Shown here in pieces: positions 1 to 64,000 of a stretch of DNA of 64,000 nt. The notes under the pieces were generated by a model, which saw only the letters and a list, made by a program, of their open reading frames with translations, was not told the DNA's origin and made no database searches. The stretch is taken from the NCBI RefSeq assembly GCF_902167635.1, contig NZ_CABHMS010000005.1, forward strand, positions 372,001 through 436,000. Reading direction: 5' to 3'. The DNA comes from Chitinophaga vietnamensis. GTDB taxonomy: Bacteria > Bacteroidota > Bacteroidia > Chitinophagales > Chitinophagaceae. The position numbers and the translations under genes were made by a program. How positions within the stretch are numbered: position 1 is the first letter of the stretch; every line of letters begins with the position of its first letter.

Positions 1-849
1 GATGAGAGAGGAGCCGATGAGATTATCTTCCCATTTCAGAAAACTTTTGCCGTCTTCTTTCAGCAGGATGTAGCCGTACTGCGTGCCCTGCGGTACATGC
101 AGGTTGCAGGCAAGGATCAGATGGCTGGCGGTATTGATGTGGAAACGGAGACTGACGGGCAAGCCGGTAACAGTGGATATGCTGCTGGCAAAGGATGGTA
201 GCGCCAGGGGTTTAAGCGATGAAGCCTCCATTATTTCAACACCTGTGAGCCGGGGGAGATAGTCTTTATTCCAGCTCACCAGGATACCATTTCTTTTCGT
301 ATAATCTTTTACGTTATATACCTCCACCATCACATTACCGGAATCCTGCTGATAGTTACCCAGACAGGCGAAAGGCAGACGCCCATTATATTCCAGCGTA
401 TCTATGCGTTTGTAAAATGCCTCCGGCGCCTTTGAGGGAGCAACAATTTCCCGGAAATTCCTGATCACCTGGTATCTGAATTGCCCGGCATTTTCGGGTG
501 TGATATTAGCCGCATAGAAAGTAATATTTTCTCCGGGCGATAACAGGTAATGGTCATAGGCGTAATAATCATGCACATAGGGTGCGCCAACATTTTTGTT
601 CATCAGATTTTTACCCTTGATGCATAGATACGGCCAGGGATTGCTACCAGCAAGGTTTTGGGAGATAGAACGCAACACCGCTGGTATTTCACCATTAGCC
701 TTGCGCGGGTAATGGCAGTTAGGTAAGAGTAATGCCGAATCCATGGCGGTGATCACCACCAGATCGTAGGGCGCCTTGGGGTGATATTGCGCAACCGCAC
801 ACAGTGCCAGGTATAAGGAGAAAAATTTCAACAGGATGATTCTTTTCAT
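1..849 (-). CDS. Secreted or sensor-domain protein of unknown function (C-terminal part outside window)
   Basis: An open frame runs leftward from an ATG at 849 without a stop to base 1, giving 283 residues. It begins with a basic and hydrophobic segment ending near CAVAQ, which looks like a signal peptide. The rest is a mixed polar sequence of extracellular beta-rich style with several aromatic and Gly/Asn turns, and no catalytic motif is visible. The N-terminal regions of Bacteroidota sensor histidine kinases often look like this, so the missing half could hold a transmembrane kinase, but that is a guess. The 174-bp gap upstream leads to the divergent tRNA-Gln promoter. Confidence 0.7.
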   Translation of the reverse strand, partial: MKRIILLKFFSLYLALCAVAQYHPKAPYDLVVITAMDSALLLPNCHYPRKANGEIPAVLRSISQNLAGSNPWPYLCIKGKNLMNKNVGAPYVHDYYAYDHYLLSPGENITFYAANITPENAGQFRYQVIRNFREIVAPSKAPEAFYKRIDTLEYNGRLPFACLGNYQQDSGNVMVEVYNVKDYTKRNGILVSWNKDYLPRLTGVEIMEASSLKPLALPSFASSISTVTGLPVSLRFHINTASHLILACNLHVPQGTQYGYILLKEDGKSFLKWEDNLIGSSLI

Positions 850-977
850 AAGGTACGTTTTTGATATCCCCCTAAAGTTGCGCTACAGCAGGGTTTTCAG
901 CAATATACAGTTATTATCACGCAGATTTGAATGAGTATTATATCATCTCTGGTGAGTATCGGGAATTTTTTCCCCAA

Positions 978-1008
978 CTTGTTTTTTTTCAGAAAATTAC
1001 TACATTTG
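978..1008 (+). promoter_or_regulatory. Bacteroidota-type promoter for tRNA-Gln
   Basis: CTTG at 978-981 and a perfect TAnnTTTG element (TACATTTG, 1001-1008) are separated by 19 bp. This matches the -33/-7 consensus of Bacteroidota housekeeping promoters and ends 15 bp before the tRNA. Confidence 0.6.
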
Positions 1009-1023
1009 CGTCCCGTTTTACGG

Positions 1024-1094
1024 TGCCCAATAGTATAATGGTAGTACGACAGATTTTGGTTCTGTTTGTCTAGGTTCGAATCCTGGTTGGGCAA
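1024..1094 (+). tRNA. tRNA-Gln (anticodon TTG)
   Basis: The sequence folds into a cloverleaf. The acceptor stem is TGCCCAA (1024-1030) with TTGGGCA (1087-1093) and discriminator A1094. The anticodon stem is ACAGA/TCTGT (1049-1053 with 1061-1065), with loop TTTTGGT and anticodon TTG at 1056-1058. The T arm is CTAGG-TTCGAAT-CCTGG. The U1-A72 closing pair is a known glutamine identity feature. CCA is not encoded. It reads CAA codons. A second Gln tRNA with almost the same body lies at 7060-7130. Confidence 0.96.
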
Positions 1095-1099
1095 CTGGC

Positions 1100-1137
1100 A
1101 GGACAAGCGCGATCCGTCGCGGCTTGTCCTTTTTTAT
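1100..1137 (+). terminator. Intrinsic terminator after tRNA-Gln
   Basis: The stem GGACAAGC (1101-1108) pairs with GCTTGTCC (1122-1129), and inner GC pairs extend it. A run of T residues follows at 1130-1135, six bases after the tRNA end. Confidence 0.85.
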
Positions 1138-1240
1138 TTTAAGCCCTCCGAAATATCTTCCGTCACATTTATCCGGTATTATATCACATCAATAAAATAT
1201 TACTATCAAATAAACTGAACTTATCGGAAAAACACCCGCT

Positions 1241-2458
1241 ATGAAAAAGTTTTTCCTGATCATGTTCCTGTCTGTTCTGTTGCTGGATGCATATGCGCAG
1301 ATGACCCGGCCCCTGGTGTCTTTCGGGCAGGCGGACAGTATTTATTCAACGATATTAAAAGAGAAAAGGCCTTTATGGGTCTACACGCCAACTGTTGACA
1401 CCAACTATTTTGTGAAAGTGGCGTATCCTGTACTGTATGTGCTGGATGGCGACGGGTATTTTGCATCGCTGCAAACCATGATACATCAGTTAAGCTGGAT
1501 CAATGGCAATACTGCTTTGCCACGGATGATCATCGTAGGTATTCCGAATACGAATGGCAACCGTCCCAGAGATCTCACGCCCTCTGTGGATACGATGGTG
1601 AAGGGTTCCGGCGGGGGAGAAAAATTTATTTCATTCCTGGAAAAAGAACTGATACCATATATCGATAAAAATTATTCCACAGCCCCTTACCGTGTATTCA
1701 TCGGACATTCATTGGGCGGCTTGCTGGTAACGAACACGCTGCTGCATCATCCGCATATCTTTAATGCCTACGTGGCCATCGACCCGAGTATATTCTGGCA
1801 TAACAGTGAATTGCTGTCGGAAATCGGGCAGTTATTGCAAAAAGATATGAATAACAAGAATTTTTTTCTTGCCATCGCCCATACCATGAATGCCAGTCTG
1901 GATACGGTACAGGTAAGAAAAGATAAAGCTATGGGCTCCATCCATACCAGTGCTATTTTACAATTGAAAGATCAATTAATTGCGCACCCGGACAATCATT
2001 TGAGATGGACCTGTAAATATTATGAAGATGATGACCATATCTCTGTTCCTCTGATTGCGGAGTATGATGCTTTGCGGTTTATCTTCCGTGATAACCGGTT
2101 TCCCACCTATCTTTTTATGGACGATCACTGTCCGCCAGATTCTTTGCGGGAGCTGATTGTTGATCATTACAAGGTACTGTCGAAAGAGCTGGGATATGCT
2201 GTCCGCCCGGATGAGCAGACATTTAACGAGATGGGGTACAGGCACCTCTTCGATAAACATCCGGCTACTGCGAAAATGTTCTTCCAGCTGAATATCGACT
2301 ACTACCCGGAGAGCTATAACACATACGACAGTATGGGGGATTATTATAATGCCACACACGACACCATACAGGCTGTCAACTATTGGAAGAAAGCTTTGTC
2401 TGTCAGGTACGATCCACACATCAAAGAAAAAATTGACAAGGCGCTTGCAAGGAAATAA
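1241..2458 (+). CDS. Secreted alpha/beta-hydrolase, esterase D / enterochelin-esterase family
   Basis: This 405-residue protein starts with a signal peptide ending near residue 20 (AYAQ). An alpha/beta-hydrolase domain of the putative esterase family (PF00756 type) follows. The nucleophile elbow is GHSLGG at residues 155-160 (Ser157), and a candidate catalytic His266 lies in DDDHISVP. Residues about 330-395 look like a short TPR-type helical hairpin repeat, a tail often seen on Bacteroidota members. The family hydrolyses acyl esters, including siderophore and S-formylglutathione esters, but the substrate here cannot be read. The signal peptide suggests action in the periplasm. It is followed 39 bp later by a sugar kinase gene. 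Confidence 0.88.
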   Translation: MKKFFLIMFLSVLLLDAYAQMTRPLVSFGQADSIYSTILKEKRPLWVYTPTVDTNYFVKVAYPVLYVLDGDGYFASLQTMIHQLSWINGNTALPRMIIVGIPNTNGNRPRDLTPSVDTMVKGSGGGEKFISFLEKELIPYIDKNYSTAPYRVFIGHSLGGLLVTNTLLHHPHIFNAYVAIDPSIFWHNSELLSEIGQLLQKDMNNKNFFLAIAHTMNASLDTVQVRKDKAMGSIHTSAILQLKDQLIAHPDNHLRWTCKYYEDDDHISVPLIAEYDALRFIFRDNRFPTYLFMDDHCPPDSLRELIVDHYKVLSKELGYAVRPDEQTFNEMGYRHLFDKHPATAKMFFQLNIDYYPESYNTYDSMGDYYNATHDTIQAVNYWKKALSVRYDPHIKEKIDKALARK

Positions 2459-2497
2459 ACTAAAAAGCACTAATTTCTGGCATCAATCTAATGAAGT

Positions 2498-3391
2498 ATG
2501 TCAGATCATATTATTGCCTGTTTTGGAGAAATACTCTGGGATCTATTGCCTGGCAAGGAATTGCCGGGAGGTGCGCCGATGAATGTAGCCTATCACCTGC
2601 AAAGGCTGGGGAATCCGGTGGCCATGATCACACGGATAGGCGCTGATGACTACGGGCGCCGCCTGCTGGCCCTGATGGAGCAATACCAGCTCGATACCCG
2701 CTATGTACAGCAGGATACCGTACACGAAACAGGAAAGGTACACGCCACCGTCACACCTGAACAGGAGATGCAATACGACATCGTATATCCGTCGGCGTGG
2801 GATTTCATCAGGATGGAACCTTTGCTGGAAGCCTTGTTACAGCACCCGCCCTCTTACCTGGTATTTGGTAGTTTAAGCACGCGCAACGAGATATCGCGGC
2901 AAACGCTGGAACATTTGCTGGGGATGAAAGCTACCAAAGTGCTGGACATCAATCTGCGCGCGCCGCATTACCATCCCGACCAGGTATCCTGGCTGCTGGA
3001 GCAGGCAGATATCCTCAAGCTAAATGAACATGAGCTGGCATTGCTGGCTAACTGGTACGACTATACGGGGCCTGACGAAACCGTAATATCCGCTATGGCA
3101 GCTAATTTTGGCCTGCATACCATTATACTTACTTTAGGCAGCAAGGGCTGTATGTTGTACACTGGCGGACAATTCTACTATGAATCGGGGCATGTAGTAA
3201 CTGTAGCCGACACCATCGGCAGCGGCGATGCGTTCCTGGCGGGGTACCTGCACAGTATCATTAAAGGCGATGCACCACAGCAATGCCTCCATTTCGCCAA
3301 TGCGCTGGGAGCGGTGGTAGCTGGCTATCATGGCGGCTGTCCGGCCTATGCGCTGGAAGAGGTGATCGCGATGCAACAGCGTCATCAATAA
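2498..3391 (+). CDS. PfkB-family carbohydrate kinase (fructokinase-like)
   Basis: This is a 297-residue cytoplasmic ribokinase/PfkB-fold kinase that phosphorylates a sugar with ATP. The N-terminal sugar-binding motif GGAPMNVAYHL is at residues 24-34. The C-terminal signature DTIGSGDAFLAGYL carries the catalytic base Asp244 and the anion hole. The length is typical of bacterial fructokinases. The sugar is uncertain, with fructose the usual annotation for close relatives. It lies between a secreted esterase and an acyl-CoA thioesterase, which gives no clear pathway context. Confidence 0.9.
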   Translation: MSDHIIACFGEILWDLLPGKELPGGAPMNVAYHLQRLGNPVAMITRIGADDYGRRLLALMEQYQLDTRYVQQDTVHETGKVHATVTPEQEMQYDIVYPSAWDFIRMEPLLEALLQHPPSYLVFGSLSTRNEISRQTLEHLLGMKATKVLDINLRAPHYHPDQVSWLLEQADILKLNEHELALLANWYDYTGPDETVISAMAANFGLHTIILTLGSKGCMLYTGGQFYYESGHVVTVADTIGSGDAFLAGYLHSIIKGDAPQQCLHFANALGAVVAGYHGGCPAYALEEVIAMQQRHQ

Positions 3392-3438
3392 AAATACGGT
3401 AATTTTGCCTGCTGAATGTGCATTTAAAACCGGGAGCA

Positions 3439-3831
3439 ATGAATTTTTATACACGCAAATGGGTGAAGCCGGAAGACCTCAACGCCCACGGCACCTTGTT
3501 CGGCGGCAGTTTGCTGCGCTGGATAGATGAAGAAGCAGCGATCTACTCCATCATACAGCTGGGCACTAACCGTTGTGTAACCAAGTTTATGTCGGAGATC
3601 AATTTCATCAACTCCGCGCGACAGGGCGATATTGTGGAACTGGGTATCAAAGCCACTCATTTCGGCCGCACTTCGCTCACACTCACCTGTGAGGTGCGCA
3701 ACAAGATCACGCAAAAAAGTATTCTCACCATCGACAAGATGGTATTTGTGAGCGTTGATGAGAGCGGAAAGCCCGTGCCTCACGGCAAAACGGCTATCAC
3801 GTATACAGATGAACGTTTGAGAGAAGAATAG
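3439..3831 (+). CDS. Acyl-CoA thioesterase, YciA-like hotdog fold
   Basis: This roughly 130-residue single hotdog-domain protein hydrolyses acyl-CoA to free acid and CoA. The motif GTLFGGSLLRWIDEEAA near the N-terminus is the hallmark of the YciA/acyl-CoA hydrolase group, whose catalytic acid lies in the helix following GG. I chose the ATG at 3439 rather than the in-frame one at 3418. Homologues start at the MNFYTRKW position, and a GGGAG stretch lies just upstream. Transcription converges on the FAD oxidoreductase gene, with only 5 bp between the two stops. Confidence 0.88.
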   Translation: MNFYTRKWVKPEDLNAHGTLFGGSLLRWIDEEAAIYSIIQLGTNRCVTKFMSEINFINSARQGDIVELGIKATHFGRTSLTLTCEVRNKITQKSILTIDKMVFVSVDESGKPVPHGKTAITYTDERLREE

Positions 3832-3836
3832 CGCTG

Positions 3837-5432
3837 TTATTTCTTCTCTTCATGATATTCCTGCTCGGTATTGATAGACCAGATATTTTCCTTGGTGCTT
3901 ACGCCGTTGCAGATGTTATCTACAGCCACCATAGCAGTAAGCATGGAGTGGTCGGAGTTATTGTATTTATGCATGCCATTGCGGCCTACGAGAAAAATGT
4001 TTTCGAATGAATCGATGTAATGGCGAATTTCATCGAAGCGATCGTAGGTGCCGAAATATGCCGGATAAGTTTTCTCCATGCGCAGTACGGTGGCATCGAG
4101 CACATCTTCCGGCAATGCAAGCCCTATCTTGCAAAGCTCGCTGATGGCCAGCTCGCGTATCTCTTCGTCTTTCATCTCCCAGAAATCATCTCCTTTATTA
4201 CAGAAATATTCCATGCCCACCCAGGTGGTGCCGGGGTCTTTCACCATATAGGGGCTCCAGTTATTGAAGAGCTGCAAGCGGCCTACTTTCACATCTTTTT
4301 CCTGTATGTATATCCAGGTGTCTTTCAGGGTGAGTGGCTGGTGCGTACCGGTTTTGGCATCGAGGAAGCTGAGATTTTTAAGCAGGATACCGATGGTGAT
4401 GAAATCGCGGTATTGCAGTCCTGCGGCCACTTCCCGCACTGCGGGCGGAATATCGGCTTCGAGGCCGCCGATGAGCTCCTGTACCGGCATGGTAGAGAAG
4501 AAGTAGTCGCCTTCCAGCAGGATGGTTTCGCCAGTACCGCGGTCTGTTGCGGTAATGGCGGTGATGCGGTTGCCATCACTGTGGATGCGGGTAACATCGT
4601 GCTGCATGAGGATGGTGCCACCCCGTTGGGTTACCTGGTTGGCTACTTCTTCCCATAATTGTCCGGGACCGAACTTCGGGTAAAGGAACTGTTCGATCAG
4701 GCTGGTTTCTACATTTTTCTGATTGATATCTTTGGGCTTTCCCGCATCCCAGGCGGATTTCAGGGCATGAGAGATCGCTTTGGCGATGGAGATACCTTTG
4801 ATGCGTTGGGCGCCCCATTCTGCCGATATCTTTTTACAGGAAACACCCCATACCTTTTCTGTATAATCTTTAAAGAAAAGATGATAGAGCGTGTTGCCAA
4901 AACGGTTGACCATAAAGTCTTCCAGGCTCTTCTCCTCTTTGCGCGGGAAAAGCTGCGCCTTCATGTACGACAGCATGATACTAACGGTGGTGCCTATACC
5001 GAGTTTGCGCAGGGTATCTACAGACAGCTGTATCGGGTAGTTGAAGAACTTGTGCAGGAAATAGATGCGCGACAGCCGCCTTCTTACAAGCATAATGAGG
5101 TCGGGGTTGGGTGCTACGAGCGTATCGCTGTCATTGCGCTGGCGCTTTATTTCCTTTGTCTTTTGCTGGTAGGTGATGCTGAAGCTGGCTGCGGCTTCTT
5201 TTTCCAGGGGCATCATGTTCATCCACCATTCCATCACACGGTCGGACTTGGAAAAGAAACGGTGCCCGCCGATGTCGATGCGATTGCCTTTGTAGTTGAC
5301 TGTTTTGGAGATGCCGCCGATATCGTTGCTTTTTTCCAGGATCACCGGCATGATCGTGGTGCGTTGCAGCAACTCATAGGCGGCAGTGAGGCCGGCCGGG
5401 CCTGCGCCAATAATGATAGCTTTCTTTTGCAT
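3837..5432 (-). CDS. FAD-dependent oxidoreductase, UDP-galactopyranose mutase / protoporphyrinogen oxidase-like
   Basis: The 531-residue protein starts at ATG 5432 with [14 protein letters not shown], a classical FAD-binding GxGxxG at residues 9-14. An ATG 60 bp upstream only adds a Cys-rich stretch with no counterpart in the family. A second FAD contact, GGHRFFSK, follows. The family contains UDP-galactopyranose mutase-like and amine-oxidase-like flavoproteins, often found with polysaccharide genes in Bacteroidota. No glycan genes lie next to it here. The reaction is therefore unassigned, and redox or ring-contracting isomerase activity on a nucleotide sugar is only one possibility. It is probably cytoplasmic. 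Confidence 0.82.
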
Positions 5433-5568
5433 AAGTAAAAAGCATGATGCTTTAATGGTTTGAGGGTGTTGGCAAAAACAGGGTTGACACAAAAAACGAT
5501 CTCACAGAGAAGGTCATTTCCCTGTATATACAAGTATAATTCAAGCTACTGAAATGAAACTTCAGCCG

Positions 5569-6435
5569 TTAAAATTTCCAGCGGTAGAAGTACACGGGTG
5601 AGTGATCGCCTTCGCTGATGGTTACATAGCCATCGTTGTTGGGGGTGATGGTGATGCCTTCGCCTTGTTTCTCGGGGATGTAAGGCAGTTCTGTGGCGGG
5701 TTTGGCCATGGCCTGTTCCACGGTTTCATTGCTGTTGCGATGCCAGTAGTAAACGGCCAGTAATGTTTTGATCACAATGTGGTGGCCATCTTTGGAGATG
5801 TCGCCGGAGGTGACCCAGGTGTAGGGGAGGGTAATGGTTTTTTCGAGCGTTACTTTATCGCCGTTTTTGAAATCAAGGCGGGATGTTTTATAGAGATGAA
5901 CTTTTTTTTCTCTTTTGCTGACGATATAGATGCTCCGGGTGAGCGGATCGATGAGCAGTGATTCTGCATCGCGGGGCCCGTCGGGAAATTGAAGCGTGAG
6001 TATATCAGGTGTTATTGAAACCTTTGCTGGTGGCGTTTTTTCAGGTTCTAAAAAACGATAGATGCGGATATGTTTGCGTATAGCTGCATTATCGCCGATA
6101 TCGCCTACATATATATAGTGTTTGCCTTTTACCGGGCCGATGCCTTCTGCAATATCTTCCCAATCACGGTTTTTAACATCTTGCAATTTGAAAATGCTGA
6201 TGAGTTGTGCGTTACTGTTGAGCAGGAATACTTCTGGTTTATTGCCGCTATCGTTGTGCGTCCAGTAGCAGCCGGGGAGGGTAACGCTGGAAGCGATGCC
6301 GGAGGCTTCTGTGATCTTGTCGGACGATACATTGCCCAGCAGCTGTGGCTTTACGGCCTGTTGCTCTTTCACTTGCGCTGTCAGGGACAGGCTGGAAAAT
6401 AAGGTGGCTGCGATGATCAGGGAATGTATGCGCAT
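5569..6435 (-). CDS. Secreted beta-propeller-like protein of unknown function
   Basis: The protein has 288 residues, with a signal peptide ending near residue 20 (SLTAQ). The mature part contains blade-like segments: ASGIASS, a YWTHNDSG loop, HYIYVGDIGDN, and DAESLLIDP followed by IYIVSKRE. These resemble phytase-like or SdiA-regulated-like propellers, in which Asp/Asn-rich loops may bind calcium. No catalytic residues can be assigned with confidence. It lies between the FAD oxidoreductase and a GNAT gene on the same strand, with 133 and 27 bp gaps. Substrate and role are unknown. Confidence 0.72.
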   Translation of the reverse strand: MRIHSLIIAATLFSSLSLTAQVKEQQAVKPQLLGNVSSDKITEASGIASSVTLPGCYWTHNDSGNKPEVFLLNSNAQLISIFKLQDVKNRDWEDIAEGIGPVKGKHYIYVGDIGDNAAIRKHIRIYRFLEPEKTPPAKVSITPDILTLQFPDGPRDAESLLIDPLTRSIYIVSKREKKVHLYKTSRLDFKNGDKVTLEKTITLPYTWVTSGDISKDGHHIVIKTLLAVYYWHRNSNETVEQAMAKPATELPYIPEKQGEGITITPNNDGYVTISEGDHSPVYFYRWKF

Positions 6436-6462
6436 GAGGTGTTGGGTTTATGTGCCGGCAAT

Positions 6463-6933
6463 TTACAGATTATTGATCAAGTACCGCAAACGTATCATGT
6501 GTTTGCAGGGGATATTATTTTCGATAATCGGTTCGGGGTAATGATCAGAGAAATAATGGTAGATGATATCATAGATATCGAAGCCGCATTGCTGGTAGAG
6601 GGCTAGTTGACCAATACTGGAATTGCCGGTGCCGATGGTGATCTGGTCAAGATGATGTTCCCGGCCCCATTCGATGGCGGCGGCAAGTAGTTGCCGCCCA
6701 TAGCCGCGCCGCTGCAAACGCCCGTCCACGGCGATGTTGAAGATTTCGGCTTGATCCGGCTGCTGGCCCATCACTAAAATACCGATGGTATCGTTCTGTT
6801 TGCAGAGCCTGAAAACGATGGACTGTGGCAGGTATCCGAGGATCTGCGTTTCGGATGGATCGGCTGTGAGCAAGAGTTGCATCTCTGCTGCGGAGAGGGG
6901 CCGCTGTTGGAGAAGCAAGGTAACATCTTCCAT
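6463..6933 (-). CDS. GNAT-family N-acetyltransferase
   Basis: This 156-residue single-domain protein has the GNAT acetyl-CoA-binding motif A (VDGRLQRRGYGRQLL, R/QxxGxG/A type) around residues 85-100. The motif B region ends in ALYQQCGFDIYD, the usual C-terminal strand. It transfers an acetyl group from acetyl-CoA to an amine, but the acceptor is unknown. A tRNA-Gln gene follows upstream on the other strand. Confidence 0.87.
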   Translation of the reverse strand: MEDVTLLLQQRPLSAAEMQLLLTADPSETQILGYLPQSIVFRLCKQNDTIGILVMGQQPDQAEIFNIAVDGRLQRRGYGRQLLAAAIEWGREHHLDQITIGTGNSSIGQLALYQQCGFDIYDIIYHYFSDHYPEPIIENNIPCKHMIRLRYLINNL

Positions 6934-7059
6934 AATTAATTAAAATATAATACGTTTGAATATCTAAATAAAGGTAATGTGAAATTTTTTTCCAAAAAAG
7001 AAGAATGAAAGTTTGGTAGTTAGATGAAATGTCATAATTTCGCGGTCCTGAATCGATAA

Positions 7060-7130
7060 TGCCTGATAGTATAACGGTAGTACGACAGACTCTGACTCTG
7101 TTTGTCTTGGTTCGAATCCAGGTCAGGCAA
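7060..7130 (+). tRNA. tRNA-Gln (anticodon CTG)
   Basis: This cloverleaf has acceptor TGCCTGA (7060-7066) with TCAGGCA (7123-7129) and discriminator A7130. The anticodon stem is ACAGA/TCTGT around loop CTCTGAC, giving anticodon CTG at 7092-7094. It reads CAG codons. The D arm, anticodon stem and T loop are nearly identical to the TTG isoacceptor at 1024, consistent with duplication and an anticodon change. A TTTG at 7012-7015 and TAATTTCG at 7035-7042 (19 bp apart) form a plausible promoter. Confidence 0.96.
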
Positions 7131-7139
7131 CGAAAATGA

Positions 7140-7170
7140 AAGGTCATATTTTTAATATGGCCTTTTTTAT
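7140..7170 (+). terminator. Intrinsic terminator after tRNA-Gln(CTG)
   Basis: AAGGTCATATT pairs with AATATGGCCTT around a short T loop and is followed by a T run at 7163-7168. It lies about ten bases after the tRNA. Confidence 0.75.
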
Positions 7171-7231
7171 TGCCCCTACTTATCTTCAGCAGTAGGTATC
7201 ATTATATTTGTCGTAATTCAAATATCTCCAT

Positions 7232-7981
7232 ATGTGCTACGATATTGCTTTTTCTTCCCGGATAGAAAGTATTTTCAAGTTGATCCCTGACCTGAAGAAA
7301 AAGAAGCTGGATATAGATTTCAACATTACTTATCACAAGATCGGGATGTCGTTTCCGCAATGGCCGGTGGTGGTGAACCGGGATGGCCTGGAGCTGCAAA
7401 CCTTTACCTGGGGGCCTGTTCCGAAGATGTTGAATACGATGGAGAAGGTGAAGAAGCAACGGCAGTTATTTCTGAATGCGCGTAGCGAGAAGGTATTGGA
7501 GCCAGGTACGATGTGGCATGCGATCCGTCATCAGCGTTGCCTGGTGCCGGTTACGGGTTTCTTTGAATACCGGCAGATACCGGGATGGAAGAACAAGGTA
7601 GCTTATTATATTAGCCAAAAAGAGCAGGAGGTATTTTTTATGGCGGGCCTGTGGGCTTTGTCTAATTCCTGGGATGTGGATAAGCCGGAGCGGATACCAA
7701 CGTTTACGATACTGACGCGCAGCGCCAATGCGCTGATGGCGCAGATACACAATGGCGGCGATAATGCGGGCAGGATGCCGTTGATGCTGAGCAATGAGCT
7801 GGCACAGTCCTGGCTGCAACCGGACCTAACGGATACGGATATACGCGAATTGCTGCAATACGAATTGCCTTCGGCCGCATTGGATTACTGGCCGGTAAAT
7901 TCTGTGCGGAAGGTGAAACCGGACGATGAGTCGGTACTGGCGCGGGTGGCTTACGAGGGCTTGCCGGCGCTGGTGTTATAG
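7232..7981 (+). CDS. SRAP / YedK (HMCES-like) abasic-site crosslinking protein
   Basis: The 249-residue protein begins Met-Cys. Cys2 is the residue that SRAP proteins expose after Met removal and link covalently to abasic sites in single-stranded DNA. Other family marks are NARSEKV (about residues 84-90), the Glu of GFFEYR (about 110) and the His of the H...RMP motif, here HNGGDNAGRMP. The protein protects abasic sites during replication and acts on the nucleoid. The gene overlaps the convergent XRE regulator gene by 6 bp. A TATATTTG element at 7203-7210 could be its -7 promoter box. Confidence 0.93.
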   Translation: MCYDIAFSSRIESIFKLIPDLKKKKLDIDFNITYHKIGMSFPQWPVVVNRDGLELQTFTWGPVPKMLNTMEKVKKQRQLFLNARSEKVLEPGTMWHAIRHQRCLVPVTGFFEYRQIPGWKNKVAYYISQKEQEVFFMAGLWALSNSWDVDKPERIPTFTILTRSANALMAQIHNGGDNAGRMPLMLSNELAQSWLQPDLTDTDIRELLQYELPSAALDYWPVNSVRKVKPDDESVLARVAYEGLPALVL

Positions 7982-8308
7982 CCGGTTGGCGCGCAGGGTT
8001 TGTATCACTTCCAGCAGGGAATCTACCGTTTTTTGTTTGGCCTGTAATTCTTCATGGAGGATGCCGATCACGCTTCTCATTTCCTGCCATATGGCGTTGT
8101 CATTGACGGTTGCTTCCGTGCAACAGAGCAGTGTGGCGAGCGGGGTGCCAAGAATACCGGCGATTTTTTCGAGCCTGTCGATGGTGATATTCACCTGTCC
8201 GTTCTCCAGTTTGCAATAGGCGTTCTGCGAAATGTCCAGTTCCTGTGCGATATATTCCTGCGTAAGGTTCCGTTCCATCCGCAGTCGTTTGATGGTTGCA
8301 GCTATCAT
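7976..8308 (-). CDS. XRE-family helix-turn-helix regulator
   Basis: This 110-residue protein has an N-terminal HTH_3 domain (residues about 5-60: RLRMERNLTQEYIAQELDISQNAYCKLENG...). The C-terminal half contains a predicted coiled-coil helix (LQAKQKTVDSLLEVIQTLR) that could dimerise. It binds DNA as a repressor or activator, but its target is not visible. It is divergent from the small secreted protein gene at 8574, with a 265-bp AT-rich gap between. Control of that cassette is possible but unproven. Confidence 0.9.
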   Translation of the reverse strand: MIAATIKRLRMERNLTQEYIAQELDISQNAYCKLENGQVNITIDRLEKIAGILGTPLATLLCCTEATVNDNAIWQEMRSVIGILHEELQAKQKTVDSLLEVIQTLRANRL

Positions 8309-8573
8309 GGATTTACTTTTTTGAGGTCAACACTACGGGAACAAACAATTTCATGCTAAAATTAGGAATAAATTAAACATTGTAGCTATAGGCAGACAAA
8401 AAATTAATCAGCAATTTTGTCCTCATCGAAAAAAAATTATTAACCCTGAAAATAAAATAACCAATATGCTGATTGTCAGCCCAGTTAATAGTTTTGAGCA
8501 AAAGCACTAGCCCCAACTTATGCTGACTCCATTGTTGATATCTACATTTATATAACCTCAAAAATTTCAGCTC

Positions 8574-8927
8574 ATGAAATGCATCTTCAATGCTAAAACA
8601 GCCGCATTGGCCTGTTTAGCGGTAACAGTTGTTACCCTCTCCAGCTTTACACATGCTTCTTCTACCGGCGCGCTTGGTAAAGGCAAGCTCATTAGCAACC
8701 AGGTAGCCAGCGCCATCGTGCCTGGCCAGGAAAGCGCCAGCTATCTGACGCCCATTCCTACTACTTATGTGATTACTCCCACACTTTACATTGTCCGCAT
8801 CACAGCGCTTCGTACTGCCATCCTGGACTACCCTACGGCAGATATCGTAAAATCCGGACCAGTAGCCGGTCCTGGCCTGCTGAACGAAGCAGAAATGGTG
8901 AAAAGTAAAATGAGTCGTCTCGACTAG
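8574..8927 (+). CDS. Small secreted protein, candidate precursor for the adjacent SdpA/SdpB-like pair
   Basis: This 117-residue protein has a clear Sec signal peptide (positive MKCIFNAK, hydrophobic core, cleavage after THA near residue 28). The mature roughly 89 residues contain no cysteine. A non-polar middle stretch lies around residues 52-86 (YLTPIPTTYVITPTLYIVRITA), and the tail is charged. I do not recognise a family. It is followed by two hairpins and then by a one-pass membrane protein and an HTTM protein. In the Bacillus SdpABC system the analogous gene encodes the secreted toxin precursor. The substrate role is inferred from gene order only, and a simple hypothetical exported protein is the alternative. 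Confidence 0.75.
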   Translation: MKCIFNAKTAALACLAVTVVTLSSFTHASSTGALGKGKLISNQVASAIVPGQESASYLTPIPTTYVITPTLYIVRITALRTAILDYPTADIVKSGPVAGPGLLNEAEMVKSKMSRLD

Positions 8928-8934
8928 CAAATTA

Positions 8935-8965
8935 GCCCTTGAAGCGCTCGAAGCGCTTCAAGGGC
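8935..8965 (+). repeat. 31-nt hairpin repeat, copy 1
   Basis: Perfect 14-bp arms GCCCTTGAAGCGCT (8935-8948) and AGCGCTTCAAGGGC (8952-8965) flank the loop CGA. It lies 8 bp after the stop of the small secreted protein. Copies 2 and 3 are at 9007 and 10658. Confidence 0.95.
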
Positions 8966-9006
8966 AAACACCTTAATTGCTAAAGAAAAAGCGGCTAAGG
9001 TATCCA

Positions 9007-9037
9007 GCCCTTGAAGCGCTTCAAGCGCTTCAAGGGC
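9007..9037 (+). repeat. 31-nt hairpin repeat, copy 2
   Basis: It has the same 14-bp arms as copy 1 with loop TCA, and ends 21 bp before the ATG of the SdpA-like gene. An in-frame TTG at 9011 would translate the hairpin, but the downstream ATG at 9059 is the credible start. Confidence 0.95.
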
Positions 9038-9058
9038 TTCCCTCTAAACTATCTTTTT

Positions 9059-9697
9059 ATGCGATACCTACGACCTGTCATCTTTCTATCCTTCATCGGA
9101 TATTTTGTGATGACTTTCATTTTCACGATGCCGGATAATTTCGTTTACCTGAAATTATATCCGCAAAGCCAGACCTTCCAGTTCTGGCTATTTCAGCGCT
9201 GGGGCTTCTTTGCACCGCCGCCTACCTTCGATGAGCGCCTGTATTATGAATTCAGGAATAAAGTAACGAAGCAACAACAGGTGGTAGAAGTACTGGAACA
9301 TATCACTGCGGAAAAGCAACGGAAAGCGCCTTTCAACTGGCATGAGGAAATACTCGATTACGTCATCTCCGGAAACGTAGGCGGCGTAAGCGATATGTCT
9401 TCAGAGCTGCATAACAACCTGGTCTATCAACAAAAGATGAACAAGAAAACGGGCACAGATACTGCCGCAGAAATCCGGATCAGGAGCTACATACAGCACA
9501 GTAACTCCTTTCTCACCCTGAGCAATTATGGCGCATTGGTAGCGCGGGAAAATAATATCGATACCGCCGCCAGCGAAATGCGCCTGCTGATCACCCGTAT
9601 CAACCTGCCGAAATTCTCTGAGCGCAATGAGCCGGAATCCGCGCCACGCAAGGAGGATGCGGTTTTTATGAGCGACTACCTTTCATTTAACAAATAA
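9059..9697 (+). CDS. One-pass membrane protein, SdpA/DUF5819-like
   Basis: The protein has 212 residues from ATG 9059. A single N-terminal transmembrane helix spans residues about 5-23, then a soluble domain presumably on the outside. The segment FWLFQRWGFFAPPP (residues 42-55) resembles the W-x-FFxP motif of SdpA and DUF5819 proteins, which are partners of HTTM/SdpB proteins in peptide maturation. The rest is helical and charged with no known catalytic motif. It is followed after 11 bp by the HTTM gene, so the two are co-transcribed. The family call rests on the short motif and gene order, hence moderate confidence. Confidence 0.68.
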   Translation: MRYLRPVIFLSFIGYFVMTFIFTMPDNFVYLKLYPQSQTFQFWLFQRWGFFAPPPTFDERLYYEFRNKVTKQQQVVEVLEHITAEKQRKAPFNWHEEILDYVISGNVGGVSDMSSELHNNLVYQQKMNKKTGTDTAAEIRIRSYIQHSNSFLTLSNYGALVARENNIDTAASEMRLLITRINLPKFSERNEPESAPRKEDAVFMSDYLSFNK

Positions 9698-9708
9698 AAA
9701 TCACTGCT

Positions 9709-10632
9709 ATGACGCTCTACCAGGAAATGATCCGCATGGAGAAAAAGAATAATTACTCGTTCTATCTGGCGGTGTTCAGGGTGTTCATCTGCCTGCACCT
9801 TGCCAAAACCATCTTTTTTCAATGGCCTTATCTCGATATTCTTTACGGGCCGCAATCCTTTATATCGCCTACGCCTACCGTGCTCACAGAATTGCTGGGC
9901 ATCAAAAGCATGTTTATCCGCGAGCACTACCAGGCATTCATCGTGATGTACCTGCTCATTATTATGTTGTACCTCTTCGGCATTGGCAAGCATTTTACAG
10001 CATTGGTGCTGTTTCTGTTCTATGAAACCATACAGCGCTTGTGCAATGTGGTACTTAACGGCGGCGATAACTTCCTCCGCTTTGTAGTGCTGTATATGGT
10101 GTTTGCCAACAGTTATGAATATTTCAGTATCCGGGCAATCAGTATCCGGAGCGAAACCCTGCAACGCTTGTCCAACCTGTTTTCCAACCTGGCAGTGCGC
10201 GCGGTGACCATCCATTTTTGTATTGTGTATTTCTGGTCAGCCTTCCACAAGATACATGCAGATGTGTGGTTCAATGGCGTTGCTACCTACTACATACTCA
10301 GCCTGGCGCGCTTTAAAGGCACACCCTGGAACGACCTGCTGGTGAAAAACGGTTACTTTGTAACCTTGTCCACCTACTTCACACTGCTGGTAGAAATGTA
10401 TTTCCCGGCATTGGTATGGTTCAGGAAAACACGCGTGCCTATTATTGTTTGTGGCATCGCCTTGCATTTGGGGATCTATATTTTTATGATGATATACGGC
10501 TTTGAAGTCATCTTCATTTTTACTTACGGGTTTTTCTTCAACGATAAAGCCTGGTTGGGGATGTTGAATAAAGTGATCAGCCGTATCAATAGTATGGCGC
10601 GCTGGAAGATACCACAGGTGAGCATATCGTGA
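9709..10632 (+). CDS. HTTM-domain multipass membrane protein, SdpB-like
   Basis: This 307-residue protein has about six to eight hydrophobic helices. It carries HTTM marks: an early charged/aromatic helix (FRVFICLHLAKTIFF), the NGGDN motif at residues 117-121, a VYFWSAFHKI...W.NG segment and a late HLGIYIFMM helix. HTTM proteins are relatives of vitamin-K-dependent gamma-carboxylase, and SdpB of Bacillus, needed to mature the SdpC toxin, is one. Here it directly follows an SdpA-like gene. It acts in the inner membrane, and the substrate may be the secreted protein at 8574. The closing hairpin at 10658 may be its terminator. Confidence 0.82.
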   Translation: MTLYQEMIRMEKKNNYSFYLAVFRVFICLHLAKTIFFQWPYLDILYGPQSFISPTPTVLTELLGIKSMFIREHYQAFIVMYLLIIMLYLFGIGKHFTALVLFLFYETIQRLCNVVLNGGDNFLRFVVLYMVFANSYEYFSIRAISIRSETLQRLSNLFSNLAVRAVTIHFCIVYFWSAFHKIHADVWFNGVATYYILSLARFKGTPWNDLLVKNGYFVTLSTYFTLLVEMYFPALVWFRKTRVPIIVCGIALHLGIYIFMMIYGFEVIFIFTYGFFFNDKAWLGMLNKVISRINSMARWKIPQVSIS

Positions 10633-10657
10633 ATGAGAAAGATATTCAGGCGGAGTA

Positions 10658-10688
10658 GCCCTTGAAGCGCTTTAAGCGCTTCAAGGGT
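10658..10688 (+). repeat. 31-nt hairpin repeat, copy 3
   Basis: Arms GCCCTTGAAGCGCT (10658-10671) and AGCGCTTCAAGGGT (10675-10688) flank the loop TTA. Only the last base differs from the other copies, leaving a G-T pair. It lies 25 bp after the HTTM stop and 17 bp before the convergent gene end. Confidence 0.93.
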
Positions 10689-10705
10689 GCTGCCCCTTAT
10701 TAAGG

Positions 10706-11185
10706 CTACATCCGCGAGAGTGCTGTCAGGGGGACTTTGATGTCTTCCTGGTTATATTGAAGGGAGAGAAAGAGTTCGCCGTAATGCAGGTATAGTTCCG
10801 CATTCACGAGATCGCCGTTTTGCCAGTTAGTACGTGCAGCGAGATAGCGGCGTACCTGCGAACGCATTGTTTTGGGCGGGTTCCAGCGTTTATCTTTCAG
10901 CCATCCGGTGTAAACGCGGTACCCTGGCGGCTGTGAGGCCGCTACGAAAAGTTTTTCCATCTCTTCCGGACGGTGTGATTCATAGATATATTTTCTTTTA
11001 TCAAAGCGGATATGCTGGAAATGGAGGTTGGCTTCCCCGATATCTTTGTAGGGTGTGATCAGCAGCGACTCTTTCACAGCAGGGGCGGCCCCCGGCGGAT
11101 ACGTCTGTCGCACAAATAATGTGTAACCCTGATCCAGCAATACATGGATCGTTTGCGGTGACAGTAGAACCAGCGGATTGTGCAT
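10706..11185 (-). CDS. Uncharacterised protein paired with a UmuD-like protein
   Basis: The 159-residue soluble protein has no signal peptide or membrane segment and I do not recognise a domain. It has a Pro/Gly-containing N-terminal half and a C-terminal half rich in Arg, Tyr and Leu (MRSQVRRYLAARTNW, then LYLHYGELFLSLQY). It is not the UmuC polymerase expected beside UmuD, as it is far too short and lacks the Y-family motifs. The gene lies 6 bp after the UmuD-like gene and is clearly in the same operon, so a DNA-damage or regulatory role is a reasonable guess. Confidence 0.72.
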   Translation of the reverse strand: MHNPLVLLSPQTIHVLLDQGYTLFVRQTYPPGAAPAVKESLLITPYKDIGEANLHFQHIRFDKRKYIYESHRPEEMEKLFVAASQPPGYRVYTGWLKDKRWNPPKTMRSQVRRYLAARTNWQNGDLVNAELYLHYGELFLSLQYNQEDIKVPLTALSRM

Positions 11186-11191
11186 ATCGCC

Positions 11192-11563
11192 TTATTTACG
11201 CAGGTCTACAATAACGGCTGTTACTACGCCCCATACCTGGAAGTCCATATCATCAGTGATCAGGATGGGCTTATAAAAAGAATTTTCCGGGTGCAGCACC
11301 CAGTTGCGGCCGGCTTTTACCAGGCGCTTTACCGTGTATTCGCCGTCCAGGGCGGCTACAATAATATCGCCGGTGGCCGGCCGGATAGAGCGGTCCACTA
11401 CTACCATACAGCCATCAGGCATGTTGGCGTCGATCATACCATCGCCTTTTACGCGGGTAACAAAAGAGGTGTTGGGGTTGGCGTGGAGTATCCTGTTCAG
11501 ATCAATGGTTTCTTCCTGATAATCCAGGACAGGGGAGGCGTCACTCAACTTCAAAGCTTCCAT
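11192..11563 (-). CDS. UmuD-like S24 protein with catalytic serine replaced by glycine
   Basis: The 123-residue protein aligns by eye along most of E. coli UmuD (GDSMIDGG, GDLLIVD, GDIVIAAVDGEFTVKKL in UmuD; GDGMIDAN, GCMVVVD, GDIIVAALDGEYTVKRL here). The catalytic Lys is kept at Lys79. The Ser position 37 residues upstream is Gly42 (codon GGT), the same 37-residue spacing as Ser60-Lys97 of UmuD. The N-terminus is about 18 residues shorter before this site, and no Ala-Gly or Cys-Gly cleavage site is visible. The protein should therefore not self-cleave and may act as a constitutive UmuD'-like partner or regulator. Transcription starts behind two palindromes at 11581-11619. Confidence 0.88.
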   Translation of the reverse strand: MEALKLSDASPVLDYQEETIDLNRILHANPNTSFVTRVKGDGMIDANMPDGCMVVVDRSIRPATGDIIVAALDGEYTVKRLVKAGRNWVLHPENSFYKPILITDDMDFQVWGVVTAVIVDLRK

Positions 11564-11580
11564 ATACTATCATTTTATGA

Positions 11581-11619
11581 TTGCTAATATTATTAGCAAA
11601 GTAAAGCTAAATTTATTAG
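11581..11619. promoter_or_regulatory. Twin palindromic operator upstream of the UmuD-like gene
   Basis: TTGCTAATA-T-TATTAGCAA (11581-11599) is a perfect 19-bp palindrome. A second, weaker site CTAAATTTATTAG (11607-11619) repeats its CTAA-N5-TTAG core with centres 23 bp apart. They sit 18-56 bp upstream of the start codon, on the face of a minus-strand promoter. They are likely repressor sites, but the binding protein is unknown. Confidence 0.6.
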
Positions 11620-11801
11620 TTTTTAAAATAGATTAACAGATCATTTGCAAAAGGCTATTCAGCCGAAATAGCCGACAGCAGGCTAATTGACAGGATATCA
11701 AATAGATCGGCCCGGACACTGTAAAAACTATCGCATGGAAGTTTTTTTATATTCAATTTATCAAGCCGGCAGAAAAAAAATTTCGTTTACAGAAAATTAA
11801 A
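11620..11801. other. Intergenic spacer between the UmuD-like gene and the his promoter
   Basis: This AT-rich stretch has no convincing frame. A small stem GGCTATT/AATAGCC at 11653-11673 is the only structure I see. On the minus strand it is followed by a short T run, so it could weakly end transcription, but it is not convincing. Confidence 0.4.
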
Positions 11802-11831
11802 TTTGATTTCTCGGGATAGTTGCTAATTTTG
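11802..11831 (+). promoter_or_regulatory. his operon promoter
   Basis: TTTG at 11802-11805 and a perfect TAnnTTTG box (TAATTTTG, 11824-11831) are separated by 18 bp. Transcription would start only a few bases before the leader-peptide ATG at 11844. Confidence 0.7.
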
Positions 11832-11843
11832 TACCCGACAATT

Positions 11844-11906
11844 ATGATTACAAACATACATATCCATCATCACCATCATACTTACCGCACCGGTAGGCTG
11901 GGATGA
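11844..11906 (+). CDS. hisL: his operon leader peptide
   Basis: This 20-codon frame has six His codons, five of them consecutive at 11865-11879 after an earlier one at 11859, and then a TGA at 11904. Leader peptides of his operons in enterobacteria carry such a His run as the sensor of charged tRNA-His. The five bases just after the run (11883-11887) pair with 11891-11895, the first half of the antiterminator. This gives the usual mutually exclusive hairpins. Confidence 0.9.
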   Translation: MITNIHIHHHHHTYRTGRLG

Positions 11907-11971
11907 TCGTGTGTAAAATCACCATATTAGATCACCATCAAGGGCTTACCGCAGAGGTAAGCCCTTTTTTT
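11881..11971 (+). promoter_or_regulatory. his attenuator (alternative hairpins and terminator)
   Basis: The terminator is GGGCTTACC (11942-11950) with GGTAAGCCC (11956-11964) followed by a T run to 11971. The antiterminator is 11891-11899 pairing with 11943-11951 (nine pairs, two of them G-U). The protector hairpin is TACCG (11883-11887) with CGGTA (11891-11895). A ribosome stalled on the His codons masks 11883-11887 and frees 11891-11899, so hisG is transcribed. A ribosome reaching the stop at 11904 masks 11891-11899, so the terminator forms. It ends 15 bp before hisG. Confidence 0.87.
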
Positions 11972-11985
11972 ATTTGTACCTTAAG

Positions 11986-12840
11986 ATGAAACTGAAACTC
12001 GCCATCCAGAAATCAGGCCGCCTGCACGATGATTCTATCAAACTGCTGAAAGAATGCGGCATCGACATCAACAATGGTGTCAACAAGCTGAAGACAGAAG
12101 CCAGTAACTTCCCGCTGGAAGTATTTTTCCTGCGCGATGACGATATTCCTCAATACATCGAAGATGGTGTAGCAGATATCGGCATCGTAGGAGAGAATGT
12201 GGTGCTGGAAAAAAAGAAGCAGGTGAATATGGTGGAGAAACTCGGCTTTGGCAAATGCCGCCTTTCCATGGCAGTGCCGAAATCAATGGAATACAGTACT
12301 ATAAAGGATTTGCAAGGTACCCGCATTGCCACCAGCTACCCGGTGATCGTATCTGAATTTTTACAGCGCAACCACATCACCGCAGAGATCCACGAGATCA
12401 GCGGCTCCGTGGAAATTGCGCCGGGCATTGGCCTTGCAGATGCTATCTGCGACCTGGTGAGCAGCGGTTCCACGCTGTTCATGAACGGCCTCAAAGAAGT
12501 AGAAACCGTACTGAAATCAGAAGCCGTACTGGCGGCCAATCACCGCCTGCAACCAGAACAGGAACTGCTGCTGCAAAAGCTGCTCTTCCGCATCCAGGCG
12601 GTGAAGAAAGCCAAGAACAATAAATACATCCTGCTCAACGCACCGAACGAAAAACTCAACGAGATCATTGGCCTGCTGCCCGGCATGAAAAGCCCGACCG
12701 TATTGCCACTCGCGGAAGCCGGATGGAGCTCTGTTCACTCTGTGCTCAACGAAAATGAATTCTGGGATATCATCGAAAGCCTCAAAGCCGCCGGTGCACA
12801 GGGCATCCTCGTAGTGCCCATCGAAAAAATGGTGATCTGA
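11986..12840 (+). CDS. hisG: ATP phosphoribosyltransferase, long form (HisG)
   Basis: HisG joins ATP and PRPP to form phosphoribosyl-ATP, the first and feedback-controlled step of histidine synthesis. The 284-residue length marks the long form, with a C-terminal ACT-like regulatory domain (from about residue 210) that allows feedback by histidine without HisZ. Seen motifs include KSGRLHDDS at the N-terminus, DIGIVGENV (about 67-75), and the PRPP-binding stretch EIAPGIGLADAICDLVSSGSTL (about 142-163). I chose ATG 11986, because the in-frame TTG at 11974 lies inside the attenuator region. HisD follows after 18 bp. Confidence 0.96.
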   Translation: MKLKLAIQKSGRLHDDSIKLLKECGIDINNGVNKLKTEASNFPLEVFFLRDDDIPQYIEDGVADIGIVGENVVLEKKKQVNMVEKLGFGKCRLSMAVPKSMEYSTIKDLQGTRIATSYPVIVSEFLQRNHITAEIHEISGSVEIAPGIGLADAICDLVSSGSTLFMNGLKEVETVLKSEAVLAANHRLQPEQELLLQKLLFRIQAVKKAKNNKYILLNAPNEKLNEIIGLLPGMKSPTVLPLAEAGWSSVHSVLNENEFWDIIESLKAAGAQGILVVPIEKMVI

Positions 12841-12858
12841 TAAAAACGAAAAGAGACA

Positions 12859-14145
12859 ATGCAAATCATAAAATATCCTGCCATCAACACCTGGAACACG
12901 CTGCTACAGCGCCCTGCCATGGATACCTCCACCCTGGAACAAAAGGTGGGCGCCATCCTGCAAGACGTGCGCATCAATGGTGATGAGGCAGTGCGCCGCT
13001 ATGCCGCGGAATTTGACAAGGTAACGCTCACTGATTTTACAGTACCGGCTTCCGCTTTTGCAAAGGCAGAAGATTCGCTGGAACCCGCACTGAAAGCGGC
13101 CATCCAGCAGGCGGCAAAAAATATCGAGACCTTCCACCGCGCACAGCAGGAAGTGCCGCGCATCGTAGAAACCATGCCCGGCGTACAATGCTGGCGCAAA
13201 TCTGTGGCCATCGAAAGGGTAGGCTTGTATATCCCCGGTGGCTCTGCACCATTGTTCTCCACCATCCTCATGCTCGGTATACCGGCCATGATAGCGGGTT
13301 GTAAAGAAATTGTATTATGCACGCCTTCCAATGCGCAAGGGGAAGTGCATCCGGCCATCCTCTACACCGCAGCGTTGGTGGGCATTTCAAAGGTGTTCAC
13401 CATCGGCGGGGTGCAGGCCATCGGCGCCATGGCCTTTGGCACTACATCGGTGCCACAGGTGTACAAGATCTTCGGCCCGGGCAACCAGTATGTGACCTGC
13501 GCCAAGCAACTGGTCAACAAAAGCGGCGTTGCGATAGATATGCCTGCCGGTCCTTCGGAAGTGGCCGTGCTGGCGGATGATAGCTGCGTGCCAGATTTTG
13601 TGGCGGCCGACCTGCTCTCACAGGCAGAGCACGGGCCCGACAGCCAGGTGGTGCTGGTGACGACATCTGAAAAAGTGATCAGCGATGTGGAAAAAGCTTT
13701 GCAAACACAACTGGATCAGTTGCCGCGTAAAAACATTGCCACCGGCGCGCTGGCCAACAGCCGTATGATATTGGTGGAAGATATGAAAACAGCCGTGGAC
13801 CTGCTCAATGCCTATGCGCCGGAACACTTGATCCTGGCTTGTAAGGACGAGCTGAACATCGCGGATAATATCACCAACGCAGGCTCGGTATTCCTGGGTA
13901 ATTATACGCCTGAAAGCGCCGGCGATTACGCTTCCGGCACAAATCATACCTTGCCTACCAATGGCTATGCGCGCGCCTACAGCGGCGTATCGCTGGATAG
14001 CTTCGTGAAAAAGATTACCTTCCAGCAGATATCCCGCGAAGGCCTGCAACAGATAGGCGCTACCATCGAGGCGATGGCCGCCGCAGAAGGCCTGGACGCT
14101 CACAAGAACGCAGTAACAGTGAGATTGAGGAATTTTCGGATGTGA
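12859..14145 (+). CDS. hisD: Histidinol dehydrogenase (HisD)
   Basis: The 428-residue protein catalyses the last two NAD-dependent oxidations, histidinol to histidinal to histidine, with a bound zinc ion. Family marks are YIPGGSAPLFSTILM, FGPGNQYVTCAKQLV, DMPAGPSEVAVLAD, the EHGPDSQ segment with a zinc-ligand His, and the catalytic pair region APEHL. Length matches bacterial HisD (about 430). It lies second in the operon. The 73-bp gap to hisC holds short AT-rich repeats (see 14146-14218). Confidence 0.97.
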   Translation: MQIIKYPAINTWNTLLQRPAMDTSTLEQKVGAILQDVRINGDEAVRRYAAEFDKVTLTDFTVPASAFAKAEDSLEPALKAAIQQAAKNIETFHRAQQEVPRIVETMPGVQCWRKSVAIERVGLYIPGGSAPLFSTILMLGIPAMIAGCKEIVLCTPSNAQGEVHPAILYTAALVGISKVFTIGGVQAIGAMAFGTTSVPQVYKIFGPGNQYVTCAKQLVNKSGVAIDMPAGPSEVAVLADDSCVPDFVAADLLSQAEHGPDSQVVLVTTSEKVISDVEKALQTQLDQLPRKNIATGALANSRMILVEDMKTAVDLLNAYAPEHLILACKDELNIADNITNAGSVFLGNYTPESAGDYASGTNHTLPTNGYARAYSGVSLDSFVKKITFQQISREGLQQIGATIEAMAAAEGLDAHKNAVTVRLRNFRM

Positions 14146-14218
14146 GAATTTGAGAATTTGAAAATTGAAGCTGATCTGCACAAATCAAAAAATCGTAAAT
14201 CAAAAAATCCGACAATCA
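14146..14218 (+). repeat. AT-rich GAATTTG / AATCAAAAAATC microrepeat between hisD and hisC
   Basis: A doubled GAGAATTTG-type unit is followed by two AAATCAAAAAATC-type units. Similar strings fill other gaps at 16426-16525, 29376-29455 and 54944-55012. No coding frame is visible. Confidence 0.6.
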
Positions 14219-15292
14219 ATGTTCAATCTTGATGCCCTGCTTAGGGAGAATATAAAAAGACTGGTGCCGTATTCGTCGGCCAGGGATGAATTCAAAGGAG
14301 AGGCCTCCATTTTCCTGGACGCCAATGAAAACAGTTTCGGATCGCCACTGCCGGTGAATTACAACCGCTATCCCGATCCGATGCAATGGAAACTGAAATA
14401 CAAACTGGCAGACATCAAAGGCGTGCCGCCGCAAAACATCTTCATCGGCAATGGCTCTGACGAGGCCATAGACGTGCTTTTCCGCGCCTTCTGCAACCCT
14501 GGTAAGGATAACGTAGTGCTCTGCCCGCCCACCTACGGCATGTACGAAGTGAGCGCGCACATTAACGATGCGATCATTCGCAAGGTGAGTCTCACCGAAG
14601 ATTTTCAGCTCGATATTGCCGGCCTGCAACAGGCCATCGACGAAAATACCAAACTGGTATTCATCTGCTCTCCTAACAATCCCACCGGTAACTCTATCCA
14701 CCGCGCAGATATTGAATTGCTGCTGAATAATTTCGACGGGATTGTAGTGGTGGATGAGGCCTATATCAATTTCTCCCGCCAGAAAACATTTATACAAGAG
14801 CTGACAGAATATCCTAACCTGGTGGTGTTGCAAACCCTGTCGAAAGCATGGGGACTGGCGGCGCTCCGCGTGGGGATGGCTTTTGCGGGCGAAGAGATCA
14901 TTAACGTGTTCAATAAAGTGAAGCCGCCGTATAATATTGGCCAGGCTACGCAGGAACTGGCCTTGCAGGCATTGGAAAATGTAAGCCGTGTGAATGAATG
15001 GATCCGTGAGATCGTGATAGAGCGCGACCTGCTCTCTGCCGCACTGGAAGCGCTTCCGCAGGTAACGCAGGTATATCCCAGCGATGCCAACTTCGTACTC
15101 GCCAAAACAACCGACGCCAAAGGCATCTATCAATATCTCGTAGAAAAAGGTATCGTGGTGCGCGACCGCTCCAAAGTGGAGCTGTGCGCGGGCTGCTTGC
15201 GTATCACCGTAGGCACGCCGGAAGAAAACCTGCAACTGCTGGACGCATTAAAAACCTATCAACCAAAAACTGAAACTTCCGTATCCGCATGA
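14219..15292 (+). CDS. hisC: Histidinol-phosphate aminotransferase (HisC)
   Basis: This is a PLP-dependent fold-type I aminotransferase of 357 residues that converts imidazole acetol-phosphate and glutamate to histidinol phosphate. Visible motifs are [29 protein letters not shown] (the Asp contacting the PLP pyridine nitrogen), and [13 protein letters not shown] with the Schiff-base Lys. The upstream in-frame TTG at 14165 lies in the repeat, so the ATG at 14219 was chosen. The stop overlaps the hisB start by 4 bp (ATGA). Confidence 0.96.
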
Positions 15293-16425
15293 AACGTGTC
15301 CTCTTTATAGACCGCGATGGTACCTTGATCAGGGAAGTACCGCCTACTTACCAGATTGATAGTCTTGATAAAATAGAATATTACCCGAAAGTATTTGTGA
15401 ACATGGCGAGGATCGCCGCGGAGCTGGATTATGAGCTGGTGATGGTCACCAACCAGGACGGCCTCGGCACCGCTTCTTTCCCGGAAGACACCTTCTGGCC
15501 GGCGCAAAATATGATCATCAAAGCCTTCGAAAATGAAGGCGTATATTTCTCTGAAGTGTTCATTGACCGCAGCTTCCCGGCAGATAATGCCCCCACCCGC
15601 AAGCCGGGCACCGGTATGCTCACGAAATATTTCTCTGATGAGTACGACCTGGCCAATTCCTTTGTGATCGGCGACCGTATCACCGATGTGCAGCTGGCCA
15701 AAAACCTGGGCGCCAAAGCCATCTGGCTCAATGAAGGCACCGGGCTGGGCAACGCTGAAGTGAAAGACACCGCCGCCGCACTGGCAGAAGTGATCGCGCT
15801 GGAAACCACCGACTGGAACCGTATCTACGAATTTCTGAAACTGGGGCTTAGAACGGTAACGCATACACGAAAAACAAATGAAACCGATATTACCATCCGG
15901 CTGAACCTGGACGGTACCGGCAAAGCCAATATCCACACGGGTTTGGGCTTCTTTGACCACATGCTGGACCAGATCGCAAGGCATGGCGGCATTGACCTGG
16001 ACATCACTGCAAAAGGCGACCTGCACATCGATGAGCACCATACCATTGAAGATACCGGTATTGCCCTGGGCGAAGCCATCGCGCTGGGCCTGGGCGACAA
16101 GCGCGGCATCGAGCGCTATGGCTTCTGCCTGCCCATGGACGATTGCCTGGCACAGGCAGCCATCGACTTCGGCGGCCGTAACTGGCTGGTATGGGATGCC
16201 ACTTTCCGCCGGGAGAAGATAGGGGAGATGCCTACAGAGATGTTCTTCCACTTCTTCAAATCCTTTTCAGACGGGGCCAAGGCCAATCTCAACATCAAAG
16301 CGGAAGGCGAAAATGAACATCACAAGATAGAAGCCATCTTCAAGGTATTTGCCAAAGCCATCAAAATGGCCGTAAAGCGCAACCCCTACAGGATGCAGCT
16401 GCCATCCACCAAGGGAGTCATTTAG
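15289..16425 (+). CDS. hisB: Bifunctional histidinol-phosphatase / imidazoleglycerol-phosphate dehydratase (HisB)
   Basis: This is a 378-residue fusion enzyme. The N-terminal HAD phosphatase (residues 1-165) has nucleophile motif DRDGTLIRE (DxDGT) and [12 protein letters not shown]. The C-terminal dehydratase (about 185-378) has the manganese-binding HHT signature [10 protein letters not shown] and HHKIEAIFK. Together they perform steps 6 and 8 of the pathway. The same fusion occurs in E. coli and many Bacteroidota. It is the last his gene before the trp insertion. No strong terminator is seen behind it, only a repeat-rich spacer. Confidence 0.97.
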
Positions 16426-16536
16426 GAATTTAAGAATGTGAGGATGTGAGGATTTGAGAATGTGAGAATGTAAGGATGTGAGGATTTGAGGATTTTAAAT
16501 CCGTAAATCAAGAAATTCAAAAATCCCAAAATTTAA
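16426..16536 (+). repeat. Repeat-rich spacer between hisB and the trp promoter
   Basis: The sequence is built from repeated GAGGATTTG / GAGAATGTG / AAGGATGTG units (about 16437-16495), followed by AAATCCGTAAATC-type units. A weak hairpin GGATTT/AAATCC sits at 16490-16502, without a T run. No gene is visible, and read-through from hisB looks possible. Confidence 0.6.
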
Positions 16537-16568
16537 TTTGTGTTTTTTAGAAAAAATTCCCACTTTTG
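16537..16568 (+). promoter_or_regulatory. trp operon promoter
   Basis: TTTG at 16537-16540 and CACTTTTG at 16561-16568 (one mismatch to TAnnTTTG) are 20 bp apart. Transcription would start just before the leader-peptide ATG at 16577. Confidence 0.6.
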
Positions 16569-16576
16569 TTCTCGCT

Positions 16577-16633
16577 ATGCAAAATATCATGACAAATAAC
16601 AAACATTGGTGGTGGCACGGAATCAATTCCTGA
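16577..16633 (+). CDS. trpL: trp operon leader peptide
   Basis: This 18-codon frame contains three consecutive Trp codons (16607-16615) and then a TGA at 16631. A second in-frame ATG at 16589 would give 14 residues, the length of E. coli TrpL. A run of Trp codons between a promoter and a terminator upstream of trpE is the standard signature of ribosome-mediated attenuation. Confidence 0.9.
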   Translation: MQNIMTNNKHWWWHGINS

Positions 16634-16711
16634 TCTGTGTTACAGTGCCATGTTTCGTCTTGAAATATAATTGAAAGGCTCGCTGTTACACAGCGGGCCT
16701 TTCGGCTTTTT
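16613..16711 (+). promoter_or_regulatory. trp attenuator (alternative hairpins and terminator)
   Basis: The terminator is a 13-bp stem, GAAAGGCTCGCTG (16673-16685) with CAGCGGGCCTTTC (16691-16703), one G-U pair, then a T run to 16711. The antiterminator is CTGTGTTACAG (16635-16645) pairing at ten of eleven positions with 16683-16693, which disrupts the terminator. The protector pairing is TGGCAC (16613-16618, overlapping the third Trp codon) with GTGCCA (16645-16650). A ribosome stalled on Trp frees 16635-16645 for antitermination. Confidence 0.87.
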
Positions 16712-16766
16712 ATCAGGGCCCTTTTAACAATATACCACTTCACCCAAAGGAAGATTATAACACATC

Positions 16767-18176
16767 ATGCGTACCATTCAAGTAAAAACGAGATCCAAAC
16801 AGATGCTGGCGGATGTATTTACGCCGGTAGGTATCTATCTGCGGCTGCGCGACAAATTTCCGGGCACCATCCTCCTGGAAAGTACCGATTACCGGGCCAG
16901 TGAAAACAGCTTCTCCTACATCGGTATCAAACCTATTGCAGGCATCGAAGTTACTTCTACCAGCAACTTCGAATTCAAGTATCCCAACCTGCCTGTGGAA
17001 AAGAAACAGCTCAAAAGCAGGGAAAGCGTACTGGGCGAAATAGAGAAGTTCCTCGGCCAGTTCAGCTTCAGCGGCAATGCCGCCGTTCCGCTGGCACAAA
17101 GCCTTTTCGGCTACACCACTTTCGACGCGGTACAGTTTTTTGAAACGATAGAATTTAATAAAGATAAACAGAACGGTAATACCATACCCCTGATGCGATA
17201 CCGGTTCTATCAATATGTGATCGCCATCAACCACTTTAAAGATGAACTTTATCTCTGCGAGAACCAGGTAGAAGGCATCGACAGTGAATTTGAACTGATA
17301 GAATCCATTATTCGCCACAAAGACTCGCCAGGATACCCGTTCACCGCTGTGGGAGAAGAACAGAGCAATATGAGCGATGCGGAATATATGCAGATGGTGG
17401 AACAAGGCAAGCAACACTGTTTCCGCGGAGATGTTTTCCAGGTCGTTCTCTCCAGAGCCTTCCAGCAATCTTTCACCGGTGATGAATTTAACGTATACCG
17501 TGCCCTCCGCTCCATCAACCCTTCTCCCTACCTCTTCTTCTTCGATTACGGCGATTATAAATTAATGGGTTCCTCACCGGAATCACAGATCATTATCCGC
17601 GATGGCAAAGCCACCATCCACCCGATAGCAGGCACTTTCCGCCGTACCGGCGACGATGCGCAGGATAAACTGCTGGCCGACAAACTCCTGCAGGACCCCA
17701 AAGAAAACGCAGAACATGTGATGCTGGTAGACCTCGCCCGCAATGACCTCAGCCGCAATGCGCAGGAAGTACAGGTGGAATCATACCGGCAGGTACAGTT
17801 CTATTCACATGTGATCCACCTGGTGAGTGAAGTGAGTGGAAAAGTAGATCCTTCGCTGAACCCGTTTTCATTACTGGCAGCCACTTTCCCGGCAGGCACG
17901 CTTTCCGGCGCACCAAAATACCGCGCCATGCAGATCATCGATGAGCTGGAACCCACGGCCCGCGGCTTCTATGGCGGTTGTATCGGTGCGGTAGGCTTCA
18001 ATGGGCGTTTCAACCACGCCATCATGATCCGTTCCATCCTCAGCAAGATGAACACCTTGTACTATCAGGCAGGAGCCGGCGTGGTGGCCAAATCCGTGGC
18101 TTCATCAGAACTGGAAGAAGTGAATAATAAACTCAATGCTTTAAAACAGGCCATTCTGCTGGCACAAAAAATCTGA
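16767..18176 (+). CDS. trpE: Anthranilate synthase component I (TrpE)
   Basis: This is a 469-residue chorismate-utilising enzyme that forms anthranilate from chorismate with ammonia supplied by TrpG. Seen motifs are LLES near residue 31, the tryptophan feedback site region, SPSPYLFFFDYG-type core (NPSPYLFF), HPIAGTFRRTGD, LARNDLSRN, and LSGAPKYRAMQIIDELEP, and the C-terminal YQAGAGVVAKS. The start lies 55 bp after the attenuator terminator. The stop is 1 bp before trpG, suggesting coupled translation and equal amounts of the two subunits. Confidence 0.97.
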   Translation: MRTIQVKTRSKQMLADVFTPVGIYLRLRDKFPGTILLESTDYRASENSFSYIGIKPIAGIEVTSTSNFEFKYPNLPVEKKQLKSRESVLGEIEKFLGQFSFSGNAAVPLAQSLFGYTTFDAVQFFETIEFNKDKQNGNTIPLMRYRFYQYVIAINHFKDELYLCENQVEGIDSEFELIESIIRHKDSPGYPFTAVGEEQSNMSDAEYMQMVEQGKQHCFRGDVFQVVLSRAFQQSFTGDEFNVYRALRSINPSPYLFFFDYGDYKLMGSSPESQIIIRDGKATIHPIAGTFRRTGDDAQDKLLADKLLQDPKENAEHVMLVDLARNDLSRNAQEVQVESYRQVQFYSHVIHLVSEVSGKVDPSLNPFSLLAATFPAGTLSGAPKYRAMQIIDELEPTARGFYGGCIGAVGFNGRFNHAIMIRSILSKMNTLYYQAGAGVVAKSVASSELEEVNNKLNALKQAILLAQKI

Positions 18177-18177
18177 C

Positions 18178-18747
18178 ATGAACATCCTGGTATTCGATAA
18201 TTACGACTCCTTTACATACAACCTGGTACATCTCGTAGAAAAGATCATCAACGGGAAAGTGACCGTGGTACGCAATGACGAGATCCCTTTGGAGAAAGTG
18301 AATGACTACGACAAGATCATTCTTTCGCCTGGCCCCGGCATCCCGGAAGAAGCAGGACTGCTGCTGCCGCTGATAAAGGAATACGCCGCTACCAAATCCA
18401 TTTTTGGCGTATGCCTCGGTCAGCAGGCCATCGGACAGGCTTTTGGCGCTTCGCTCATCAACCTGAAAGAAGTATACCACGGCGTAGCCACCAATGTGAA
18501 TGTGATTGCAGAGCAAGGACGCCTGTTTAAAAATATGCCCCGGCATATGCAGGCAGGCCGCTACCACTCCTGGGTAGTAGATGAAAAAACATTACCTGCC
18601 GAACTGGTGATCACCGCCAAAGACGATGAAGGCTTTATCATGGCATTACAACATACCAGATATGATGTGAGCGGCGTGCAGTTCCATCCGGAGAGCGTGC
18701 TCACACCCGATGGAGAGCAGATATTGAGGAACTGGCTGGAAATGTAG
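18178..18747 (+). CDS. trpG: Anthranilate synthase component II, glutamine amidotransferase (TrpG)
   Basis: This 189-residue class I glutamine amidotransferase provides ammonia to TrpE. The catalytic Cys lies in GVCLGQQAIG (about residue 80), and the His-Glu pair is in FHPESVLTP near the C-terminus. In many bacteria the same subunit also serves para-aminobenzoate synthase, so a folate role is possible. It is separated from trpD by 54 bp without structure. Confidence 0.96.
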   Translation: MNILVFDNYDSFTYNLVHLVEKIINGKVTVVRNDEIPLEKVNDYDKIILSPGPGIPEEAGLLLPLIKEYAATKSIFGVCLGQQAIGQAFGASLINLKEVYHGVATNVNVIAEQGRLFKNMPRHMQAGRYHSWVVDEKTLPAELVITAKDDEGFIMALQHTRYDVSGVQFHPESVLTPDGEQILRNWLEM

Positions 18748-18801
18748 TATGCTGCTGTATTTCATCCTTATCTCATTCTTCAGATCATTCTAATTATCAT
18801 C

Positions 18802-19797
18802 ATGAAAAAGATACTCAATTATCTCTTCGAACATAAAACTTTCAGTCGCGATGCTGCCAAAGAAATCCTGATCAGCATCTCCAAAGGCATGTACAACGAA
18901 AGCGAGCTGGCAGCCTTTATGACCGTATTCCTCATGCGCAGCATCACCATCGATGAGCTGCTGGGCTTCCGCGATGCCCTGCTGGAGCTGTGTGTGCCCG
19001 TACGCCTCAATGGGTACGACGTACTCGATATCGTAGGCACCGGCGGCGATGCAAAAAATACCTTTAATATTTCTACCTTGTCGTGCTTTCTGGTGGCCGG
19101 CGCTGGCGCTAAAGTGGCCAAACACGGCAACTACGGCGTATCATCTGTGAGCGGCGCCTCCAACCTGATGGAGCTGGTAGGCTATAAATTCAAGAACGAT
19201 GATGCCAAGCTGAGAACAGAACTGGACGAAGCCGGCATCTGTTTCCTGCATGCGCCGCTCTTTCATCCGGCATTGAAGAATGTAGCCGGTATCCGCCGCC
19301 AGCTGGGCATCCGCACGTTCTTTAACATGCTCGGTCCTTTGGTGAATCCCGCTTTTGCACAGCATCAGCTCATCGGGGTGTACAGCCTGGAAATGGCCAG
19401 GGTGTATAATTATCTCTTCCAACAAACAGACAAAAAATTTGTGATCGTTCACAGTCTGGATGGTTATGACGAGATCTCCCTCACCGCTGATACCAAAGTG
19501 ATCACCAATGCCGGAGAACAGGACTGGACGCCGGAACAGCTGGGTAAACGCAAAGTGCATCCGGAAGATATCTACGGCGGTAATACGCCGGAAGAAGCAG
19601 CGAAGATATTTATGAAGATATTGAAAGGCGAGGGCACCTGGGCACAGAACTCCGTCGTATTTGCCAATGCCGCCATGGGCCTTTACAGCCTGGGCAAGCA
19701 TAAGAGCTACGACGAATGTTTTGCCGCCGCAGTGGAATCGCTCGAATCCGGTAAGGCATATCAATCATTCAAGAAACTGATCGAATTACAATCATGA
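18802..19797 (+). CDS. trpD: Anthranilate phosphoribosyltransferase (TrpD)
   Basis: The 331-residue enzyme transfers phosphoribose from PRPP to anthranilate. The signature GTGGDAKNTFNIST (about residues 74-87) binds PRPP and magnesium. KHGNYGVSS and the LGPLVNP stretch are further family marks. It is a stand-alone protein, not fused to TrpG as in E. coli. The stop codon overlaps the trpC start by 4 bp (ATGA). Confidence 0.96.
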   Translation: MKKILNYLFEHKTFSRDAAKEILISISKGMYNESELAAFMTVFLMRSITIDELLGFRDALLELCVPVRLNGYDVLDIVGTGGDAKNTFNISTLSCFLVAGAGAKVAKHGNYGVSSVSGASNLMELVGYKFKNDDAKLRTELDEAGICFLHAPLFHPALKNVAGIRRQLGIRTFFNMLGPLVNPAFAQHQLIGVYSLEMARVYNYLFQQTDKKFVIVHSLDGYDEISLTADTKVITNAGEQDWTPEQLGKRKVHPEDIYGGNTPEEAAKIFMKILKGEGTWAQNSVVFANAAMGLYSLGKHKSYDECFAAAVESLESGKAYQSFKKLIELQS

Positions 19798-20594
19798 AGA
19801 ATATCCTGGCAGAAATAGTAGCACATAAACACCTGGAAGTGGCTGCCCGCAAGGAACAGCGCAGCGCCGCCGACTTGCGGCAGGCGCCGCTCTTCGGCCG
19901 CGAAACGCTATCGCTGCGCCACTTTTTGCAGCAGCCGGACAAAACCGGTATCATCGCGGAATTCAAGCGCCGCTCGCCTTCCAAAGGATTGATCAACGGG
20001 GAAGCGACCGTACAGCAGGTAACGACGGCGTATACACGCTATGGCGCCTCCGGTCTCTCCGTGCTCACCGATGAGAAATATTTTGGCGGCTCTTCCGACG
20101 ACCTGCAACAGGCGCGCAGCTTCAACCAGATACCGATCCTGCGGAAAGATTTTGTAGTAGATGAATACCAGATACTGGAAGCCAAAGCCATCGGCGCCGA
20201 TGTGATACTGCTCATCGCCGAATGCCTGGATGCCGCTACGGTAAAGCATCTCGCTACCTTCGCCCACAACCTCGGCCTGGAAGTGCTGCTCGAAGTACAT
20301 AGCGAGCCACAACTCGAAAAAGTAAGCGATCATGTGCATCTCGTTGGCGTCAACAACCGCGACCTGATGACCTTCCAGGTGGATTTCAACCGCTCCTGCG
20401 AACTGGCGCCCAAGATACCTGCCGGTAAACTGAAAGTGGCCGAAAGCGGTATCAATGATCCCGCTGCCATCGTAACGCTGAAAGCCGCCGGCTTCCAGGG
20501 TTTCCTGATAGGCGAACACTTTATGCGGCAGGAAGATCCCGCCCGCGCATTTGAAAATTTTGTACAGGAATTAAATACCTTATCCCAACGATGA
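19794..20594 (+). CDS. trpC: Indole-3-glycerol-phosphate synthase (TrpC)
   Basis: This is a 266-residue (beta/alpha)8 barrel that closes the indole ring. Motifs are IIAEFKRRSPSKG (catalytic Glu and Lys, about residues 52-64), LRKDFVVDEYQI with the general-acid Lys, VGVNNRDLMTF and VAESGI. It is monofunctional; TrpF is a separate overlapping gene. It overlaps trpD and trpF by 4 bp each. Confidence 0.96.
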   Translation: MKNILAEIVAHKHLEVAARKEQRSAADLRQAPLFGRETLSLRHFLQQPDKTGIIAEFKRRSPSKGLINGEATVQQVTTAYTRYGASGLSVLTDEKYFGGSSDDLQQARSFNQIPILRKDFVVDEYQILEAKAIGADVILLIAECLDAATVKHLATFAHNLGLEVLLEVHSEPQLEKVSDHVHLVGVNNRDLMTFQVDFNRSCELAPKIPAGKLKVAESGINDPAAIVTLKAAGFQGFLIGEHFMRQEDPARAFENFVQELNTLSQR

Positions 20595-21229
20595 TGCACA
20601 TCAAAGTATGCGGCATAACAAAAGCAAGCGACCTGCAAGCGCTGGCAGACAATGGCGTGGACTTCGCCGGTTTTATCTTCTATGAGCGATCGCCGCGCTT
20701 TGCCGGTAACCGCATCGATGCCCGCACCGTACGCGAAACCAGCGGCATCAAAAAAGCGGGCGTGTTCGTGAATGCGCCGGCAGAACTGGTGCTGCGCACC
20801 GTCAGCGATTATGCGCTCGACCTGGTGCAGCTGCATGGCGATGAAACGCCCGCATTCTGCGCCAGCATCCGCGAGACGATACCGGTGATCAAAGCGTTTC
20901 GTATAGGCGATACCGTTAATTGGGAAAAAGAGGTGGCGCCTTATATACCCGTTACCGATTACTTCCTGTTCGATACCGCCTCCATAAAGGGTTACGGCGG
21001 CACCGGCGACCGTTTCAACTGGGAGCTGCTGGCGCAATATCCTTACGAGCATCCCTTCCTGCTGAGCGGCGGCATCGCCCCGGGCCAGGAAGAAGAGATC
21101 AGCCGCTTGCAGTTACCCGCGCTTTTTGGCGTGGATATCAACAGCCGGTTTGAGGACAGTCCGGGTGTGAAGAACATCCAGGCCGTGCAACAATTTGTAA
21201 AAAAGATTCATTCATCAATATTAAAATAA
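20591..21229 (+). CDS. trpF: Phosphoribosylanthranilate isomerase (TrpF)
   Basis: This is a 212-residue barrel enzyme catalysing the Amadori rearrangement of phosphoribosyl-anthranilate. Motifs are [10 protein letters not shown] (catalytic Cys), VQLHGDE, and [18 protein letters not shown] with the catalytic Asp. There are two adjacent ATG codons (20591 and 20594); either may be used. TrpF and HisA do the same chemistry on related substrates, and both genes lie in this block. Confidence 0.95.
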
Positions 21230-21234
21230 AGATC

Positions 21235-22443
21235 ATGGACATTGCGATCGACAACAGCAAATCCAGGTATCATGTAGATGAAAATGGCTACTACGGCAGG
21301 TTTGGCGGTGCTTATACCCCTGAGATGCTGTATCCCAATGTAGAAGAATTACAGCGCAGGTACCTCGAAATACTCAGCGAGCCCGGTTTCCAGCAAGAGT
21401 TTGAAGCCTTGCTGCGCGATTATGTGGGGCGTCCGTCGCCGCTTTATTTTGCGAAACGTTTGTCTGAAAAATATGGCGCGCAGATCTATTTAAAGCGGGA
21501 AGACCTGAACCATACCGGCGCGCATAAAGTCAACAACACGATCGGCCAGATACTGCTGGCAAAGCGCCTCGGCAAGAAACGTATCATTGCTGAAACCGGC
21601 GCGGGGCAGCACGGGGTGGCCACCGCCACCGTTTGCGCCCTTATGGGCATGGAGTGCATGGTGTACATGGGCAGTATCGATATTGAAAGACAAGCGCCCA
21701 ATGTGGCCCGCATGAAGATGCTCGGCGCCACCGTGGTAGCCGCCACCAGCGGCAGCCGCACCCTGAAAGACGCCACCAACGAAGCGATCCGCGACTGGAT
21801 CAACAATCCGGTAAATACCCACTACATCCTCGGCACCGCCGCAGGGCCGCATCCCTATCCTGATATGGTAGCGCGTTTCCAGTCGGTGATCAGCGAAGAA
21901 ATGAAAAAGCAGTTGCTGGAGAAAACCGGCAATGCCCACCCAGACTATATTGTAGCCTGTATCGGCGGCGGCAGCAATGCTGCGGGCGCCTTCTTTCATT
22001 ATCTCGACGCCGAAGATGTAAAGCTCATCGCCGTAGAAGCTGGTGGTAAAGGCGTACACAGCGGCTTCTCCGCCGCTACTACGCAGCTGGGCAAGATCGG
22101 TATCATCCATGCCAGCAAAACCTTGCTCATGCAAACAGACGATGGCCAGATCGTAGAGCCGCACTCTATTTCAGCGGGCCTCGATTATCCCGGTATAGGT
22201 CCCATGCATGCCCATCTCTATGAAACAGGACGTGCCACCTTCCTCGATGCCACCGATGATGAAGCCCTCGCCGCCGCTTATGAACTGAGCCTGCTCGAAG
22301 GCATCATCCCCGCCATGGAATCAGCACATGCGCTGGCCAAGCTGAAAGACCTTACCCTCAACGCAGATGATGTAGTGGTGGTATGCCTTTCCGGCCGCGG
22401 AGATAAAGACCTGGATACTTATATCCGTCACATGAAAAAATAA
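21235..22443 (+). CDS. trpB: Tryptophan synthase beta chain (TrpB)
   Basis: The 402-residue PLP enzyme condenses indole with serine. The Schiff-base Lys is in HTGAHKVNN (about residue 100). The catalytic Glu region ETGAGQHG and the PLP phosphate loop GGGSNAAG are present. The length and the N-terminal region ([12 protein letters not shown]) are typical of the major TrpB1 form that pairs with TrpA. It lies 5 bp after trpF and 8 bp before trpA. Confidence 0.97.
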
Positions 22444-22451
22444 AATGGATT

Positions 22452-23222
22452 ATGCAGAACCGTATAGATGAACTGTTTGCCAGGAAACAACATGGCGTTT
22501 TGAATATCTATTGCACCGCAGGTTTTCCTGAACTCAACGATACTTTGCCGGTAATGACCGCCCTGCAAAACAGCGGGGTGGATATCATCGAGCTGGGCAT
22601 GCCTTTCTCCGATCCCCTGGCCGACGGCCCCGTGATACAGGACAGCAGCACCCGCGCGCTGAAGAACGGTATGAGCATACACAAGCTGTTTGAACAATTA
22701 CAGGGGTTCAGATATCGTATATCCGTTCCCGTTATACTCATGGGGTATCTTAACCCGGTGCTGTGCTACGGGGTGGAGGCCTTCTGTAAAAAATGCGCGG
22801 AAACCGGTATCGACGGCATCATCCTGCCAGATCTGCCCATGGCCGAATTTGAAACGGAATATAAAAGTATCTTTGAAAAGTATAACCTGCACTTCATCTT
22901 CCTCGTTACGCCGGAAACCGGCGATGCCCGCATCCGCCAGCTGGATAGCCTCAGCAAAGGCTTTCTCTATGCGGTATCATCTTCCTCTACCACTGGTAAA
23001 GACAAGGATATGAAAGACCAGCGGGCTTACTTTGAGCGCCTGCGTGGCTTGCAGCTGAAAAATCCGGTGCTGATCGGCTTCGGTATCAAGGATAAAGCTA
23101 CCTTTGATGCCGCCGCTGCCTATGCAAACGGCGCCATCATCGGAACCGCTTTTGTGAAAGCGCTGGAAAACGGCCAGGGCATTGAAGATACTGTGAAAAA
23201 GTTTGTATCGTCCGTAAGATAA
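22452..23222 (+). CDS. trpA: Tryptophan synthase alpha chain (TrpA)
   Basis: This 256-residue barrel cleaves indole-3-glycerol phosphate to indole, which is channelled to TrpB. The motif DIIELGMPFSDPLADGP contains the catalytic Glu. The second catalytic Asp lies in IILPDLPMAEF, where the common LPPEE is LPMAE. It is the last trp gene; hisH begins 10 bp later with no terminator between. Confidence 0.96.
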   Translation: MQNRIDELFARKQHGVLNIYCTAGFPELNDTLPVMTALQNSGVDIIELGMPFSDPLADGPVIQDSSTRALKNGMSIHKLFEQLQGFRYRISVPVILMGYLNPVLCYGVEAFCKKCAETGIDGIILPDLPMAEFETEYKSIFEKYNLHFIFLVTPETGDARIRQLDSLSKGFLYAVSSSSTTGKDKDMKDQRAYFERLRGLQLKNPVLIGFGIKDKATFDAAAAYANGAIIGTAFVKALENGQGIEDTVKKFVSSVR

Positions 23223-23232
23223 AATCAATAGC

Positions 23233-23826
23233 ATGAAAACGGTGATTATTAAATACAACGCCGGCAATATCCGCTCCGTGCAATTTGCATTGGAGCGTTT
23301 AGGCGTTACCGGTATCGTAACCGACGATAAGGAGGAGATACTGTCTGCCGACAAGGTGATCTTCCCCGGCGTGGGTGAGGCCAGTACGGCCATGCGTTAC
23401 CTCGAAGAAAGAAAGCTGGACCAGGTGATCAAAAACCTGCAACAGCCGGTGCTGGGCATCTGCCTGGGCATGCAGCTCATGTGCCGCTACTCTGAAGAAA
23501 ATGATACTGCCTGCATGGGCATCTTTGATACAGACGTGAAGAAATTCCTTTCACCGGTAGAGAACCTGTTGAAGATACCACAGATCGGCTGGAATAACAT
23601 CACCGGCCTGCATAGCGTGATATTTGAGCATGTACCGGAAAATGCCTACATGTATTTTGTGCACAGCTATTACGCCGCGCTGGGCGCGGATACGGTGGCC
23701 ATCTCCAATTATGTGATCAACTACAGTTCCGCTTTGCAGAAAGATAATTTCTACGCCGTGCAGTTCCACCCGGAGAAATCCGCTGAAGCAGGATCGAAGA
23801 TTATTGAGAATTTTTTGAACTTGTGA
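23233..23826 (+). CDS. hisH: Imidazole glycerol phosphate synthase, glutaminase subunit (HisH)
   Basis: This 197-residue class I glutamine amidotransferase feeds ammonia to HisF. The catalytic Cys is in GICLGMQLMC (about residue 78), with the oxyanion region PGVGEASTAM and the His-Glu pair FHPEKSAEAG near the end. It starts 10 bp after trpA. It stops 1 bp before the GNAT-HisA gene. Confidence 0.96.
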   Translation: MKTVIIKYNAGNIRSVQFALERLGVTGIVTDDKEEILSADKVIFPGVGEASTAMRYLEERKLDQVIKNLQQPVLGICLGMQLMCRYSEENDTACMGIFDTDVKKFLSPVENLLKIPQIGWNNITGLHSVIFEHVPENAYMYFVHSYYAALGADTVAISNYVINYSSALQKDNFYAVQFHPEKSAEAGSKIIENFLNL

Positions 23827-23827
23827 G

Positions 23828-24970
23828 ATGAATATACGCAGGATCAGTGCAGATGATACGCTACAGCTGAGAAGAGATGTATTATACCCGAACGAAACGC
23901 TGGAAGTGGTGAAGGTAGACCATGATGAGGATGGCTTACATTTCGGCGTGTTTGAAGCGGGGCAGTTGGTGACGGTGGTATCGCTTTTTATCGGGAGAGA
24001 AGAAGCGCAGTTCCGTAAGCTGGCTACGCTGCCCGCCTGCCAGGGCAAGGGTTATGGAAAGGCCGTCCTGGCGCATATCGCAGGCATCTGTCAAAAAGAG
24101 CATATCAAATTGCTCTGGTGTAATGCCCGCGATACGGCCGTTTCTTTTTACGAGCGCCTGGGCTATATCCGCAAGGGCGACTATTTTCAAAAATGCGGGA
24201 TCTCCTTCATCCGCATGGAGCTGCCGCTGACAAATAATAATATGAAGCAATCTTTCGATATCATACCTGCCATCGACATCATCGATGGTAAATGTGTTCG
24301 CCTCACACAGGGCGATTACAGCCAGCAGAAAGTATACAACGAGCATCCGCTGGAAGTGGCCAAAGAGTTTGAAGCGCTGGGCGTTCGCCGCCTGCACCTG
24401 GTAGACCTGGACGGCGCCAAAAAAGGCGCAGTAGCGAACTGGAAAGTGCTGGAGCAGATTGCCGGAAAAACCACACTGGTAACGGACTTTGGCGGCGGTA
24501 TCAAAACGGACAAAGACCTTGAAATCGTTTTTGAAAGTGGCGCGGCGCTGGCCACCATCGGCAGCGTAGCGGTGAAATCGCCCGAACTGTTTTTCAGCTG
24601 GCTCAAAACATATGGCGCAGAAAAGATATTCCTCGGCGCTGATGTAAAGGAAGAAAAGATCGCGGTAGGCGGCTGGCTGGAAACCACGGAGCTGTCGGTA
24701 TTCGACTTCCTGGAAGGCAATATTGCCAAAGGCGTGCATAATATCTTCTGCACCGATATCGCGAAAGACGGCCTGCTGCAAGGGCCATCTGTTGATCTGT
24801 ATAAAAAGATCATCGAAAGATTTGCAGGCATTAACTTTGTGGCCAGCGGCGGCGTCAGCAATATTGGTGATGTAGCGGCCTTGCAGGAGATCGGCTGTAA
24901 TGGCGTAATCATCGGCAAAGCTATCTACGAAGGGCGGATCAGCATGGCCGAATTAAAATCATTCTTATAA
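23828..24970 (+). CDS. hisA: GNAT acetyltransferase-HisA fusion (phosphoribosylformimino-AICAR-P isomerase)
   Basis: One uninterrupted 380-codon frame. Residues 1-135 form a GNAT domain: acetyl-CoA motif [14 protein letters not shown] (about 72-85) and terminal [11 protein letters not shown]. Residues 139-380 are a complete HisA barrel starting at an internal ATG at 24242 ([38 protein letters not shown]), which isomerises ProFAR in histidine synthesis. The linker is about 4-5 residues (LTNNN). Either a true fusion protein or GNAT with internal HisA initiation is possible. The GNAT acceptor is unknown. HisA of usual length (about 240) is fully preserved. Confidence 0.93.
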
Positions 24971-24980
24971 AACACGACGT

Positions 24981-25736
24981 ATGCTCACCAAACGTATCAT
25001 ACCCTGCCTGGATATCAAAGACGGTCGCACGGTGAAAGGCATCAATTTCGAAAATATCCGTGATGCCGGCGATCCTATTGAGCTGGGCGCTTTATACGCC
25101 GAACAGGGCGCCGATGAACTGGTGTTCCTCGATATAACGGCAACGAATGAACGAAGAAAAACATTGTCGGAACTGGTTACACGCATTGCCAGGCATGTCA
25201 ATATCCCGTTTACCGTAGGTGGCGGCATCTCTTCTGTAGAAGATGTGAGCGTATTGCTGCAATCCGGCGCTGACAAGATATCTGTAAATACCGCTGCCTT
25301 CAACAATCCCGCGCTGATCGACAGTCTGGCAAAGGAGTTTGGCAGCCAGTGCATCGTGCTGGCCATCGACACGCGTTTCGAAGGCGACGACTGGTACGTA
25401 TACCTCAATGGCGGCCGCGTGAAAACAGACACGAAGGCCTACGACTGGGCAAAAGATGCGGTGAACCGCGGCGCCGGCGAGATATTGCTCACCTCCATGA
25501 ACAATGACGGCACCAAACAGGGCTTTGCACTGGACATCACCGGCAAGTTGTCGCAGCACCTGAACGTTCCGGTGATCGCGTCCGGCGGGGCAGGCACCAT
25601 GGCGCATTTCACCGAAGTATTTGAACAGGCCCAGGCCGACGCAGCCCTTGCTGCCAGCATCTTTCACTATAAAGAAATAGAAATACCTGCGCTCAAAAAC
25701 TACCTGTACCAGAAAGGAGTGAACGTGCGCTTTTAA
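24981..25736 (+). CDS. hisF: Imidazole glycerol phosphate synthase, cyclase subunit (HisF)
   Basis: This is a 251-residue barrel that, with HisH, makes imidazole glycerol phosphate and AICAR. The catalytic Asp11-equivalent is in [14 protein letters not shown], and the Asp130-equivalent in [12 protein letters not shown]. The phosphate-binding [11 protein letters not shown] is near the C-terminus. It is separated from hisA and hisIE by 10 and 21 bp. Confidence 0.97.
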
Positions 25737-25757
25737 TGACACCTGAAACCAGCATAT

Positions 25758-26351
25758 ATGCAGATTGATTTTCAAAAATCCGTTGATGGCCTTGTGCCCG
25801 CGGTGATCCAGGACGCAGCTACTCAAAAAGTGCTGATGCTGGGTTATATGAACCGTGAGGCGCTGGATAAAACCCTCCTTGAAAAAAAAGTGACTTTCTT
25901 CAGCCGCTCGAAACAACGCCTCTGGACCAAAGGCGAGGAAAGCGGTAACTTCCTCTATGTACAAGATGTAAAAGTGGATTGCGATTGCGATACCCTGCTC
26001 ATCAAAGCCAGTCCTGCCGGCCCTGTATGCCATACCGGCGCCGACACCTGCTGGGATGAAAAAAATGTGAGCAACGATTTCCTCTTCAAGCTCGAAGGCA
26101 TCATCACCGATCGTTTGAACAATCCAAGTGAAAGTTCCTACACCTCCAAACTGTTTGCACGCGGCATCAACAAGGTAGCGCAGAAAGTAGGCGAAGAGGC
26201 TGTAGAACTCGTCATAGAGGCCAAAGACAACAACGATGAACTCTTCCTCAACGAATCCGCCGACCTCCTTTTCCACTACCTGATCCTGTTACAAGCCAAA
26301 GGCTTCATCCTGGCCAATGTAATTGAGGTATTGGAGAAGCGGCATAAATAG
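25758..26351 (+). CDS. hisIE: Phosphoribosyl-AMP cyclohydrolase / phosphoribosyl-ATP pyrophosphatase (HisIE)
   Basis: This 197-residue bifunctional enzyme carries out steps 2 and 3. The N-terminal cyclohydrolase (about 1-105) has FSRSKQRLWTKGEESGN and the zinc/magnesium-binding VDCDCDTLL...GPVCHTGADTC. The C-terminal pyrophosphohydrolase (about 110-197) has the EEAVELVIEAKD helix. It is the last gene of the his/trp block. Its stop codon lies inside the left arm of a 190-bp inverted repeat that may end transcription. Confidence 0.97.
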   Translation: MQIDFQKSVDGLVPAVIQDAATQKVLMLGYMNREALDKTLLEKKVTFFSRSKQRLWTKGEESGNFLYVQDVKVDCDCDTLLIKASPAGPVCHTGADTCWDEKNVSNDFLFKLEGIITDRLNNPSESSYTSKLFARGINKVAQKVGEEAVELVIEAKDNNDELFLNESADLLFHYLILLQAKGFILANVIEVLEKRHK

Positions 26352-26539
26352 GAGGTTGTCTTGCTCAGGATTATACTGATTGAAAGGATTATCAGGATTT
26401 TCTTACCAGGATTAATTAAAATTAAAAAGGATTCGCAAAGATCAATTCGATATGATCTTCGCGAATCCTTATTTAATCTGATTAAAAAAAATCCTGATAA
26501 TCCTTTCAATCAGTATAATCCTGAGCAAGACAACCTCCT
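26350..26539. repeat. 190-bp long inverted repeat after hisIE
   Basis: The arms 26350-26401 and 26488-26539 are perfectly complementary over 52 bp. An inner pair, AAGGATTCGC... with its complement, lies around 26430-26475 with one mismatch. The outer arm starts inside the hisIE stop codon. It shares the strings GGTTGTCT, GCTCAGGATT and TGATTGAAAGGATTA with the repeat at 33936. It probably folds into a long hairpin and may act as terminator or RNA stabiliser. Confidence 0.95.
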
Positions 26540-26581
26540 ATGCCCATAATTCCTTATATTACGTCTTAAAAATTTTTCAAA

Positions 26582-27667
26582 ATGAAGCAGATTTTCCTGG
26601 TAGCCGCCAGTTTGGTATTGTCGGTAAGTGTGCATGCCCAGCAAGTGGTGTCGGGCGTGGTAAAAGGGGGGAGCGGTAAAACCCTGTACCTGTTTGATGA
26701 TGAGGACAATAACCCTGACGACTCTACTGTGATCAGGAATGATGAGTTCAGCTTTTCTGTGAAGGCCGGCAAAGTGCCGTCTGTATATGCATTGATCCTC
26801 AAAGATGTGAACTACCCGATGCTGTTCGTATCCGGTAAGGAACCAATTCATATTGTGACCAGTGCCGCTACTTTTCCCATTGCTTCCGAGCTGAAAGGCA
26901 ATGACAACACCAAAGCGATGCAGGTATACCAGAAAGCATTTGAGCCATTGATAAAAAAGGCGCAGGCGCTGAATACTGAAGCAAAAGGCATCAGCGGTGA
27001 AGACGAGGCCGCCAAAACCGCTTTCAGAAAGAAAGCAGAGGATTTCAATAATGAAGTGACCAAAACCGGTGTCGACTTTGTAAAGCAGCACCCGAAAAGC
27101 CTTGCCAGCCTGTGGCTGATGCTCAATGAGCTGAGAGGCAGGGTAGAGCCGGAGCAGTTCAAACAGCTGTTTGCCGGGCTGGATAAATCTGTACAAGACA
27201 GCAAATATGGCCAGACAGTAACCGCCTATATAAAAAGCATGAAGATGAATGCAGTGGGCATCGCTGCCGATGACTTCTCACAGGAAGATGCCAAAGGGCA
27301 GCTGGTGAAACTGTCGTCGTTCCGCGGTAAGTATGTGCTGGTGGACTTCTGGGCCAGCTGGTGCGGTCCTTGCCGTCAGGAAAATCCTAATGTGGTACAG
27401 GCTTACAACAAGTATAAAGATAAAAATTTCACTATCCTCGGTATCTCCCTGGATAATGACCGTGCGCGCTGGCTGCGGGCTATCAGCCAGGACGGACTGA
27501 CATGGACACAGGTATCCGACCTGAGAGGTTGGGGCAACGAGGTGGCCGTACAGTATGGTATTCAATCCATTCCGTCTAACTTCCTGGTAGATCCGCAAGG
27601 CAAGATCATTGCCCGGAATCTGCGCGGCGAAGAGCTGGTAGCCAAGCTGGAAGAAGTGCTGAAATAG
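26582..27667 (+). CDS. TlpA-like thiol-disulfide oxidoreductase with DUF4369-type N-terminus (copy 1)
   Basis: This 361-residue secreted protein has a signal peptide ending near HAQ (residue 20). A DUF4369-like beta domain spans about 21-100, a helical linker follows, and the C-terminal AhpC/TlpA thioredoxin domain starts at about 227. The redox motif is WCGPC (Cys261/Cys264) in VDFWASWCGPCRQENPNV. Such proteins reduce or isomerise disulfides in the periplasm. It is followed by a paralogue after 80 bp. A specific role, such as cytochrome c maturation, cannot be assigned. Confidence 0.9.
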   Translation: MKQIFLVAASLVLSVSVHAQQVVSGVVKGGSGKTLYLFDDEDNNPDDSTVIRNDEFSFSVKAGKVPSVYALILKDVNYPMLFVSGKEPIHIVTSAATFPIASELKGNDNTKAMQVYQKAFEPLIKKAQALNTEAKGISGEDEAAKTAFRKKAEDFNNEVTKTGVDFVKQHPKSLASLWLMLNELRGRVEPEQFKQLFAGLDKSVQDSKYGQTVTAYIKSMKMNAVGIAADDFSQEDAKGQLVKLSSFRGKYVLVDFWASWCGPCRQENPNVVQAYNKYKDKNFTILGISLDNDRARWLRAISQDGLTWTQVSDLRGWGNEVAVQYGIQSIPSNFLVDPQGKIIARNLRGEELVAKLEEVLK

Positions 27668-27747
27668 CCGTTTATCAAAATCAGGTTGATATTGATCGCC
27701 TGAATATTCAAATTTGCTGACTGATATCTGTATAAAAAGAGAGTTCA

Positions 27748-28887
27748 ATGAAAAAATTGATTGCAGGAGCCGCTTTATTGCTGCCGGCAATGCTCATTGC
27801 CCAGGATAAAAAAGCCACCAATGCCAGCAAGCCGTTCACCATACAGGGAACTATTTCCCAACAACAGAAACCGGCTAAAATATTCATCCGCATGCGTAAA
27901 GCCGGTGAAGGCGTTACGGACAGCGCAGAAGTAAAAGATGGCAAATTCGTTTTGCACGGTAACCTGGAAGAGCCTACCATGGCCAGTTTGATGCTGGTGC
28001 AACAAGGAGGTAACAAATCCGTTTCCATGGGCCGCGATATGTTGGCGGTATTCCTCGACAAAGGCATCACCACCATCACCACTACCGATTCTATCAGCAA
28101 GGCTACTGTATCAGGTTCCAAAGCCAGCGATGATTTCAAAAAACTGAACGACCAGCTGAAAGATGTAAATACCAAGGCTGCCGCTTTGCAGAAAGAATAC
28201 CGTGAATTGGCCGCCAGGAAAGATGAAGAGGGCATCAAGAAACTTGAGCCTCGCTTCGATGAGCTGGATGCAGAAGAGAAAAAGATTGAGCGCGATTTCC
28301 TCTTAGCCAATCACACATCGCCCATCGCGATGTATGTGCTGAACCAGGTAGCGGGTTACGAAATCGATCCTAAAGAAGTAACACATTTATATAAGAAGCT
28401 GAGCAAGGAAGCGAAGAGCTCTCCCTCTGGCAAGGAGTTCGCCAAAAGGCTGGAATCCGCGAAGAAAACGGCTGTAGGTCAGCCGGCGCTGGAATTTTCA
28501 CAGGAAGATGCCAGTGGTAAAAATGTGTCGCTGGCTTCGTTCCGCGGCAAATATGTGCTGGTGGATTTCTGGGCCAGCTGGTGCGGCCCCTGCCGGGCTG
28601 AAAACCCCAATGTAGTAAAGGCTTACAGCAAGTTCAAAGATAAAGGTTTCGATATCCTGAGCGTATCGCTGGATGATAAGAGAGAGAAATGGCAGGCTGC
28701 CGTAACCGCCGACAGCCTCACCTGGACGCATGTTTCCGACCTGAAAGGCTGGAAAAACGCCGCTGCCGAGTTGTATGGCATCCGCGCTATCCCGCAAAAC
28801 GTGCTGATCGATCCGAAAGGCAAGATCGTAGCCAAAAACCTGCGTGGCGATGCCCTGGAGAAAAAACTGGAAGAAGTACTGCAATAA
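27748..28887 (+). CDS. TlpA-like thiol-disulfide oxidoreductase with DUF4369-type N-terminus (copy 2)
   Basis: The 379-residue paralogue has a signal peptide to about residue 19, a DUF4369-like domain at about 28-115 and a charged helical linker at 125-185 likely to be coiled coil. A thioredoxin domain with WCGPC (Cys279/Cys282) follows. The C-terminal domain is far more similar to copy 1 than the N-terminal half, which suggests the N-terminal part adapts each copy to different partners. A strong terminator follows at 28914-28944. Confidence 0.9.
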   Translation: MKKLIAGAALLLPAMLIAQDKKATNASKPFTIQGTISQQQKPAKIFIRMRKAGEGVTDSAEVKDGKFVLHGNLEEPTMASLMLVQQGGNKSVSMGRDMLAVFLDKGITTITTTDSISKATVSGSKASDDFKKLNDQLKDVNTKAAALQKEYRELAARKDEEGIKKLEPRFDELDAEEKKIERDFLLANHTSPIAMYVLNQVAGYEIDPKEVTHLYKKLSKEAKSSPSGKEFAKRLESAKKTAVGQPALEFSQEDASGKNVSLASFRGKYVLVDFWASWCGPCRAENPNVVKAYSKFKDKGFDILSVSLDDKREKWQAAVTADSLTWTHVSDLKGWKNAAAELYGIRAIPQNVLIDPKGKIVAKNLRGDALEKKLEEVLQ

Positions 28888-28913
28888 GCAGTAAGTTATA
28901 AGTCAAAGCCATG

Positions 28914-28944
28914 AGGGCGGAGGTGATGACCTCCGCCCTTTTTT
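28914..28944 (+). terminator. Intrinsic terminator after the TlpA-like pair
   Basis: AGGGCGGAGGT (28914-28924) pairs perfectly with ACCTCCGCCCT (28929-28939) around loop GATG, followed by a run of T residues to 28944. Confidence 0.92.
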
Positions 28945-28955
28945 ATGAAAAAAAA

Positions 28956-28999
28956 TTTGGTGTTCTACGAAAACTTCGTAGATTTACGAAACAATCGTA
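28956..28999 (+). promoter_or_regulatory. blaI-type promoter overlapped by two BlaI-like operators
   Basis: Two copies of TACGA-N5-TCGTA lie at 28966-28980 and 28985-28999, centres 19 bp apart. A promoter, TTTG 28956-28959 and TAGATTTA 28979-28986 (19-bp spacing), is interleaved with them. BlaI/MecI repressors bind dyads of this kind and block their own promoters, so the BlaI-like gene at 29016 is probably autoregulated. Confidence 0.72.
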
Positions 29000-29015
29000 G
29001 TTTAAACTTCATCAT

Positions 29016-29375
29016 ATGGAAAAGCTTACCCAACAGGAAGAGGCAGCTATGCTGGCTATCTGGAAAGTGGGAAAAGGCCTGGTAAAAGACTTTCTGGAAG
29101 TGCACATTGCTCCTGCGCCGCCCTATACTACATTAGCGTCTACCATCAAGAACCTGGAAAAGAAAGGTTTTGTGGAGAGCCGCAAGGTGGGTAACGTATA
29201 CGAATACACGCCGCTGATGGAAGAGGCGGCTTATAAGAAGAAGTTCATGAATAGCTTCGTGAAAGACTATTTTGAAAACTCTTATAAAGAATTGGTGTCT
29301 TTTTTTGCCAAGGAGAAAAAGATCAGCCCGGATGACCTGAAAGAGATCATTCACATGATAGAGAAAGGAAAATAA
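29016..29375 (+). CDS. BlaI/MecI/CopY-family transcriptional repressor
   Basis: The 119-residue winged-helix protein starts MEKLTQQEEAAMLAIWKVGKG. The recognition region is PPYTTLASTIKNLEKKGFVESRK (about residues 33-55), typical of BlaI/MecI. The C-terminal helices (about 75-119) form the dimerisation domain that a membrane protease cleaves in the classical system. The twin operators just upstream fit this family. The M56 membrane protease gene follows 80 bp downstream, forming the usual sensor-repressor pair. The inducing signal is unknown; beta-lactam sensing is not implied, as no lactamase is near. Confidence 0.93.
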   Translation: MEKLTQQEEAAMLAIWKVGKGLVKDFLEVHIAPAPPYTTLASTIKNLEKKGFVESRKVGNVYEYTPLMEEAAYKKKFMNSFVKDYFENSYKELVSFFAKEKKISPDDLKEIIHMIEKGK

Positions 29376-29455
29376 AATAAGAAAATAAAAAAATAGATAA
29401 ATAACCAAATCAAAAAATCCGTAAATCCGTAAATCAAAAAATCCATAAATCTACT
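29376..29455 (+). repeat. AT-rich AATCAAAAAATCCGTAAATC microrepeats
   Basis: The gap between the BlaI-like and M56 genes consists of A-rich sequence followed by repeated AAATCAAAAAATCC and GTAAATCC units, as in other gaps in this window. There is no coding content. Confidence 0.6.
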
Positions 29456-31189
29456 ATGGTACCAGCTGTGTTAATATACCTGTTGAAAGCAAATATCGCG
29501 CTCACGCTTTGTTTTCTGGCATACAGGTTTGGGTTGCGCCGTCTTACATTCTATACGCTCAACAGGGTGTTTCTGTTGGCCGGGATTATTTGCGCTGCTG
29601 TTTTTCCGTTGATCGATATCAATGATTTTATCAACAGGCACGAACAGATAGCGGGAGAGGTGCTCGTGTACATACCGGATTTCGAGGCCTGGAAAAGAAC
29701 GGCGCAGCCGGCCTTTAACTGGTGGGACCTGCTGGTATATACTTTCTGGGCTGGTGTAACGGTAATGGCTATACGGTTTTTAGTGCAGCTGCTATCCTTA
29801 TGGAAGATACACCGGTCCGCTGTTCCCGGCGAGATCGGCGAGGTGCGTGTGAAGCTGCTGGATCAGCCGGTGAATCCTTTTTCTTTTTTTCGTTCGATAT
29901 ACATCAATCCTTCCCTGCATGCGCCGGAAGAACTACCGGCCATCCTGCGCCATGAAAGCGTGCATGTGCGCCAGTGGCATAGCCTGGATGTGGTGCTGGG
30001 AGAGCTGAACAATATTTTCTACTGGTTCAATCCGGGCGCCTGGCTGATGAAAACAGCCATCCGTGAGAACCTTGAGTTTATTACTGACCGCTACCTCTTG
30101 AAACAGGGAGTGGATAAAACAGCTTATCAGTACAACCTTTTAAAAGTAAGTGGGATCCCATATGCGACGGCCATCGCAAACAATTTCAATTTCTCACATC
30201 TTAAAAACAGGATCATCATGATGAACAAGAAGCATTCATCAGGCTATCAGATAATGCGTTACCTGGTACTCGGCGCTGTTGTAGGCGCAGCGGTACTTTC
30301 GCTTAACTACAGCAAGGCAGCTTCCGCTACTTTGGTGAATGGTATTTTCCATCGCGACAGTATACCGGAAGTGGCAGCACCACCTGTGCCTCCGCCGCCA
30401 CCGCCGGCTCCCGCTCGCCCGCCCAAAGTGAAAGCAGGACACATCAACACGCCACCTGTCCCTACGCCGCCACCGCCGCCGTCATCACCATCACCGGCAG
30501 TGTTGAGCTTGAAAGCAGATTCCCTTCCTAATAACATCGTGTGCGTGCTCGATGGCAAAAGAGTAGACCGTGCCGCCATCGAGGCACTGGCGCCCGTTTC
30601 CATCGAAAGCATGAGCGTGTACAAAGCCGGTAAAGGCAAGTTGGCGCCTGTGAGCGAGGAGCTGATCCGCAAATATGGTAAGGACGTTGAGAATGGGTTG
30701 ATAATGGTGACAACAAAAGATCAGAAAGAAAGCGGTGTTGCTACCCACACTTACAGTTATTACAGTGCGGGCGGACGCGGCGACAGCGTTTCCAATGTAA
30801 TTGTCGCCAATGGCTCAGGTACTATTACCGGCAATACGCAAAACACATTTTCACGGGCGGAAAGGGGCCAGGGCAGCGTTTCTACGTATACCTACGTCAC
30901 CAGGCAAGAGGGAGACCAGGTGACCATTATCGACGACCATCAGCCCAACAATAATGGCAATGCCAGCATCAAACTCAGAAACGCCACCGGAAAAGATCCT
31001 TTGTTCGTTGTCGATGGCAAACCTGCTGGGCGCGGTATCCTGAGCCACCTCAACGTAGCGGATATTGAATCCATGAGCGTACTGAAAGATAAATCTGCCG
31101 CCGCACTTTACGGCGATGCCGGCAAAAATGGTGTGATACTGATCACCACCAAAAACGGCAAGAAAGCGACAGAAACGAAGGAACAATAA
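29456..31189 (+). CDS. M56 (BlaR1-like) membrane metalloprotease with two TonB-plug-like C-terminal repeats
   Basis: The protein has 577 residues. The N-terminal region contains transmembrane helices (about 5-24, 36-55, 93-115, 263-283). Between them is the zinc motif HESVH (residues 166-170), with the downstream Glu in ENLEFITDR. A Pro-rich linker (about 305-355) leads to two repeats shaped like SusC/TonB-receptor plug segments: CVLDGKRVDRA...ENGLIMVTTK (about 360-420) and FVVDGKPAGRG...KNGVILITTK (about 513-570). In BlaR1 the protease cleaves the repressor after sensing. Here the plug-like tail is presumably periplasmic and could bind an envelope partner. The paired repressor is at 29016. 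Confidence 0.88.
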   Translation: MVPAVLIYLLKANIALTLCFLAYRFGLRRLTFYTLNRVFLLAGIICAAVFPLIDINDFINRHEQIAGEVLVYIPDFEAWKRTAQPAFNWWDLLVYTFWAGVTVMAIRFLVQLLSLWKIHRSAVPGEIGEVRVKLLDQPVNPFSFFRSIYINPSLHAPEELPAILRHESVHVRQWHSLDVVLGELNNIFYWFNPGAWLMKTAIRENLEFITDRYLLKQGVDKTAYQYNLLKVSGIPYATAIANNFNFSHLKNRIIMMNKKHSSGYQIMRYLVLGAVVGAAVLSLNYSKAASATLVNGIFHRDSIPEVAAPPVPPPPPPAPARPPKVKAGHINTPPVPTPPPPPSSPSPAVLSLKADSLPNNIVCVLDGKRVDRAAIEALAPVSIESMSVYKAGKGKLAPVSEELIRKYGKDVENGLIMVTTKDQKESGVATHTYSYYSAGGRGDSVSNVIVANGSGTITGNTQNTFSRAERGQGSVSTYTYVTRQEGDQVTIIDDHQPNNNGNASIKLRNATGKDPLFVVDGKPAGRGILSHLNVADIESMSVLKDKSAAALYGDAGKNGVILITTKNGKKATETKEQ

Positions 31190-31239
31190 AATTACGACGC
31201 AGACCCTTCCGCCATGAAGAAGATGCAACACTCGTAACA

Positions 31240-31268
31240 ATAAAGGCCCCGCAACGCGGGGCCTTTAT
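31240..31268. terminator. Bidirectional terminator between convergent genes
   Basis: ATAAAGGCCCCGC (31240-31252) and GCGGGGCCTTTAT (31256-31268) are perfect 13-bp arms around AAC. T-rich and A-rich flanks allow termination on both strands, between the M56 gene and the FGE-like gene. Confidence 0.85.
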
Positions 31269-31293
31269 ATCAATAACGTAAACGTATATACGG

Positions 31294-32352
31294 CTATTTT
31301 TTAGCATCCAGGGATTTCGCACAGCGGAAACCCAGGTTAGCAAGGCCCGACTCCGGCGTGGTCTTCATCCTGGCGGATACCCGGTAGCCACGGCAATACT
31401 CATCACTGCACATAAAAGAACCGCCACGTATCACATGCTTCTCCTGACCGGGATCGGCAGGGTCAAAGCCTTTGGCAGGGCCGCCGGGATTGTTTACCCC
31501 CTTTTCACACTGCGTATAATAATTGGCATCATACCAATCGCTGCACCATTCCCATACGTTACCGGACATATCATAGAGCTGATAACCATTAGGGCTATAC
31601 GATTTTACAGGAGCGGTGCCGTAAAAGCCGTCTGTTTTAGTATTGCGATAAGGGAAATTTCCATTCCAGGTATTGGCTTTGGGCTTGCCGGTGGTGAGTG
31701 CTTCATCGCCCCAGGGATATAGCTGATGCTGTAGGCCGCCACGGGCGGCATATTCCCATTCCGCCTCTGTGGGTAAGCGCTTGCCGGCCCATTTGGCATA
31801 AGCCTGTGCATCTTCCCAGGATACCTGCGTAACAGGGTGCTGCGCTCTGTCTTTTATATCACTGCCCGGTCCTTCCGGATGCTGCCAGCTGGCGCCCGCC
31901 ACAAAGCTCCACCAGCGTGAAACATCATCAAAAGGCACTGCATGATCCGGCGGGGTGAACACCAGCGCACCTGCCGCCAGCAGGCTGCTGTCGGGCTCCG
32001 GTGAGCCGGGAGGCAGGCTTTTCATCAGCTCTTCTTTCGTAATAGGTTTTTCTGCTGTGGTAACATAGCCGGTGGCGGTTACAAAGGCGGCAAATTCTGC
32101 GTTGGTTACCTCGTGCTCATCCAGCAGGAAACTATCCACATGCACGGTATGCGTTGGATATTCATCGGGCATACCGGTGCTGTCGTCCGCTCCCATGCTG
32201 AAACTGCCGCCAGGTATCATCACCATATGATTCAGTGTATCCGTTGGCGTTGTAATACTTTCCTTCGTTGCCCGCGACCGGCTGCCGCAGGCCGCCAGGG
32301 CGCCTATTCCCAGGAGTATGCTGATATTAATGAAATGTTTAGTTCTTGCCAT
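31294..32352 (-). CDS. Lipoprotein of the formylglycine-generating enzyme (SUMF1) family
   Basis: From ATG 32352 the protein has 352 residues; an ATG 21 bp upstream is possible. A lipobox (LAAC) sits at the end of a short signal sequence, so it is probably membrane-anchored. The FGE-sulfatase domain includes PGGSFSMG near the start, LPTEAEWEYAARGG, SGNVWEWC, and RGGSFMCSDEYCRGYR. The two cysteines spaced C-x4-C there match the active-site pair (Cys336/Cys341) of human SUMF1, and NLGFRC closes the domain. Many family members lack these cysteines, so real formylglycine formation on a Cys/Ser substrate is possible. No sulfatase gene is in the window apart from the LTA-synthase-type protein. Confidence 0.9.
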   Translation of the reverse strand: MARTKHFINISILLGIGALAACGSRSRATKESITTPTDTLNHMVMIPGGSFSMGADDSTGMPDEYPTHTVHVDSFLLDEHEVTNAEFAAFVTATGYVTTAEKPITKEELMKSLPPGSPEPDSSLLAAGALVFTPPDHAVPFDDVSRWWSFVAGASWQHPEGPGSDIKDRAQHPVTQVSWEDAQAYAKWAGKRLPTEAEWEYAARGGLQHQLYPWGDEALTTGKPKANTWNGNFPYRNTKTDGFYGTAPVKSYSPNGYQLYDMSGNVWEWCSDWYDANYYTQCEKGVNNPGGPAKGFDPADPGQEKHVIRGGSFMCSDEYCRGYRVSARMKTTPESGLANLGFRCAKSLDAKK

Positions 32353-32572
32353 TATGTTTGTTCTTAGGATCATCTCAAAAGTAATAAAAATGAAGCGGGG
32401 TATTATAATACTTTACTTTGGCCGGCGTCGACTATATTTATCAGACCATTACCTGTTCCGGCTCATCGTCCCTTGAGCGCCTTAACAATTTCATAATTAT
32501 TTTTTTACGTAAAGTGTTGTAAACTGCAGGTTGTTACCGGCCGCCTATGCGTCCGGCATATTTGGTTCGCTT

Positions 32573-33934
32573 ATGCAACAACCGGCTATACCCTTTACGC
32601 GCAAGGATTTTGGTGATGATTTTTTATGGGGGGTAACAATTTCCGCTTTTCAAAATGAAGGCGCCTTCCTCGAGGATGGTAAAGGCCCTTCTATCTGGGA
32701 TACATTCACCAACCGTAAAGGTAAGATCAAAGACAAGAGCCATGCGCAGGTAGCCTGCGATTTCTACACACGTTACACCCAGGATATACTGCTGGCCAAG
32801 CTGCTTGGCTTTTCCGTTTTCCGTTTTTCATTGTCGTGGTCGCGCATCATGCCCAAAGGCACCGGCGCTGTAAACCAGGCGGGTATTGACTTCTACCACC
32901 GCGTGATAGATGCCTGCCTTGAGCTTGGCCTCGAGCCTTATGTAACCCTCTATCATTGGGACCTGCCACAGGCGCTGGAACACAAAGGTGGTTGGTGCCA
33001 TCGCGGTGTTGTATTTGCATTTGAAGAATTTACCCGCATCTGCATCCGTGAATACGGTAACAAAGTGCGCAACTGGATCATCCTCAACGAGCCCTTTGGC
33101 TTCACTGCCCTGGGTTATATGCTGGGCGTACACGCGCCGGGGAAATTCGGGCTCTCTTATTTTCTGCCTGCTGTGCATCACGCGGTGCTGGCGCAATCGG
33201 GCGCTGCGCGCGTGATCAGGGAAGAACAGAGAAACGCCAACATCGGCACTACTTTTTCCTGCTCGCATATCATCCCTTATACGAGTAATGAACCCGACCT
33301 GTATGCGGCCAAAAGAGCGGACGCGCTTTTCAACCGTCTTTTCATAGAACCCTCGCTAGGCCTGGGTTATCCCGTGGACGACTTCCCCCTGCTAAAACGT
33401 ATTGAACGCCGCTACGCACTGTGGCGCGATTGGGATAAAATGCCTTTCGACTACGATTTCATCGGCATCCAGAACTATTTTCCACTGGTAGTAAAATACA
33501 ATGCATTTATGCCGGTGATAAAGATATCTGAGGTGAAGCCGCGCTACCGCAATGTGCCGGTAACCAGCCTTGGATGGGAGATCAATGGCGATGGCCTTTA
33601 CCAGGTACTGAAAAAATTCGCGGCCTATGAAGGCGTCAAAAAGCTGATCGTAACAGAAGGCGGCGCCGCCTTTCCCGATATCCCCGATCATGATGGCCGC
33701 ATCCACGATACGGACCGCATTCAATATTTCCAGGAATACCTCTCCGGCGTGCTCAAAGCCAAACGCGAAGGCGTCCCCGTCGATGGCTATTTCGCCTGGA
33801 CCCTCACCGATAACTTCGAATGGGCCGAAGGCTACCGTGCCCGCTTCGGCCTGGTGCATATCAACTTCGATACACAGCAAAGAATCATCAAAGACTCCGG
33901 ATATTGGTTCAAGGAGTTTTTAAAGGAGGGATGA
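32573..33934 (+). CDS. Beta-glucosidase, glycoside hydrolase family 1
   Basis: The 453-residue protein starts at ATG 32573; the upstream in-frame TTG at 32531 gives an unlikely extension. It is a GH1 barrel that cleaves beta-linked glucosides with retention. The acid/base Glu is in ILNEPF, and the nucleophile Glu is in VTEGGAAFPD (usually TENG; here the Asn is Gly). Substrate-contact motifs WDLPQALE and GYFAWTLTDNFEWAEGY are present. There is no signal peptide, so it is probably cytoplasmic. Its stop is 1 bp before a 205-bp inverted repeat. Confidence 0.93.
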   Translation: MQQPAIPFTRKDFGDDFLWGVTISAFQNEGAFLEDGKGPSIWDTFTNRKGKIKDKSHAQVACDFYTRYTQDILLAKLLGFSVFRFSLSWSRIMPKGTGAVNQAGIDFYHRVIDACLELGLEPYVTLYHWDLPQALEHKGGWCHRGVVFAFEEFTRICIREYGNKVRNWIILNEPFGFTALGYMLGVHAPGKFGLSYFLPAVHHAVLAQSGAARVIREEQRNANIGTTFSCSHIIPYTSNEPDLYAAKRADALFNRLFIEPSLGLGYPVDDFPLLKRIERRYALWRDWDKMPFDYDFIGIQNYFPLVVKYNAFMPVIKISEVKPRYRNVPVTSLGWEINGDGLYQVLKKFAAYEGVKKLIVTEGGAAFPDIPDHDGRIHDTDRIQYFQEYLSGVLKAKREGVPVDGYFAWTLTDNFEWAEGYRARFGLVHINFDTQQRIIKDSGYWFKEFLKEG

Positions 33935-33935
33935 A

Positions 33936-34140
33936 CGCGAAGGTTGTCTGGCTCAGGATTTAATGATTGAAAGGATTACCAGGATTTTTATCTACAGGAT
34001 TTATAAAGATTAAAAAAAGATTCGCGAAGACCATTTCGAGTTGATCTCCGCGAATCTTTTTTTTAATCTTTATAAATCCTGTAGATAAAAATCCTGGTAA
34101 TCCTTTCAATCATTAAATCCTGAGCCAGACAACCTTCGCG
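33936..34140. repeat. 205-bp long inverted repeat between convergent genes
   Basis: The left arm from 33936 and the right arm ending at 34140 pair over about 90 bp with a single unpaired base (seven A against eight T). The loop is about 22 nt around 34027-34050. The inner stem GATTCGCG/CGCGAATC is followed by T8 on the plus strand. The repeat exactly fills the space between the two convergent stop codons. It shares its outer strings with the repeat at 26350. It likely serves as a bidirectional terminator. Confidence 0.95.
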
Positions 34141-34142
34141 AC

Positions 34143-35384
34143 TTACATTTCCTTCCGCTTCAGGAACCACAGGTCTCTCAGGCTGAAATTGAATACGGCG
34201 TTGATGTAATTTTCTTTGATCAGGCTGTTGGCGCTGGTGCCGCGCTGGCCGGCTTCGAGGCCGATGTAGTAGCGCAGCTGGCCATTTTTGCTTGGCATGG
34301 AAACGCCGAGTGTACCAGACATGTCTCTTATCTTGGTGCCGTTGATCACCAGCGGAGATTGATTATAGCTGAAGCCCGCCTGGAAGGTTTTGCCTTCTAT
34401 GGTTTGATTGTAGTATTTACGTTTGAGAGCATATTCTATACCGGTGGAATAGCGTTGTCCATCCTGGTAGTAATAGCCGGAACCCTTGATGTTTTGCGTG
34501 TTCCACAATGTATGACGGTAATCCGCCACCCAGGTGAACGTACCGTTGCTGATAGAGATACCGCCTGCATATTCCGCTGGTAAAGTGAAATACTGCGGGT
34601 CCATTTGTTTGGTGAAAAGGACTTGCTGATCCTGGTCAACGATATTGAGTTTCTCCTGTAACTTCAATTTGGTGGGAAAGCGGTAAGTGCCGCCCAGTCC
34701 CAGTTGCCAGTCTTTACTCAGTTTGCCGGTATATTGTGCGCCTGTTGTAAAGTTAGGTTTGAAAGTATAGGCATTGTGTTGTGTGAAAAGTGAATCGGAG
34801 CCGATGGATTGCGCTACGTTCATCGGGCCGAAGAGGAATCCGGTGGATACGCCCACAGAGAAATTTTTGGTGAGCTTGAATCCATTGGAGATATAGGCTC
34901 TGTTGAGGCCGCCGGTGCCGGTGGTGGATGCTGTTACGGCATTGCCGGTACCTGTGAGGTATTGTGTGCTGAGCAATTTATAATCGATGGTAGAGAACGG
35001 GGAGATGCCTGCGCTGATCCCCCAGAATTTGGCCGCTTTGAAGCCGAGTGCCAGGCGCTTGAAATTGATGTCCCCCGCGGTTTGTGAAATATTATTGCCA
35101 ACGTAGTTGATAGATTGTGCGCGGATAGATACATCCAGCATAAAGTTTTGCATGGGCAGGCCACTGTAGGAGGCCGGATTCAGTTCGTTGAGATAGCTGT
35201 AAGGACGGGCAGCAACGCCGGTGCTGCTCAACCCGAAGTTACGGCTGTAATCCCTTGTTTCCAGATCACCGATGCCATAGGCAGAATAGATGGAGTTGAG
35301 GCCGTGCTGTGCACTGGCTTTGCTGGTGCATAGTAACAGCAACAAGAGGCCGCTGCATAAACCTGTATATATTTTTATCCGCAT
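34143..35384 (-). CDS. Outer-membrane beta-barrel-like protein
   Basis: The 413-residue protein has a signal peptide ending near ASAQ (residue 26). The mature part alternates polar and aromatic residues as in beta-barrel strands, with an N-terminal plug-like stretch (GLNSIYSAYGIGDLETRDYSRN) seen in Bacteroidota FadL/OmpP1-like proteins, and ends in strand-like residues before a basic tail. It is encoded 17 bp after a DUF4270-type lipoprotein on the same strand, so the two likely form an outer-membrane unit. Cargo is unknown. Confidence 0.78.
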   Translation of the reverse strand: MRIKIYTGLCSGLLLLLLCTSKASAQHGLNSIYSAYGIGDLETRDYSRNFGLSSTGVAARPYSYLNELNPASYSGLPMQNFMLDVSIRAQSINYVGNNISQTAGDINFKRLALGFKAAKFWGISAGISPFSTIDYKLLSTQYLTGTGNAVTASTTGTGGLNRAYISNGFKLTKNFSVGVSTGFLFGPMNVAQSIGSDSLFTQHNAYTFKPNFTTGAQYTGKLSKDWQLGLGGTYRFPTKLKLQEKLNIVDQDQQVLFTKQMDPQYFTLPAEYAGGISISNGTFTWVADYRHTLWNTQNIKGSGYYYQDGQRYSTGIEYALKRKYYNQTIEGKTFQAGFSYNQSPLVINGTKIRDMSGTLGVSMPSKNGQLRYYIGLEAGQRGTSANSLIKENYINAVFNFSLRDLWFLKRKEM

Positions 35385-35401
35385 GATACTTGACAGTTGA
35401 T

Positions 35402-36706
35402 CTATTTATAAAGCAGATAATAGACCTGGATTTTAATTTTGTTTTTAGCGTTTTGCTGATCCCCGATGACGAGCCTGTCCAGTATGGTTCTGCCGCTGGG
35501 TGTCAGCATCAGGCCACGGGCATTGTAATCAGTGGTACTCAGCTGTGCATTAAAATAGTTGGTGATATCGTAACTGTAATAGGTATGTTCGTTATAGAGA
35601 TTATCTACCACAAGACTGCCATAGGAGAGGGTATCTATGATGGCGTTGGTCTTGTCGGCCTCGCACAGCGCCAGTCTGGGCGGAAGGCGATAGTTGAGAT
35701 AACTGCCGCGGATAGGCTCCACTGTTAACAGCACTTTCATGATCTTGACGTATTGCCCTAACTGCAACATATTTTTCAGGTAGGGAATATCTATTCGTGT
35801 AGCCGTTCCCGTGATCGTCTGCATGTAACCGGTATTGCCGGTGGCGGCGCTGGGAAGTTGCTTTACCGTATTGTTGAAGCCCGCTATGGCAGTGCCGGTG
35901 CGGTCATACTTCACCTGGTTGAATTGCAGGTTGTTGCCGGTAAGTTTGAAATCCACATATTTCACCGTGGTGATGAGTTCATTGATATGATAGTACAGAC
36001 GCATGTACAGGCTGGAATCCTTTGCGTTGAAACCCGTTACCGTATTGCTTTGCGGGCCGGGCTGAAGGCTCAGGCCCTTGAAAAATTCCAGGAAGGTATT
36101 GGAGGCGGTGATATCCGGGCTTTTATCCCGCAGCATGGAAAACAGCTGACTGCCCAGCGCATCCGACATTTTTACGGAAATAGTTTTGTCGGTATTGGGC
36201 CGTATCATACCAGTGAAACTGCCTATGGGAGTGCTTTCTGTACTAAAGCTGCTTTTATTGTAAAAGGAATAAACGCCTGTTGGCAGCTGCATGTTCTGGG
36301 TGATGCGGTACACGCGGAAGTCTTGCGGCGCCAGCGTATCACCTACGGCGTAACCATTTGTGTTCATGATGAGCGCCATAGAATCGTATTGTGATCCGTA
36401 GGTGGGAATATTAAACGAAGTAGGTGGGGCGATCTGGAAGAAAGAGGAAGTGGTGATCTTGCCGAAGAGCGGATCATTGTTCTGGCCCAGCAATACGGCG
36501 CCCAAGCCGGAAGTGGCCACGGAATCGTATTGTATGCTGTTCATCTTCACGGTGAGCGTATCGCTGAGGATATAGTCTGCCTGTTGATCACCTCCTCCGA
36601 TATTATCGTAAGTAAATCCTGTCTTTGAACAGGAGGTGAACAGTACTGCCAGCAGTACTGTGAAACAGGTGGTGATCCTATGTAACATATGGTTCATGGT
36701 GCGCAA
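35402..36706 (-). CDS. DUF4270-type lipoprotein
   Basis: This 434-residue protein has a short signal sequence ending in a lipobox (LFTSC), so it is anchored by lipid. The N-terminal segment DQQADYILSDTLTVKMNSIQYDSVATSGLGAVLLGQ and the repeated DP(L)FGKITTSSFFQI theme are typical of the DUF4270 family, a large Bacteroidota outer-membrane-associated family of unknown function. Alternative starts lie at 36697 and 36688. It is upstream of the barrel-like gene and divergent from the Kelch/DUF4907 pair. Confidence 0.85.
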   Translation of the reverse strand: MRTMNHMLHRITTCFTVLLAVLFTSCSKTGFTYDNIGGGDQQADYILSDTLTVKMNSIQYDSVATSGLGAVLLGQNNDPLFGKITTSSFFQIAPPTSFNIPTYGSQYDSMALIMNTNGYAVGDTLAPQDFRVYRITQNMQLPTGVYSFYNKSSFSTESTPIGSFTGMIRPNTDKTISVKMSDALGSQLFSMLRDKSPDITASNTFLEFFKGLSLQPGPQSNTVTGFNAKDSSLYMRLYYHINELITTVKYVDFKLTGNNLQFNQVKYDRTGTAIAGFNNTVKQLPSAATGNTGYMQTITGTATRIDIPYLKNMLQLGQYVKIMKVLLTVEPIRGSYLNYRLPPRLALCEADKTNAIIDTLSYGSLVVDNLYNEHTYYSYDITNYFNAQLSTTDYNARGLMLTPSGRTILDRLVIGDQQNAKNKIKIQVYYLLYK

Positions 36707-36892
36707 TTTTAGACAGGATCGATACTTGCAGTTGATTTAATATGCCAACAGGTTAAATTCATCGACGAATTACTGGATATGTTCTATATGCGCGCCAATA
36801 GCGGCATTAGAGGGATTATAGGCGAAAGATTACTACTGGCAGATGAAAAAGGGGTATCTGTCAGTTAAAAAGAAGGGAATATCTATTTCCTG

Positions 36893-36922
36893 TTTGCCGG
36901 AATGCTGCTACGGATAATTTTG
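36893..36922 (+). promoter_or_regulatory. Promoter of the Kelch/DUF4907 operon
   Basis: TTTG (36893-36896) and TAATTTTG (36915-36922) are 18 bp apart, a perfect match to the Bacteroidota consensus, 22 bp before the start codon. Confidence 0.65.
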
Positions 36923-36944
36923 GCAGCAGTAAAAGAATTTGTAA

Positions 36945-37937
36945 ATGCGATATTTCAAAGGTTATAGTTTATTGTTGATCGCCTCACTGGTGGCATGCTC
37001 CAAGGACAACACCTCCACTACCAGAATAGGCAACTGGATCAAGCGTTCCGAATTTGAAGGCGTGGCCAGGAGCGGGGCTGCCTCTTTTGTGATTGATAAT
37101 AAAGCATACGTAGGAACCGGCTTTGACGGCACTAACAGGTTGCAGGATTTCTGGGTATATGATGTGGATCTGAACCAGTGGACACAACGTGCCGCTTTCA
37201 CCGGCTCCGGCCGCAATGGCGCAGTAGGCTTTGCCGCTGCCGGCAAAGGCTATGTGGGCACGGGTTACGACGGACAAAACCGGCTGAACGATTTTTATCA
37301 ATACGATCCAGCCGCCAATACCTGGACCCGCAAAGCTGACTTCGCCGGCACCGCCCGCTTTGGCGCTGTATCATTTGCGTTGAAAGACCAGGGCTATATC
37401 GCCACCGGTTATGATGGCAACTGGCTCAAAGATAACTGGAGATACGATCCCGGTACCAACACCTGGACACAGGCTGAAAGCCTCAACAGTGGCAAGCGTC
37501 AGGACGCCTCCAGCTTTGTGATCAATAACAGGGCCTACGTTTGTATGGGCACTGCCAACTCTACTTTCATCACCGACTTCTATGCTTACGATGCCGATAG
37601 CGCCCATTGGATCACGCTCCGGCCTATCGATAACATCAATCAAACCTATGATGCTGCCTATAACTTCAAAGGCAGTGGCGCCGCTTCCTTTGCGATGAAA
37701 GGTAAAGGCTATATCGCCACCGGCACCAAAGGCGCCTTGTCAACAGCAGTATGGGAATACGATCCCACCACCGATCTCTGGAACCAGAAAACAGATTTTG
37801 AAGGCGCTGCCCGTAGCGGCGCTACCGGCTTCACGGTGAAAGACCGCGGCTTCGTGGTGCTGGGAGTGAGCTCCGGCCAGCCTTTCGACGATCTCTATGA
37901 ATTTGATCCCAATGCTGCATATAACAAAAATGACTAA
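36945..37937 (+). CDS. Kelch-repeat lipoprotein
   Basis: The 330-residue protein has a signal sequence ending in lipobox LVAC (Cys18). It is followed by about six Kelch repeats, each with a GxGY/F-DG core and a YDP...TWT element (for example GKGYVGTGYDGQNRLNDFYQYDPAANTWT-like units). They form a beta-propeller for protein or ligand binding on the envelope. The last 8 bp overlap the DUF4907 gene. DUF4270, Kelch and DUF4907 genes lie together here, so a joint envelope role is likely. Confidence 0.9.
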   Translation: MRYFKGYSLLLIASLVACSKDNTSTTRIGNWIKRSEFEGVARSGAASFVIDNKAYVGTGFDGTNRLQDFWVYDVDLNQWTQRAAFTGSGRNGAVGFAAAGKGYVGTGYDGQNRLNDFYQYDPAANTWTRKADFAGTARFGAVSFALKDQGYIATGYDGNWLKDNWRYDPGTNTWTQAESLNSGKRQDASSFVINNRAYVCMGTANSTFITDFYAYDADSAHWITLRPIDNINQTYDAAYNFKGSGAASFAMKGKGYIATGTKGALSTAVWEYDPTTDLWNQKTDFEGAARSGATGFTVKDRGFVVLGVSSGQPFDDLYEFDPNAAYNKND

Positions 37938-38271
37938 ACGTAATCTGCTCATCATCGCGGGTATTGCCTTGCTGATATTGGCGATCCTGTTCCGTAAACC
38001 AACAACTGTTTCAGCAGATAAAAGTTCCGGCGCTATGATGGCCGTTGCGGTGGAACCCTTTGCCATCAATGGCGGATGGGGCTACAAAGTAAATATGGAC
38101 GGCCACACCTATATCTACCAGGACGTTATTCCAGGCATTCAGGGAAACCATGTTTTTCGTTCCAAAGAGGAAGCGGTGCGCGTCGGAAATGCAGTAGTAG
38201 CAAAGCTGTCGAAGCACCAGATACCATCTATGAGCGAGGAGGAACTGCGGCAGATGAACATAAATTTTTAG
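37930..38271 (+). CDS. DUF4907-type small membrane-anchored protein
   Basis: From ATG 37930 the protein has 113 residues. It has one N-terminal hydrophobic helix (LLIIAGIALLILAILF) followed by a compact domain. The pattern is GWGYKVNMDGHTYIYQDVIP, then FRSKEEAVRVGNAVVAKLSKHQIPSM, the pattern of the DUF4907 family. Function is unknown. Translation is probably coupled to the upstream Kelch gene. The longer frame from 37897 starts inside the Kelch gene and is less likely. Confidence 0.83.
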   Translation: MTKRNLLIIAGIALLILAILFRKPTTVSADKSSGAMMAVAVEPFAINGGWGYKVNMDGHTYIYQDVIPGIQGNHVFRSKEEAVRVGNAVVAKLSKHQIPSMSEEELRQMNINF

Positions 38272-38436
38272 ATCAAAACTTACCACGCACAATGCTGTTC
38301 CCGGCTTCGTGCGTGGTATTAAATTTTAACAGCATTTTATTTGCTTTTTTGATTTTAACAAACCCTTAAAAAGGATTAACACAGTTTAACACAAGTATAA
38401 CCCTAAGTGCTGTAAGTTTATCGCATAAATAAAAGA

Positions 38437-39705
38437 ATGCGTTTTAAACAGATCATCAAGAAACGTCCCGTACTCATAGGCCTGCATGTTCTTGCATGGG
38501 TTTGTTTCTTGTTCATGCCTTTTTTTATTTACAGGATTCAGATTTTACATAAAGGATTCTTTTTAAAAGAACTGATCGACAATCTCTTTCTGATCGGTAT
38601 TTTCTATCTCAACATTTACGTGCTGATACCACGTTTCTTTAACGGAAAGAAGATCGCGGTTTATATCACCAGCATTGGCGTAGTGCTGGTATTGATCACG
38701 ATGCAACAGGCGGCGCTGGATTACTATTTTTTCAGAAACTTTTTCCCGCGGGCATTTGCGGTAAGAGTGGATAAAAAAATAAGAGGAGAAGTAACATCTT
38801 TTGATGCCAGGCCGTTACACCATCGCAACCACTTATTTGTTTCCCGCGATGATATCCCGCCACCGGAGCCTATGACCGACGTTAACGTTGCACATACCTC
38901 CTCGGGCACAGTGGTGATCCAGCAGGGTAGCAACTTACGGCATAACGGCATCGCGGTGGCAGCGCCGGAGCTATTCGAAAAGCCTCCTTTTCTGGAATAC
39001 CTTTTCTTTCCGGAAGTGCTGCGTCGGTCCGGCTTCTTCGCCTTGCTCATGTTGTTCATGAGCGGCTTTATCAAAATCGCACTGGAATGGTTCAAAAGCG
39101 AAAAACAAAGGGAGGAGCTGAAAGTAGAGAAACTGGATGCGGAATTAAAATTTTTAAAGTCACAGATTAATCCTCACTTCCTTTTTAACTGTCTTAATAC
39201 CATTTATTCATTGGCGCATAAGCGATCCACACAAACGGAACATGCTATCCTGAAGTTATCGACCATTATGCGCTATATGATCTATGAGTCTAATGAAGCG
39301 AAAGTGAGGCTGTCACAGGAATTGAAATACCTGGAAGATTATATAGATATCCAACGTTTGCGCTTGTCGAAAGATATCCCGATACAGTACCGGGTGAGCG
39401 GGGAACCGGAAGGGCTGCTCATAGAACCCATGCTGCTGGTGCCTTTCGTGGAGAATGCTTTCAAACATGGGATCAGTTACACCGAAGATTCCTTCATTGC
39501 CATAGATATCGCGATCTCGGAAAATATGATAAGACTGACCGTCAGGAACAGCCACTTCAAAGAACGCGTTGCCGAAAGAGGTGGTATTGGCCTTCAGAAT
39601 GTATTAAAAAGACTGGAAATGCTTTATGCCGGCGAGCATGAAGTAAGCATCCAGGAAACGGAAAACCAATTTATTGTTGATCTTAAACTAGTGTTGAAAA
39701 AATGA
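38437..39705 (+). CDS. LytS/YehU-type sensor histidine kinase
   Basis: The 422-residue protein has four transmembrane helices in the first 210 residues (about 18-33, 45-65, 70-90, 190-210) and a periplasmic loop between the third and fourth. The His_kinase domain has QINPHFLFNCLNTIYSLAH (phospho-His at about residue 247). A HATPase_c domain follows with VPFVENAFKHGI and GIGLQNVLKRLEMLY. It overlaps the response regulator gene by 4 bp. The signal sensed is unknown. Confidence 0.93.
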   Translation: MRFKQIIKKRPVLIGLHVLAWVCFLFMPFFIYRIQILHKGFFLKELIDNLFLIGIFYLNIYVLIPRFFNGKKIAVYITSIGVVLVLITMQQAALDYYFFRNFFPRAFAVRVDKKIRGEVTSFDARPLHHRNHLFVSRDDIPPPEPMTDVNVAHTSSGTVVIQQGSNLRHNGIAVAAPELFEKPPFLEYLFFPEVLRRSGFFALLMLFMSGFIKIALEWFKSEKQREELKVEKLDAELKFLKSQINPHFLFNCLNTIYSLAHKRSTQTEHAILKLSTIMRYMIYESNEAKVRLSQELKYLEDYIDIQRLRLSKDIPIQYRVSGEPEGLLIEPMLLVPFVENAFKHGISYTEDSFIAIDIAISENMIRLTVRNSHFKERVAERGGIGLQNVLKRLEMLYAGEHEVSIQETENQFIVDLKLVLKK

Positions 39706-40412
39706 TAAAGTGTATTGCAGTGGATGATGAACCACTCGCGCTCGAGATCATAGAGGACTACATCCGGAAAGTCCCTTTCCTTACACTGGCAGGCAAATTT
39801 GAAAATGCTGCAACAGCATTGCGCTTCATCCAGGATGAACCTGTGGACCTGGTATTTCTGGATATCAAGATGCCCGATATCACCGGCATCCAGTTCCTGA
39901 AATCCCTCAAATACCCGCCCATGGTCATCTTTACCACTGCCTATGGCGAATATGCCCTGGATGGTTTCAACCTCGATGTGGTAGATTACCTGCTCAAGCC
40001 CGTTCCCTTCGAACGTTTCCTGAAAGCCGCCGCCAAAGCCAGCGAAGCCTTTTCTGCCCATCAACAGAAAACCGGCAACGCCGAAGCCGCCTGGCTCAAT
40101 GATTACATCTTCATTAAAACAGAGTACAAGATCATCAAGATCAACCTGGAAGATATCCTGTTCATAGAAGCACTCAAAGACTATACGAAAATCTATACAC
40201 AAGTACAACCTGTGCTCACGCTGCGCAGCCTTAAATCTTTCGAAACCCGTTTGCCAGCCGATAAATTTATCCGCGTGCACCGCTCCTATCTTGTATCCCT
40301 CAATAAGATCAATTCGGTAGAGAAGAATACGGTCATGATCGCCAATCAATCCATCCCCATCAGTGATGGCTATAGGGACAGGTTTTACGATATGATCAAT
40401 AAAAATTCATAA
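39702..40412 (+). CDS. LytTR-family response regulator
   Basis: This 236-residue protein has a receiver domain (1-120) with acidic pocket DDE at residues 8-10, phospho-acceptor Asp54 in VFLDIKMPD, and the conserved Lys in LLKPVPFERF. The LytTR DNA-binding domain (about 132-236) has FIEALKDYTKIY and FIRVHRSYLVSLNKI. It is phosphorylated by the overlapping LytS-type kinase. The last codons are part of the left arm of a 53-bp inverted repeat. Confidence 0.94.
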   Translation: MIKCIAVDDEPLALEIIEDYIRKVPFLTLAGKFENAATALRFIQDEPVDLVFLDIKMPDITGIQFLKSLKYPPMVIFTTAYGEYALDGFNLDVVDYLLKPVPFERFLKAAAKASEAFSAHQQKTGNAEAAWLNDYIFIKTEYKIIKINLEDILFIEALKDYTKIYTQVQPVLTLRSLKSFETRLPADKFIRVHRSYLVSLNKINSVEKNTVMIANQSIPISDGYRDRFYDMINKNS

Positions 40413-40512
40413 TTACGGATTACGAATTAAGAATTACGGATTTGTGGGGAGATCATTTCATCTCCCCACAAATCCGTAATTCTTAATTCGTAATCCGTAA
40501 TTATGAATTTTT
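40401..40512. repeat. 112-bp perfect inverted repeat at the end of the LytTR gene
   Basis: Arms of 53 bp (40401-40453 and 40460-40512) are perfectly complementary around a 6-base loop CATTTC. The left arm begins inside the coding sequence of the LytTR gene and includes its stop. It contains TTACGAATTAAGAATTACGGATT-like units; a single-arm relative occurs at 50364-50399. It can act as a terminator. Its right end lies 31 bp before the next start codon. Confidence 0.95.
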
Positions 40513-40543
40513 TCGGAACTTTGGTTATCAAAAACCAACCGCA

Positions 40544-41671
40544 TTGGAAAGAATATATTTTGACAACGCAGCCACTACAGCGCTGGACCCGGCAGTATTG
40601 GAAGCCATGCTGCCCTATATGACCGAAAAATTCGGAAACCCTTCCTCTATCTATTCCTATGGACGGGAATCCAGACTCGGTATCGAAAATGCACGTAAAT
40701 CCGTAGCCAGGATACTCAACGCACATCCCGGAGAGATATTTTTTACCTCCGGTGGCACCGAAAGTAGCAACACCGCTATCAATGCGGCAGTAAAAGACCT
40801 GGGATGCAAACACATCATCTCCTCGCCGATCGAGCACCACGCTACCCTTCATACGGTAGAATACCTGCACCATCACAATGGCATTGCCCTCTCTTTTGTA
40901 AAACTGCTGCCCGATGGGCATATTGACCTCGATCACCTGCGCGAACTGCTCCAGGGCTCCAAAGAAAGAAGCCTGGTAACGCTCATGCATGCCAATAACG
41001 AGATCGGTAACCTGCTCGACCTCCAGGCTGTAGGCGCCCTCTGTAAAGAGTTTGACGCCATCTTCCACTCCGACACCGTGCAAACCGTAGGGCACTATCC
41101 CTTCGATCTGCGCAATACACCGGTACACTTCATCACCGGCGCCGGCCACAAGTTTCATGGCCCTAAAGGAGTAGGTATCCTCTACATCAACGAGAACGTG
41201 AAGATAGCGCCCTTCATCCAGGGGGGCAGCCAGGAACGCAACATGCGCGCCGGCACCGAAAACCTCTACGGTATCATCGGCTTTGCCAAAGCGCTGGAAC
41301 TGGCCACTGCACAGTATGAAGAGCATAGCCAATACATCAACGGCCTCCGTTTGTACATGGCCGAACAACTGGAAAAACACATCCCCGGTGTTACTTTCAA
41401 CGGCGACCTCCGCGGCCGCAGTCTGTATACCGTGCTGAATGCGTCTTTCCCGAAATCAGAGAAAAGTGAAATGATCCTGTTCAACCTGGACATCAACGGC
41501 ATATGCGCCTCCGGCGGCAGTGCCTGTACCTCCGGCGCCAACGCAGGTTCCCATGTGATACGCGCCATCAACAGCAATCCTAACCAGATCGCCGTACGTT
41601 TCTCCTTCTCCAAGAACAACACAAAAGAAGAAGTGGATAAAGTGATCGAAAAGCTGAAAGAGCTGATCTGA
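40544..41671 (+). CDS. Cysteine desulfurase (IscS/NifS family)
   Basis: This 375-residue PLP enzyme takes sulfur from cysteine for Fe-S clusters or thio-modified tRNA. The start is a TTG giving MERIYFDNAATT; no in-frame ATG exists before residue 22, and the conserved FDNAATT must be included. The PLP Lys203 is in GAGHKFHGPKG. The catalytic Cys328 is in ASGGSACTSG, the long-loop IscS-like form. The neighbouring genes give no Fe-S context. It is convergent with glmM across a perfect palindrome. Confidence 0.93.
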   Translation: MERIYFDNAATTALDPAVLEAMLPYMTEKFGNPSSIYSYGRESRLGIENARKSVARILNAHPGEIFFTSGGTESSNTAINAAVKDLGCKHIISSPIEHHATLHTVEYLHHHNGIALSFVKLLPDGHIDLDHLRELLQGSKERSLVTLMHANNEIGNLLDLQAVGALCKEFDAIFHSDTVQTVGHYPFDLRNTPVHFITGAGHKFHGPKGVGILYINENVKIAPFIQGGSQERNMRAGTENLYGIIGFAKALELATAQYEEHSQYINGLRLYMAEQLEKHIPGVTFNGDLRGRSLYTVLNASFPKSEKSEMILFNLDINGICASGGSACTSGANAGSHVIRAINSNPNQIAVRFSFSKNNTKEEVDKVIEKLKELI

Positions 41672-41729
41672 AATCGCTATAAATAAAGAAGGCCCGCCAT
41701 ATGGCGGGCCTTCTTTATTTATAGCGATT
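41672..41729. terminator. 58-bp perfect palindrome, bidirectional terminator
   Basis: Arms 41672-41700 and 41701-41729 are perfect complements. The core GAAGGCCCGCCAT/ATGGCGGGCCTTC is followed by T-rich TTTATTTATAG on each strand. It starts immediately after the cysteine desulfurase stop and ends 4 bp before the glmM stop. Confidence 0.9.
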
Positions 41730-41733
41730 GAGC

Positions 41734-43116
41734 TTAGTGCATAAATTCCTTGATGTCCTGCATGATACGCTTCGCGATATTATCCGCGGTGGTCTCATTC
41801 TGGCTCTCGGCATAGATACGGATGATGGGCTCTGTATTGGAAGTACGGAGGTGTACCCAATCTTTTTCAAATTCTATCTTCAGGCCGTCTTCTGTATTGA
41901 TCGGCTGATTTTTGTATTTGCCTTTGATCTTTTCGAAGATCGTTTTCACATCTACGCCTTTGTCCAGCTCTATTTTATTTTTAGAGATGAAATAATCAGG
42001 GTAGCTGTTACGCAGCGCTTTGATATTTTTCTTGCTATGCGCCAGGTGGCTGAGGAACAGGCCGATGCCGATGAGTGCATCGCGGCCGTAGTGCAGGTCA
42101 GGAACAATGATGCCGCCATTGCCTTCTCCGCCGATCACCGCCTGTACTTCTTTCATCTTCTTCACTACGTTCACTTCGCCCACAGCAGAAGGAGCGTAGG
42201 TACCGCCATGTTTCAGGGTAACATCTTTCAGTGCTTGTGTGGAAGACAGGTTAGATACCGTGTTGCCTTTTCTTTTGCTGAGCACATAGTCTGCAACGGC
42301 CACCAGGGTATATTCTTCGCCGAACATGCTGCCATCTTCACAAACGAAGCAGAGACGGTCTACATCCGGATCTACCGCGATGCCCAGGTCGGCTTTGGAT
42401 TTGTTTACTTCGTTGGACAGGGCCGTGAGGTTTTCAGGCAGCGGCTCAGGGTTGTGGCTGAACTTACCATTCACTTCACCGAAGAGCACTTCCACTTCTT
42501 CCACGCCCAGGGCTTTGAGCAGGGCAGGAACGAAGATCGCGCCGGTAGAGTTCACCGCATCTACTACCACTTTGAACTGACGTTTCTTAATAGCAGGAAC
42601 ATCTACCAGTGGATAGTTCACGATCAGGTCGATGTGTTTCTGTAAATAGGAATCGTCTTGTGTGTAGGCGCCGAGCTTGTTCACGTCGGCGAAGTTGAAA
42701 TCCTCGCTGGCAGCGATTTCCAGCAGCTGTGCGCCGTCTTCGCCGGAGATGAACTCGCCTTCGCTATTCAGCAGTTTCAGCGCGTTCCATTCTCTTGGAT
42801 TGTGGCTGGCAGTGAGGATGATACCGCCTGCGGCGTTCTCCATCTTCACAGCGATTTCTACAGTAGGCGTAGTGGAAAGTCCGAGGTCTACTACATCAAT
42901 GCCTAATCCATTCAGGGTGGATACTACCAGGTTTTTCACCATTTCGCCGGAAATGCGGCCGTCACGGCCAATCACCACTTTACGGTTCTCGGTCTGGCGC
43001 GTAAGCCAGGTGCCGTAAGCAGCCGTGAATTTTACCACATCAACGGGAGAAAGCCCCTCGCCAGGCTTGCCGCCTATGGTTCCGCGAATACCGGATATCG
43101 ATTTGATCAGTGCCAC
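41734..43116 (-). CDS. glmM: Phosphoglucosamine mutase (GlmM)
   Basis: The 460-residue alpha-D-phosphohexomutase converts glucosamine-6-phosphate to glucosamine-1-phosphate for UDP-GlcNAc, peptidoglycan and LPS. The active-site phosphoserine is Ser104 in LTASHNPREW. The metal-binding loop DPDVDR(L), the sugar-specificity motif GGEGNGG and the C-terminal phosphate-binding RTSNTEPIIRIY are present. Phosphomannomutase activity cannot be excluded, but the sequence matches the GlmM/ManB group of Bacteroidota. Confidence 0.9.
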   Translation of the reverse strand: MALIKSISGIRGTIGGKPGEGLSPVDVVKFTAAYGTWLTRQTENRKVVIGRDGRISGEMVKNLVVSTLNGLGIDVVDLGLSTTPTVEIAVKMENAAGGIILTASHNPREWNALKLLNSEGEFISGEDGAQLLEIAASEDFNFADVNKLGAYTQDDSYLQKHIDLIVNYPLVDVPAIKKRQFKVVVDAVNSTGAIFVPALLKALGVEEVEVLFGEVNGKFSHNPEPLPENLTALSNEVNKSKADLGIAVDPDVDRLCFVCEDGSMFGEEYTLVAVADYVLSKRKGNTVSNLSSTQALKDVTLKHGGTYAPSAVGEVNVVKKMKEVQAVIGGEGNGGIIVPDLHYGRDALIGIGLFLSHLAHSKKNIKALRNSYPDYFISKNKIELDKGVDVKTIFEKIKGKYKNQPINTEDGLKIEFEKDWVHLRTSNTEPIIRIYAESQNETTADNIAKRIMQDIKEFMH

Positions 43117-43297
43117 AATATTCTTTTTTTAAAGGAAGGCAAATATAAAAAAATCCATGCCAGATTTCCTAATTAGTAAATTGTAACGTGTGCTTCCCGC
43201 CGCAGAGCCGGAAGCTCCAGCCTATTTAGGCAACAACACTAATAAGTAAATGACTATATTTGCAGCTACGCTTTTAAAAAAACAGCTATACGTTACA

Positions 43298-45322
43298 ATG
43301 CAATATTCCTGGAAGAATATACCCCGGTATATTCGTTATGTGCTTGTTCAAACGCTCTATCTCTTCCTGCTGATGGTGTTGTTCAGAGTCGTTTTTTACC
43401 TGTTTTTCTTCAAGACGACGATCACTGACAGCGCCGTAATCAGTAAAGCCTGGTACCTCGGACTGAAATTCGATCTGCGTCTTACCCTGATATTGATCGT
43501 GCCCATTGCGGCCATGGCACTCATTTCCAGGAATAATTTCTTTGTGTCGAAAGGACTGCGGCGCGTTAATCTCACCTATCTCTTTATCGTCTATCTCTTA
43601 CTCACCTTATTATATATACTCGACCTCGGTCATTACGATTACCTCGGCCTGCGCCTCGACCCTTCCATTCTGCGTTTCCTGGCGAAGGGCGAACGTGCCG
43701 ACAATGCCCGCATGGTATGGCAAAGCTATCCGGTGGTGCGTGGTACACTGGCCATCGTGGTATTCCTGTTCCTGGTGTACCGCCTGCAAAAGCGCACCTG
43801 GAACCGCTTTGCGGCGCAGCCGGTCGTCTACCTGCGCAACTGGCCTTTCACCAGCTACGTGATTGCGATGGTATTGCTCACCGCTGGCGGCATCTATGGC
43901 AACTTCGCCTATTTCCCGCTGCGCTGGAGCCAGGCCATGTTCACCCGCGATAATGGCGTGACCAGCCTGGGACTCAATCCCATCCTGTATTTCGTGTCTA
44001 ACCTCTCCGTCAAGGGAGATACCTTCGATCTGCAGCAGACCCAAAAATATTATCCGTATGCTGCCAGCTACCTGCGGGTAGATAGCGCCGATGTGAATAA
44101 ACTGAATTATGTGCGTACCATCCCCGGTGATGCGGCCCGCCCCAAACTCAATGTGGTGCTGGTAATGCTGGAATCCACCGGCGCGGCGCCCACCAGCATG
44201 TACGGCAATCCCATGCAGGCTACGCCCAATATGAAGCGACTGGCCGATAGCGGCATCCTCTTCAAAAATTTTTACGTGCCCGCCATCAGCACCGCCAAAA
44301 CAGTGTTTGGCGTTACCACCGGCCTGCCCGATGTAACCAGCGTGAAAACAGCCAGCCGTCATCCCAAGATGCTCGATCAGCGCATCATAATGGACCAGTT
44401 CAAAGGATACCACAAATATTACCTGCTCGGTGGAAACACCAACTGGGCCAATATCCGCGCAGTATTCACCAACAACGTAGAGGGGGTGAAGATATTTGAA
44501 GAAGGTTATTACAAAGCTGCAAAGGCTGATGTATGGGGCGTTTCGGACTATGATCTCGTTACCGAGGCCAGCGCCGTGTTCAAAGAAGCCAATGACAAGA
44601 AAGAACCTTTTGTGGCTTTCCTGCAACTGGCAGATAACCATCCGCCTTATACCACTACCAGCGGTGCCGGCGACTTCAAGCCATTGAAAGAAAAAGATAT
44701 CGATATGAACAAATTCAAAAAATCAGGATTTGTTTCCATCGACCAGTTCAATGCGCTCCGCTACGAAGATTATAATGTGGGGCATCTTATCGATATGGCC
44801 AGGAAAGACGGCTACCTGGATAACACCGTCTTTATGTTCTTCGGAGATCATAACTGCGTGCTCAATCCGTACAGCTTCATGCCGCTGCCGGAATATGAAA
44901 TGGCTACCGGCGGCGTGCACGTGACCGCATTCATGTACAGTCCGCAACATGTAAAACCAGAAGTGGTAACTACTCCCGGCAGCTTGCTGGACGTATATCC
45001 TACGATGGCCAGCCTGGTGGGCATGCCTTACCGCAACTACACCATGGGCGTGAACCTGTTCGATAGTACCCGCGCTGATAACAAATATGTTTTCATCACT
45101 TATGTGCGCAACCAGCAGCCTTATTATGCCATGATGGGCAACCGCTACCTGTACGAAGTGAACTTCAAAACCAACGCTACCGCCTTGTACGACCTGCAGC
45201 AGGACCCGATGAAAAACGTACAGGCACAACAGGCCGACACCGCAAAATATCTGGATAATTTAACACGCGGGTTTTATGAAAGCACGCGATATTTGATGTT
45301 TAACAATAAAAAACAGCAGTAA
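43298..45322 (+). CDS. LTA synthase-type membrane phosphotransferase (alkaline phosphatase superfamily)
   Basis: This roughly 674-residue protein has five transmembrane helices in the first 225 residues and then a large periplasmic sulfatase/LTA synthase-type domain. Metal and nucleophile marks are VLVMLESTGA, the nucleophile Thr in AISTAKTVFGV, and MFFGDHNC. Gram-negatives have no lipoteichoic acid, so likely jobs are transfer of phosphoglycerol or phosphoethanolamine to an envelope glycan. I prefer ATG 43298; the in-frame ATG at 43250 overlaps a TAnnTTTG promoter box (43255-43262). The next gene begins 3 bp later. Confidence 0.85.
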   Translation: MQYSWKNIPRYIRYVLVQTLYLFLLMVLFRVVFYLFFFKTTITDSAVISKAWYLGLKFDLRLTLILIVPIAAMALISRNNFFVSKGLRRVNLTYLFIVYLLLTLLYILDLGHYDYLGLRLDPSILRFLAKGERADNARMVWQSYPVVRGTLAIVVFLFLVYRLQKRTWNRFAAQPVVYLRNWPFTSYVIAMVLLTAGGIYGNFAYFPLRWSQAMFTRDNGVTSLGLNPILYFVSNLSVKGDTFDLQQTQKYYPYAASYLRVDSADVNKLNYVRTIPGDAARPKLNVVLVMLESTGAAPTSMYGNPMQATPNMKRLADSGILFKNFYVPAISTAKTVFGVTTGLPDVTSVKTASRHPKMLDQRIIMDQFKGYHKYYLLGGNTNWANIRAVFTNNVEGVKIFEEGYYKAAKADVWGVSDYDLVTEASAVFKEANDKKEPFVAFLQLADNHPPYTTTSGAGDFKPLKEKDIDMNKFKKSGFVSIDQFNALRYEDYNVGHLIDMARKDGYLDNTVFMFFGDHNCVLNPYSFMPLPEYEMATGGVHVTAFMYSPQHVKPEVVTTPGSLLDVYPTMASLVGMPYRNYTMGVNLFDSTRADNKYVFITYVRNQQPYYAMMGNRYLYEVNFKTNATALYDLQQDPMKNVQAQQADTAKYLDNLTRGFYESTRYLMFNNKKQQ

Positions 45323-45325
45323 TCA

Positions 45326-46078
45326 GTGGAAGCAGAAAAGTTATGGTTTAAGGACTGGTTCAATTCTCCCTACTATCACCTGTTATATAATAACCGCGAT
45401 GAAAGGGAGGCTGCTGCATTCATTGACAAGCTGCTGGCCTATCTTCAGCCGCCGCCGGGCGCGCTGATGCTGGATGTGGCCTGTGGAAAAGGCCGTCATG
45501 CCAAATACCTGGCAGATAAAGGCTATAATGTTACCGGCATCGATCTTTCCATCGAGAGCATCAATGCGGCGAAGAAACTGGAAAATGAGCACCTGAGCTT
45601 CTTTCAGCACGATATGCGTTTGCCTTTCCGCATCAATTATTTTGATGTGGTATACAATTTCTTCACAAGCTTCGGTTACTTTGATACCCGGCGCGATAAC
45701 GACAATGCCCTGCGTACGCTGAAGAACGCCCTCAAGCCGGAAGGCAAGCTGGTACTGGATTATCTCAACAGCAAATATGTGGCGGCGCACCTGGTGAAAG
45801 ATGAGGTGAAGGAGAAAGATCATGTGGTGTTTGATATCAAGAGAGAGCTGAAAGACAAGAAGTTTTTAAAACAGATCAATATACTGGATAAGGAGAAACT
45901 GCGGCGCGCCACTTTTACCGAGAGCGTGAATGCCTTTACCAGGGAGGATTTTGAAGTAATGTTTGCCCGTCAGGGTCTTGTTATAACGGAAATATTCGGC
46001 GATTATCATTTTAACAGCTATGATGAGCTGCGTTCGCCACGCCTGATCATCGTGGCTACAAAATCAAAGCCATGCTAG
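45326..46078 (+). CDS. SAM-dependent methyltransferase
   Basis: This is a 250-residue class I methyltransferase with the SAM-binding motif MLDVACGKGRHAKYLA (about residues 46-61) and motif II VTGIDLS. The acceptor is unknown. The start codon is GTG at 45326, 3 bp after the LTA-synthase-like gene. The end overlaps the PAP2 gene by 7 bp, so these form an operon with the PAP2 and ZIP genes. Confidence 0.9.
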   Translation: MEAEKLWFKDWFNSPYYHLLYNNRDEREAAAFIDKLLAYLQPPPGALMLDVACGKGRHAKYLADKGYNVTGIDLSIESINAAKKLENEHLSFFQHDMRLPFRINYFDVVYNFFTSFGYFDTRRDNDNALRTLKNALKPEGKLVLDYLNSKYVAAHLVKDEVKEKDHVVFDIKRELKDKKFLKQINILDKEKLRRATFTESVNAFTREDFEVMFARQGLVITEIFGDYHFNSYDELRSPRLIIVATKSKPC

Positions 46079-46650
46079 ATAGCATCCTTCGGGGGGATTT
46101 AAGATTATTTTTTCATATCAACGGACAATGGCACAACGCGTGGCTGGATGTGCTCATGCCGTTCCTGCGGGAGCCTTTTGTATGGGCGCCCCTGTACCTG
46201 TTCCTGGCCCTTTTCATCACGATCAATTATGGATGGAGAGGTTTCTTCTGGATCGTTTTCTTCCTGGTCACCTTTGCTATTTCCGACCAGGTGAGCCTGT
46301 TCCTCAAAGAGTCGATCGGCCGTGTGCGGCCCTGCCGCGATCCGATCGTATCGCACTATGCGCGGGTGCTGGTGGTGTATTGCCCGATGAGCGGCAGTTT
46401 CACCTCTAACCATGCTGCCAATCATTTTGCGCTGGCTACATTTTGTTTCTTAACTTTAAAATCAGCTTTTGGCCGTTACGCCTGGCTATTCTTCGTTTGG
46501 GCAGCATCGATTGCCTATGCGCAGGTATATGTAGGGGTGCACTATCCACTGGATGTTTTCGGTGGCGCCGTGTTAGGCCTTCTTGTAGGGCTGCTGAGCG
46601 GTAGTTTCTTTAAACGCCGCATAAGACTGGAGCCTGAACTTGCATCATGA
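46072..46650 (+). CDS. PAP2-family membrane phosphatase
   Basis: This 192-residue integral membrane protein has about five helices. The three phosphatase motifs are KESIGRVRPC, the GSFTSNHAAN segment with the catalytic His (PSGH-like) and YVGVHYPLDVFGGAVLG. The family dephosphorylates lipid phosphates such as undecaprenyl pyrophosphate or phosphatidate. Recycling of a lipid carrier would fit the phosphotransferase upstream. It overlaps the ZIP gene by 4 bp. Confidence 0.9.
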   Translation: MLDSILRGDLRLFFHINGQWHNAWLDVLMPFLREPFVWAPLYLFLALFITINYGWRGFFWIVFFLVTFAISDQVSLFLKESIGRVRPCRDPIVSHYARVLVVYCPMSGSFTSNHAANHFALATFCFLTLKSAFGRYAWLFFVWAASIAYAQVYVGVHYPLDVFGGAVLGLLVGLLSGSFFKRRIRLEPELAS

Positions 46651-47381
46651 ACTGGAACTATCTGATACTGGTATTGGTGGCTACCATTGCCGGAGGGGTG
46701 ATCCCCATGACGGTAAAGCGTATACACGCCAATTTCTCTATTTACCTGCTGGCCTTTACGGGCGCCTTTCTCTTTGGTGTTACCATCATGCACCTGCTGC
46801 CCGAAGTGTATCATGAACTGGGGCACAGCGCCGGCATCTACATCGTGATAGGTTTTTTCCTGCAGGTATTTTTGCAGCAGCTTTCACACGGGATGGAGCA
46901 CGGGCATACGCACCTGCCCACCGCGCAGCACCATCATCATATTGCCGTAACGCCTTTGCTGCTGGGCCTTTCCATCCATGCATTCATGGAGGGTATCCCG
47001 CTGGGATTCCGGTATGATGATCAGTCGGCCCTGCCTTCGCTCATGCTGGGGGTAGCGGCGCACAAGATACCGGAGGCGCTTACACTCATCACGGTGATGA
47101 TGCATGCTAACAAGCAACGTTCGCAGCTGTGGCGCATCCTCATTGTATTTGCGCTGGTAACGCCGCTGGCGGCCGTGCTGGCAGGATGGCTGGGCAGCCG
47201 TTTTGAAGTGGTATCCCATTATCTCCTGTATCTCGTGGCTTTGGTGATCGGCGCTTTCCTGCATATTTCTACCACCATCTTTTATGAGAGTGGTACAAAA
47301 CATCATGAACTCAGTAGCCGTAAGGTATTGGCGATAGCGGCAGGGCTTGTTCTTGCATTTCTTACCCTGGTATTTGAATAA
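46647..47381 (+). CDS. ZIP-family metal transporter
   Basis: The 244-residue protein has about eight transmembrane helices. The metal-site helices are LSIHAFMEGIPLG and AHKIPEALTLITV, which carry the His/Glu ligands of the ZIP pore. A His-rich loop (HGHTHLPTAQHHHH, about residues 90-105) may bind zinc at the membrane face. It imports zinc or related divalent metals. It is followed 24 bp later by a CNNM/CorC-type gene. Confidence 0.9.
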   Translation: MNWNYLILVLVATIAGGVIPMTVKRIHANFSIYLLAFTGAFLFGVTIMHLLPEVYHELGHSAGIYIVIGFFLQVFLQQLSHGMEHGHTHLPTAQHHHHIAVTPLLLGLSIHAFMEGIPLGFRYDDQSALPSLMLGVAAHKIPEALTLITVMMHANKQRSQLWRILIVFALVTPLAAVLAGWLGSRFEVVSHYLLYLVALVIGAFLHISTTIFYESGTKHHELSSRKVLAIAAGLVLAFLTLVFE

Positions 47382-47405
47382 TTTTTTATTTTTAGGCTTT
47401 ATATC

Positions 47406-48695
47406 ATGGAAGTCGTCATTATCCTCATCCTCATTTTATTGAATGGCATATTCTCGATGTCGGAGATAGCGATGGTATCAGCCCGGAAGATCCGGCTGGA
47501 ACATCTGGCCAATAAGGGGGATGAAAAAGCAAAGGCCGCACTGAAGCTGGCCAACAATCCGGACACATTTCTTTCTACCGTTCAAATCGGTATTACCCTC
47601 ATCGGCATCTTAACGGGTATCTATTCCGGCGAAAGCATCAAAACAGATGTGATTGCCTTCATCAACCAGGTTCCCGCCTTACAGCCTTACAGCGGCCCGC
47701 TGGCTACCATACTCATTGTAGTGGTGATCACTTATTTCTCCCTGGTGCTGGGCGAACTGGTGCCCAAGCGCATCGGGATGGCCAAGCCGGAAGCCATCGC
47801 TAAAACGATGGCCAAGCCTATGACCCTGCTCTCCTGGCTCACCTATCCTTTCATCTCTTTGTTAAGCGCCTCTACCAACGTATTAGTGAAATTATTCAAT
47901 CTCCGCCCTACCGATACCCACGTAACGGAAGAGGAGATCAAAGCCATCATCAACGAAGGCACCACTTCCGGCGCCATCGAAGAAACAGAACAGGAGATCA
48001 TTGAGCGGGTATTCCATCTGGGCGACCGTAACATCACTTCGCTCATGACGCACCGCACCGATATTACCTGGCTGGATATCAACGAAGCGCCGGCCGATTA
48101 TCAGCAGAAGATACATAGCAGCCTGCATTCCGTGTACCCGGTATGCGACGGGCAGATAGACAGCATCAAGGGCGTGGTATCCATCAAAGACCTGTATGCC
48201 TTATCCGGCAAGGCTTTGCCGCTGGCGCAGATCATCAAGAAACCACTGTTCGTGCCGGAAAATAATACCGCTTACCAGGTACTGGAGAAATTTAAGGAAA
48301 CACATGTACATGCGGCTTTCATTGTGGATGAATATGGCACCTTCCTCGGTATGATCACGCTCAACGACATACTGGAGGCCATCGTAGGCGATATGCCCGA
48401 AACAGAAGAGAATGACGATTACGAGATGGTGTTGAGAGATGATGGCACCTACCTCGTGGATGCGCAGATACCCTTCTACGATTTCCTCGCGGAGTTCGAC
48501 CGGGAGGACTGGATGGCGGAATTTGAGCAGGACTTCGATACACTGGCTGGCTTTATACTGCACCACCTGGAACATATCCCCCAAACCGGCGAAAAATTCG
48601 ACTGGAGAGGCTTTACCTTTGAGATCATCGATATGGATGCGCACCGCATTGATAAAGTGCTGGTGACGCCGCCTGGGCCAGCGGAGGAGGAGTAA
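47406..48695 (+). CDS. CNNM/CorC-type hemolysin-family membrane protein
   Basis: This 429-residue protein has an N-terminal DUF21/CNNM transmembrane domain (about 1-190), with the conserved TFLSTVQIGITLIGI and GELVPKRIG motifs. Two CBS domains (about 205-330) and a C-terminal CorC_HlyC domain (about 345-425) follow. Family members bind ATP and magnesium through CBS and export or regulate Mg2+/Co2+. Together with the ZIP gene it may make a metal-homeostasis unit, but the two are not certain to be co-transcribed. Confidence 0.93.
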   Translation: MEVVIILILILLNGIFSMSEIAMVSARKIRLEHLANKGDEKAKAALKLANNPDTFLSTVQIGITLIGILTGIYSGESIKTDVIAFINQVPALQPYSGPLATILIVVVITYFSLVLGELVPKRIGMAKPEAIAKTMAKPMTLLSWLTYPFISLLSASTNVLVKLFNLRPTDTHVTEEEIKAIINEGTTSGAIEETEQEIIERVFHLGDRNITSLMTHRTDITWLDINEAPADYQQKIHSSLHSVYPVCDGQIDSIKGVVSIKDLYALSGKALPLAQIIKKPLFVPENNTAYQVLEKFKETHVHAAFIVDEYGTFLGMITLNDILEAIVGDMPETEENDDYEMVLRDDGTYLVDAQIPFYDFLAEFDREDWMAEFEQDFDTLAGFILHHLEHIPQTGEKFDWRGFTFEIIDMDAHRIDKVLVTPPGPAEEE

Positions 48696-48757
48696 TCACC
48701 TAACGTATTATCCGCATAAGTACTTATCCGCATTTTGGATAGGGGTGAGGGTATTTA

Positions 48758-48788
48758 TTTGGATAAATCCATCTTTGTACTATTTTTG
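48758..48788 (+). promoter_or_regulatory. Promoter of the pigment cluster
   Basis: TTTG (48758-48761) and a perfect TAnnTTTG (TATTTTTG, 48781-48788) are 19 bp apart and lie 43 bp upstream of the ammonia-lyase start. Confidence 0.7.
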
Positions 48789-48830
48789 AGCACTTTTTTA
48801 CATACACAATAAATTTAATTTAACAGAGAC

Positions 48831-50369
48831 ATGGTTTCAATAGGAAGTAAGGCGCTGACCCTTGACGAAGTGTACAGGGTACTTTTTGGAGGCGAAGAGC
48901 TGGTGCTGGACCCGGCGGCTTTACAGCAGGTGGAAAAGAGCTTTTCATTCCTGAAGCAGTTTTCCGCGAAGAAACTGATCTACGGCATCAATACCGGTTT
49001 TGGCCCGATGGCGCAATACCGCATTCCGGATGCCGATACTTTGCAATTGCAATACAATCTGATCCGCAGTCATAGTTCCGGCGCCGGCAAATGCATGCCG
49101 CCGCTGCTCACCAAAGGCTTGATGATAGCCCGTTTGAGCAGTTTCATGCAAGCCCATTCCGGCGTGCATCCCGAAGTGGTGCAGCTGCTGGCAGAGCTGA
49201 TCAATAAAAACGTATATCCGTGCGTGTTTGAGCATGGCGGCGTAGGCGCCAGCGGCGATCTTGTACAGCTGGCCCATCTGGCGCTGGTGCTCATCGGAGA
49301 AGGGGAAGTATGGTATGAAGATAAAATGCAGTCCACCGCAGAGGTATTTGCCCGCCTGGGTATCAAACCAATGGGCATCCATGTGCGCGAAGGCCTGGCC
49401 GTGATCAACGGCACTTCTGCCATGACCGGCGTAGGGCTGGTAAATCTTATCGAGGCGAAAAAATTGCTCGGATGGTCTGTGGTATTATCTGCCATGATCA
49501 ACGAAATTGTAGAAGCATTTGATGATCATCTGTCGGCCGAACTCAATGCAGTAAAGCTGCACGAAGGACAGAACAAGATCGCTGCCAAGATGAGAGAGAT
49601 ATTGCAGGGCAGCAAGATGGTACGTCATCGCCCTGATCATCTTTATAAAGAGCTGGAAGAAGAAATATTTAAAGATAAAGTACAGGAATACTATTCCCTG
49701 CGCTGCGTGCCGCAGATCCTTGGCCCCGTGTACGATACGCTGGCACAGGCAGAGAAAGTAGTGGTGCAGGAACTGAACTCTGTGAGCGACAACCCGGTAG
49801 TGGATCACGACTTGCAGAACGTGTTCCATGGCGGCAATTTCCATGGCGATTATGTTTCCCTGGAAATGGACAAGCTGAAGATCGCGATCACGAAACTGTC
49901 GATGCTCGCGGAACGCCAGCTCAACTACCTGCTGAACGACAAGCTGAATCACAAGTTCCCGCCGTTCATGAACCTGGGCAAGCTGGGCTTCAACTTCGGT
50001 ATGCAGGGCGTGCAGTTCACCGCTACCTCTACGGTTGCAGAGAACCAGACCTTGTCTTTCCCGATGTATGTGCACAGTATTCCTAATAACAACGATAACC
50101 AGGACATTGTGAGCATGGGCTGCAATGCGGCGCTGATGGCGAATAAAGTGGTGGAAAATACTTTCGAAGTGCTGGCGATACAAGTGATGACGATGTTACA
50201 GGCAGTGGATTATCTCAATTGCCAGGACAGGCTCGCTGCTTTCTCCCACAAGATCTACAGCGAAGTGAGGGCGATTTTCCCTAAATTTATTGAGGACAGT
50301 CACAAGTATAAAGACCTTCAGAAAATCAAAGAATACCTGGTGAAAAACGAACCGGTGCAGTTTTCGTAA
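48831..50369 (+). CDS. Aromatic amino acid ammonia-lyase (HAL/TAL family)
   Basis: This 512-residue member of the histidine/tyrosine/phenylalanine ammonia-lyase family removes ammonia from an aromatic amino acid. The Ala-Ser-Gly that forms the MIO prosthetic group is A140-S141-G142 in GGVGASGDLVQLAHL. YGINTGFG (51-58) holds the catalytic Tyr. The selectivity pair is Ser80-His81, as in HAL, where TAL usually has His-Leu. The context, with fatty-acid-type enzymes and O-methyltransferase, argues that tyrosine gives p-coumarate as starter of a flexirubin-type pigment. Histidine degradation is less likely because no hutU, hutI or hutG is near. Confidence 0.9.
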   Translation: MVSIGSKALTLDEVYRVLFGGEELVLDPAALQQVEKSFSFLKQFSAKKLIYGINTGFGPMAQYRIPDADTLQLQYNLIRSHSSGAGKCMPPLLTKGLMIARLSSFMQAHSGVHPEVVQLLAELINKNVYPCVFEHGGVGASGDLVQLAHLALVLIGEGEVWYEDKMQSTAEVFARLGIKPMGIHVREGLAVINGTSAMTGVGLVNLIEAKKLLGWSVVLSAMINEIVEAFDDHLSAELNAVKLHEGQNKIAAKMREILQGSKMVRHRPDHLYKELEEEIFKDKVQEYYSLRCVPQILGPVYDTLAQAEKVVVQELNSVSDNPVVDHDLQNVFHGGNFHGDYVSLEMDKLKIAITKLSMLAERQLNYLLNDKLNHKFPPFMNLGKLGFNFGMQGVQFTATSTVAENQTLSFPMYVHSIPNNNDNQDIVSMGCNAALMANKVVENTFEVLAIQVMTMLQAVDYLNCQDRLAAFSHKIYSEVRAIFPKFIEDSHKYKDLQKIKEYLVKNEPVQFS

Positions 50370-50403
50370 TTCGTAATTCTTAATTCGTAATTCGTAATTT
50401 TTC
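50364..50403 (+). repeat. Single-arm TTCGTAATT repeat before fabG
   Basis: Five head-to-tail TTCGTAATT/TTCTTAATT units overlap the end of the ammonia-lyase gene and fill the gap to fabG. The same units form the arms of the inverted repeat at 40401-40512, but here no complementary arm is present. Confidence 0.7.
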
Positions 50404-51132
50404 ATGAAGTGCGCACTCGTAACAGGTGGATCAAGAGGGATAGGCAGGGCAGTATGTATAAAGATGGCAACACTGGGATACCATGTGTTGATCAATTATA
50501 AAGGCAATGAAGCCGCCGCCAATGAAACGCTGGAAGCCGTGAAGGCCGCCGGCAGCAGCGGTGAGCTGTTGCAGTTCAATGTAGGCGATGCCGCCGAAGT
50601 GCAACAGGTGCTGGGTGGCTGGATAGAACAGAACAAGGAACATCATATCGAGGTGTTGGTCAACAATGCAGGCATCCGCGAGGATTCACTGATGTTCTGG
50701 ATGAATGAAAGTCAGTGGAACAATGTGCTGAACATCAGTTTGAACGGCTTTTTCCATGTGACCAAGCAGGTGATCAACGGCATGTTGCTGAAACGTTACG
50801 GCCGCATTGTGAACATGGTGTCTTTATCGGGCATCAAAGGATTACCGGGGCAAACCAATTATTCCGCTGCCAAGGCCGGCGTGATCGGCGCTACCAAAGC
50901 GCTGGCGCAGGAAGTGGCCAAGCGCGGCGTTACGGTAAATGCGGTAGCTCCCGGATTCATCAGCACGGATATGACCGCCGAGCTGAATGAAAAGGAACTG
51001 GCGGCACAGGTGCCGATGAACCGTTTCGGCACACCGGAAGAAGTAGCAGCAGCCGTGGCCTTCTTCGTTTCAAAGGATGCCGGATATATCACGGGTGAAG
51101 TGCTGAATATTAACGGAGGTTTACATACCTAA
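50404..51132 (+). CDS. 3-oxoacyl-ACP reductase (FabG-type SDR)
   Basis: This 242-residue short-chain dehydrogenase uses NADPH to reduce 3-oxoacyl-ACP. It has the cofactor motif TGGSRGIGRAV at the N-terminus, NNAG near residue 90, the Ser of the active site, and the catalytic YSAAKAG (Tyr at about 160). It sits in the pigment cluster directly behind the ammonia-lyase and before a ketosynthase, so the keto-reduction step of polyene elongation is its likely job, not bulk fatty acid synthesis. The gap to the ketosynthase is 10 bp. Confidence 0.9.
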   Translation: MKCALVTGGSRGIGRAVCIKMATLGYHVLINYKGNEAAANETLEAVKAAGSSGELLQFNVGDAAEVQQVLGGWIEQNKEHHIEVLVNNAGIREDSLMFWMNESQWNNVLNISLNGFFHVTKQVINGMLLKRYGRIVNMVSLSGIKGLPGQTNYSAAKAGVIGATKALAQEVAKRGVTVNAVAPGFISTDMTAELNEKELAAQVPMNRFGTPEEVAAAVAFFVSKDAGYITGEVLNINGGLHT

Positions 51133-51142
51133 TTTCGGGCTT

Positions 51143-52369
51143 ATGAACAGAGTTGTGATCACTGGATTGGGCATCTACTCCTGCATTGGTAAAAACCTGC
51201 AGGAAGTGAGAGATTCATTATATACCGGCAAATCGGGCATTGTGCTCGATCCTGAGCGCAAGGCATTCGGTTACCGCTCCGGCCTCACCGGCTATATCGA
51301 GCGCCCCGAGCTGAAAGGCTTGCTGGACCGTCGCGCCAGGCTGATGATGCCAGAGCAGGCAGAATTTGCGTTTATGGCTACCCGTGAGGCGCTTGCACAA
51401 TCCGGCATCGACCAGGATTATATCGATAGTACGCCAATCGGACTTTTATATGGCAACGACAGTTCTGCCAAACCGGTGATTGAAGCGACCGATATCATGC
51501 GGGAGAAGAAAGATACCATGCTGGTGGGCTCTGGCTCTGTGTTCCAGACGATGAACTCCACGGTGAACATGAACCTCGCTACCATCTTCAAGCTCAAAGG
51601 CGTGAACTTCAGCGTGAGCGCGGCCTGCGCCAGCGGCTCGCATGCAATAGGGCTGGGCTATATGTTTATCAAGAACGGGATGCAGGATGCCGTTATCTGT
51701 GGCGGCGCGCAGGAAGTGAACATCTATGCGATGGGTAACTTCGATGCGATCGCAGCATTTTCAGTGAGAGAGAGTGACCCTGCCCGCGCCTCCCGGCCAT
51801 TTGACCGCGACCGCGATGGCCTCGTGCCCAGCGGCGGCGCTGCCACCGTGATACTCGAAAGCCTGGAATCCGCACAGCGCAGGGGAGCCACCATCCTCGG
51901 TGAAGTGCTGGGCTATGGCTTCTCTTCCAATGGTGCGCATATTTCCAATCCAACAGTAGAAGGGCCAGTGCGCTCCCTGCAGATCGCGTTGAAAGATGCA
52001 GGCGTACAGGCAAAAGATATCGAATACATCAACGCGCACGCCACCTCCACGCCTGCGGGCGATGCCAGCGAGGCCAAGGCCATCCACGAAGTGTTCGGCG
52101 ATTCCCGCCCATGGGTAAGCTCCACCAAGTCGATGACCGGCCATGAGTGCTGGATGGCCGGCGCCAGCGAGATCGTTTATTCCATGCTCATGATGCAGAA
52201 CGGCTTCATCGCCCCAAATATCAACCTGGAAAATCCAGATGAAGATGCAGCCAAACTGAATATTGCCGATAAAACAATTAATAAAAACTTTAATGTATTT
52301 TTGTCCAACTCTTTCGGTTTCGGGGGCACCAATTCCTCGCTGATCGTAAGAGGATGGACCGGAAAGTAA
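51143..52369 (+). CDS. Beta-ketoacyl-ACP synthase, complete active site
   Basis: This is a 408-residue FabF/KAS II-type thiolase-fold enzyme. The catalytic triad is visible: Cys162 in SAACASGSH, His299 in NAHATSTPAGD and His334 in MTGHECWMAG. The last motif is unusual, as most KAS have GHTLGAAG. It condenses malonyl-ACP with a growing acyl chain. In this cluster it should extend the aryl-polyene chain. A 196-bp gap holding a further promoter separates it from the first ACP gene. Confidence 0.91.
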   Translation: MNRVVITGLGIYSCIGKNLQEVRDSLYTGKSGIVLDPERKAFGYRSGLTGYIERPELKGLLDRRARLMMPEQAEFAFMATREALAQSGIDQDYIDSTPIGLLYGNDSSAKPVIEATDIMREKKDTMLVGSGSVFQTMNSTVNMNLATIFKLKGVNFSVSAACASGSHAIGLGYMFIKNGMQDAVICGGAQEVNIYAMGNFDAIAAFSVRESDPARASRPFDRDRDGLVPSGGAATVILESLESAQRRGATILGEVLGYGFSSNGAHISNPTVEGPVRSLQIALKDAGVQAKDIEYINAHATSTPAGDASEAKAIHEVFGDSRPWVSSTKSMTGHECWMAGASEIVYSMLMMQNGFIAPNINLENPDEDAAKLNIADKTINKNFNVFLSNSFGFGGTNSSLIVRGWTGK

Positions 52370-52430
52370 GCCCCGCGCCGATTTTAGAGTAATGCCCGGG
52401 ATGTGGAAAACACCCGCTGAAGGACTGTGC

Positions 52431-52460
52431 TTTACTGCCAAATATATTTTCTTAACTTTG
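52431..52460 (+). promoter_or_regulatory. Candidate promoter before the first ACP gene
   Basis: TTTA (52431-52434, one mismatch) and a perfect TAnnTTTG (TAACTTTG, 52453-52460) are 18 bp apart. It would start a second transcript from 52566 onward. Confidence 0.5.
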
Positions 52461-52565
52461 ATGCTCGAAATAGGAATGAACAAAGGTTGATTCATACATA
52501 TTGGATGAGCATTCAGATTAGTAATCATTATTAAAAAATCAACCTATATCTGTTTTAACACTTTT

Positions 52566-52823
52566 ATGGATATCAAAGAAATAATAACTGTTACGAACAA
52601 GTTTCTGGTAGAGGAGTTTGAAGCAAACCCCGCTGATATTAAGCCTGAAGCAAACCTCAAGTCCACGCTGGACCTTGACAGCCTGGATTATATCGACATG
52701 GTGGTGGTGATTGAAGATAATTTCGGTTTTAAAGTGAAGCCGGAAGATTTTCAATCTATCGTTACCTTCCAGGATTTCTACGATTATGTAACCGCTCGTA
52801 TTCAACAAAAAGAACTGGTATAA
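52566..52823 (+). CDS. Acyl carrier protein (first copy)
   Basis: This is an 85-residue acidic helical protein. The phosphopantetheine-bearing Ser is in LDLDSLDYIDMV (DSL motif, Ser about residue 39). It carries acyl intermediates for the cluster ketosynthases. The stop overlaps the acyltransferase start by 1 bp. A second ACP with motif DSI is at 59614, as expected for cluster-specific carriers. Confidence 0.93.
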   Translation: MDIKEIITVTNKFLVEEFEANPADIKPEANLKSTLDLDSLDYIDMVVVIEDNFGFKVKPEDFQSIVTFQDFYDYVTARIQQKELV

Positions 52824-53698
52824 TGGCTTCCTGGCAGGGAAAGTCGAAAGGGAATAAGCTCGGGTACCGTATTTTCATAGCCATACTCCGTTATGGCGGC
52901 GTATATCCCGCTTATCTGCTGTTAAGGTTTGTAGCCGCATACTATTTTTTGTTTTCCTGGAGTTCCTCAAAACCCATCTATCGTTACTTTCACACCAAGG
53001 CCGGATATGGCAGGCTGAAGTCTATCCTCAGCGTGTACAGGAATTATTATGTGTTCGGGCAAACCATCATCGACAAGATCGTGGTGATGGCGGGCATGAG
53101 CAACCAATTCACCTTTGATTTTGATGGAGAGCAGTACCTGCACGAGATGGCGACAGGCGGCAAAGGCGGTATCCTGCTGAGCGCTCACCTGGGCAACTGG
53201 GAAGCGGCCGGCCACCTCTTCAAGCGGCTGAAAACCCGCATCAACATTGTGATGTTTGATGGAGAGCACCAGCGCATCAAAGATTACCTGGCCTCTGTTA
53301 CCGGCGACCGGAATGTGAATATCATCGTGATCAAAGACGACCTGTCGCACATATACGCTATTAACGACGCCCTGAGCCACCAGGAGCTGGTATGCATGCA
53401 CGCCGATCGTTTCCTGCCCGGCAATAAAACCCTTACTGCTACATTGCTGGGGCATCCGGCGAAATTCCCTATGGGACCATTCCTGCTGGCATCTACTTTC
53501 CGGGTGCCTGTTGCCGCTGTTTTTGCCTTCAAGGAAACTTCCACGCATTATCATTTTTATGCCACAGAACCGAAAACCTACCACGGACGCCGCAGCCAGG
53601 GCGTAGATGCTGCCGTTCAGGACTTTGTGCAGGTGATGGAAGAGAAGATCCGCCGCTATCCTACACAGTGGTTCAATTATTACGATTTCTGGGAATAA
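52823..53698 (+). CDS. LpxL/HtrB-type acyltransferase
   Basis: This is a 291-residue lysophospholipid/lipid A late acyltransferase-family protein. An N-terminal hydrophobic helix (about 27-45) attaches it to the membrane. The catalytic HX4E motif is HLGNWE at about residue 112, followed by the family block GRxxxG-like HADRFLPGNKTL. In aryl-polyene clusters such enzymes are thought to attach the polyene chain to a lipid or resorcinol partner. It overlaps the ACP gene. Confidence 0.87.
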   Translation: MASWQGKSKGNKLGYRIFIAILRYGGVYPAYLLLRFVAAYYFLFSWSSSKPIYRYFHTKAGYGRLKSILSVYRNYYVFGQTIIDKIVVMAGMSNQFTFDFDGEQYLHEMATGGKGGILLSAHLGNWEAAGHLFKRLKTRINIVMFDGEHQRIKDYLASVTGDRNVNIIVIKDDLSHIYAINDALSHQELVCMHADRFLPGNKTLTATLLGHPAKFPMGPFLLASTFRVPVAAVFAFKETSTHYHFYATEPKTYHGRRSQGVDAAVQDFVQVMEEKIRRYPTQWFNYYDFWE

Positions 53699-53773
53699 TG
53701 CGTGTTTTTACTGTTAATAATTTCGTATAATTCTATTTATTTCGTGTTTTATTTTTTACAATAACTTGTGCAG

Positions 53774-54196
53774 ATGTTTATTCATACAGATGATATCACC
53801 GCTTACATTCCGCAACGCACACCTATTGTGATGGTCAGCGGCATACTGGAAGTTGACGGGCCGGTAACCCGCACTGCGCTTGCCATTGCGCCGGATAATG
53901 TTTTTGTGGAGAACGGCGTGCTGATGCCGCCCGGCCTGATGGAGAACATTGCCCAAACCGCCGCCGCCCGCATCGGTTATATCTCCCGCCAGCAGAACGC
54001 CCCTGTACCGCTCGGCTTCATCGGCGCAGTGAAAGACCTGGAAATATTTGAACTGCCACCCGCCGGCGCTACCATCGAAACCGTTACTGAAATCGGATCA
54101 GAAGTGTTCAATGCCACGATGGTCACCGGAAAAGTGCTGTACCAGGGCAAAGTGATGGCCCGCTGTGAAATGAAAATATTCACCAATCCCTTATAA
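53774..54196 (+). CDS. Hotdog-fold 3-hydroxyacyl-ACP dehydratase-like protein
   Basis: The protein has about 140 residues; ATG 53774 is preferred over the GTG at 53768. It is a hotdog fold with YIPQRTPIVMVSGILEVD near the start, PPGLMENIAQTAAA and a C-terminal strand pattern like FabZ-type dehydratases (in FabZ the catalytic His lies in a PHRxPxLL motif; here PQRTPIVMV has Gln in place of that His). The cluster needs a dehydratase to form double bonds. The His-to-Gln change leaves activity uncertain; another hotdog protein is at 55013. Confidence 0.78.
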   Translation: MFIHTDDITAYIPQRTPIVMVSGILEVDGPVTRTALAIAPDNVFVENGVLMPPGLMENIAQTAAARIGYISRQQNAPVPLGFIGAVKDLEIFELPPAGATIETVTEIGSEVFNATMVTGKVLYQGKVMARCEMKIFTNPL

Positions 54197-54208
54197 ATTT
54201 TTACCGTC

Positions 54209-54943
54209 ATGAACGCCACTAAACTTTTCCTTCTCCCGGTAGTATTGTTAATTGGCCTCTGCTCGACTGTACAGGCACAGAAACTGAAAAATTTCCTTGA
54301 CAACAAGGATTCTTCCTTTACCTGGCTGGGCGTGGATTTCACGCAAGCGCGCCTCATCGGCGATGGCGCAGCCAGAGCAGATGATATCGTTGGCCGCCAC
54401 TTTGCCGGCATCAACGACGTGATCATGAATGAACCGAAAAAATATGATGTGCCCGGCGCTTTCCGCCGCGATAAGGTAACTTACGATATCTCTTTTGTGA
54501 ATGAACACAACGAGAAAACCAATCCCGATAACCTGAAATCATCGAACACCGCTGATTTCGAACGCCTGAAACCGGAAGACGTGACCAAACTGGTAAAAGG
54601 CTATAACTTCAATGGCAAAAAAGGTATTGGCGTCATGTTCGTAATGGATGGCATGAGCAAGAGCGATAAAGCGGCTTCCATGTACGTGACCGTTATTGAC
54701 ATGGGCACCCGCAATGTATTGATGGCAGAGCGTTACAGCGGTAAGGCACAAGGCTTCGGCTTCCGCAACTACTGGGCTTATACCGTACACAAAGTGCTGG
54801 ATGACCTGTATTCAGATTACAACAAGCTGAAAACAAAATATGCCGACGCCAAAGATCCGGAAGAGGAACGCCCGGCACAACAGCCGAAGAAAGAAAGCAA
54901 GCCGGCGATGGCGAAGAAACCAAAGAAAAAAAATATTTCTTGA
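54209..54943 (+). CDS. Secreted protein of unknown function in the pigment cluster
   Basis: The protein has 244 residues, with a signal peptide ending near residue 23 (TVQAQ). The mature part contains a repeated-looking core (GVDFTQARLIGDG, GVMFVMDGMSKSDKAASMYVTVIDM) and ends in a Lys/Pro-rich tail (residues 215-244) that is probably unstructured. No known catalytic motif. It is encoded between the dehydratase and thioesterase genes, 12 bp behind the former, so it belongs to the cluster. I do not recognise the family; a periplasmic or outer-membrane factor for pigment placement is a guess. Confidence 0.75.
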   Translation: MNATKLFLLPVVLLIGLCSTVQAQKLKNFLDNKDSSFTWLGVDFTQARLIGDGAARADDIVGRHFAGINDVIMNEPKKYDVPGAFRRDKVTYDISFVNEHNEKTNPDNLKSSNTADFERLKPEDVTKLVKGYNFNGKKGIGVMFVMDGMSKSDKAASMYVTVIDMGTRNVLMAERYSGKAQGFGFRNYWAYTVHKVLDDLYSDYNKLKTKYADAKDPEEERPAQQPKKESKPAMAKKPKKKNIS

Positions 54944-55012
54944 TGTGAAGATTTACGGATTCAGGGATTTTAAATGCTTAAATTCTCACATCAAAAAATC
55001 CAGAAATTTACT

Positions 55013-55432
55013 ATGTCTTTAACTGAAAGCACCAAGGTACTGATAAGATTTAATGAGGCAGATCCGCTGGGAATCGTATGGCACGGGCATTACGTACAAT
55101 ATTTTGAAGACGGGAGAGAAGCTTTCGGTGAGAAATATAGTTTGCGCTATCTCGATATTCTTGCAGCAGGATATACCGTTCCTGTTGTGAACATACAATG
55201 CGATTACAAGCGCCCGCTCCGTTACGGCGACCGTGTAAACGTTGCTACCACGTACGTAGACGATATGGCAGCCAAAATAAAATTTGAATATACGCTTACC
55301 AATGCAGCCACTGGTGAGGTAGTAGCGAAAGGCTCCTCCGTACAGGTTTTCCTGGACAAGGAAACATCTACCTTACAACTCACCATTCCTGCTTTTTTCC
55401 GTCAATGGAAAGAGCAGCATGGGCTGATATAA
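55013..55432 (+). CDS. Hotdog-fold acyl-CoA/ACP thioesterase (4HBT/YbgC-like)
   Basis: This is a 139-residue single hotdog domain with FNEADPLGIVWHGHYVQYFEDGREA at the N-terminus. The Asp of this motif is the catalytic residue in 4-hydroxybenzoyl-CoA-type thioesterases. It would release or edit acyl chains during pigment synthesis. I chose ATG 55013; the frame from 54974 begins in repeat-like AT-rich sequence. It is followed after 9 bp by a ketosynthase gene. Confidence 0.87.
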   Translation: MSLTESTKVLIRFNEADPLGIVWHGHYVQYFEDGREAFGEKYSLRYLDILAAGYTVPVVNIQCDYKRPLRYGDRVNVATTYVDDMAAKIKFEYTLTNAATGEVVAKGSSVQVFLDKETSTLQLTIPAFFRQWKEQHGLI

Positions 55433-55441
55433 CCGGGTTTT

Positions 55442-56590
55442 ATGCAAACGATCTTCGTAGCCGCCGATAATATTGTGAGCCCGCTGGGCAGTACTACCCG
55501 GGAGAATGTGGAACAGGTGCTGTTGAATAATAGCGGCATCCGGATGCATGATGACACGGCCTTTGCGGCCGCTCCGTTCTATGCTGCCATGATGGCGCCA
55601 GGCCAACTGGCATCCTATACCGGGCAGTATAACCTGAAAGACTATACGAAATTTGAACAGCTGCTCATCGCCTCCGTACAGGAGGCCTTGCAGCAAACGG
55701 ATATTACACTCCGCCATCCGCGCACGGGCTTCATCATCTCTACCACCAAAGGTAACATTGAGTTGCTGGAGCAGCAGCCGGAGGGCGCCGAGCCACCTCT
55801 GCACGATATGCAGCTGGCGGCTACCGCGGAAAAGATCGCGGCCTGGTTCCAGGCAGCCAATACGCCGCTGGTGGTGAGCACGGCCTGCATTTCCGGGCTG
55901 GTGGCCATTTTAACGGCGAAGCGCCTCATCACTTCCGGCCGCTACGATCATGTGGTGGTAAGCGGCGCCGATGTGCTCACGAAGTTTGTACTTTCCGGCT
56001 TTCAGTCGTTCCAGGCGGTGAGCGCCAGTCCCTGCAAACCCTTTGATGCAGCCCGTTCCGGCGTATCGCTGGGAGAGGGCGCCGCTACGGTGATACTGAC
56101 CAACGACCCTTCGAAGAGCAGCGGTTTTGCGGTGGGGGCAGGGGCGATCAGTAACGATGCCAATCATATTTCGGGCCCGTCCCGCACAGGCGAAGAGCTG
56201 GCATCGGCCATGCGCCTCGCTTTGCAGGGCAGCGGTATTAGCGCCGCTGATATCGGGTTTGTATCGGCACACGGCACCGCTACGCTGTACAATGATGAAA
56301 TGGAAGCCAAGGCGCTGCATCATGCCGGCCTGGCCGATGTACCGGTAAACAGTCTCAAAGGCTACTATGGTCATACCCTTGGCGCTGCCGGGCTGATAGA
56401 GGCTATCATCAGCATGCATGCATTGAAAGCCGGCGTAATAGTGGCCACTAAAGGATTTGAAACGCCCGGCGTGAGCCTGCCGGTGAAAGCCAGCGGTAGC
56501 AACAGCCACACCAGCGCCATACACCTGCTGAAGTCCGTATCGGGCTTCGGTGGCTGCAATGCCGCCATGGTGTTCAGTTTAAAAGGATAA
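55442..56590 (+). CDS. Beta-ketoacyl synthase, complete active site (second copy)
   Basis: This is a 382-residue thiolase-fold KAS. Cys149 is in VVSTACISG, His277 in SAHGTATLYND, and His311 in GYYGHTLGAAG, the complete triad. The N-terminal domain is shorter than in FabF. In the cluster it may pair with one of the Cys-less ketosynthase-like proteins as a KS-chain-length-factor heterodimer. A 37-bp gap precedes the methyltransferase gene. Confidence 0.9.
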   Translation: MQTIFVAADNIVSPLGSTTRENVEQVLLNNSGIRMHDDTAFAAAPFYAAMMAPGQLASYTGQYNLKDYTKFEQLLIASVQEALQQTDITLRHPRTGFIISTTKGNIELLEQQPEGAEPPLHDMQLAATAEKIAAWFQAANTPLVVSTACISGLVAILTAKRLITSGRYDHVVVSGADVLTKFVLSGFQSFQAVSASPCKPFDAARSGVSLGEGAATVILTNDPSKSSGFAVGAGAISNDANHISGPSRTGEELASAMRLALQGSGISAADIGFVSAHGTATLYNDEMEAKALHHAGLADVPVNSLKGYYGHTLGAAGLIEAIISMHALKAGVIVATKGFETPGVSLPVKASGSNSHTSAIHLLKSVSGFGGCNAAMVFSLKG

Positions 56591-56627
56591 TCACGATCTT
56601 GTATAAACATTTTTAAATCGATCATTC

Positions 56628-57689
56628 GTGTTTAATAAAGAAACAAAAACAGCACTACAGGCGAAAGAAGCCGCATTATGGCTCGCCTTTGCCCCCATCG
56701 CTTTCCAGGCTACCAGGGCATTGCGCGACATGGGCATTTTAAAAGCGGTGAGCGAAAGCGGCTCCGAAGGGATCACCATCGAAGGGATCATGGAGAAGGT
56801 TGGCATGAACCGCTATGCCGTAAGAGTATTGCTGGAAGCCGGTTTGGGCATGGAGCTGGTGATTGTGAACGACAAAAAATACACGCTTACCAAAACAGGT
56901 TACTTTATTCAGCACGATGAGCTGACTCGCATCAACATGGACTTTACGCAGGATATCTGCTACAAAGGCATGTACCATTTGCAGGAAGCCCTTACGGAAG
57001 GCAAGCCGGCAGGCCTGAAAGAACTGGGCCCCTGGGATACCATCTATCCCGGCCTTTCCCTGTTGCCACCCGCTGTGGGCAAAAGCTGGTTCGATTTCGA
57101 TCACTATTATTCCGATCTCGCCACACCGGCGGCACTGGATATCGTTTTTGAGCGCCATCCGAAAAGGCTGCTCGATATAGGCGGCAATACCGGCAAATGG
57201 GCGCTGGCCTGCACTGCCAAAGATCCGGAAGTGGATGTGACCATCTTCGACCTGCCCGGACAGGTAGGCCTTGCGCAACAAAAAATGAAAGATGCCGGCG
57301 TGGAAAACCGTGTGCATTTTCATGTGGCCAATATCCTCGATGAGAGCAAGCCTTTCCCGAAAGGCTTTGATGCCATCTGGATGAGCCAGTTCCTCGATTG
57401 CTTCTCCGAAGCGGAGATCGTATCGATCCTGTCGCGCTGCCGCGAAGCGCTGAACGACGGCGGCACCATCTATATCCTCGAGCCCTTCTGGAACCGCCAG
57501 CAGTTCAAGTCGGCGGCATTTTGCTTACAGCAAACTTCGCTGTATTTCACGGCGATGGCCAACGGCAACAGCCAGATGTACCACACGGATGATTTCTTCC
57601 AGTGCATCGATCAGGCAGGACTGGCGATCACAGAGGAAAATGACCGCATGGGGCTCAATTACACGCTGCTGAAATGTCAAAAAAAATAA
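56628..57689 (+). CDS. Class I O-methyltransferase (COMT-like)
   Basis: The 353-residue protein has an N-terminal winged-helix dimerisation domain (about 20-110) and a C-terminal SAM-binding domain, with RLLDIGGNTGKWALA (about 177-191) and a terminal FWNRQQF segment. The first start codon is GTG at 56628. Plant and bacterial relatives methylate phenolic hydroxyls, so methylation of the aryl ring of the pigment fits. The gene lies immediately before a halogenase-like gene. Confidence 0.88.
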   Translation: MFNKETKTALQAKEAALWLAFAPIAFQATRALRDMGILKAVSESGSEGITIEGIMEKVGMNRYAVRVLLEAGLGMELVIVNDKKYTLTKTGYFIQHDELTRINMDFTQDICYKGMYHLQEALTEGKPAGLKELGPWDTIYPGLSLLPPAVGKSWFDFDHYYSDLATPAALDIVFERHPKRLLDIGGNTGKWALACTAKDPEVDVTIFDLPGQVGLAQQKMKDAGVENRVHFHVANILDESKPFPKGFDAIWMSQFLDCFSEAEIVSILSRCREALNDGGTIYILEPFWNRQQFKSAAFCLQQTSLYFTAMANGNSQMYHTDDFFQCIDQAGLAITEENDRMGLNYTLLKCQKK

Positions 57690-57731
57690 TGATCTGATCA
57701 AAATATTAAACTCCCAAAATCTTTTTACCGT

Positions 57732-58988
57732 ATGAAAACTGAACAAGTCGATGTGTTAGTAATCGGGGCAGGGCCTGCGGGTACTGTGGCGGCGTCCATT
57801 ATTCACCAGGCGGGTTATAAAGTGAAGATCGTAGAGAAGATGAAATTTCCTCGCTTCGTGATTGGCGAGAGCCTGCTGCCGCGCAGCATGGATGCCTTGC
57901 AGGAAGCGGGTTTCATTGAGGCGATACAGGAAAAAGGATTTCAGGAGAAATTCGGCGCCAAGTTCGTGAAAGGCAGTGCGGTGTGTGACTTCACTTTCAA
58001 AGAGCAATACACCCCCGGCTGGACCTGGACCTGGCAGGTGACCCGTGCCGACTTCGACAAAACACTGGCTGATACGGTAGAGAAAATGGGAGTGCCCGTT
58101 GCATACGAAACAACGGTAACGGCTATACGTTTCAATGGTTCTGATTCCGTTACGACAGTAGTGGATGCGGAAGGAAATGAAATGGAGATTGCGGCGCGTT
58201 TCATCGTGGATGGCAGCGGCTATGGCCGCGTGATCCCGCGTTTGTTCAACCTGGAAAAAAATTCGAACCTGCAACCGCGCAAGGCGCTCTTTGCCCATAC
58301 CGTGGATGCGCGCCGCTCCATGGCTGATGAGCCTAACCGCATTACGGCGGTGGTGCACAAAAAAGGCGTGTGGATATGGATCATTCCTTTCTCCACCGGG
58401 GTCACCTCCCTGGGCTTTGTAGGCGATCCGGAATTTTTTGATCAATACCCGGGTACCGATGAAGAGAAATACCGCGCGCTGCTGGAAGCGGAACCCTATA
58501 CCAGGGAGCGTTTCCGCGATGTGGAACTGGTATTTGAACCAAGGGTATTGCAGTCCTGGTCGGCCACTACGGATAAATTCTACGGAGATGGATTTGTGCT
58601 CACCGGCAACGTAACAGAATTTCTGGACCCGATTTTCTCATCTGGCGTAACTTTGGCCTGCGTGTCCAGTCAAACCGCGGCCAAACTGGTGATCCGCAAG
58701 CTGAAAGGCGAGGAGGTGGATTGGGAGAAAGAATACATGGAGCCTACCTTACAGGGGGTAAACACCTTCCGCTCTTATGTGATGGCCTGGTATGAAGGCA
58801 CATTGGATACCATCTTCTTCAAGAAAGATGCGGATCCGCTGATCAAGGGGCAGATATGTTCCGTACTGGCGGGCTATGTGTGGGATATGGAGAATCCTTT
58901 TGTGAAGAACCATGATACCGCTTTGAAGCGCCTGGCACGTACGATTGAATTAACCGAAAAATTAAAAAGCAGTTCAGAGATTGAATAG
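57732..58988 (+). CDS. Halogenase-like FAD-dependent oxidoreductase
   Basis: This is a 418-residue flavoprotein with the FAD-binding GAGPAG at residues 12-17. Residues 214-219 read WIWIIP, matching the WxWxIP motif of flavin-dependent halogenases, and Lys80 in the FVKGS segment is a candidate for the catalytic Lys of this family. The alternative is an aromatic monooxygenase or geranylgeranyl-reductase-like enzyme. Known flexirubins can carry chlorine, so ring chlorination or hydroxylation of the pigment is the likely job. It overlaps the next gene by 8 bp. Confidence 0.85.
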   Translation: MKTEQVDVLVIGAGPAGTVAASIIHQAGYKVKIVEKMKFPRFVIGESLLPRSMDALQEAGFIEAIQEKGFQEKFGAKFVKGSAVCDFTFKEQYTPGWTWTWQVTRADFDKTLADTVEKMGVPVAYETTVTAIRFNGSDSVTTVVDAEGNEMEIAARFIVDGSGYGRVIPRLFNLEKNSNLQPRKALFAHTVDARRSMADEPNRITAVVHKKGVWIWIIPFSTGVTSLGFVGDPEFFDQYPGTDEEKYRALLEAEPYTRERFRDVELVFEPRVLQSWSATTDKFYGDGFVLTGNVTEFLDPIFSSGVTLACVSSQTAAKLVIRKLKGEEVDWEKEYMEPTLQGVNTFRSYVMAWYEGTLDTIFFKKDADPLIKGQICSVLAGYVWDMENPFVKNHDTALKRLARTIELTEKLKSSSEIE

Positions 58989-59598
58989 CGGCGAAGCATA
59001 TATCACAGGCGTTTGTATTATTCGTAACAACAGCATCCGGCTTAATGGGGAACTGTTGTGGGAAGCGGGGCAGGAGCTGGATTTACAAGATTTCCTGCGG
59101 GCGGGCTACGACCGGTTTTCGGGGCAGTATCCGAAATTCCACAAGATGGACGCCCTCAGCAAACTGGGATGGCTGGCAGCGGAAGTGCTGCTGAAAGACA
59201 GCCCGGTGGCGGCTTTGCCGGCGGAAGCGGTGGGCATGGTGCTCTCCAACCGCAGCGCGAGCCTGGATACGGATCTTCGCTATTTCGCTACGGTAAAGGA
59301 TTTCGCGAGCCCGGCACTGTTTGTATATACGCTGCCCAATATTGTGATGGGGGAGATCAGCATCCGGCATGGTTTTAAAGGAGAGAATACCTTTTTTGTG
59401 TCTGCTGCATTTGATGCCCATCTCTTATCGTCCTATCCGGCGCAGCTACTGGCGGAAACGCCTTTGCAGGCTTGCCTGAGCGCCTGGGTAGAAGTGATGG
59501 ACCAGCAGTACGAAGCCGTGATGGTGTTGGCAGAACGCAAGCCTGTAGCGGGCGCGATGCCGCTCACTCCTGAAAATCTATCATCTATTTATTATTAA
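58981..59598 (+). CDS. Truncated ketosynthase-like protein without catalytic Cys
   Basis: The 205-residue protein starts at TTG 58981, overlapping the halogenase-like gene. It resembles the N-terminal half of a KAS: ALSKLGWLAAEVLLKD, then VGMVLSNRSASLDTDL, and NIVMGEISIRHGFKGENTFFVSAAFD at the position of the Cys elbow, where Cys is absent. No His motifs follow. It may bind a partner KS as a chain-length factor-like subunit, or it may be a remnant. Its neighbours, ACP and KS, support a structural role. Confidence 0.78.
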   Translation: MNSGEAYITGVCIIRNNSIRLNGELLWEAGQELDLQDFLRAGYDRFSGQYPKFHKMDALSKLGWLAAEVLLKDSPVAALPAEAVGMVLSNRSASLDTDLRYFATVKDFASPALFVYTLPNIVMGEISIRHGFKGENTFFVSAAFDAHLLSSYPAQLLAETPLQACLSAWVEVMDQQYEAVMVLAERKPVAGAMPLTPENLSSIYY

Positions 59599-59613
59599 AA
59601 TACGCAACAAGAA

Positions 59614-59877
59614 GTGGAAAAGTTGATGGCAGATCTGAAAGCGCAGATCATCGAACAATTGAATTTGCAGGAAGTGAAACCGGAAGACATCGGCAACGAC
59701 CAGCCTTTGTTCAAGGAGGGGCTGGGGCTCGATTCGATCGATGCGCTGGAGCTGATCGTATTATTGCAGCAACACTACAACATCCGCATTGCCAATCCAG
59801 AACAGGGCCCGGAAGTATTTTATTCCGTGCGCTCGATGGCGGAATTTATCACCGCACAGCAAACTGCTAAAGCATGA
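59614..59877 (+). CDS. Acyl carrier protein (second copy)
   Basis: The 87-residue ACP starts at GTG 59614 (an ATG at 59626 is possible). The phosphopantetheine Ser is in GLGLDSIDALELIV. It overlaps the following KS by 4 bp (ATGA). It is distinct in motif from the first ACP (DSL), suggesting separate partners in the cluster. Confidence 0.92.
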   Translation: MEKLMADLKAQIIEQLNLQEVKPEDIGNDQPLFKEGLGLDSIDALELIVLLQQHYNIRIANPEQGPEVFYSVRSMAEFITAQQTAKA

Positions 59878-61070
59878 GTGAAAAGGTGTGGATAGCGGGT
59901 GGTGGTGTGATCAGCGGCATAGGCCTTGATCTCGAGGCGTGTATCGCCTCGTTCCGCAAGATGGAGCCGGGTATGGCCCCGATGCAGTACCTGTCGTCCA
60001 TACACCGCAACACCTTTCCGGTGGCGGAGGTAAAGGCCGGCAATGCCACCCTGGCGGAAATGGCCGGCCTGCCGGAGGAGATCAGCCGTACGGCGCTGCT
60101 CAGCCTCATCGCCGCCAAACATGCCTGGGAATCGTCTGCCCTGGGCAACCCCGCGGATTACCGCGTGGGGCTGGTTTCCGCCAATACGGTTGGCGGTATG
60201 GACAAGACCGAAGATTTTTTCAGCGCCTTCCTCGCCGCTCCCGACAAGGGCGGAAGGCTGCGCGATGTGATACACCACGAGTGTGGCAGTGTGACCGAGA
60301 TTGTAGCAGATGCCCTCGGCATCCGTCATCATGTATCTACCATCAGTACGGCCTGCTCTTCAGCGGCCAATGCGCTGATGTATGGCGCGCGCCTGATCCG
60401 CAACAATATAGTGGATGTGGTGATCGCCGGTGGCGCGGATTCGCTCACGCGCTTTACCCTCAACGGTTTCAATACCCTGATGATCCTGGACCAGCAGGCC
60501 TGCCGCCCTTTCGATGCCACGCGCAAAGGCCTCAACCTGGGCGAGGGCGCGGGTTATGTGGTACTCATCTCCGATACGCTGGCAGCGCATATCCAGCCGT
60601 GGTGCCGCCTCAGCGGCTTTGCCAACGCCAATGATGCCTATCATCAAACGGCGTCGTCGCCGGATGGCACAGGCAATTACCTCGCCATGAAAGGCGCGCT
60701 GGATATGGCCGGACTGCAAGCGCATGATATCGGTTATATCAACCTGCATGGCACCGGCACACAAAATAATGACGAGTCAGAAGGCATCGCCATCAAGCGA
60801 CTGTTTGCGCCGCATTTCCCGGCGATGAGCTCTACCAAATCTTTTACCGGCCATACACTTGGCGCCAGTGGCGGCATTGAGGCGGTATTTTCCGCATTGG
60901 CCGTGAGAGATGGCATCATCTATCCGAATCTGCGCTTTGCCCACCAGATGCCGGAGCTGCCCTTCTCGCCTGCCACTACCTTCTCCGAAGGCAATGACCT
61001 GCAACATGTGATGTCCAATTCATTCGGCTTTGGCGGTAACTGCTCCAGCCTGGTGTTTTCAAAAGAATAA
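59874..61070 (+). CDS. Beta-ketoacyl synthase, complete active site (third copy)
   Basis: The 398-residue KAS has Cys161 in ISTACSSAAN, His292 in NLHGTGTQNND, and His327 in SFTGHTLGASGG. The N-terminal extension is typical. It lies between an ACP gene and a Cys-less KS-like gene, the arrangement of KS/CLF pairs in aryl-polyene clusters. It should catalyse chain extension. Confidence 0.91.
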   Translation: MSEKVWIAGGGVISGIGLDLEACIASFRKMEPGMAPMQYLSSIHRNTFPVAEVKAGNATLAEMAGLPEEISRTALLSLIAAKHAWESSALGNPADYRVGLVSANTVGGMDKTEDFFSAFLAAPDKGGRLRDVIHHECGSVTEIVADALGIRHHVSTISTACSSAANALMYGARLIRNNIVDVVIAGGADSLTRFTLNGFNTLMILDQQACRPFDATRKGLNLGEGAGYVVLISDTLAAHIQPWCRLSGFANANDAYHQTASSPDGTGNYLAMKGALDMAGLQAHDIGYINLHGTGTQNNDESEGIAIKRLFAPHFPAMSSTKSFTGHTLGASGGIEAVFSALAVRDGIIYPNLRFAHQMPELPFSPATTFSEGNDLQHVMSNSFGFGGNCSSLVFSKE

Positions 61071-61074
61071 AAGC

Positions 61075-62142
61075 ATGATGAACATCTATATAAACGGATC
61101 CGGTTGTATCTCTGCGCAAGACACCGCGCAGATAGGCCCCTTGCTGGCAACAGTAAAGGAATACGACCAGGTGCGCCTGCCGGTGATCGATCCGGATTAC
61201 AAGCAGTGGGTCGACATCAAACAGATACGCCGCATGAGCCACATCGTGAAAATGGGTGTGGGCGCGGCTAGCCTGAGCCTCGAAGAGGCGGGCATCACCA
61301 TGCCGGATGCCATCATCACCGGCACTGCCTACGGCTGCCTCGATGATACCGGCGTGTTCCTCACCAAAATGGTGAACCAGCAGGAAGAAATGCTCACGCC
61401 TACAGCATTTATCCAGTCTACTCACAATACCGTAGCCGGCCAGATCGCGCTGCTGTTGGGCTGCAACGCTTACAACAATACCTTTGTGCATCGCGGCTTC
61501 TCTTTCGAGAACGCCCTGCTCGATGCGACCATGATATTGAAAGAAGGCGCCGCCAAAAATATACTGGCAGGCGGTTTGGACGAAATCACCGATTATAGTC
61601 ACACTATACTCAGTCGCTTTGGCCTCTATAAAAAAGAGCCGGTGAAAACGATGGAGCTGCTCAACAGCCCCACCCGCGGCACTATTGCGGGCGAAGGCGC
61701 AGCCTTCTTTATCCTCAGCAGCGAAAAGGGATCGCATGCCGCCGCAGAGCTGGCGGGGGTGAGCACCCTCTACAAACCGCTGTGGGAGGGCGAAGTGATT
61801 GGTCACGTGGTAAAGTTTCTCGAAGAAAATAACTGTTCGCTCAACGATATCGACCTGCTGCTCACCGGCAGGAATGGAGATATAGACCAGGATGAATTTT
61901 ATGAAGAGATAGCAGCAGCGCTGTTCCCGGATCATCCGGAGGCCTGCTTCAAACACCTGTGCGGCGAATATCCCACGGCCGCTTCCTTCGGTATGTGGAT
62001 GGCCAATCGTATCATCGCGGAGCAGGATGTGCCTGCCGCCGCCATGTTCTACGGCCAGGCGCCCGCCAATATCAGGACCGTATTATTGTATAACCATCAC
62101 CAGGGCACACACCATTCCCTGGTTCTCTTACGTGCATGCTGA
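61075..62142 (+). CDS. Ketosynthase-like protein without catalytic Cys (chain-length-factor-like)
   Basis: This 355-residue protein starts at the ATG pair 61075/61078. It follows the KAS fold (IMTGTAYGCLDDT-like, STHNTVAGQIALLLGC, GGLDEITDYS), but the elbow reads NNTFVHRGFSFENALLDA, with His-Arg-Gly where the nucleophile Cys is expected. The two catalytic His motifs are also absent. It is a non-catalytic partner by sequence and could set chain length together with the KS encoded 4 bp upstream. Confidence 0.83.
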   Translation: MMNIYINGSGCISAQDTAQIGPLLATVKEYDQVRLPVIDPDYKQWVDIKQIRRMSHIVKMGVGAASLSLEEAGITMPDAIITGTAYGCLDDTGVFLTKMVNQQEEMLTPTAFIQSTHNTVAGQIALLLGCNAYNNTFVHRGFSFENALLDATMILKEGAAKNILAGGLDEITDYSHTILSRFGLYKKEPVKTMELLNSPTRGTIAGEGAAFFILSSEKGSHAAAELAGVSTLYKPLWEGEVIGHVVKFLEENNCSLNDIDLLLTGRNGDIDQDEFYEEIAAALFPDHPEACFKHLCGEYPTAASFGMWMANRIIAEQDVPAAAMFYGQAPANIRTVLLYNHHQGTHHSLVLLRAC

Positions 62143-62912
62143 ATTACAAGGTAACATATCTGACCGTGGCGCTTTACCTGGTGATCCTGATCACCCTGCG
62201 TTTTGTTTTCGGATACCCGTTACCGTTATGGCTTTTCTTCCTCGTATTGCTGACGCTGCCGCTATATGTATGGGGCGCCATGAACATCCGTTCCGGCTTT
62301 TATATTCCGGTGCGCTGCGAAGCCGCCACCACCGAGAAAGTAGTGGCCCTCTCTTTCGATGATGGCCCGCTGCCGGAATATACGCCGCTGGTACTGGATA
62401 TCCTGCAACAGCAAAACGCGCCTGCCGCCTTTTTCTGCATCGGTAAGCATATCGCCGGCAACGAAAACTTACTGCAACGCATACACGAAGAAGGGCATGT
62501 GATCGGTAACCATTCCTTCTCACATGATTTCTGGTTCGATATGTATAACAAACACCGCATGCTTGCCGACCTGGCCAGCATGGACCAGGTGATGGAAAAC
62601 GCCACCGGCCTGCAACCGCGGCTGTTCCGCCCGCCCTACGGCGTTACCAATCCGAACCTCGCTAAAGCGATCAAAGAAGGTGGTTACACACCCATCGGCT
62701 GGAACATCCGCTCGCTCGATACCGTAGCGAAAGACGAACAACAATTGCTGGGGAAGATCATCTCACAGCTTCAACCCGGCGCTGTGATACTCCTGCATGA
62801 TACCTGCAGCATCACCGCCCGCATACTGCCGGCCCTGATCAGCGCCATCCGCGAGAAGGGGTACCGGCTGGAAAGAATCGATAAAATGTTAAACGTAACC
62901 GCTTATGCGTAA
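62136..62912 (+). CDS. Membrane-anchored polysaccharide deacetylase (NodB fold)
   Basis: This 258-residue protein has two N-terminal hydrophobic helices (about 5-22 and 26-45). The NodB domain has the catalytic Asp pair in LSFDDGPLPEY (about 72), the His motif GNHSFSHDFWF (about 130), RPPYG and LHDT. It removes acetyl groups from a carbohydrate-like substrate. A comparable deacetylase-type gene in aryl-polyene clusters is not well understood. It overlaps the KS-like gene by 7 bp and the LolA gene by 8 bp, so it is part of the operon. Confidence 0.9.
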   Translation: MLNYKVTYLTVALYLVILITLRFVFGYPLPLWLFFLVLLTLPLYVWGAMNIRSGFYIPVRCEAATTEKVVALSFDDGPLPEYTPLVLDILQQQNAPAAFFCIGKHIAGNENLLQRIHEEGHVIGNHSFSHDFWFDMYNKHRMLADLASMDQVMENATGLQPRLFRPPYGVTNPNLAKAIKEGGYTPIGWNIRSLDTVAKDEQQLLGKIISQLQPGAVILLHDTCSITARILPALISAIREKGYRLERIDKMLNVTAYA

Positions 62913-63537
62913 ATGGATCACGATCATATTGTGCAGCCTGGCCTCCCTGCAAATGCAGGCCCAAACCGGATTTAAACCGGTGAATGATCTGTCGCCACTT
63001 AAACAGCAGTTTGCTAAAGCCGCCCAAAATACACAGTCTATACAAAGCGATTTTGTACAGGAAAAAAACCTGAGCATGCTGTCGGACAAGATCGTTTCAA
63101 AAGGAAAATTCTGGTTCAAGAAAGATAATAAAGTGAGAATGGAGTACCAGCAACCTTCTTACTATCTGCTCGTCATCAATGGAAAAGATATCAAGATCAA
63201 AGATGCGCAGAAGGAGAACAAAGTATCCGCCAAAGCGAACAAGCTGTTTGACCAGATCAACAAGATCACGGTAGATTGCGTGCGCGGCACGGTGCTCGAC
63301 AATAACGATTTCAGCACCAAAGCCCTCGAAAATGCGCAGTACTACAAGCTGGAAATGACGCCGGTGAACAAGGCGCTGAAAGAATATTTCAAAACGATCG
63401 TACTGCTGGTAGACAAACAGGATTACTCTGTGTCGAAGATCACGATGGAAGAGCAATCCGGTGATGATACCACCATCAGCTTTTTACATAAACAATTGAA
63501 TGGAAATATTCCGGATGCGGTTTTTACGGCTAAATAG
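62905..63537 (+). CDS. LolA-like outer-membrane lipoprotein carrier protein
   Basis: The 210-residue periplasmic protein has a signal peptide to about residue 20 (LQMQAQ). The LolA fold is seen in FWFKKDNKVRMEYQQPSYYLLVINGKDIKIKD and the beta-strand ladder after it. General LolA carries lipoproteins to the outer membrane. Aryl-polyene clusters often encode such a LolA together with a lipoprotein, here the next gene, so a role in carrying the hydrophobic pigment or its lipid partner is likely. Confidence 0.9.
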   Translation: MRKWITIILCSLASLQMQAQTGFKPVNDLSPLKQQFAKAAQNTQSIQSDFVQEKNLSMLSDKIVSKGKFWFKKDNKVRMEYQQPSYYLLVINGKDIKIKDAQKENKVSAKANKLFDQINKITVDCVRGTVLDNNDFSTKALENAQYYKLEMTPVNKALKEYFKTIVLLVDKQDYSVSKITMEEQSGDDTTISFLHKQLNGNIPDAVFTAK

Positions 63538-64000
63538 TATGTGGCTGCTCGCCTTGATGGGCGTGAGTTGTAAGTCGGTGTACAAAGGTTTGCAGCGCCG
63601 GGAGGGCGATGTAAATTGTATCCGGCAGTTCAGTCCGCAGTTCAGCTCCACGCTGTACAGCACGCAGGTGAATGTGTTGAAGCACCACCTCAGCGGCCTG
63701 CTGTTTTTCAAGCAGATGCCCGACAGCAGCCTCCGGGTGGTATTCGCCAATGAGATGGGCTTTAAATTCTTTGACTTCGAGTTTGATAAAAATGGCGCTT
63801 TTACCAAGCATTATATTATCAGCAAGATGGACAAGAAAGCGGTGGTGAAGACCTTGCAGCAAGACTTTGCGCTGGTATTGCTCCGCCCCGACCTGCAACA
63901 GGCGCACATTGCTACGGATAGCCGTTACCGTTATACGGTACTACCTACCGCAAAAGGTAACAACTATTATATCACAGATACCGCCTGTACGGAGCTGGTA
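63515..64000 (+). CDS. Lipoprotein of the pigment cluster (C-terminal part outside window)
   Basis: From ATG 63515 the frame is open for 162 codons to the window end and overlaps the LolA gene by 23 bp. The N-terminus MRFLRLNSMWLLALMGVSC has a basic start, hydrophobic core and lipobox with Cys19. The later ATG at 63539 would shorten the signal sequence. The mature part (QRREGDVNCIRQFSPQF, FKFFDFEFDKNG) has no known motif. It is probably the partner of the LolA-like carrier. Confidence 0.82.
   Translation, partial: MRFLRLNSMWLLALMGVSCKSVYKGLQRREGDVNCIRQFSPQFSSTLYSTQVNVLKHHLSGLLFFKQMPDSSLRVVFANEMGFKFFDFEFDKNGAFTKHYIISKMDKKAVVKTLQQDFALVLLRPDLQQAHIATDSRYRYTVLPTAKGNNYYITDTACTELV

What the first reader, a model, noticed from the sequence alone, without database searches (positions are those of the whole stretch)
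8574..10688. Possible SdpABC-like peptide maturation cassette in a Bacteroidota genome
A small signal-peptide protein without mature cysteines (8574-8927), a one-pass protein with a W-x-FFxP motif (9059-9697) and an HTTM protein (9709-10632) follow each other and are bracketed by identical hairpins. In Bacillus, SdpA and HTTM protein SdpB convert the secreted SdpC into a toxin. Here the first gene would be the substrate. What is seen: gene order, lengths, motifs. Known: SdpAB role in Bacillus. Inferred: that the 117-residue protein is processed by the pair. No immunity gene is obvious; the XRE gene at 7976 is the only regulator nearby.
Basis: partly seen in the sequence, partly recalled or inferred. 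Interest (0 to 1): 0.75.

Follow-up and report, generated by a model that had tools for sequence, protein, structure and literature searches.

The report
SdpAB-like maturation cassette with mini-precursor
Next to a membrane protein pair that resembles the makers of a Bacillus killing peptide sits a small, fast-changing exported protein that very probably is their substrate, and the same arrangement recurs in other bacterial groups, so it may mark a little-studied class of exported, probably antibacterial, peptides.

Summary
The three genes are real: a 117-aa exported protein (8574-8927), a one-pass W-x-FFAPPP protein (9059-9697) and an HTTM protein (9709-10632). The trio stands in 11 of 12 loci of this type (9 in 8 of 79 Chitinophaga genomes; three). 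Close homologues of the small gene lie only beside the pair (7 of 79 genomes), and a divergent XRE gene tracks the main clade (6 of 79). The small proteins keep a signal peptide and, in 10 of 12, a C-terminal ...[LF]D motif around a variable core. In another family all 11 close HTTM loci carry two to five tandem precursors ending in [DE]FxxFD (28 genes; 0 of 424 other ORFs) and a candidate membrane immunity protein. Profiles join the middle protein to DUF5819 (E 1.5e-13), only weakly to SdpA (1.3e-4), and the HTTM protein to SdpB (1.1e-15). None reaches a curated SdpA, SdpB or SdpC cut-off: it works like SdpABC but is not filed as SdpABC. The 'bracketing' hairpins are a genome-wide palindrome (108 matches per strand).

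The parts
7976..8308 (-). XRE/Cro-type regulator, divergent, cassette-linked in the main clade
   Evidence: HTH_3 E 1.2e-14; close homologues (E<=2.9e-25, >=50% identity) in 6 of 79 Chitinophaga genomes, each beside the cassette
8574..8927 (+). 117-aa secreted precursor (SdpC position): signal peptide, variable hydrophobic middle, C-terminal tail
   Evidence: no family hit at E<=1; close homologues only beside the pair in the genus
8742..8831 (+). residues 57-86, hydrophobic middle, proposed mature peptide region (inferred)
   Evidence: hydropathy peak at residues 66-84; middle less conserved than the signal peptide in all five close-clade comparisons
8910..8924 (+). residues 113-117 (MSRLD), C-terminal motif
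   Evidence: motif in 10 of 12 window-type precursors against 2 of 355 other ORFs, both of these being precursors of another cassette
8934..9038 (.). two palindromes of a genome-wide repeat in the gap between precursor and processing genes; they can also pair with each other
   Evidence: gap fold z -10.6
9059..9697 (+). 212-aa one-pass protein with P-D-N and W-x-FFAPPP; DUF5819-related, SdpA-like
   Evidence: hhalign to DUF5819 proteins prob 98.0, E 1.5e-13; to SdpA prob 53.4, E 1.3e-4
9709..10632 (+). 307-aa polytopic HTTM protein, SdpB-like
   Evidence: TIGR04033 E 1.7e-7; hhalign to canonical SdpB prob 98.6, E 1.1e-15 over 256 columns
10657..10687 (.). third copy of the genome-wide palindrome, after the HTTM gene

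Best explanation
The cassette makes and releases a short secreted, membrane-active peptide in the manner of SDP in Bacillus. The 117-aa precursor is exported through Sec and loses its signal peptide. The one-pass DUF5819/SdpA-like protein and the HTTM/SdpB-like protein, both in the inner membrane, then recognise the precursor, probably by its C-terminal end (...MxxLD), and mature it so that the hydrophobic middle is freed. The divergent XRE gene probably controls the operon. Shown: gene linkage, homologies, recurrence of the C-terminal motif, variable middle. Inferred: tail recognition, cleavage or modification, release, and antibacterial action. My estimate is about 0.8 that the small protein is the substrate of the pair and about 0.6 that the product is antibacterial. 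(On re-checking I lowered the first from 0.85 and the whole from 0.62, because the precursor profile misses known divergent precursors and the tail is not better conserved than the middle among the nearest relatives.)
For: Linkage: trio in 11 of 12 window-type loci. Precursor profile: 7 of 79 genomes at E<=2.2e-31, all beside the pair, the next E being 0.011 inside a 469-aa frame (six of the seven are in the model). Same order in canonical SdpC-SdpA-SdpB cassettes of the same bacterial family. SdpB homology. C-terminal motif in 10 of 12, and in 2 of 355 other ORFs, both precursors of another cassette. Second family: 11 of 11 loci, 28 tandem precursors with the [DE]FxxFD tail, 0 of 424 other ORFs. 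Tandem precursors there share their ends more than their middles. Precursor less conserved than its partners: mean identity 0.20 / 0.29 / 0.39 for precursor, DUF5819-like and HTTM over 14 loci, with correlated distances. A candidate membrane immunity protein follows the pair in 11 of 11 of those loci and in one Chitinophaga locus. In Bacillus, SdpA and SdpB are needed to process SdpC, whose hydrophobic C-terminal part is the toxin and differs between homologue groups (PMC6818787, passages).
Against: No immunity gene beside the cassette in the window. SdpA homology is weak. The precursor does not match SdpC TIGR04032 at E<=1 and has no mature cysteine, unlike the SDP peptide, which starts at a cysteine. 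Two window-type precursors deviate at the tail: L006 (KMKMLG) and L014 (MKLAKL). The last 13 residues are no better conserved than the middle in the nearest relatives (L003 7/13 against 44/75, L039 6/13 against 43/75), only in L006 clearly so (4/13 against 9/67). The precursor profile did not find the known precursors of L040 and L041, so divergent orphans could be missed. L018, L101, L102 have the pair without an upstream secreted gene. Distant DUF5819+HTTM pairs sit beside large secreted proteins. Tandem copies are not always different: the two Virgibacillus precursors are nearly identical. The middle of the window protein is only moderately hydrophobic (1.41 Kyte-Doolittle).
Confidence: 0.6

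Rival explanations
1. DUF5819+HTTM is a general modification or release system for secreted proteins (for example a vitamin-K-carboxylase-like chemistry), and the small protein is a surface or matrix protein, not a toxin.
For: HTTM is a domain of the vitamin K carboxylase GGCX (PMC5343777, passages), and some plasmid HTTM genes carry a carboxylation GO term. Some DUF5819+HTTM pairs follow ice-binding proteins or a 738-aa secreted protein.
Against: Window-type precursors hold few acidic residues (3 to 13 Glu+Asp), not a Gla-like cluster. In the second family tandem copies differ most in the middle, and a recurrent candidate immunity gene lies next to the pair.
Confidence: 0.24
2. The cassette makes a non-toxic secreted signal peptide (pheromone-like), read by the divergent XRE regulator or a receptor elsewhere.
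For: XRE gene tightly linked in the main clade; no immunity gene beside the cassette in the window.
Against: XRE not seen at the other window-type loci (for G037, G495 and the second G483 locus; for the rest); hydrophobic, often Gly/Ala-rich middles; arrays of two to five precursors in the second family.
Confidence: 0.12
3. It is an ordinary SdpABC operon, merely diverged.
For: Same order as canonical Chitinophagaceae SdpC-SdpA-SdpB; SdpB-family match.
Against: No PF17418 match in the own genome at E<=0.01; the precursor lacks the TIGR04032 match that canonical precursors show; the middle protein is much closer to DUF5819 than to SdpA. Genome G008 holds two canonical cassettes and the window type at different places.
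Confidence: 0.06
4. Chance neighbourhood of three unrelated genes.
For: None beyond the short distance.
Against: Recurrence across Chitinophaga, Lewinella and a phylum-level relative; automatic filter 18 of 23 against 10 of 138, the loci not being independent; no close orphan precursor in 79 genomes.
Confidence: 0.02

Closest known systems
Bacillus SdpABC (SDP) and YitPOM (YIT) toxin operons
   Same: Exported precursor with a hydrophobic part that varies between homologues, one SdpA-like and one SdpB-like membrane protein (PMC6818787, passages)
   Different: Precursor unrelated to SdpC by family model, 117 aa, no mature cysteine, C-terminal LD/FD motif, gene order C-A-B, middle protein DUF5819-like, no SdpI/SdpR-type gene seen next to it
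Canonical SdpC-SdpA-SdpB cassettes of Chitinophagaceae (L023, L024, L042-L044)
   Same: Order C-A-B, SP or lipoprotein-like precursor with a hydrophobic C-terminal part
   Different: These pass the Pfam SdpA cut-off, and the one SdpB scanned passes its cut-off; precursors are 196-311 aa with a TIGR04032 match
DUF5819 + HTTM pairs (Pfam PF19136, PF05090)
   Same: Window middle protein aligns with DUF5819 proteins over 183 columns, E 1.5e-13; HTTM next; a small secreted gene upstream on 4 of the 8 plasmids found
   Different: DUF5819 has no assigned function in Pfam; the window proteins themselves do not reach either Pfam model at E<=1
HTTM protein of linaridin clusters (crdG)
   Same: HTTM protein assumed to act in maturation of a ribosomal bacteriocin (PMC9927463, passage)
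   Different: Here the precursor has a Sec-type signal and the partner is DUF5819-like; linaridin precursors were not compared here

Membership tests
SdpABC | SdpC-family precursor (TIGR04032) | tested here: not met
   No hit at E<=1 for 8574-8927; canonical relatives hit at 1e-10 to 2e-23, though below the 99.2-bit cut-off
SdpABC | SdpA (PF17418) | tested here: not met
   No hit at E<=1, none in the own genome at E<=0.01 while B. subtilis rings; only weak profile similarity, prob 53.4, E 1.3e-4
SdpABC | SdpB (TIGR04033) above cut-off | tested here: not met
   31.2 bits against 178.4, E 1.7e-7; homologous by profile, prob 98.6
SdpABC | substrate, SdpA-like and SdpB-like genes adjacent on one strand | tested here: met
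   Window and 10 of the 11 other window-type loci
SdpABC | toxin peptide beginning at a cysteine | tested here: not met
   No cysteine after residue 14; Bacillus SDP is C141-S182
SdpABC | adjacent membrane immunity gene | tested here: not met
   None downstream in the window and no homologue of the relatives' candidate anywhere in the window; candidates in 11 of 11 f29 loci and L013
SdpABC | SdpA/SdpB-dependent production of an active peptide | not testable with these tools
   Needs deletion strains and mass spectrometry
DUF5819 (PF19136) | match to the Pfam model | tested here: not met
   Window protein no hit at E<=1, L017 at 0.0055 below cut-off, two f29 proteins over cut-off; profile link prob 98.0
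HTTM (PF05090) | match to the Pfam model | tested here: not met
   Window protein no hit at E<=1; f29 relative L104 27.9 bits against cut-off 27.7

The most novel reading that the evidence does not exclude
This is one member of an undescribed class of ribosomal secreted peptides found in at least three phyla: a conserved signal peptide, a variable, often Gly/Ala/Val-rich hydrophobic core and a C-terminal [LF]D tail that serves as the address for a DUF5819-HTTM maturation pair. Precursors are often encoded as tandem arrays, in one family with different cores, and are paired there with a new membrane immunity protein family, which would make DUF5819 the general counterpart of SdpA.
Probability: 0.48. 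Interest if true: 0.82.

Novelty: new variant of a known kind. Interest (0 to 1): 0.7.

Why it matters
It gives two family names without a known role (DUF5819, and HTTM outside vitamin K biology) a concrete, testable job: maturing small exported peptides addressed by a C-terminal tail. It would move SDP-like peptide warfare from sporulating Bacillus into Gram-negative Bacteroidota, where the hydrophobic product must also cross an outer membrane, and it supplies a short sequence tag with which precursors can be found by computer.

Tried and rejected
Hairpins as a cassette element: rejected, the palindrome has 108 matches per strand genome-wide. A stable fold in the gap after a precursor does recur (z <= -2.4 in 15 of 16 gaps tested, L143 +0.8), but in a wider control it is only modest: median z -3.5 in 13 precursor-to-A gaps (including about 0 at L017) against -1.4 in 51 other same-strand gaps, one-sided p 0.010. 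The z values come from my own shuffles and differ between the two calls.

Filing as SdpABC: rejected on three family models. Solved relatives: none by sequence for the HTTM or canonical SdpA profiles; the window SdpA-like profile gave only 10 weak matches, best E 0.024. Window middle protein on plasmids: no match.

Carboxylation of the precursor: judged unlikely from the low Glu+Asp counts. Lipoprotein reading of the precursor (Cys14): judged unlikely by inspection, because the hydrophobic stretch follows that cysteine.

Novelty in print: nine paper searches in the open-licence PMC library. 'DUF5819' gave 0 papers, HTTM with SdpB 0, sporulation delaying protein with Bacteroidetes 0. Subscription papers and preprints were not searched. 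Of three papers I saw passages only (PMC6818787, PMC5343777, PMC9927463), of the others the listing.

C-terminal motif, order of events: I had seen the tails of L059 before writing the regular expression. With that first expression (at most 2 residues after D) 4 of the 10 then unseen f29 loci gave a hit (L111, L112, L113, L118). The other six carry [DE]FxxFD followed by 5-6 more residues and were caught only after I widened it to 9; the wide general motif also hits 9 of 424 other ORFs, the strict [DE]FxxFD form 0 of 424. The signal-peptide filter also returned 5 short ORFs of 45-69 aa without the strict tail, which I read as spurious. Several f29 loci are near-identical (for example L143/L144, L145/L146), so 11 loci are fewer independent events. 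On plasmids, 4 of 5 small precursors end in FDK/FDL but do not fit the window-type expression, and the Macrococcus one has no such end.

Parts of lists not read: of the phylum HTTM scan (42 of 395 genomes, 30 loci) the contexts of L058-L085 were printed (L067 gave no clear ORF). Of 30 f29 loci shown, 15 were read (L059, L111-L121, L131, L137, L138); L122-L130, L132-L136, L139 and the matches without a locus were not. Of the four read below the top group, L137 and L138 look like canonical SdpC-A-B and L121, L131 like other types.
Full report
WHAT IS THERE. The window lies in a 6.3-Mb genome whose same-genus relatives include named Chitinophaga records. The three genes stand at the stated places. 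The first encodes 117 aa: a hydrophobic N-terminus with lysines, a moderately hydrophobic middle (peak 1.41 at residues 66-84) and the end ...KSKMSRLD. Its cysteines are residues 3 and 14 only. The second is a 212-aa protein with one N-terminal membrane segment, then MPDN and W-x-FFAPPP. The third is a 307-aa HTTM-type membrane protein. An XRE gene (7976-8308, minus strand) diverges from them.

HAIRPINS. Three near-identical palindromes flank the second and third genes, two of them in the gap after the small gene. The same palindrome has 108 matches per strand in the genome at up to 3 mismatches, so it does not define the cassette. A stable fold in the gap after the precursor is common in relatives, whatever its sequence (15 of 16 gaps at z <= -2.4), but against other same-strand gaps the difference is only modest.

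RELATIVES IN CHITINOPHAGA. A profile of the second protein finds 9 places in 8 of 79 genomes of the genus and 3 of 395 genomes of the phylum, one being the window's own genome. A scan of named genomes confirmed 5 loci, four of them the same Chitinophaga loci and one in Lewinella. That makes 12 window-type loci. Reading them shows a small signal-peptide gene upstream and the HTTM gene directly downstream in 11; in L041 the gap to the small gene is 364 bases, and L018 lacks the small gene. One locus (L040) has two small genes in a row whose N-terminal and last residues resemble each other more than their middles. The small-gene profile finds 7 of 79 genomes at E<=2.2e-31, all beside the pair, then nothing better than 0.011. 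Six of the seven are in the model, and the profile misses the known precursors of L040 and L041, so only close orphans are excluded. The XRE protein has close homologues in 6 of 79 genomes, each beside the cassette. The cassette is thus a patchily distributed unit.

KINSHIP TO SDP. In Bacillus subtilis the 203-aa SdpC is exported, and SdpA and SdpB are needed to turn it into the 42-aa hydrophobic SDP toxin; the hydrophobic parts differ between homologue groups, and the immunity proteins SdpI and YitQ are specific (PMC6818787, passages seen). Genuine SdpC-SdpA-SdpB cassettes exist in Chitinophagaceae (L023, L024, L042-L044), with the substrate gene first, as in the window. One genome (G008) has two of them and the window type as well. 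The window-type HTTM proteins align with canonical SdpB over 256 columns (prob 98.6, E 1.1e-15). The window-type second protein aligns only weakly with canonical SdpA (prob 53.4, E 1.3e-4, over the membrane segment and the W-x-FF motif). By family models the window genes are none of SdpA, SdpB (below cut-off) or SdpC.

DUF5819 AND A SECOND FAMILY. Searching the HTTM profile through another family of the same class (f29, unnamed, 204 genomes) gave a clear top group of 11 loci (E<=4.7e-53; next 1.8e-23). All 11 have a W-x-LFAPNP protein upstream. The two of these scanned match Pfam DUF5819 (1.1e-21 and 1.9e-18), and an alignment of nine of them matches the window second-protein family over 183 columns (prob 98.0, E 1.5e-13). 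The window protein is therefore best called DUF5819-related and SdpA-like. In front of it all 11 loci carry two to five small exported proteins in tandem, 28 in all, ending in DFxxFD or EFxxFD plus 0-6 residues; none of 424 other ORFs of 60 aa or more does so. Signal peptides and tails are kept more than the middles (23 of the 28 aligned). The window-type motif, [LMFIV]xx[LF]D, is in 10 of 12 precursors and in 2 of 355 other ORFs, which turned out to be precursors of an f29 cassette. Within the window's own close clade the last 13 residues as a whole are not better conserved than the middle (L003 7/13 against 44/75; L039 6/13 against 43/75; L004 6/13 against 26/70; L006 4/13 against 9/67), so the case for the tail rests on the motif across distant loci. 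How the motif was widened is told under Tried and rejected.

CANDIDATE IMMUNITY. Behind the HTTM gene all 11 f29 loci have a 172-181-aa protein with about four membrane segments by hydropathy. A Chitinophaga locus (L013) has its homologue at the same place (BLASTP E 2e-13 for the pair). No Pfam family at gathering score covers the four scanned.

BEYOND THE PHYLUM. DUF5819 with HTTM occurs on 8 plasmid records found here. Four carry a small signal-peptide gene upstream (two Streptomyces, Virgibacillus with two nearly identical copies, Macrococcus), with FDK or FDL ends in four of the five proteins. Two carry an ice-binding-like protein, one a 738-aa secreted protein, one neither. The pair may therefore serve larger secreted proteins too, which is the main support for the rival reading.

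HOW IT PROBABLY WORKS. Export by Sec, signal peptide removal, recognition of the tail by the DUF5819/HTTM pair, freeing of the hydrophobic core, action on membranes of competitors. The first two steps follow from the sequence and general knowledge; the others are inference. Evidence that the small protein is the substrate is good: linkage, no close orphans, correlated divergence (Mantel r 0.83-0.84 with the partners), recurring C-terminal motif, tandem copies. Evidence for killing is indirect: hydrophobic variable cores, arrays, the candidate immunity gene in relatives, and the SDP and YIT parallel.

LIMITS. No structure prediction was available. Signal peptides and membrane segments rest on hydropathy. 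Many loci are closely related and are not independent. Residues called important in the HTTM protein are those invariant in both alignments; no catalytic role was tested.

Noticed in passing
window 8934-8965, 9006-9038, 10657-10687 and genome-wide: A 30-base palindrome (GCCCTTGAAGCGCTT core) has 108 matches per strand in the genome at up to 3 mismatches, REP-like; what spreads it was not examined.
   Followed up: partly
L023, L024, L042, L043, L044, L109: Canonical SdpC-SdpA-SdpB cassettes occur in Bacteroidota, sometimes with two SdpC-like genes (L023, L109); L023 also has an upstream DUF1648 (PF07853, E 2.7e-11) protein that may be SdpI-like.
   Followed up: partly
L081-L085: A recurring pair of a 369-383-aa lipoprotein-like gene (imelysin-like by eye, recalled) and a 451-456-aa HTTM protein, a different HTTM system.
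   Followed up: no
L153, L155, L073, L078: HTTM genes beside secreted proteins with long TTGATT/TSGSTSG-type repeats, hinting at larger substrates.
   Followed up: no
L011, L012, L014, L017, L150, L152, L154: DCC/DUF393 thiol-disulfide oxidoreductase-type genes (by annotation in L150, L152, L154; by eye in L011, L012, L014) and serine hydrolases (annotated in L150, L154; PF00144 in L017) follow the HTTM gene in several cassettes.
   Followed up: partly
window 8574-8927, residue 14: A cysteine at position 14 or 15 of the signal segment is kept in 8 of 12 window-type precursors; reason unknown.
   Followed up: no
L066, L069, L072, L108: A further HTTM set: 145/146-aa exported paralogues in tandem (L108), a WSFGFFS protein and an HTTM protein, probably another branch of the same principle.
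   Followed up: partly
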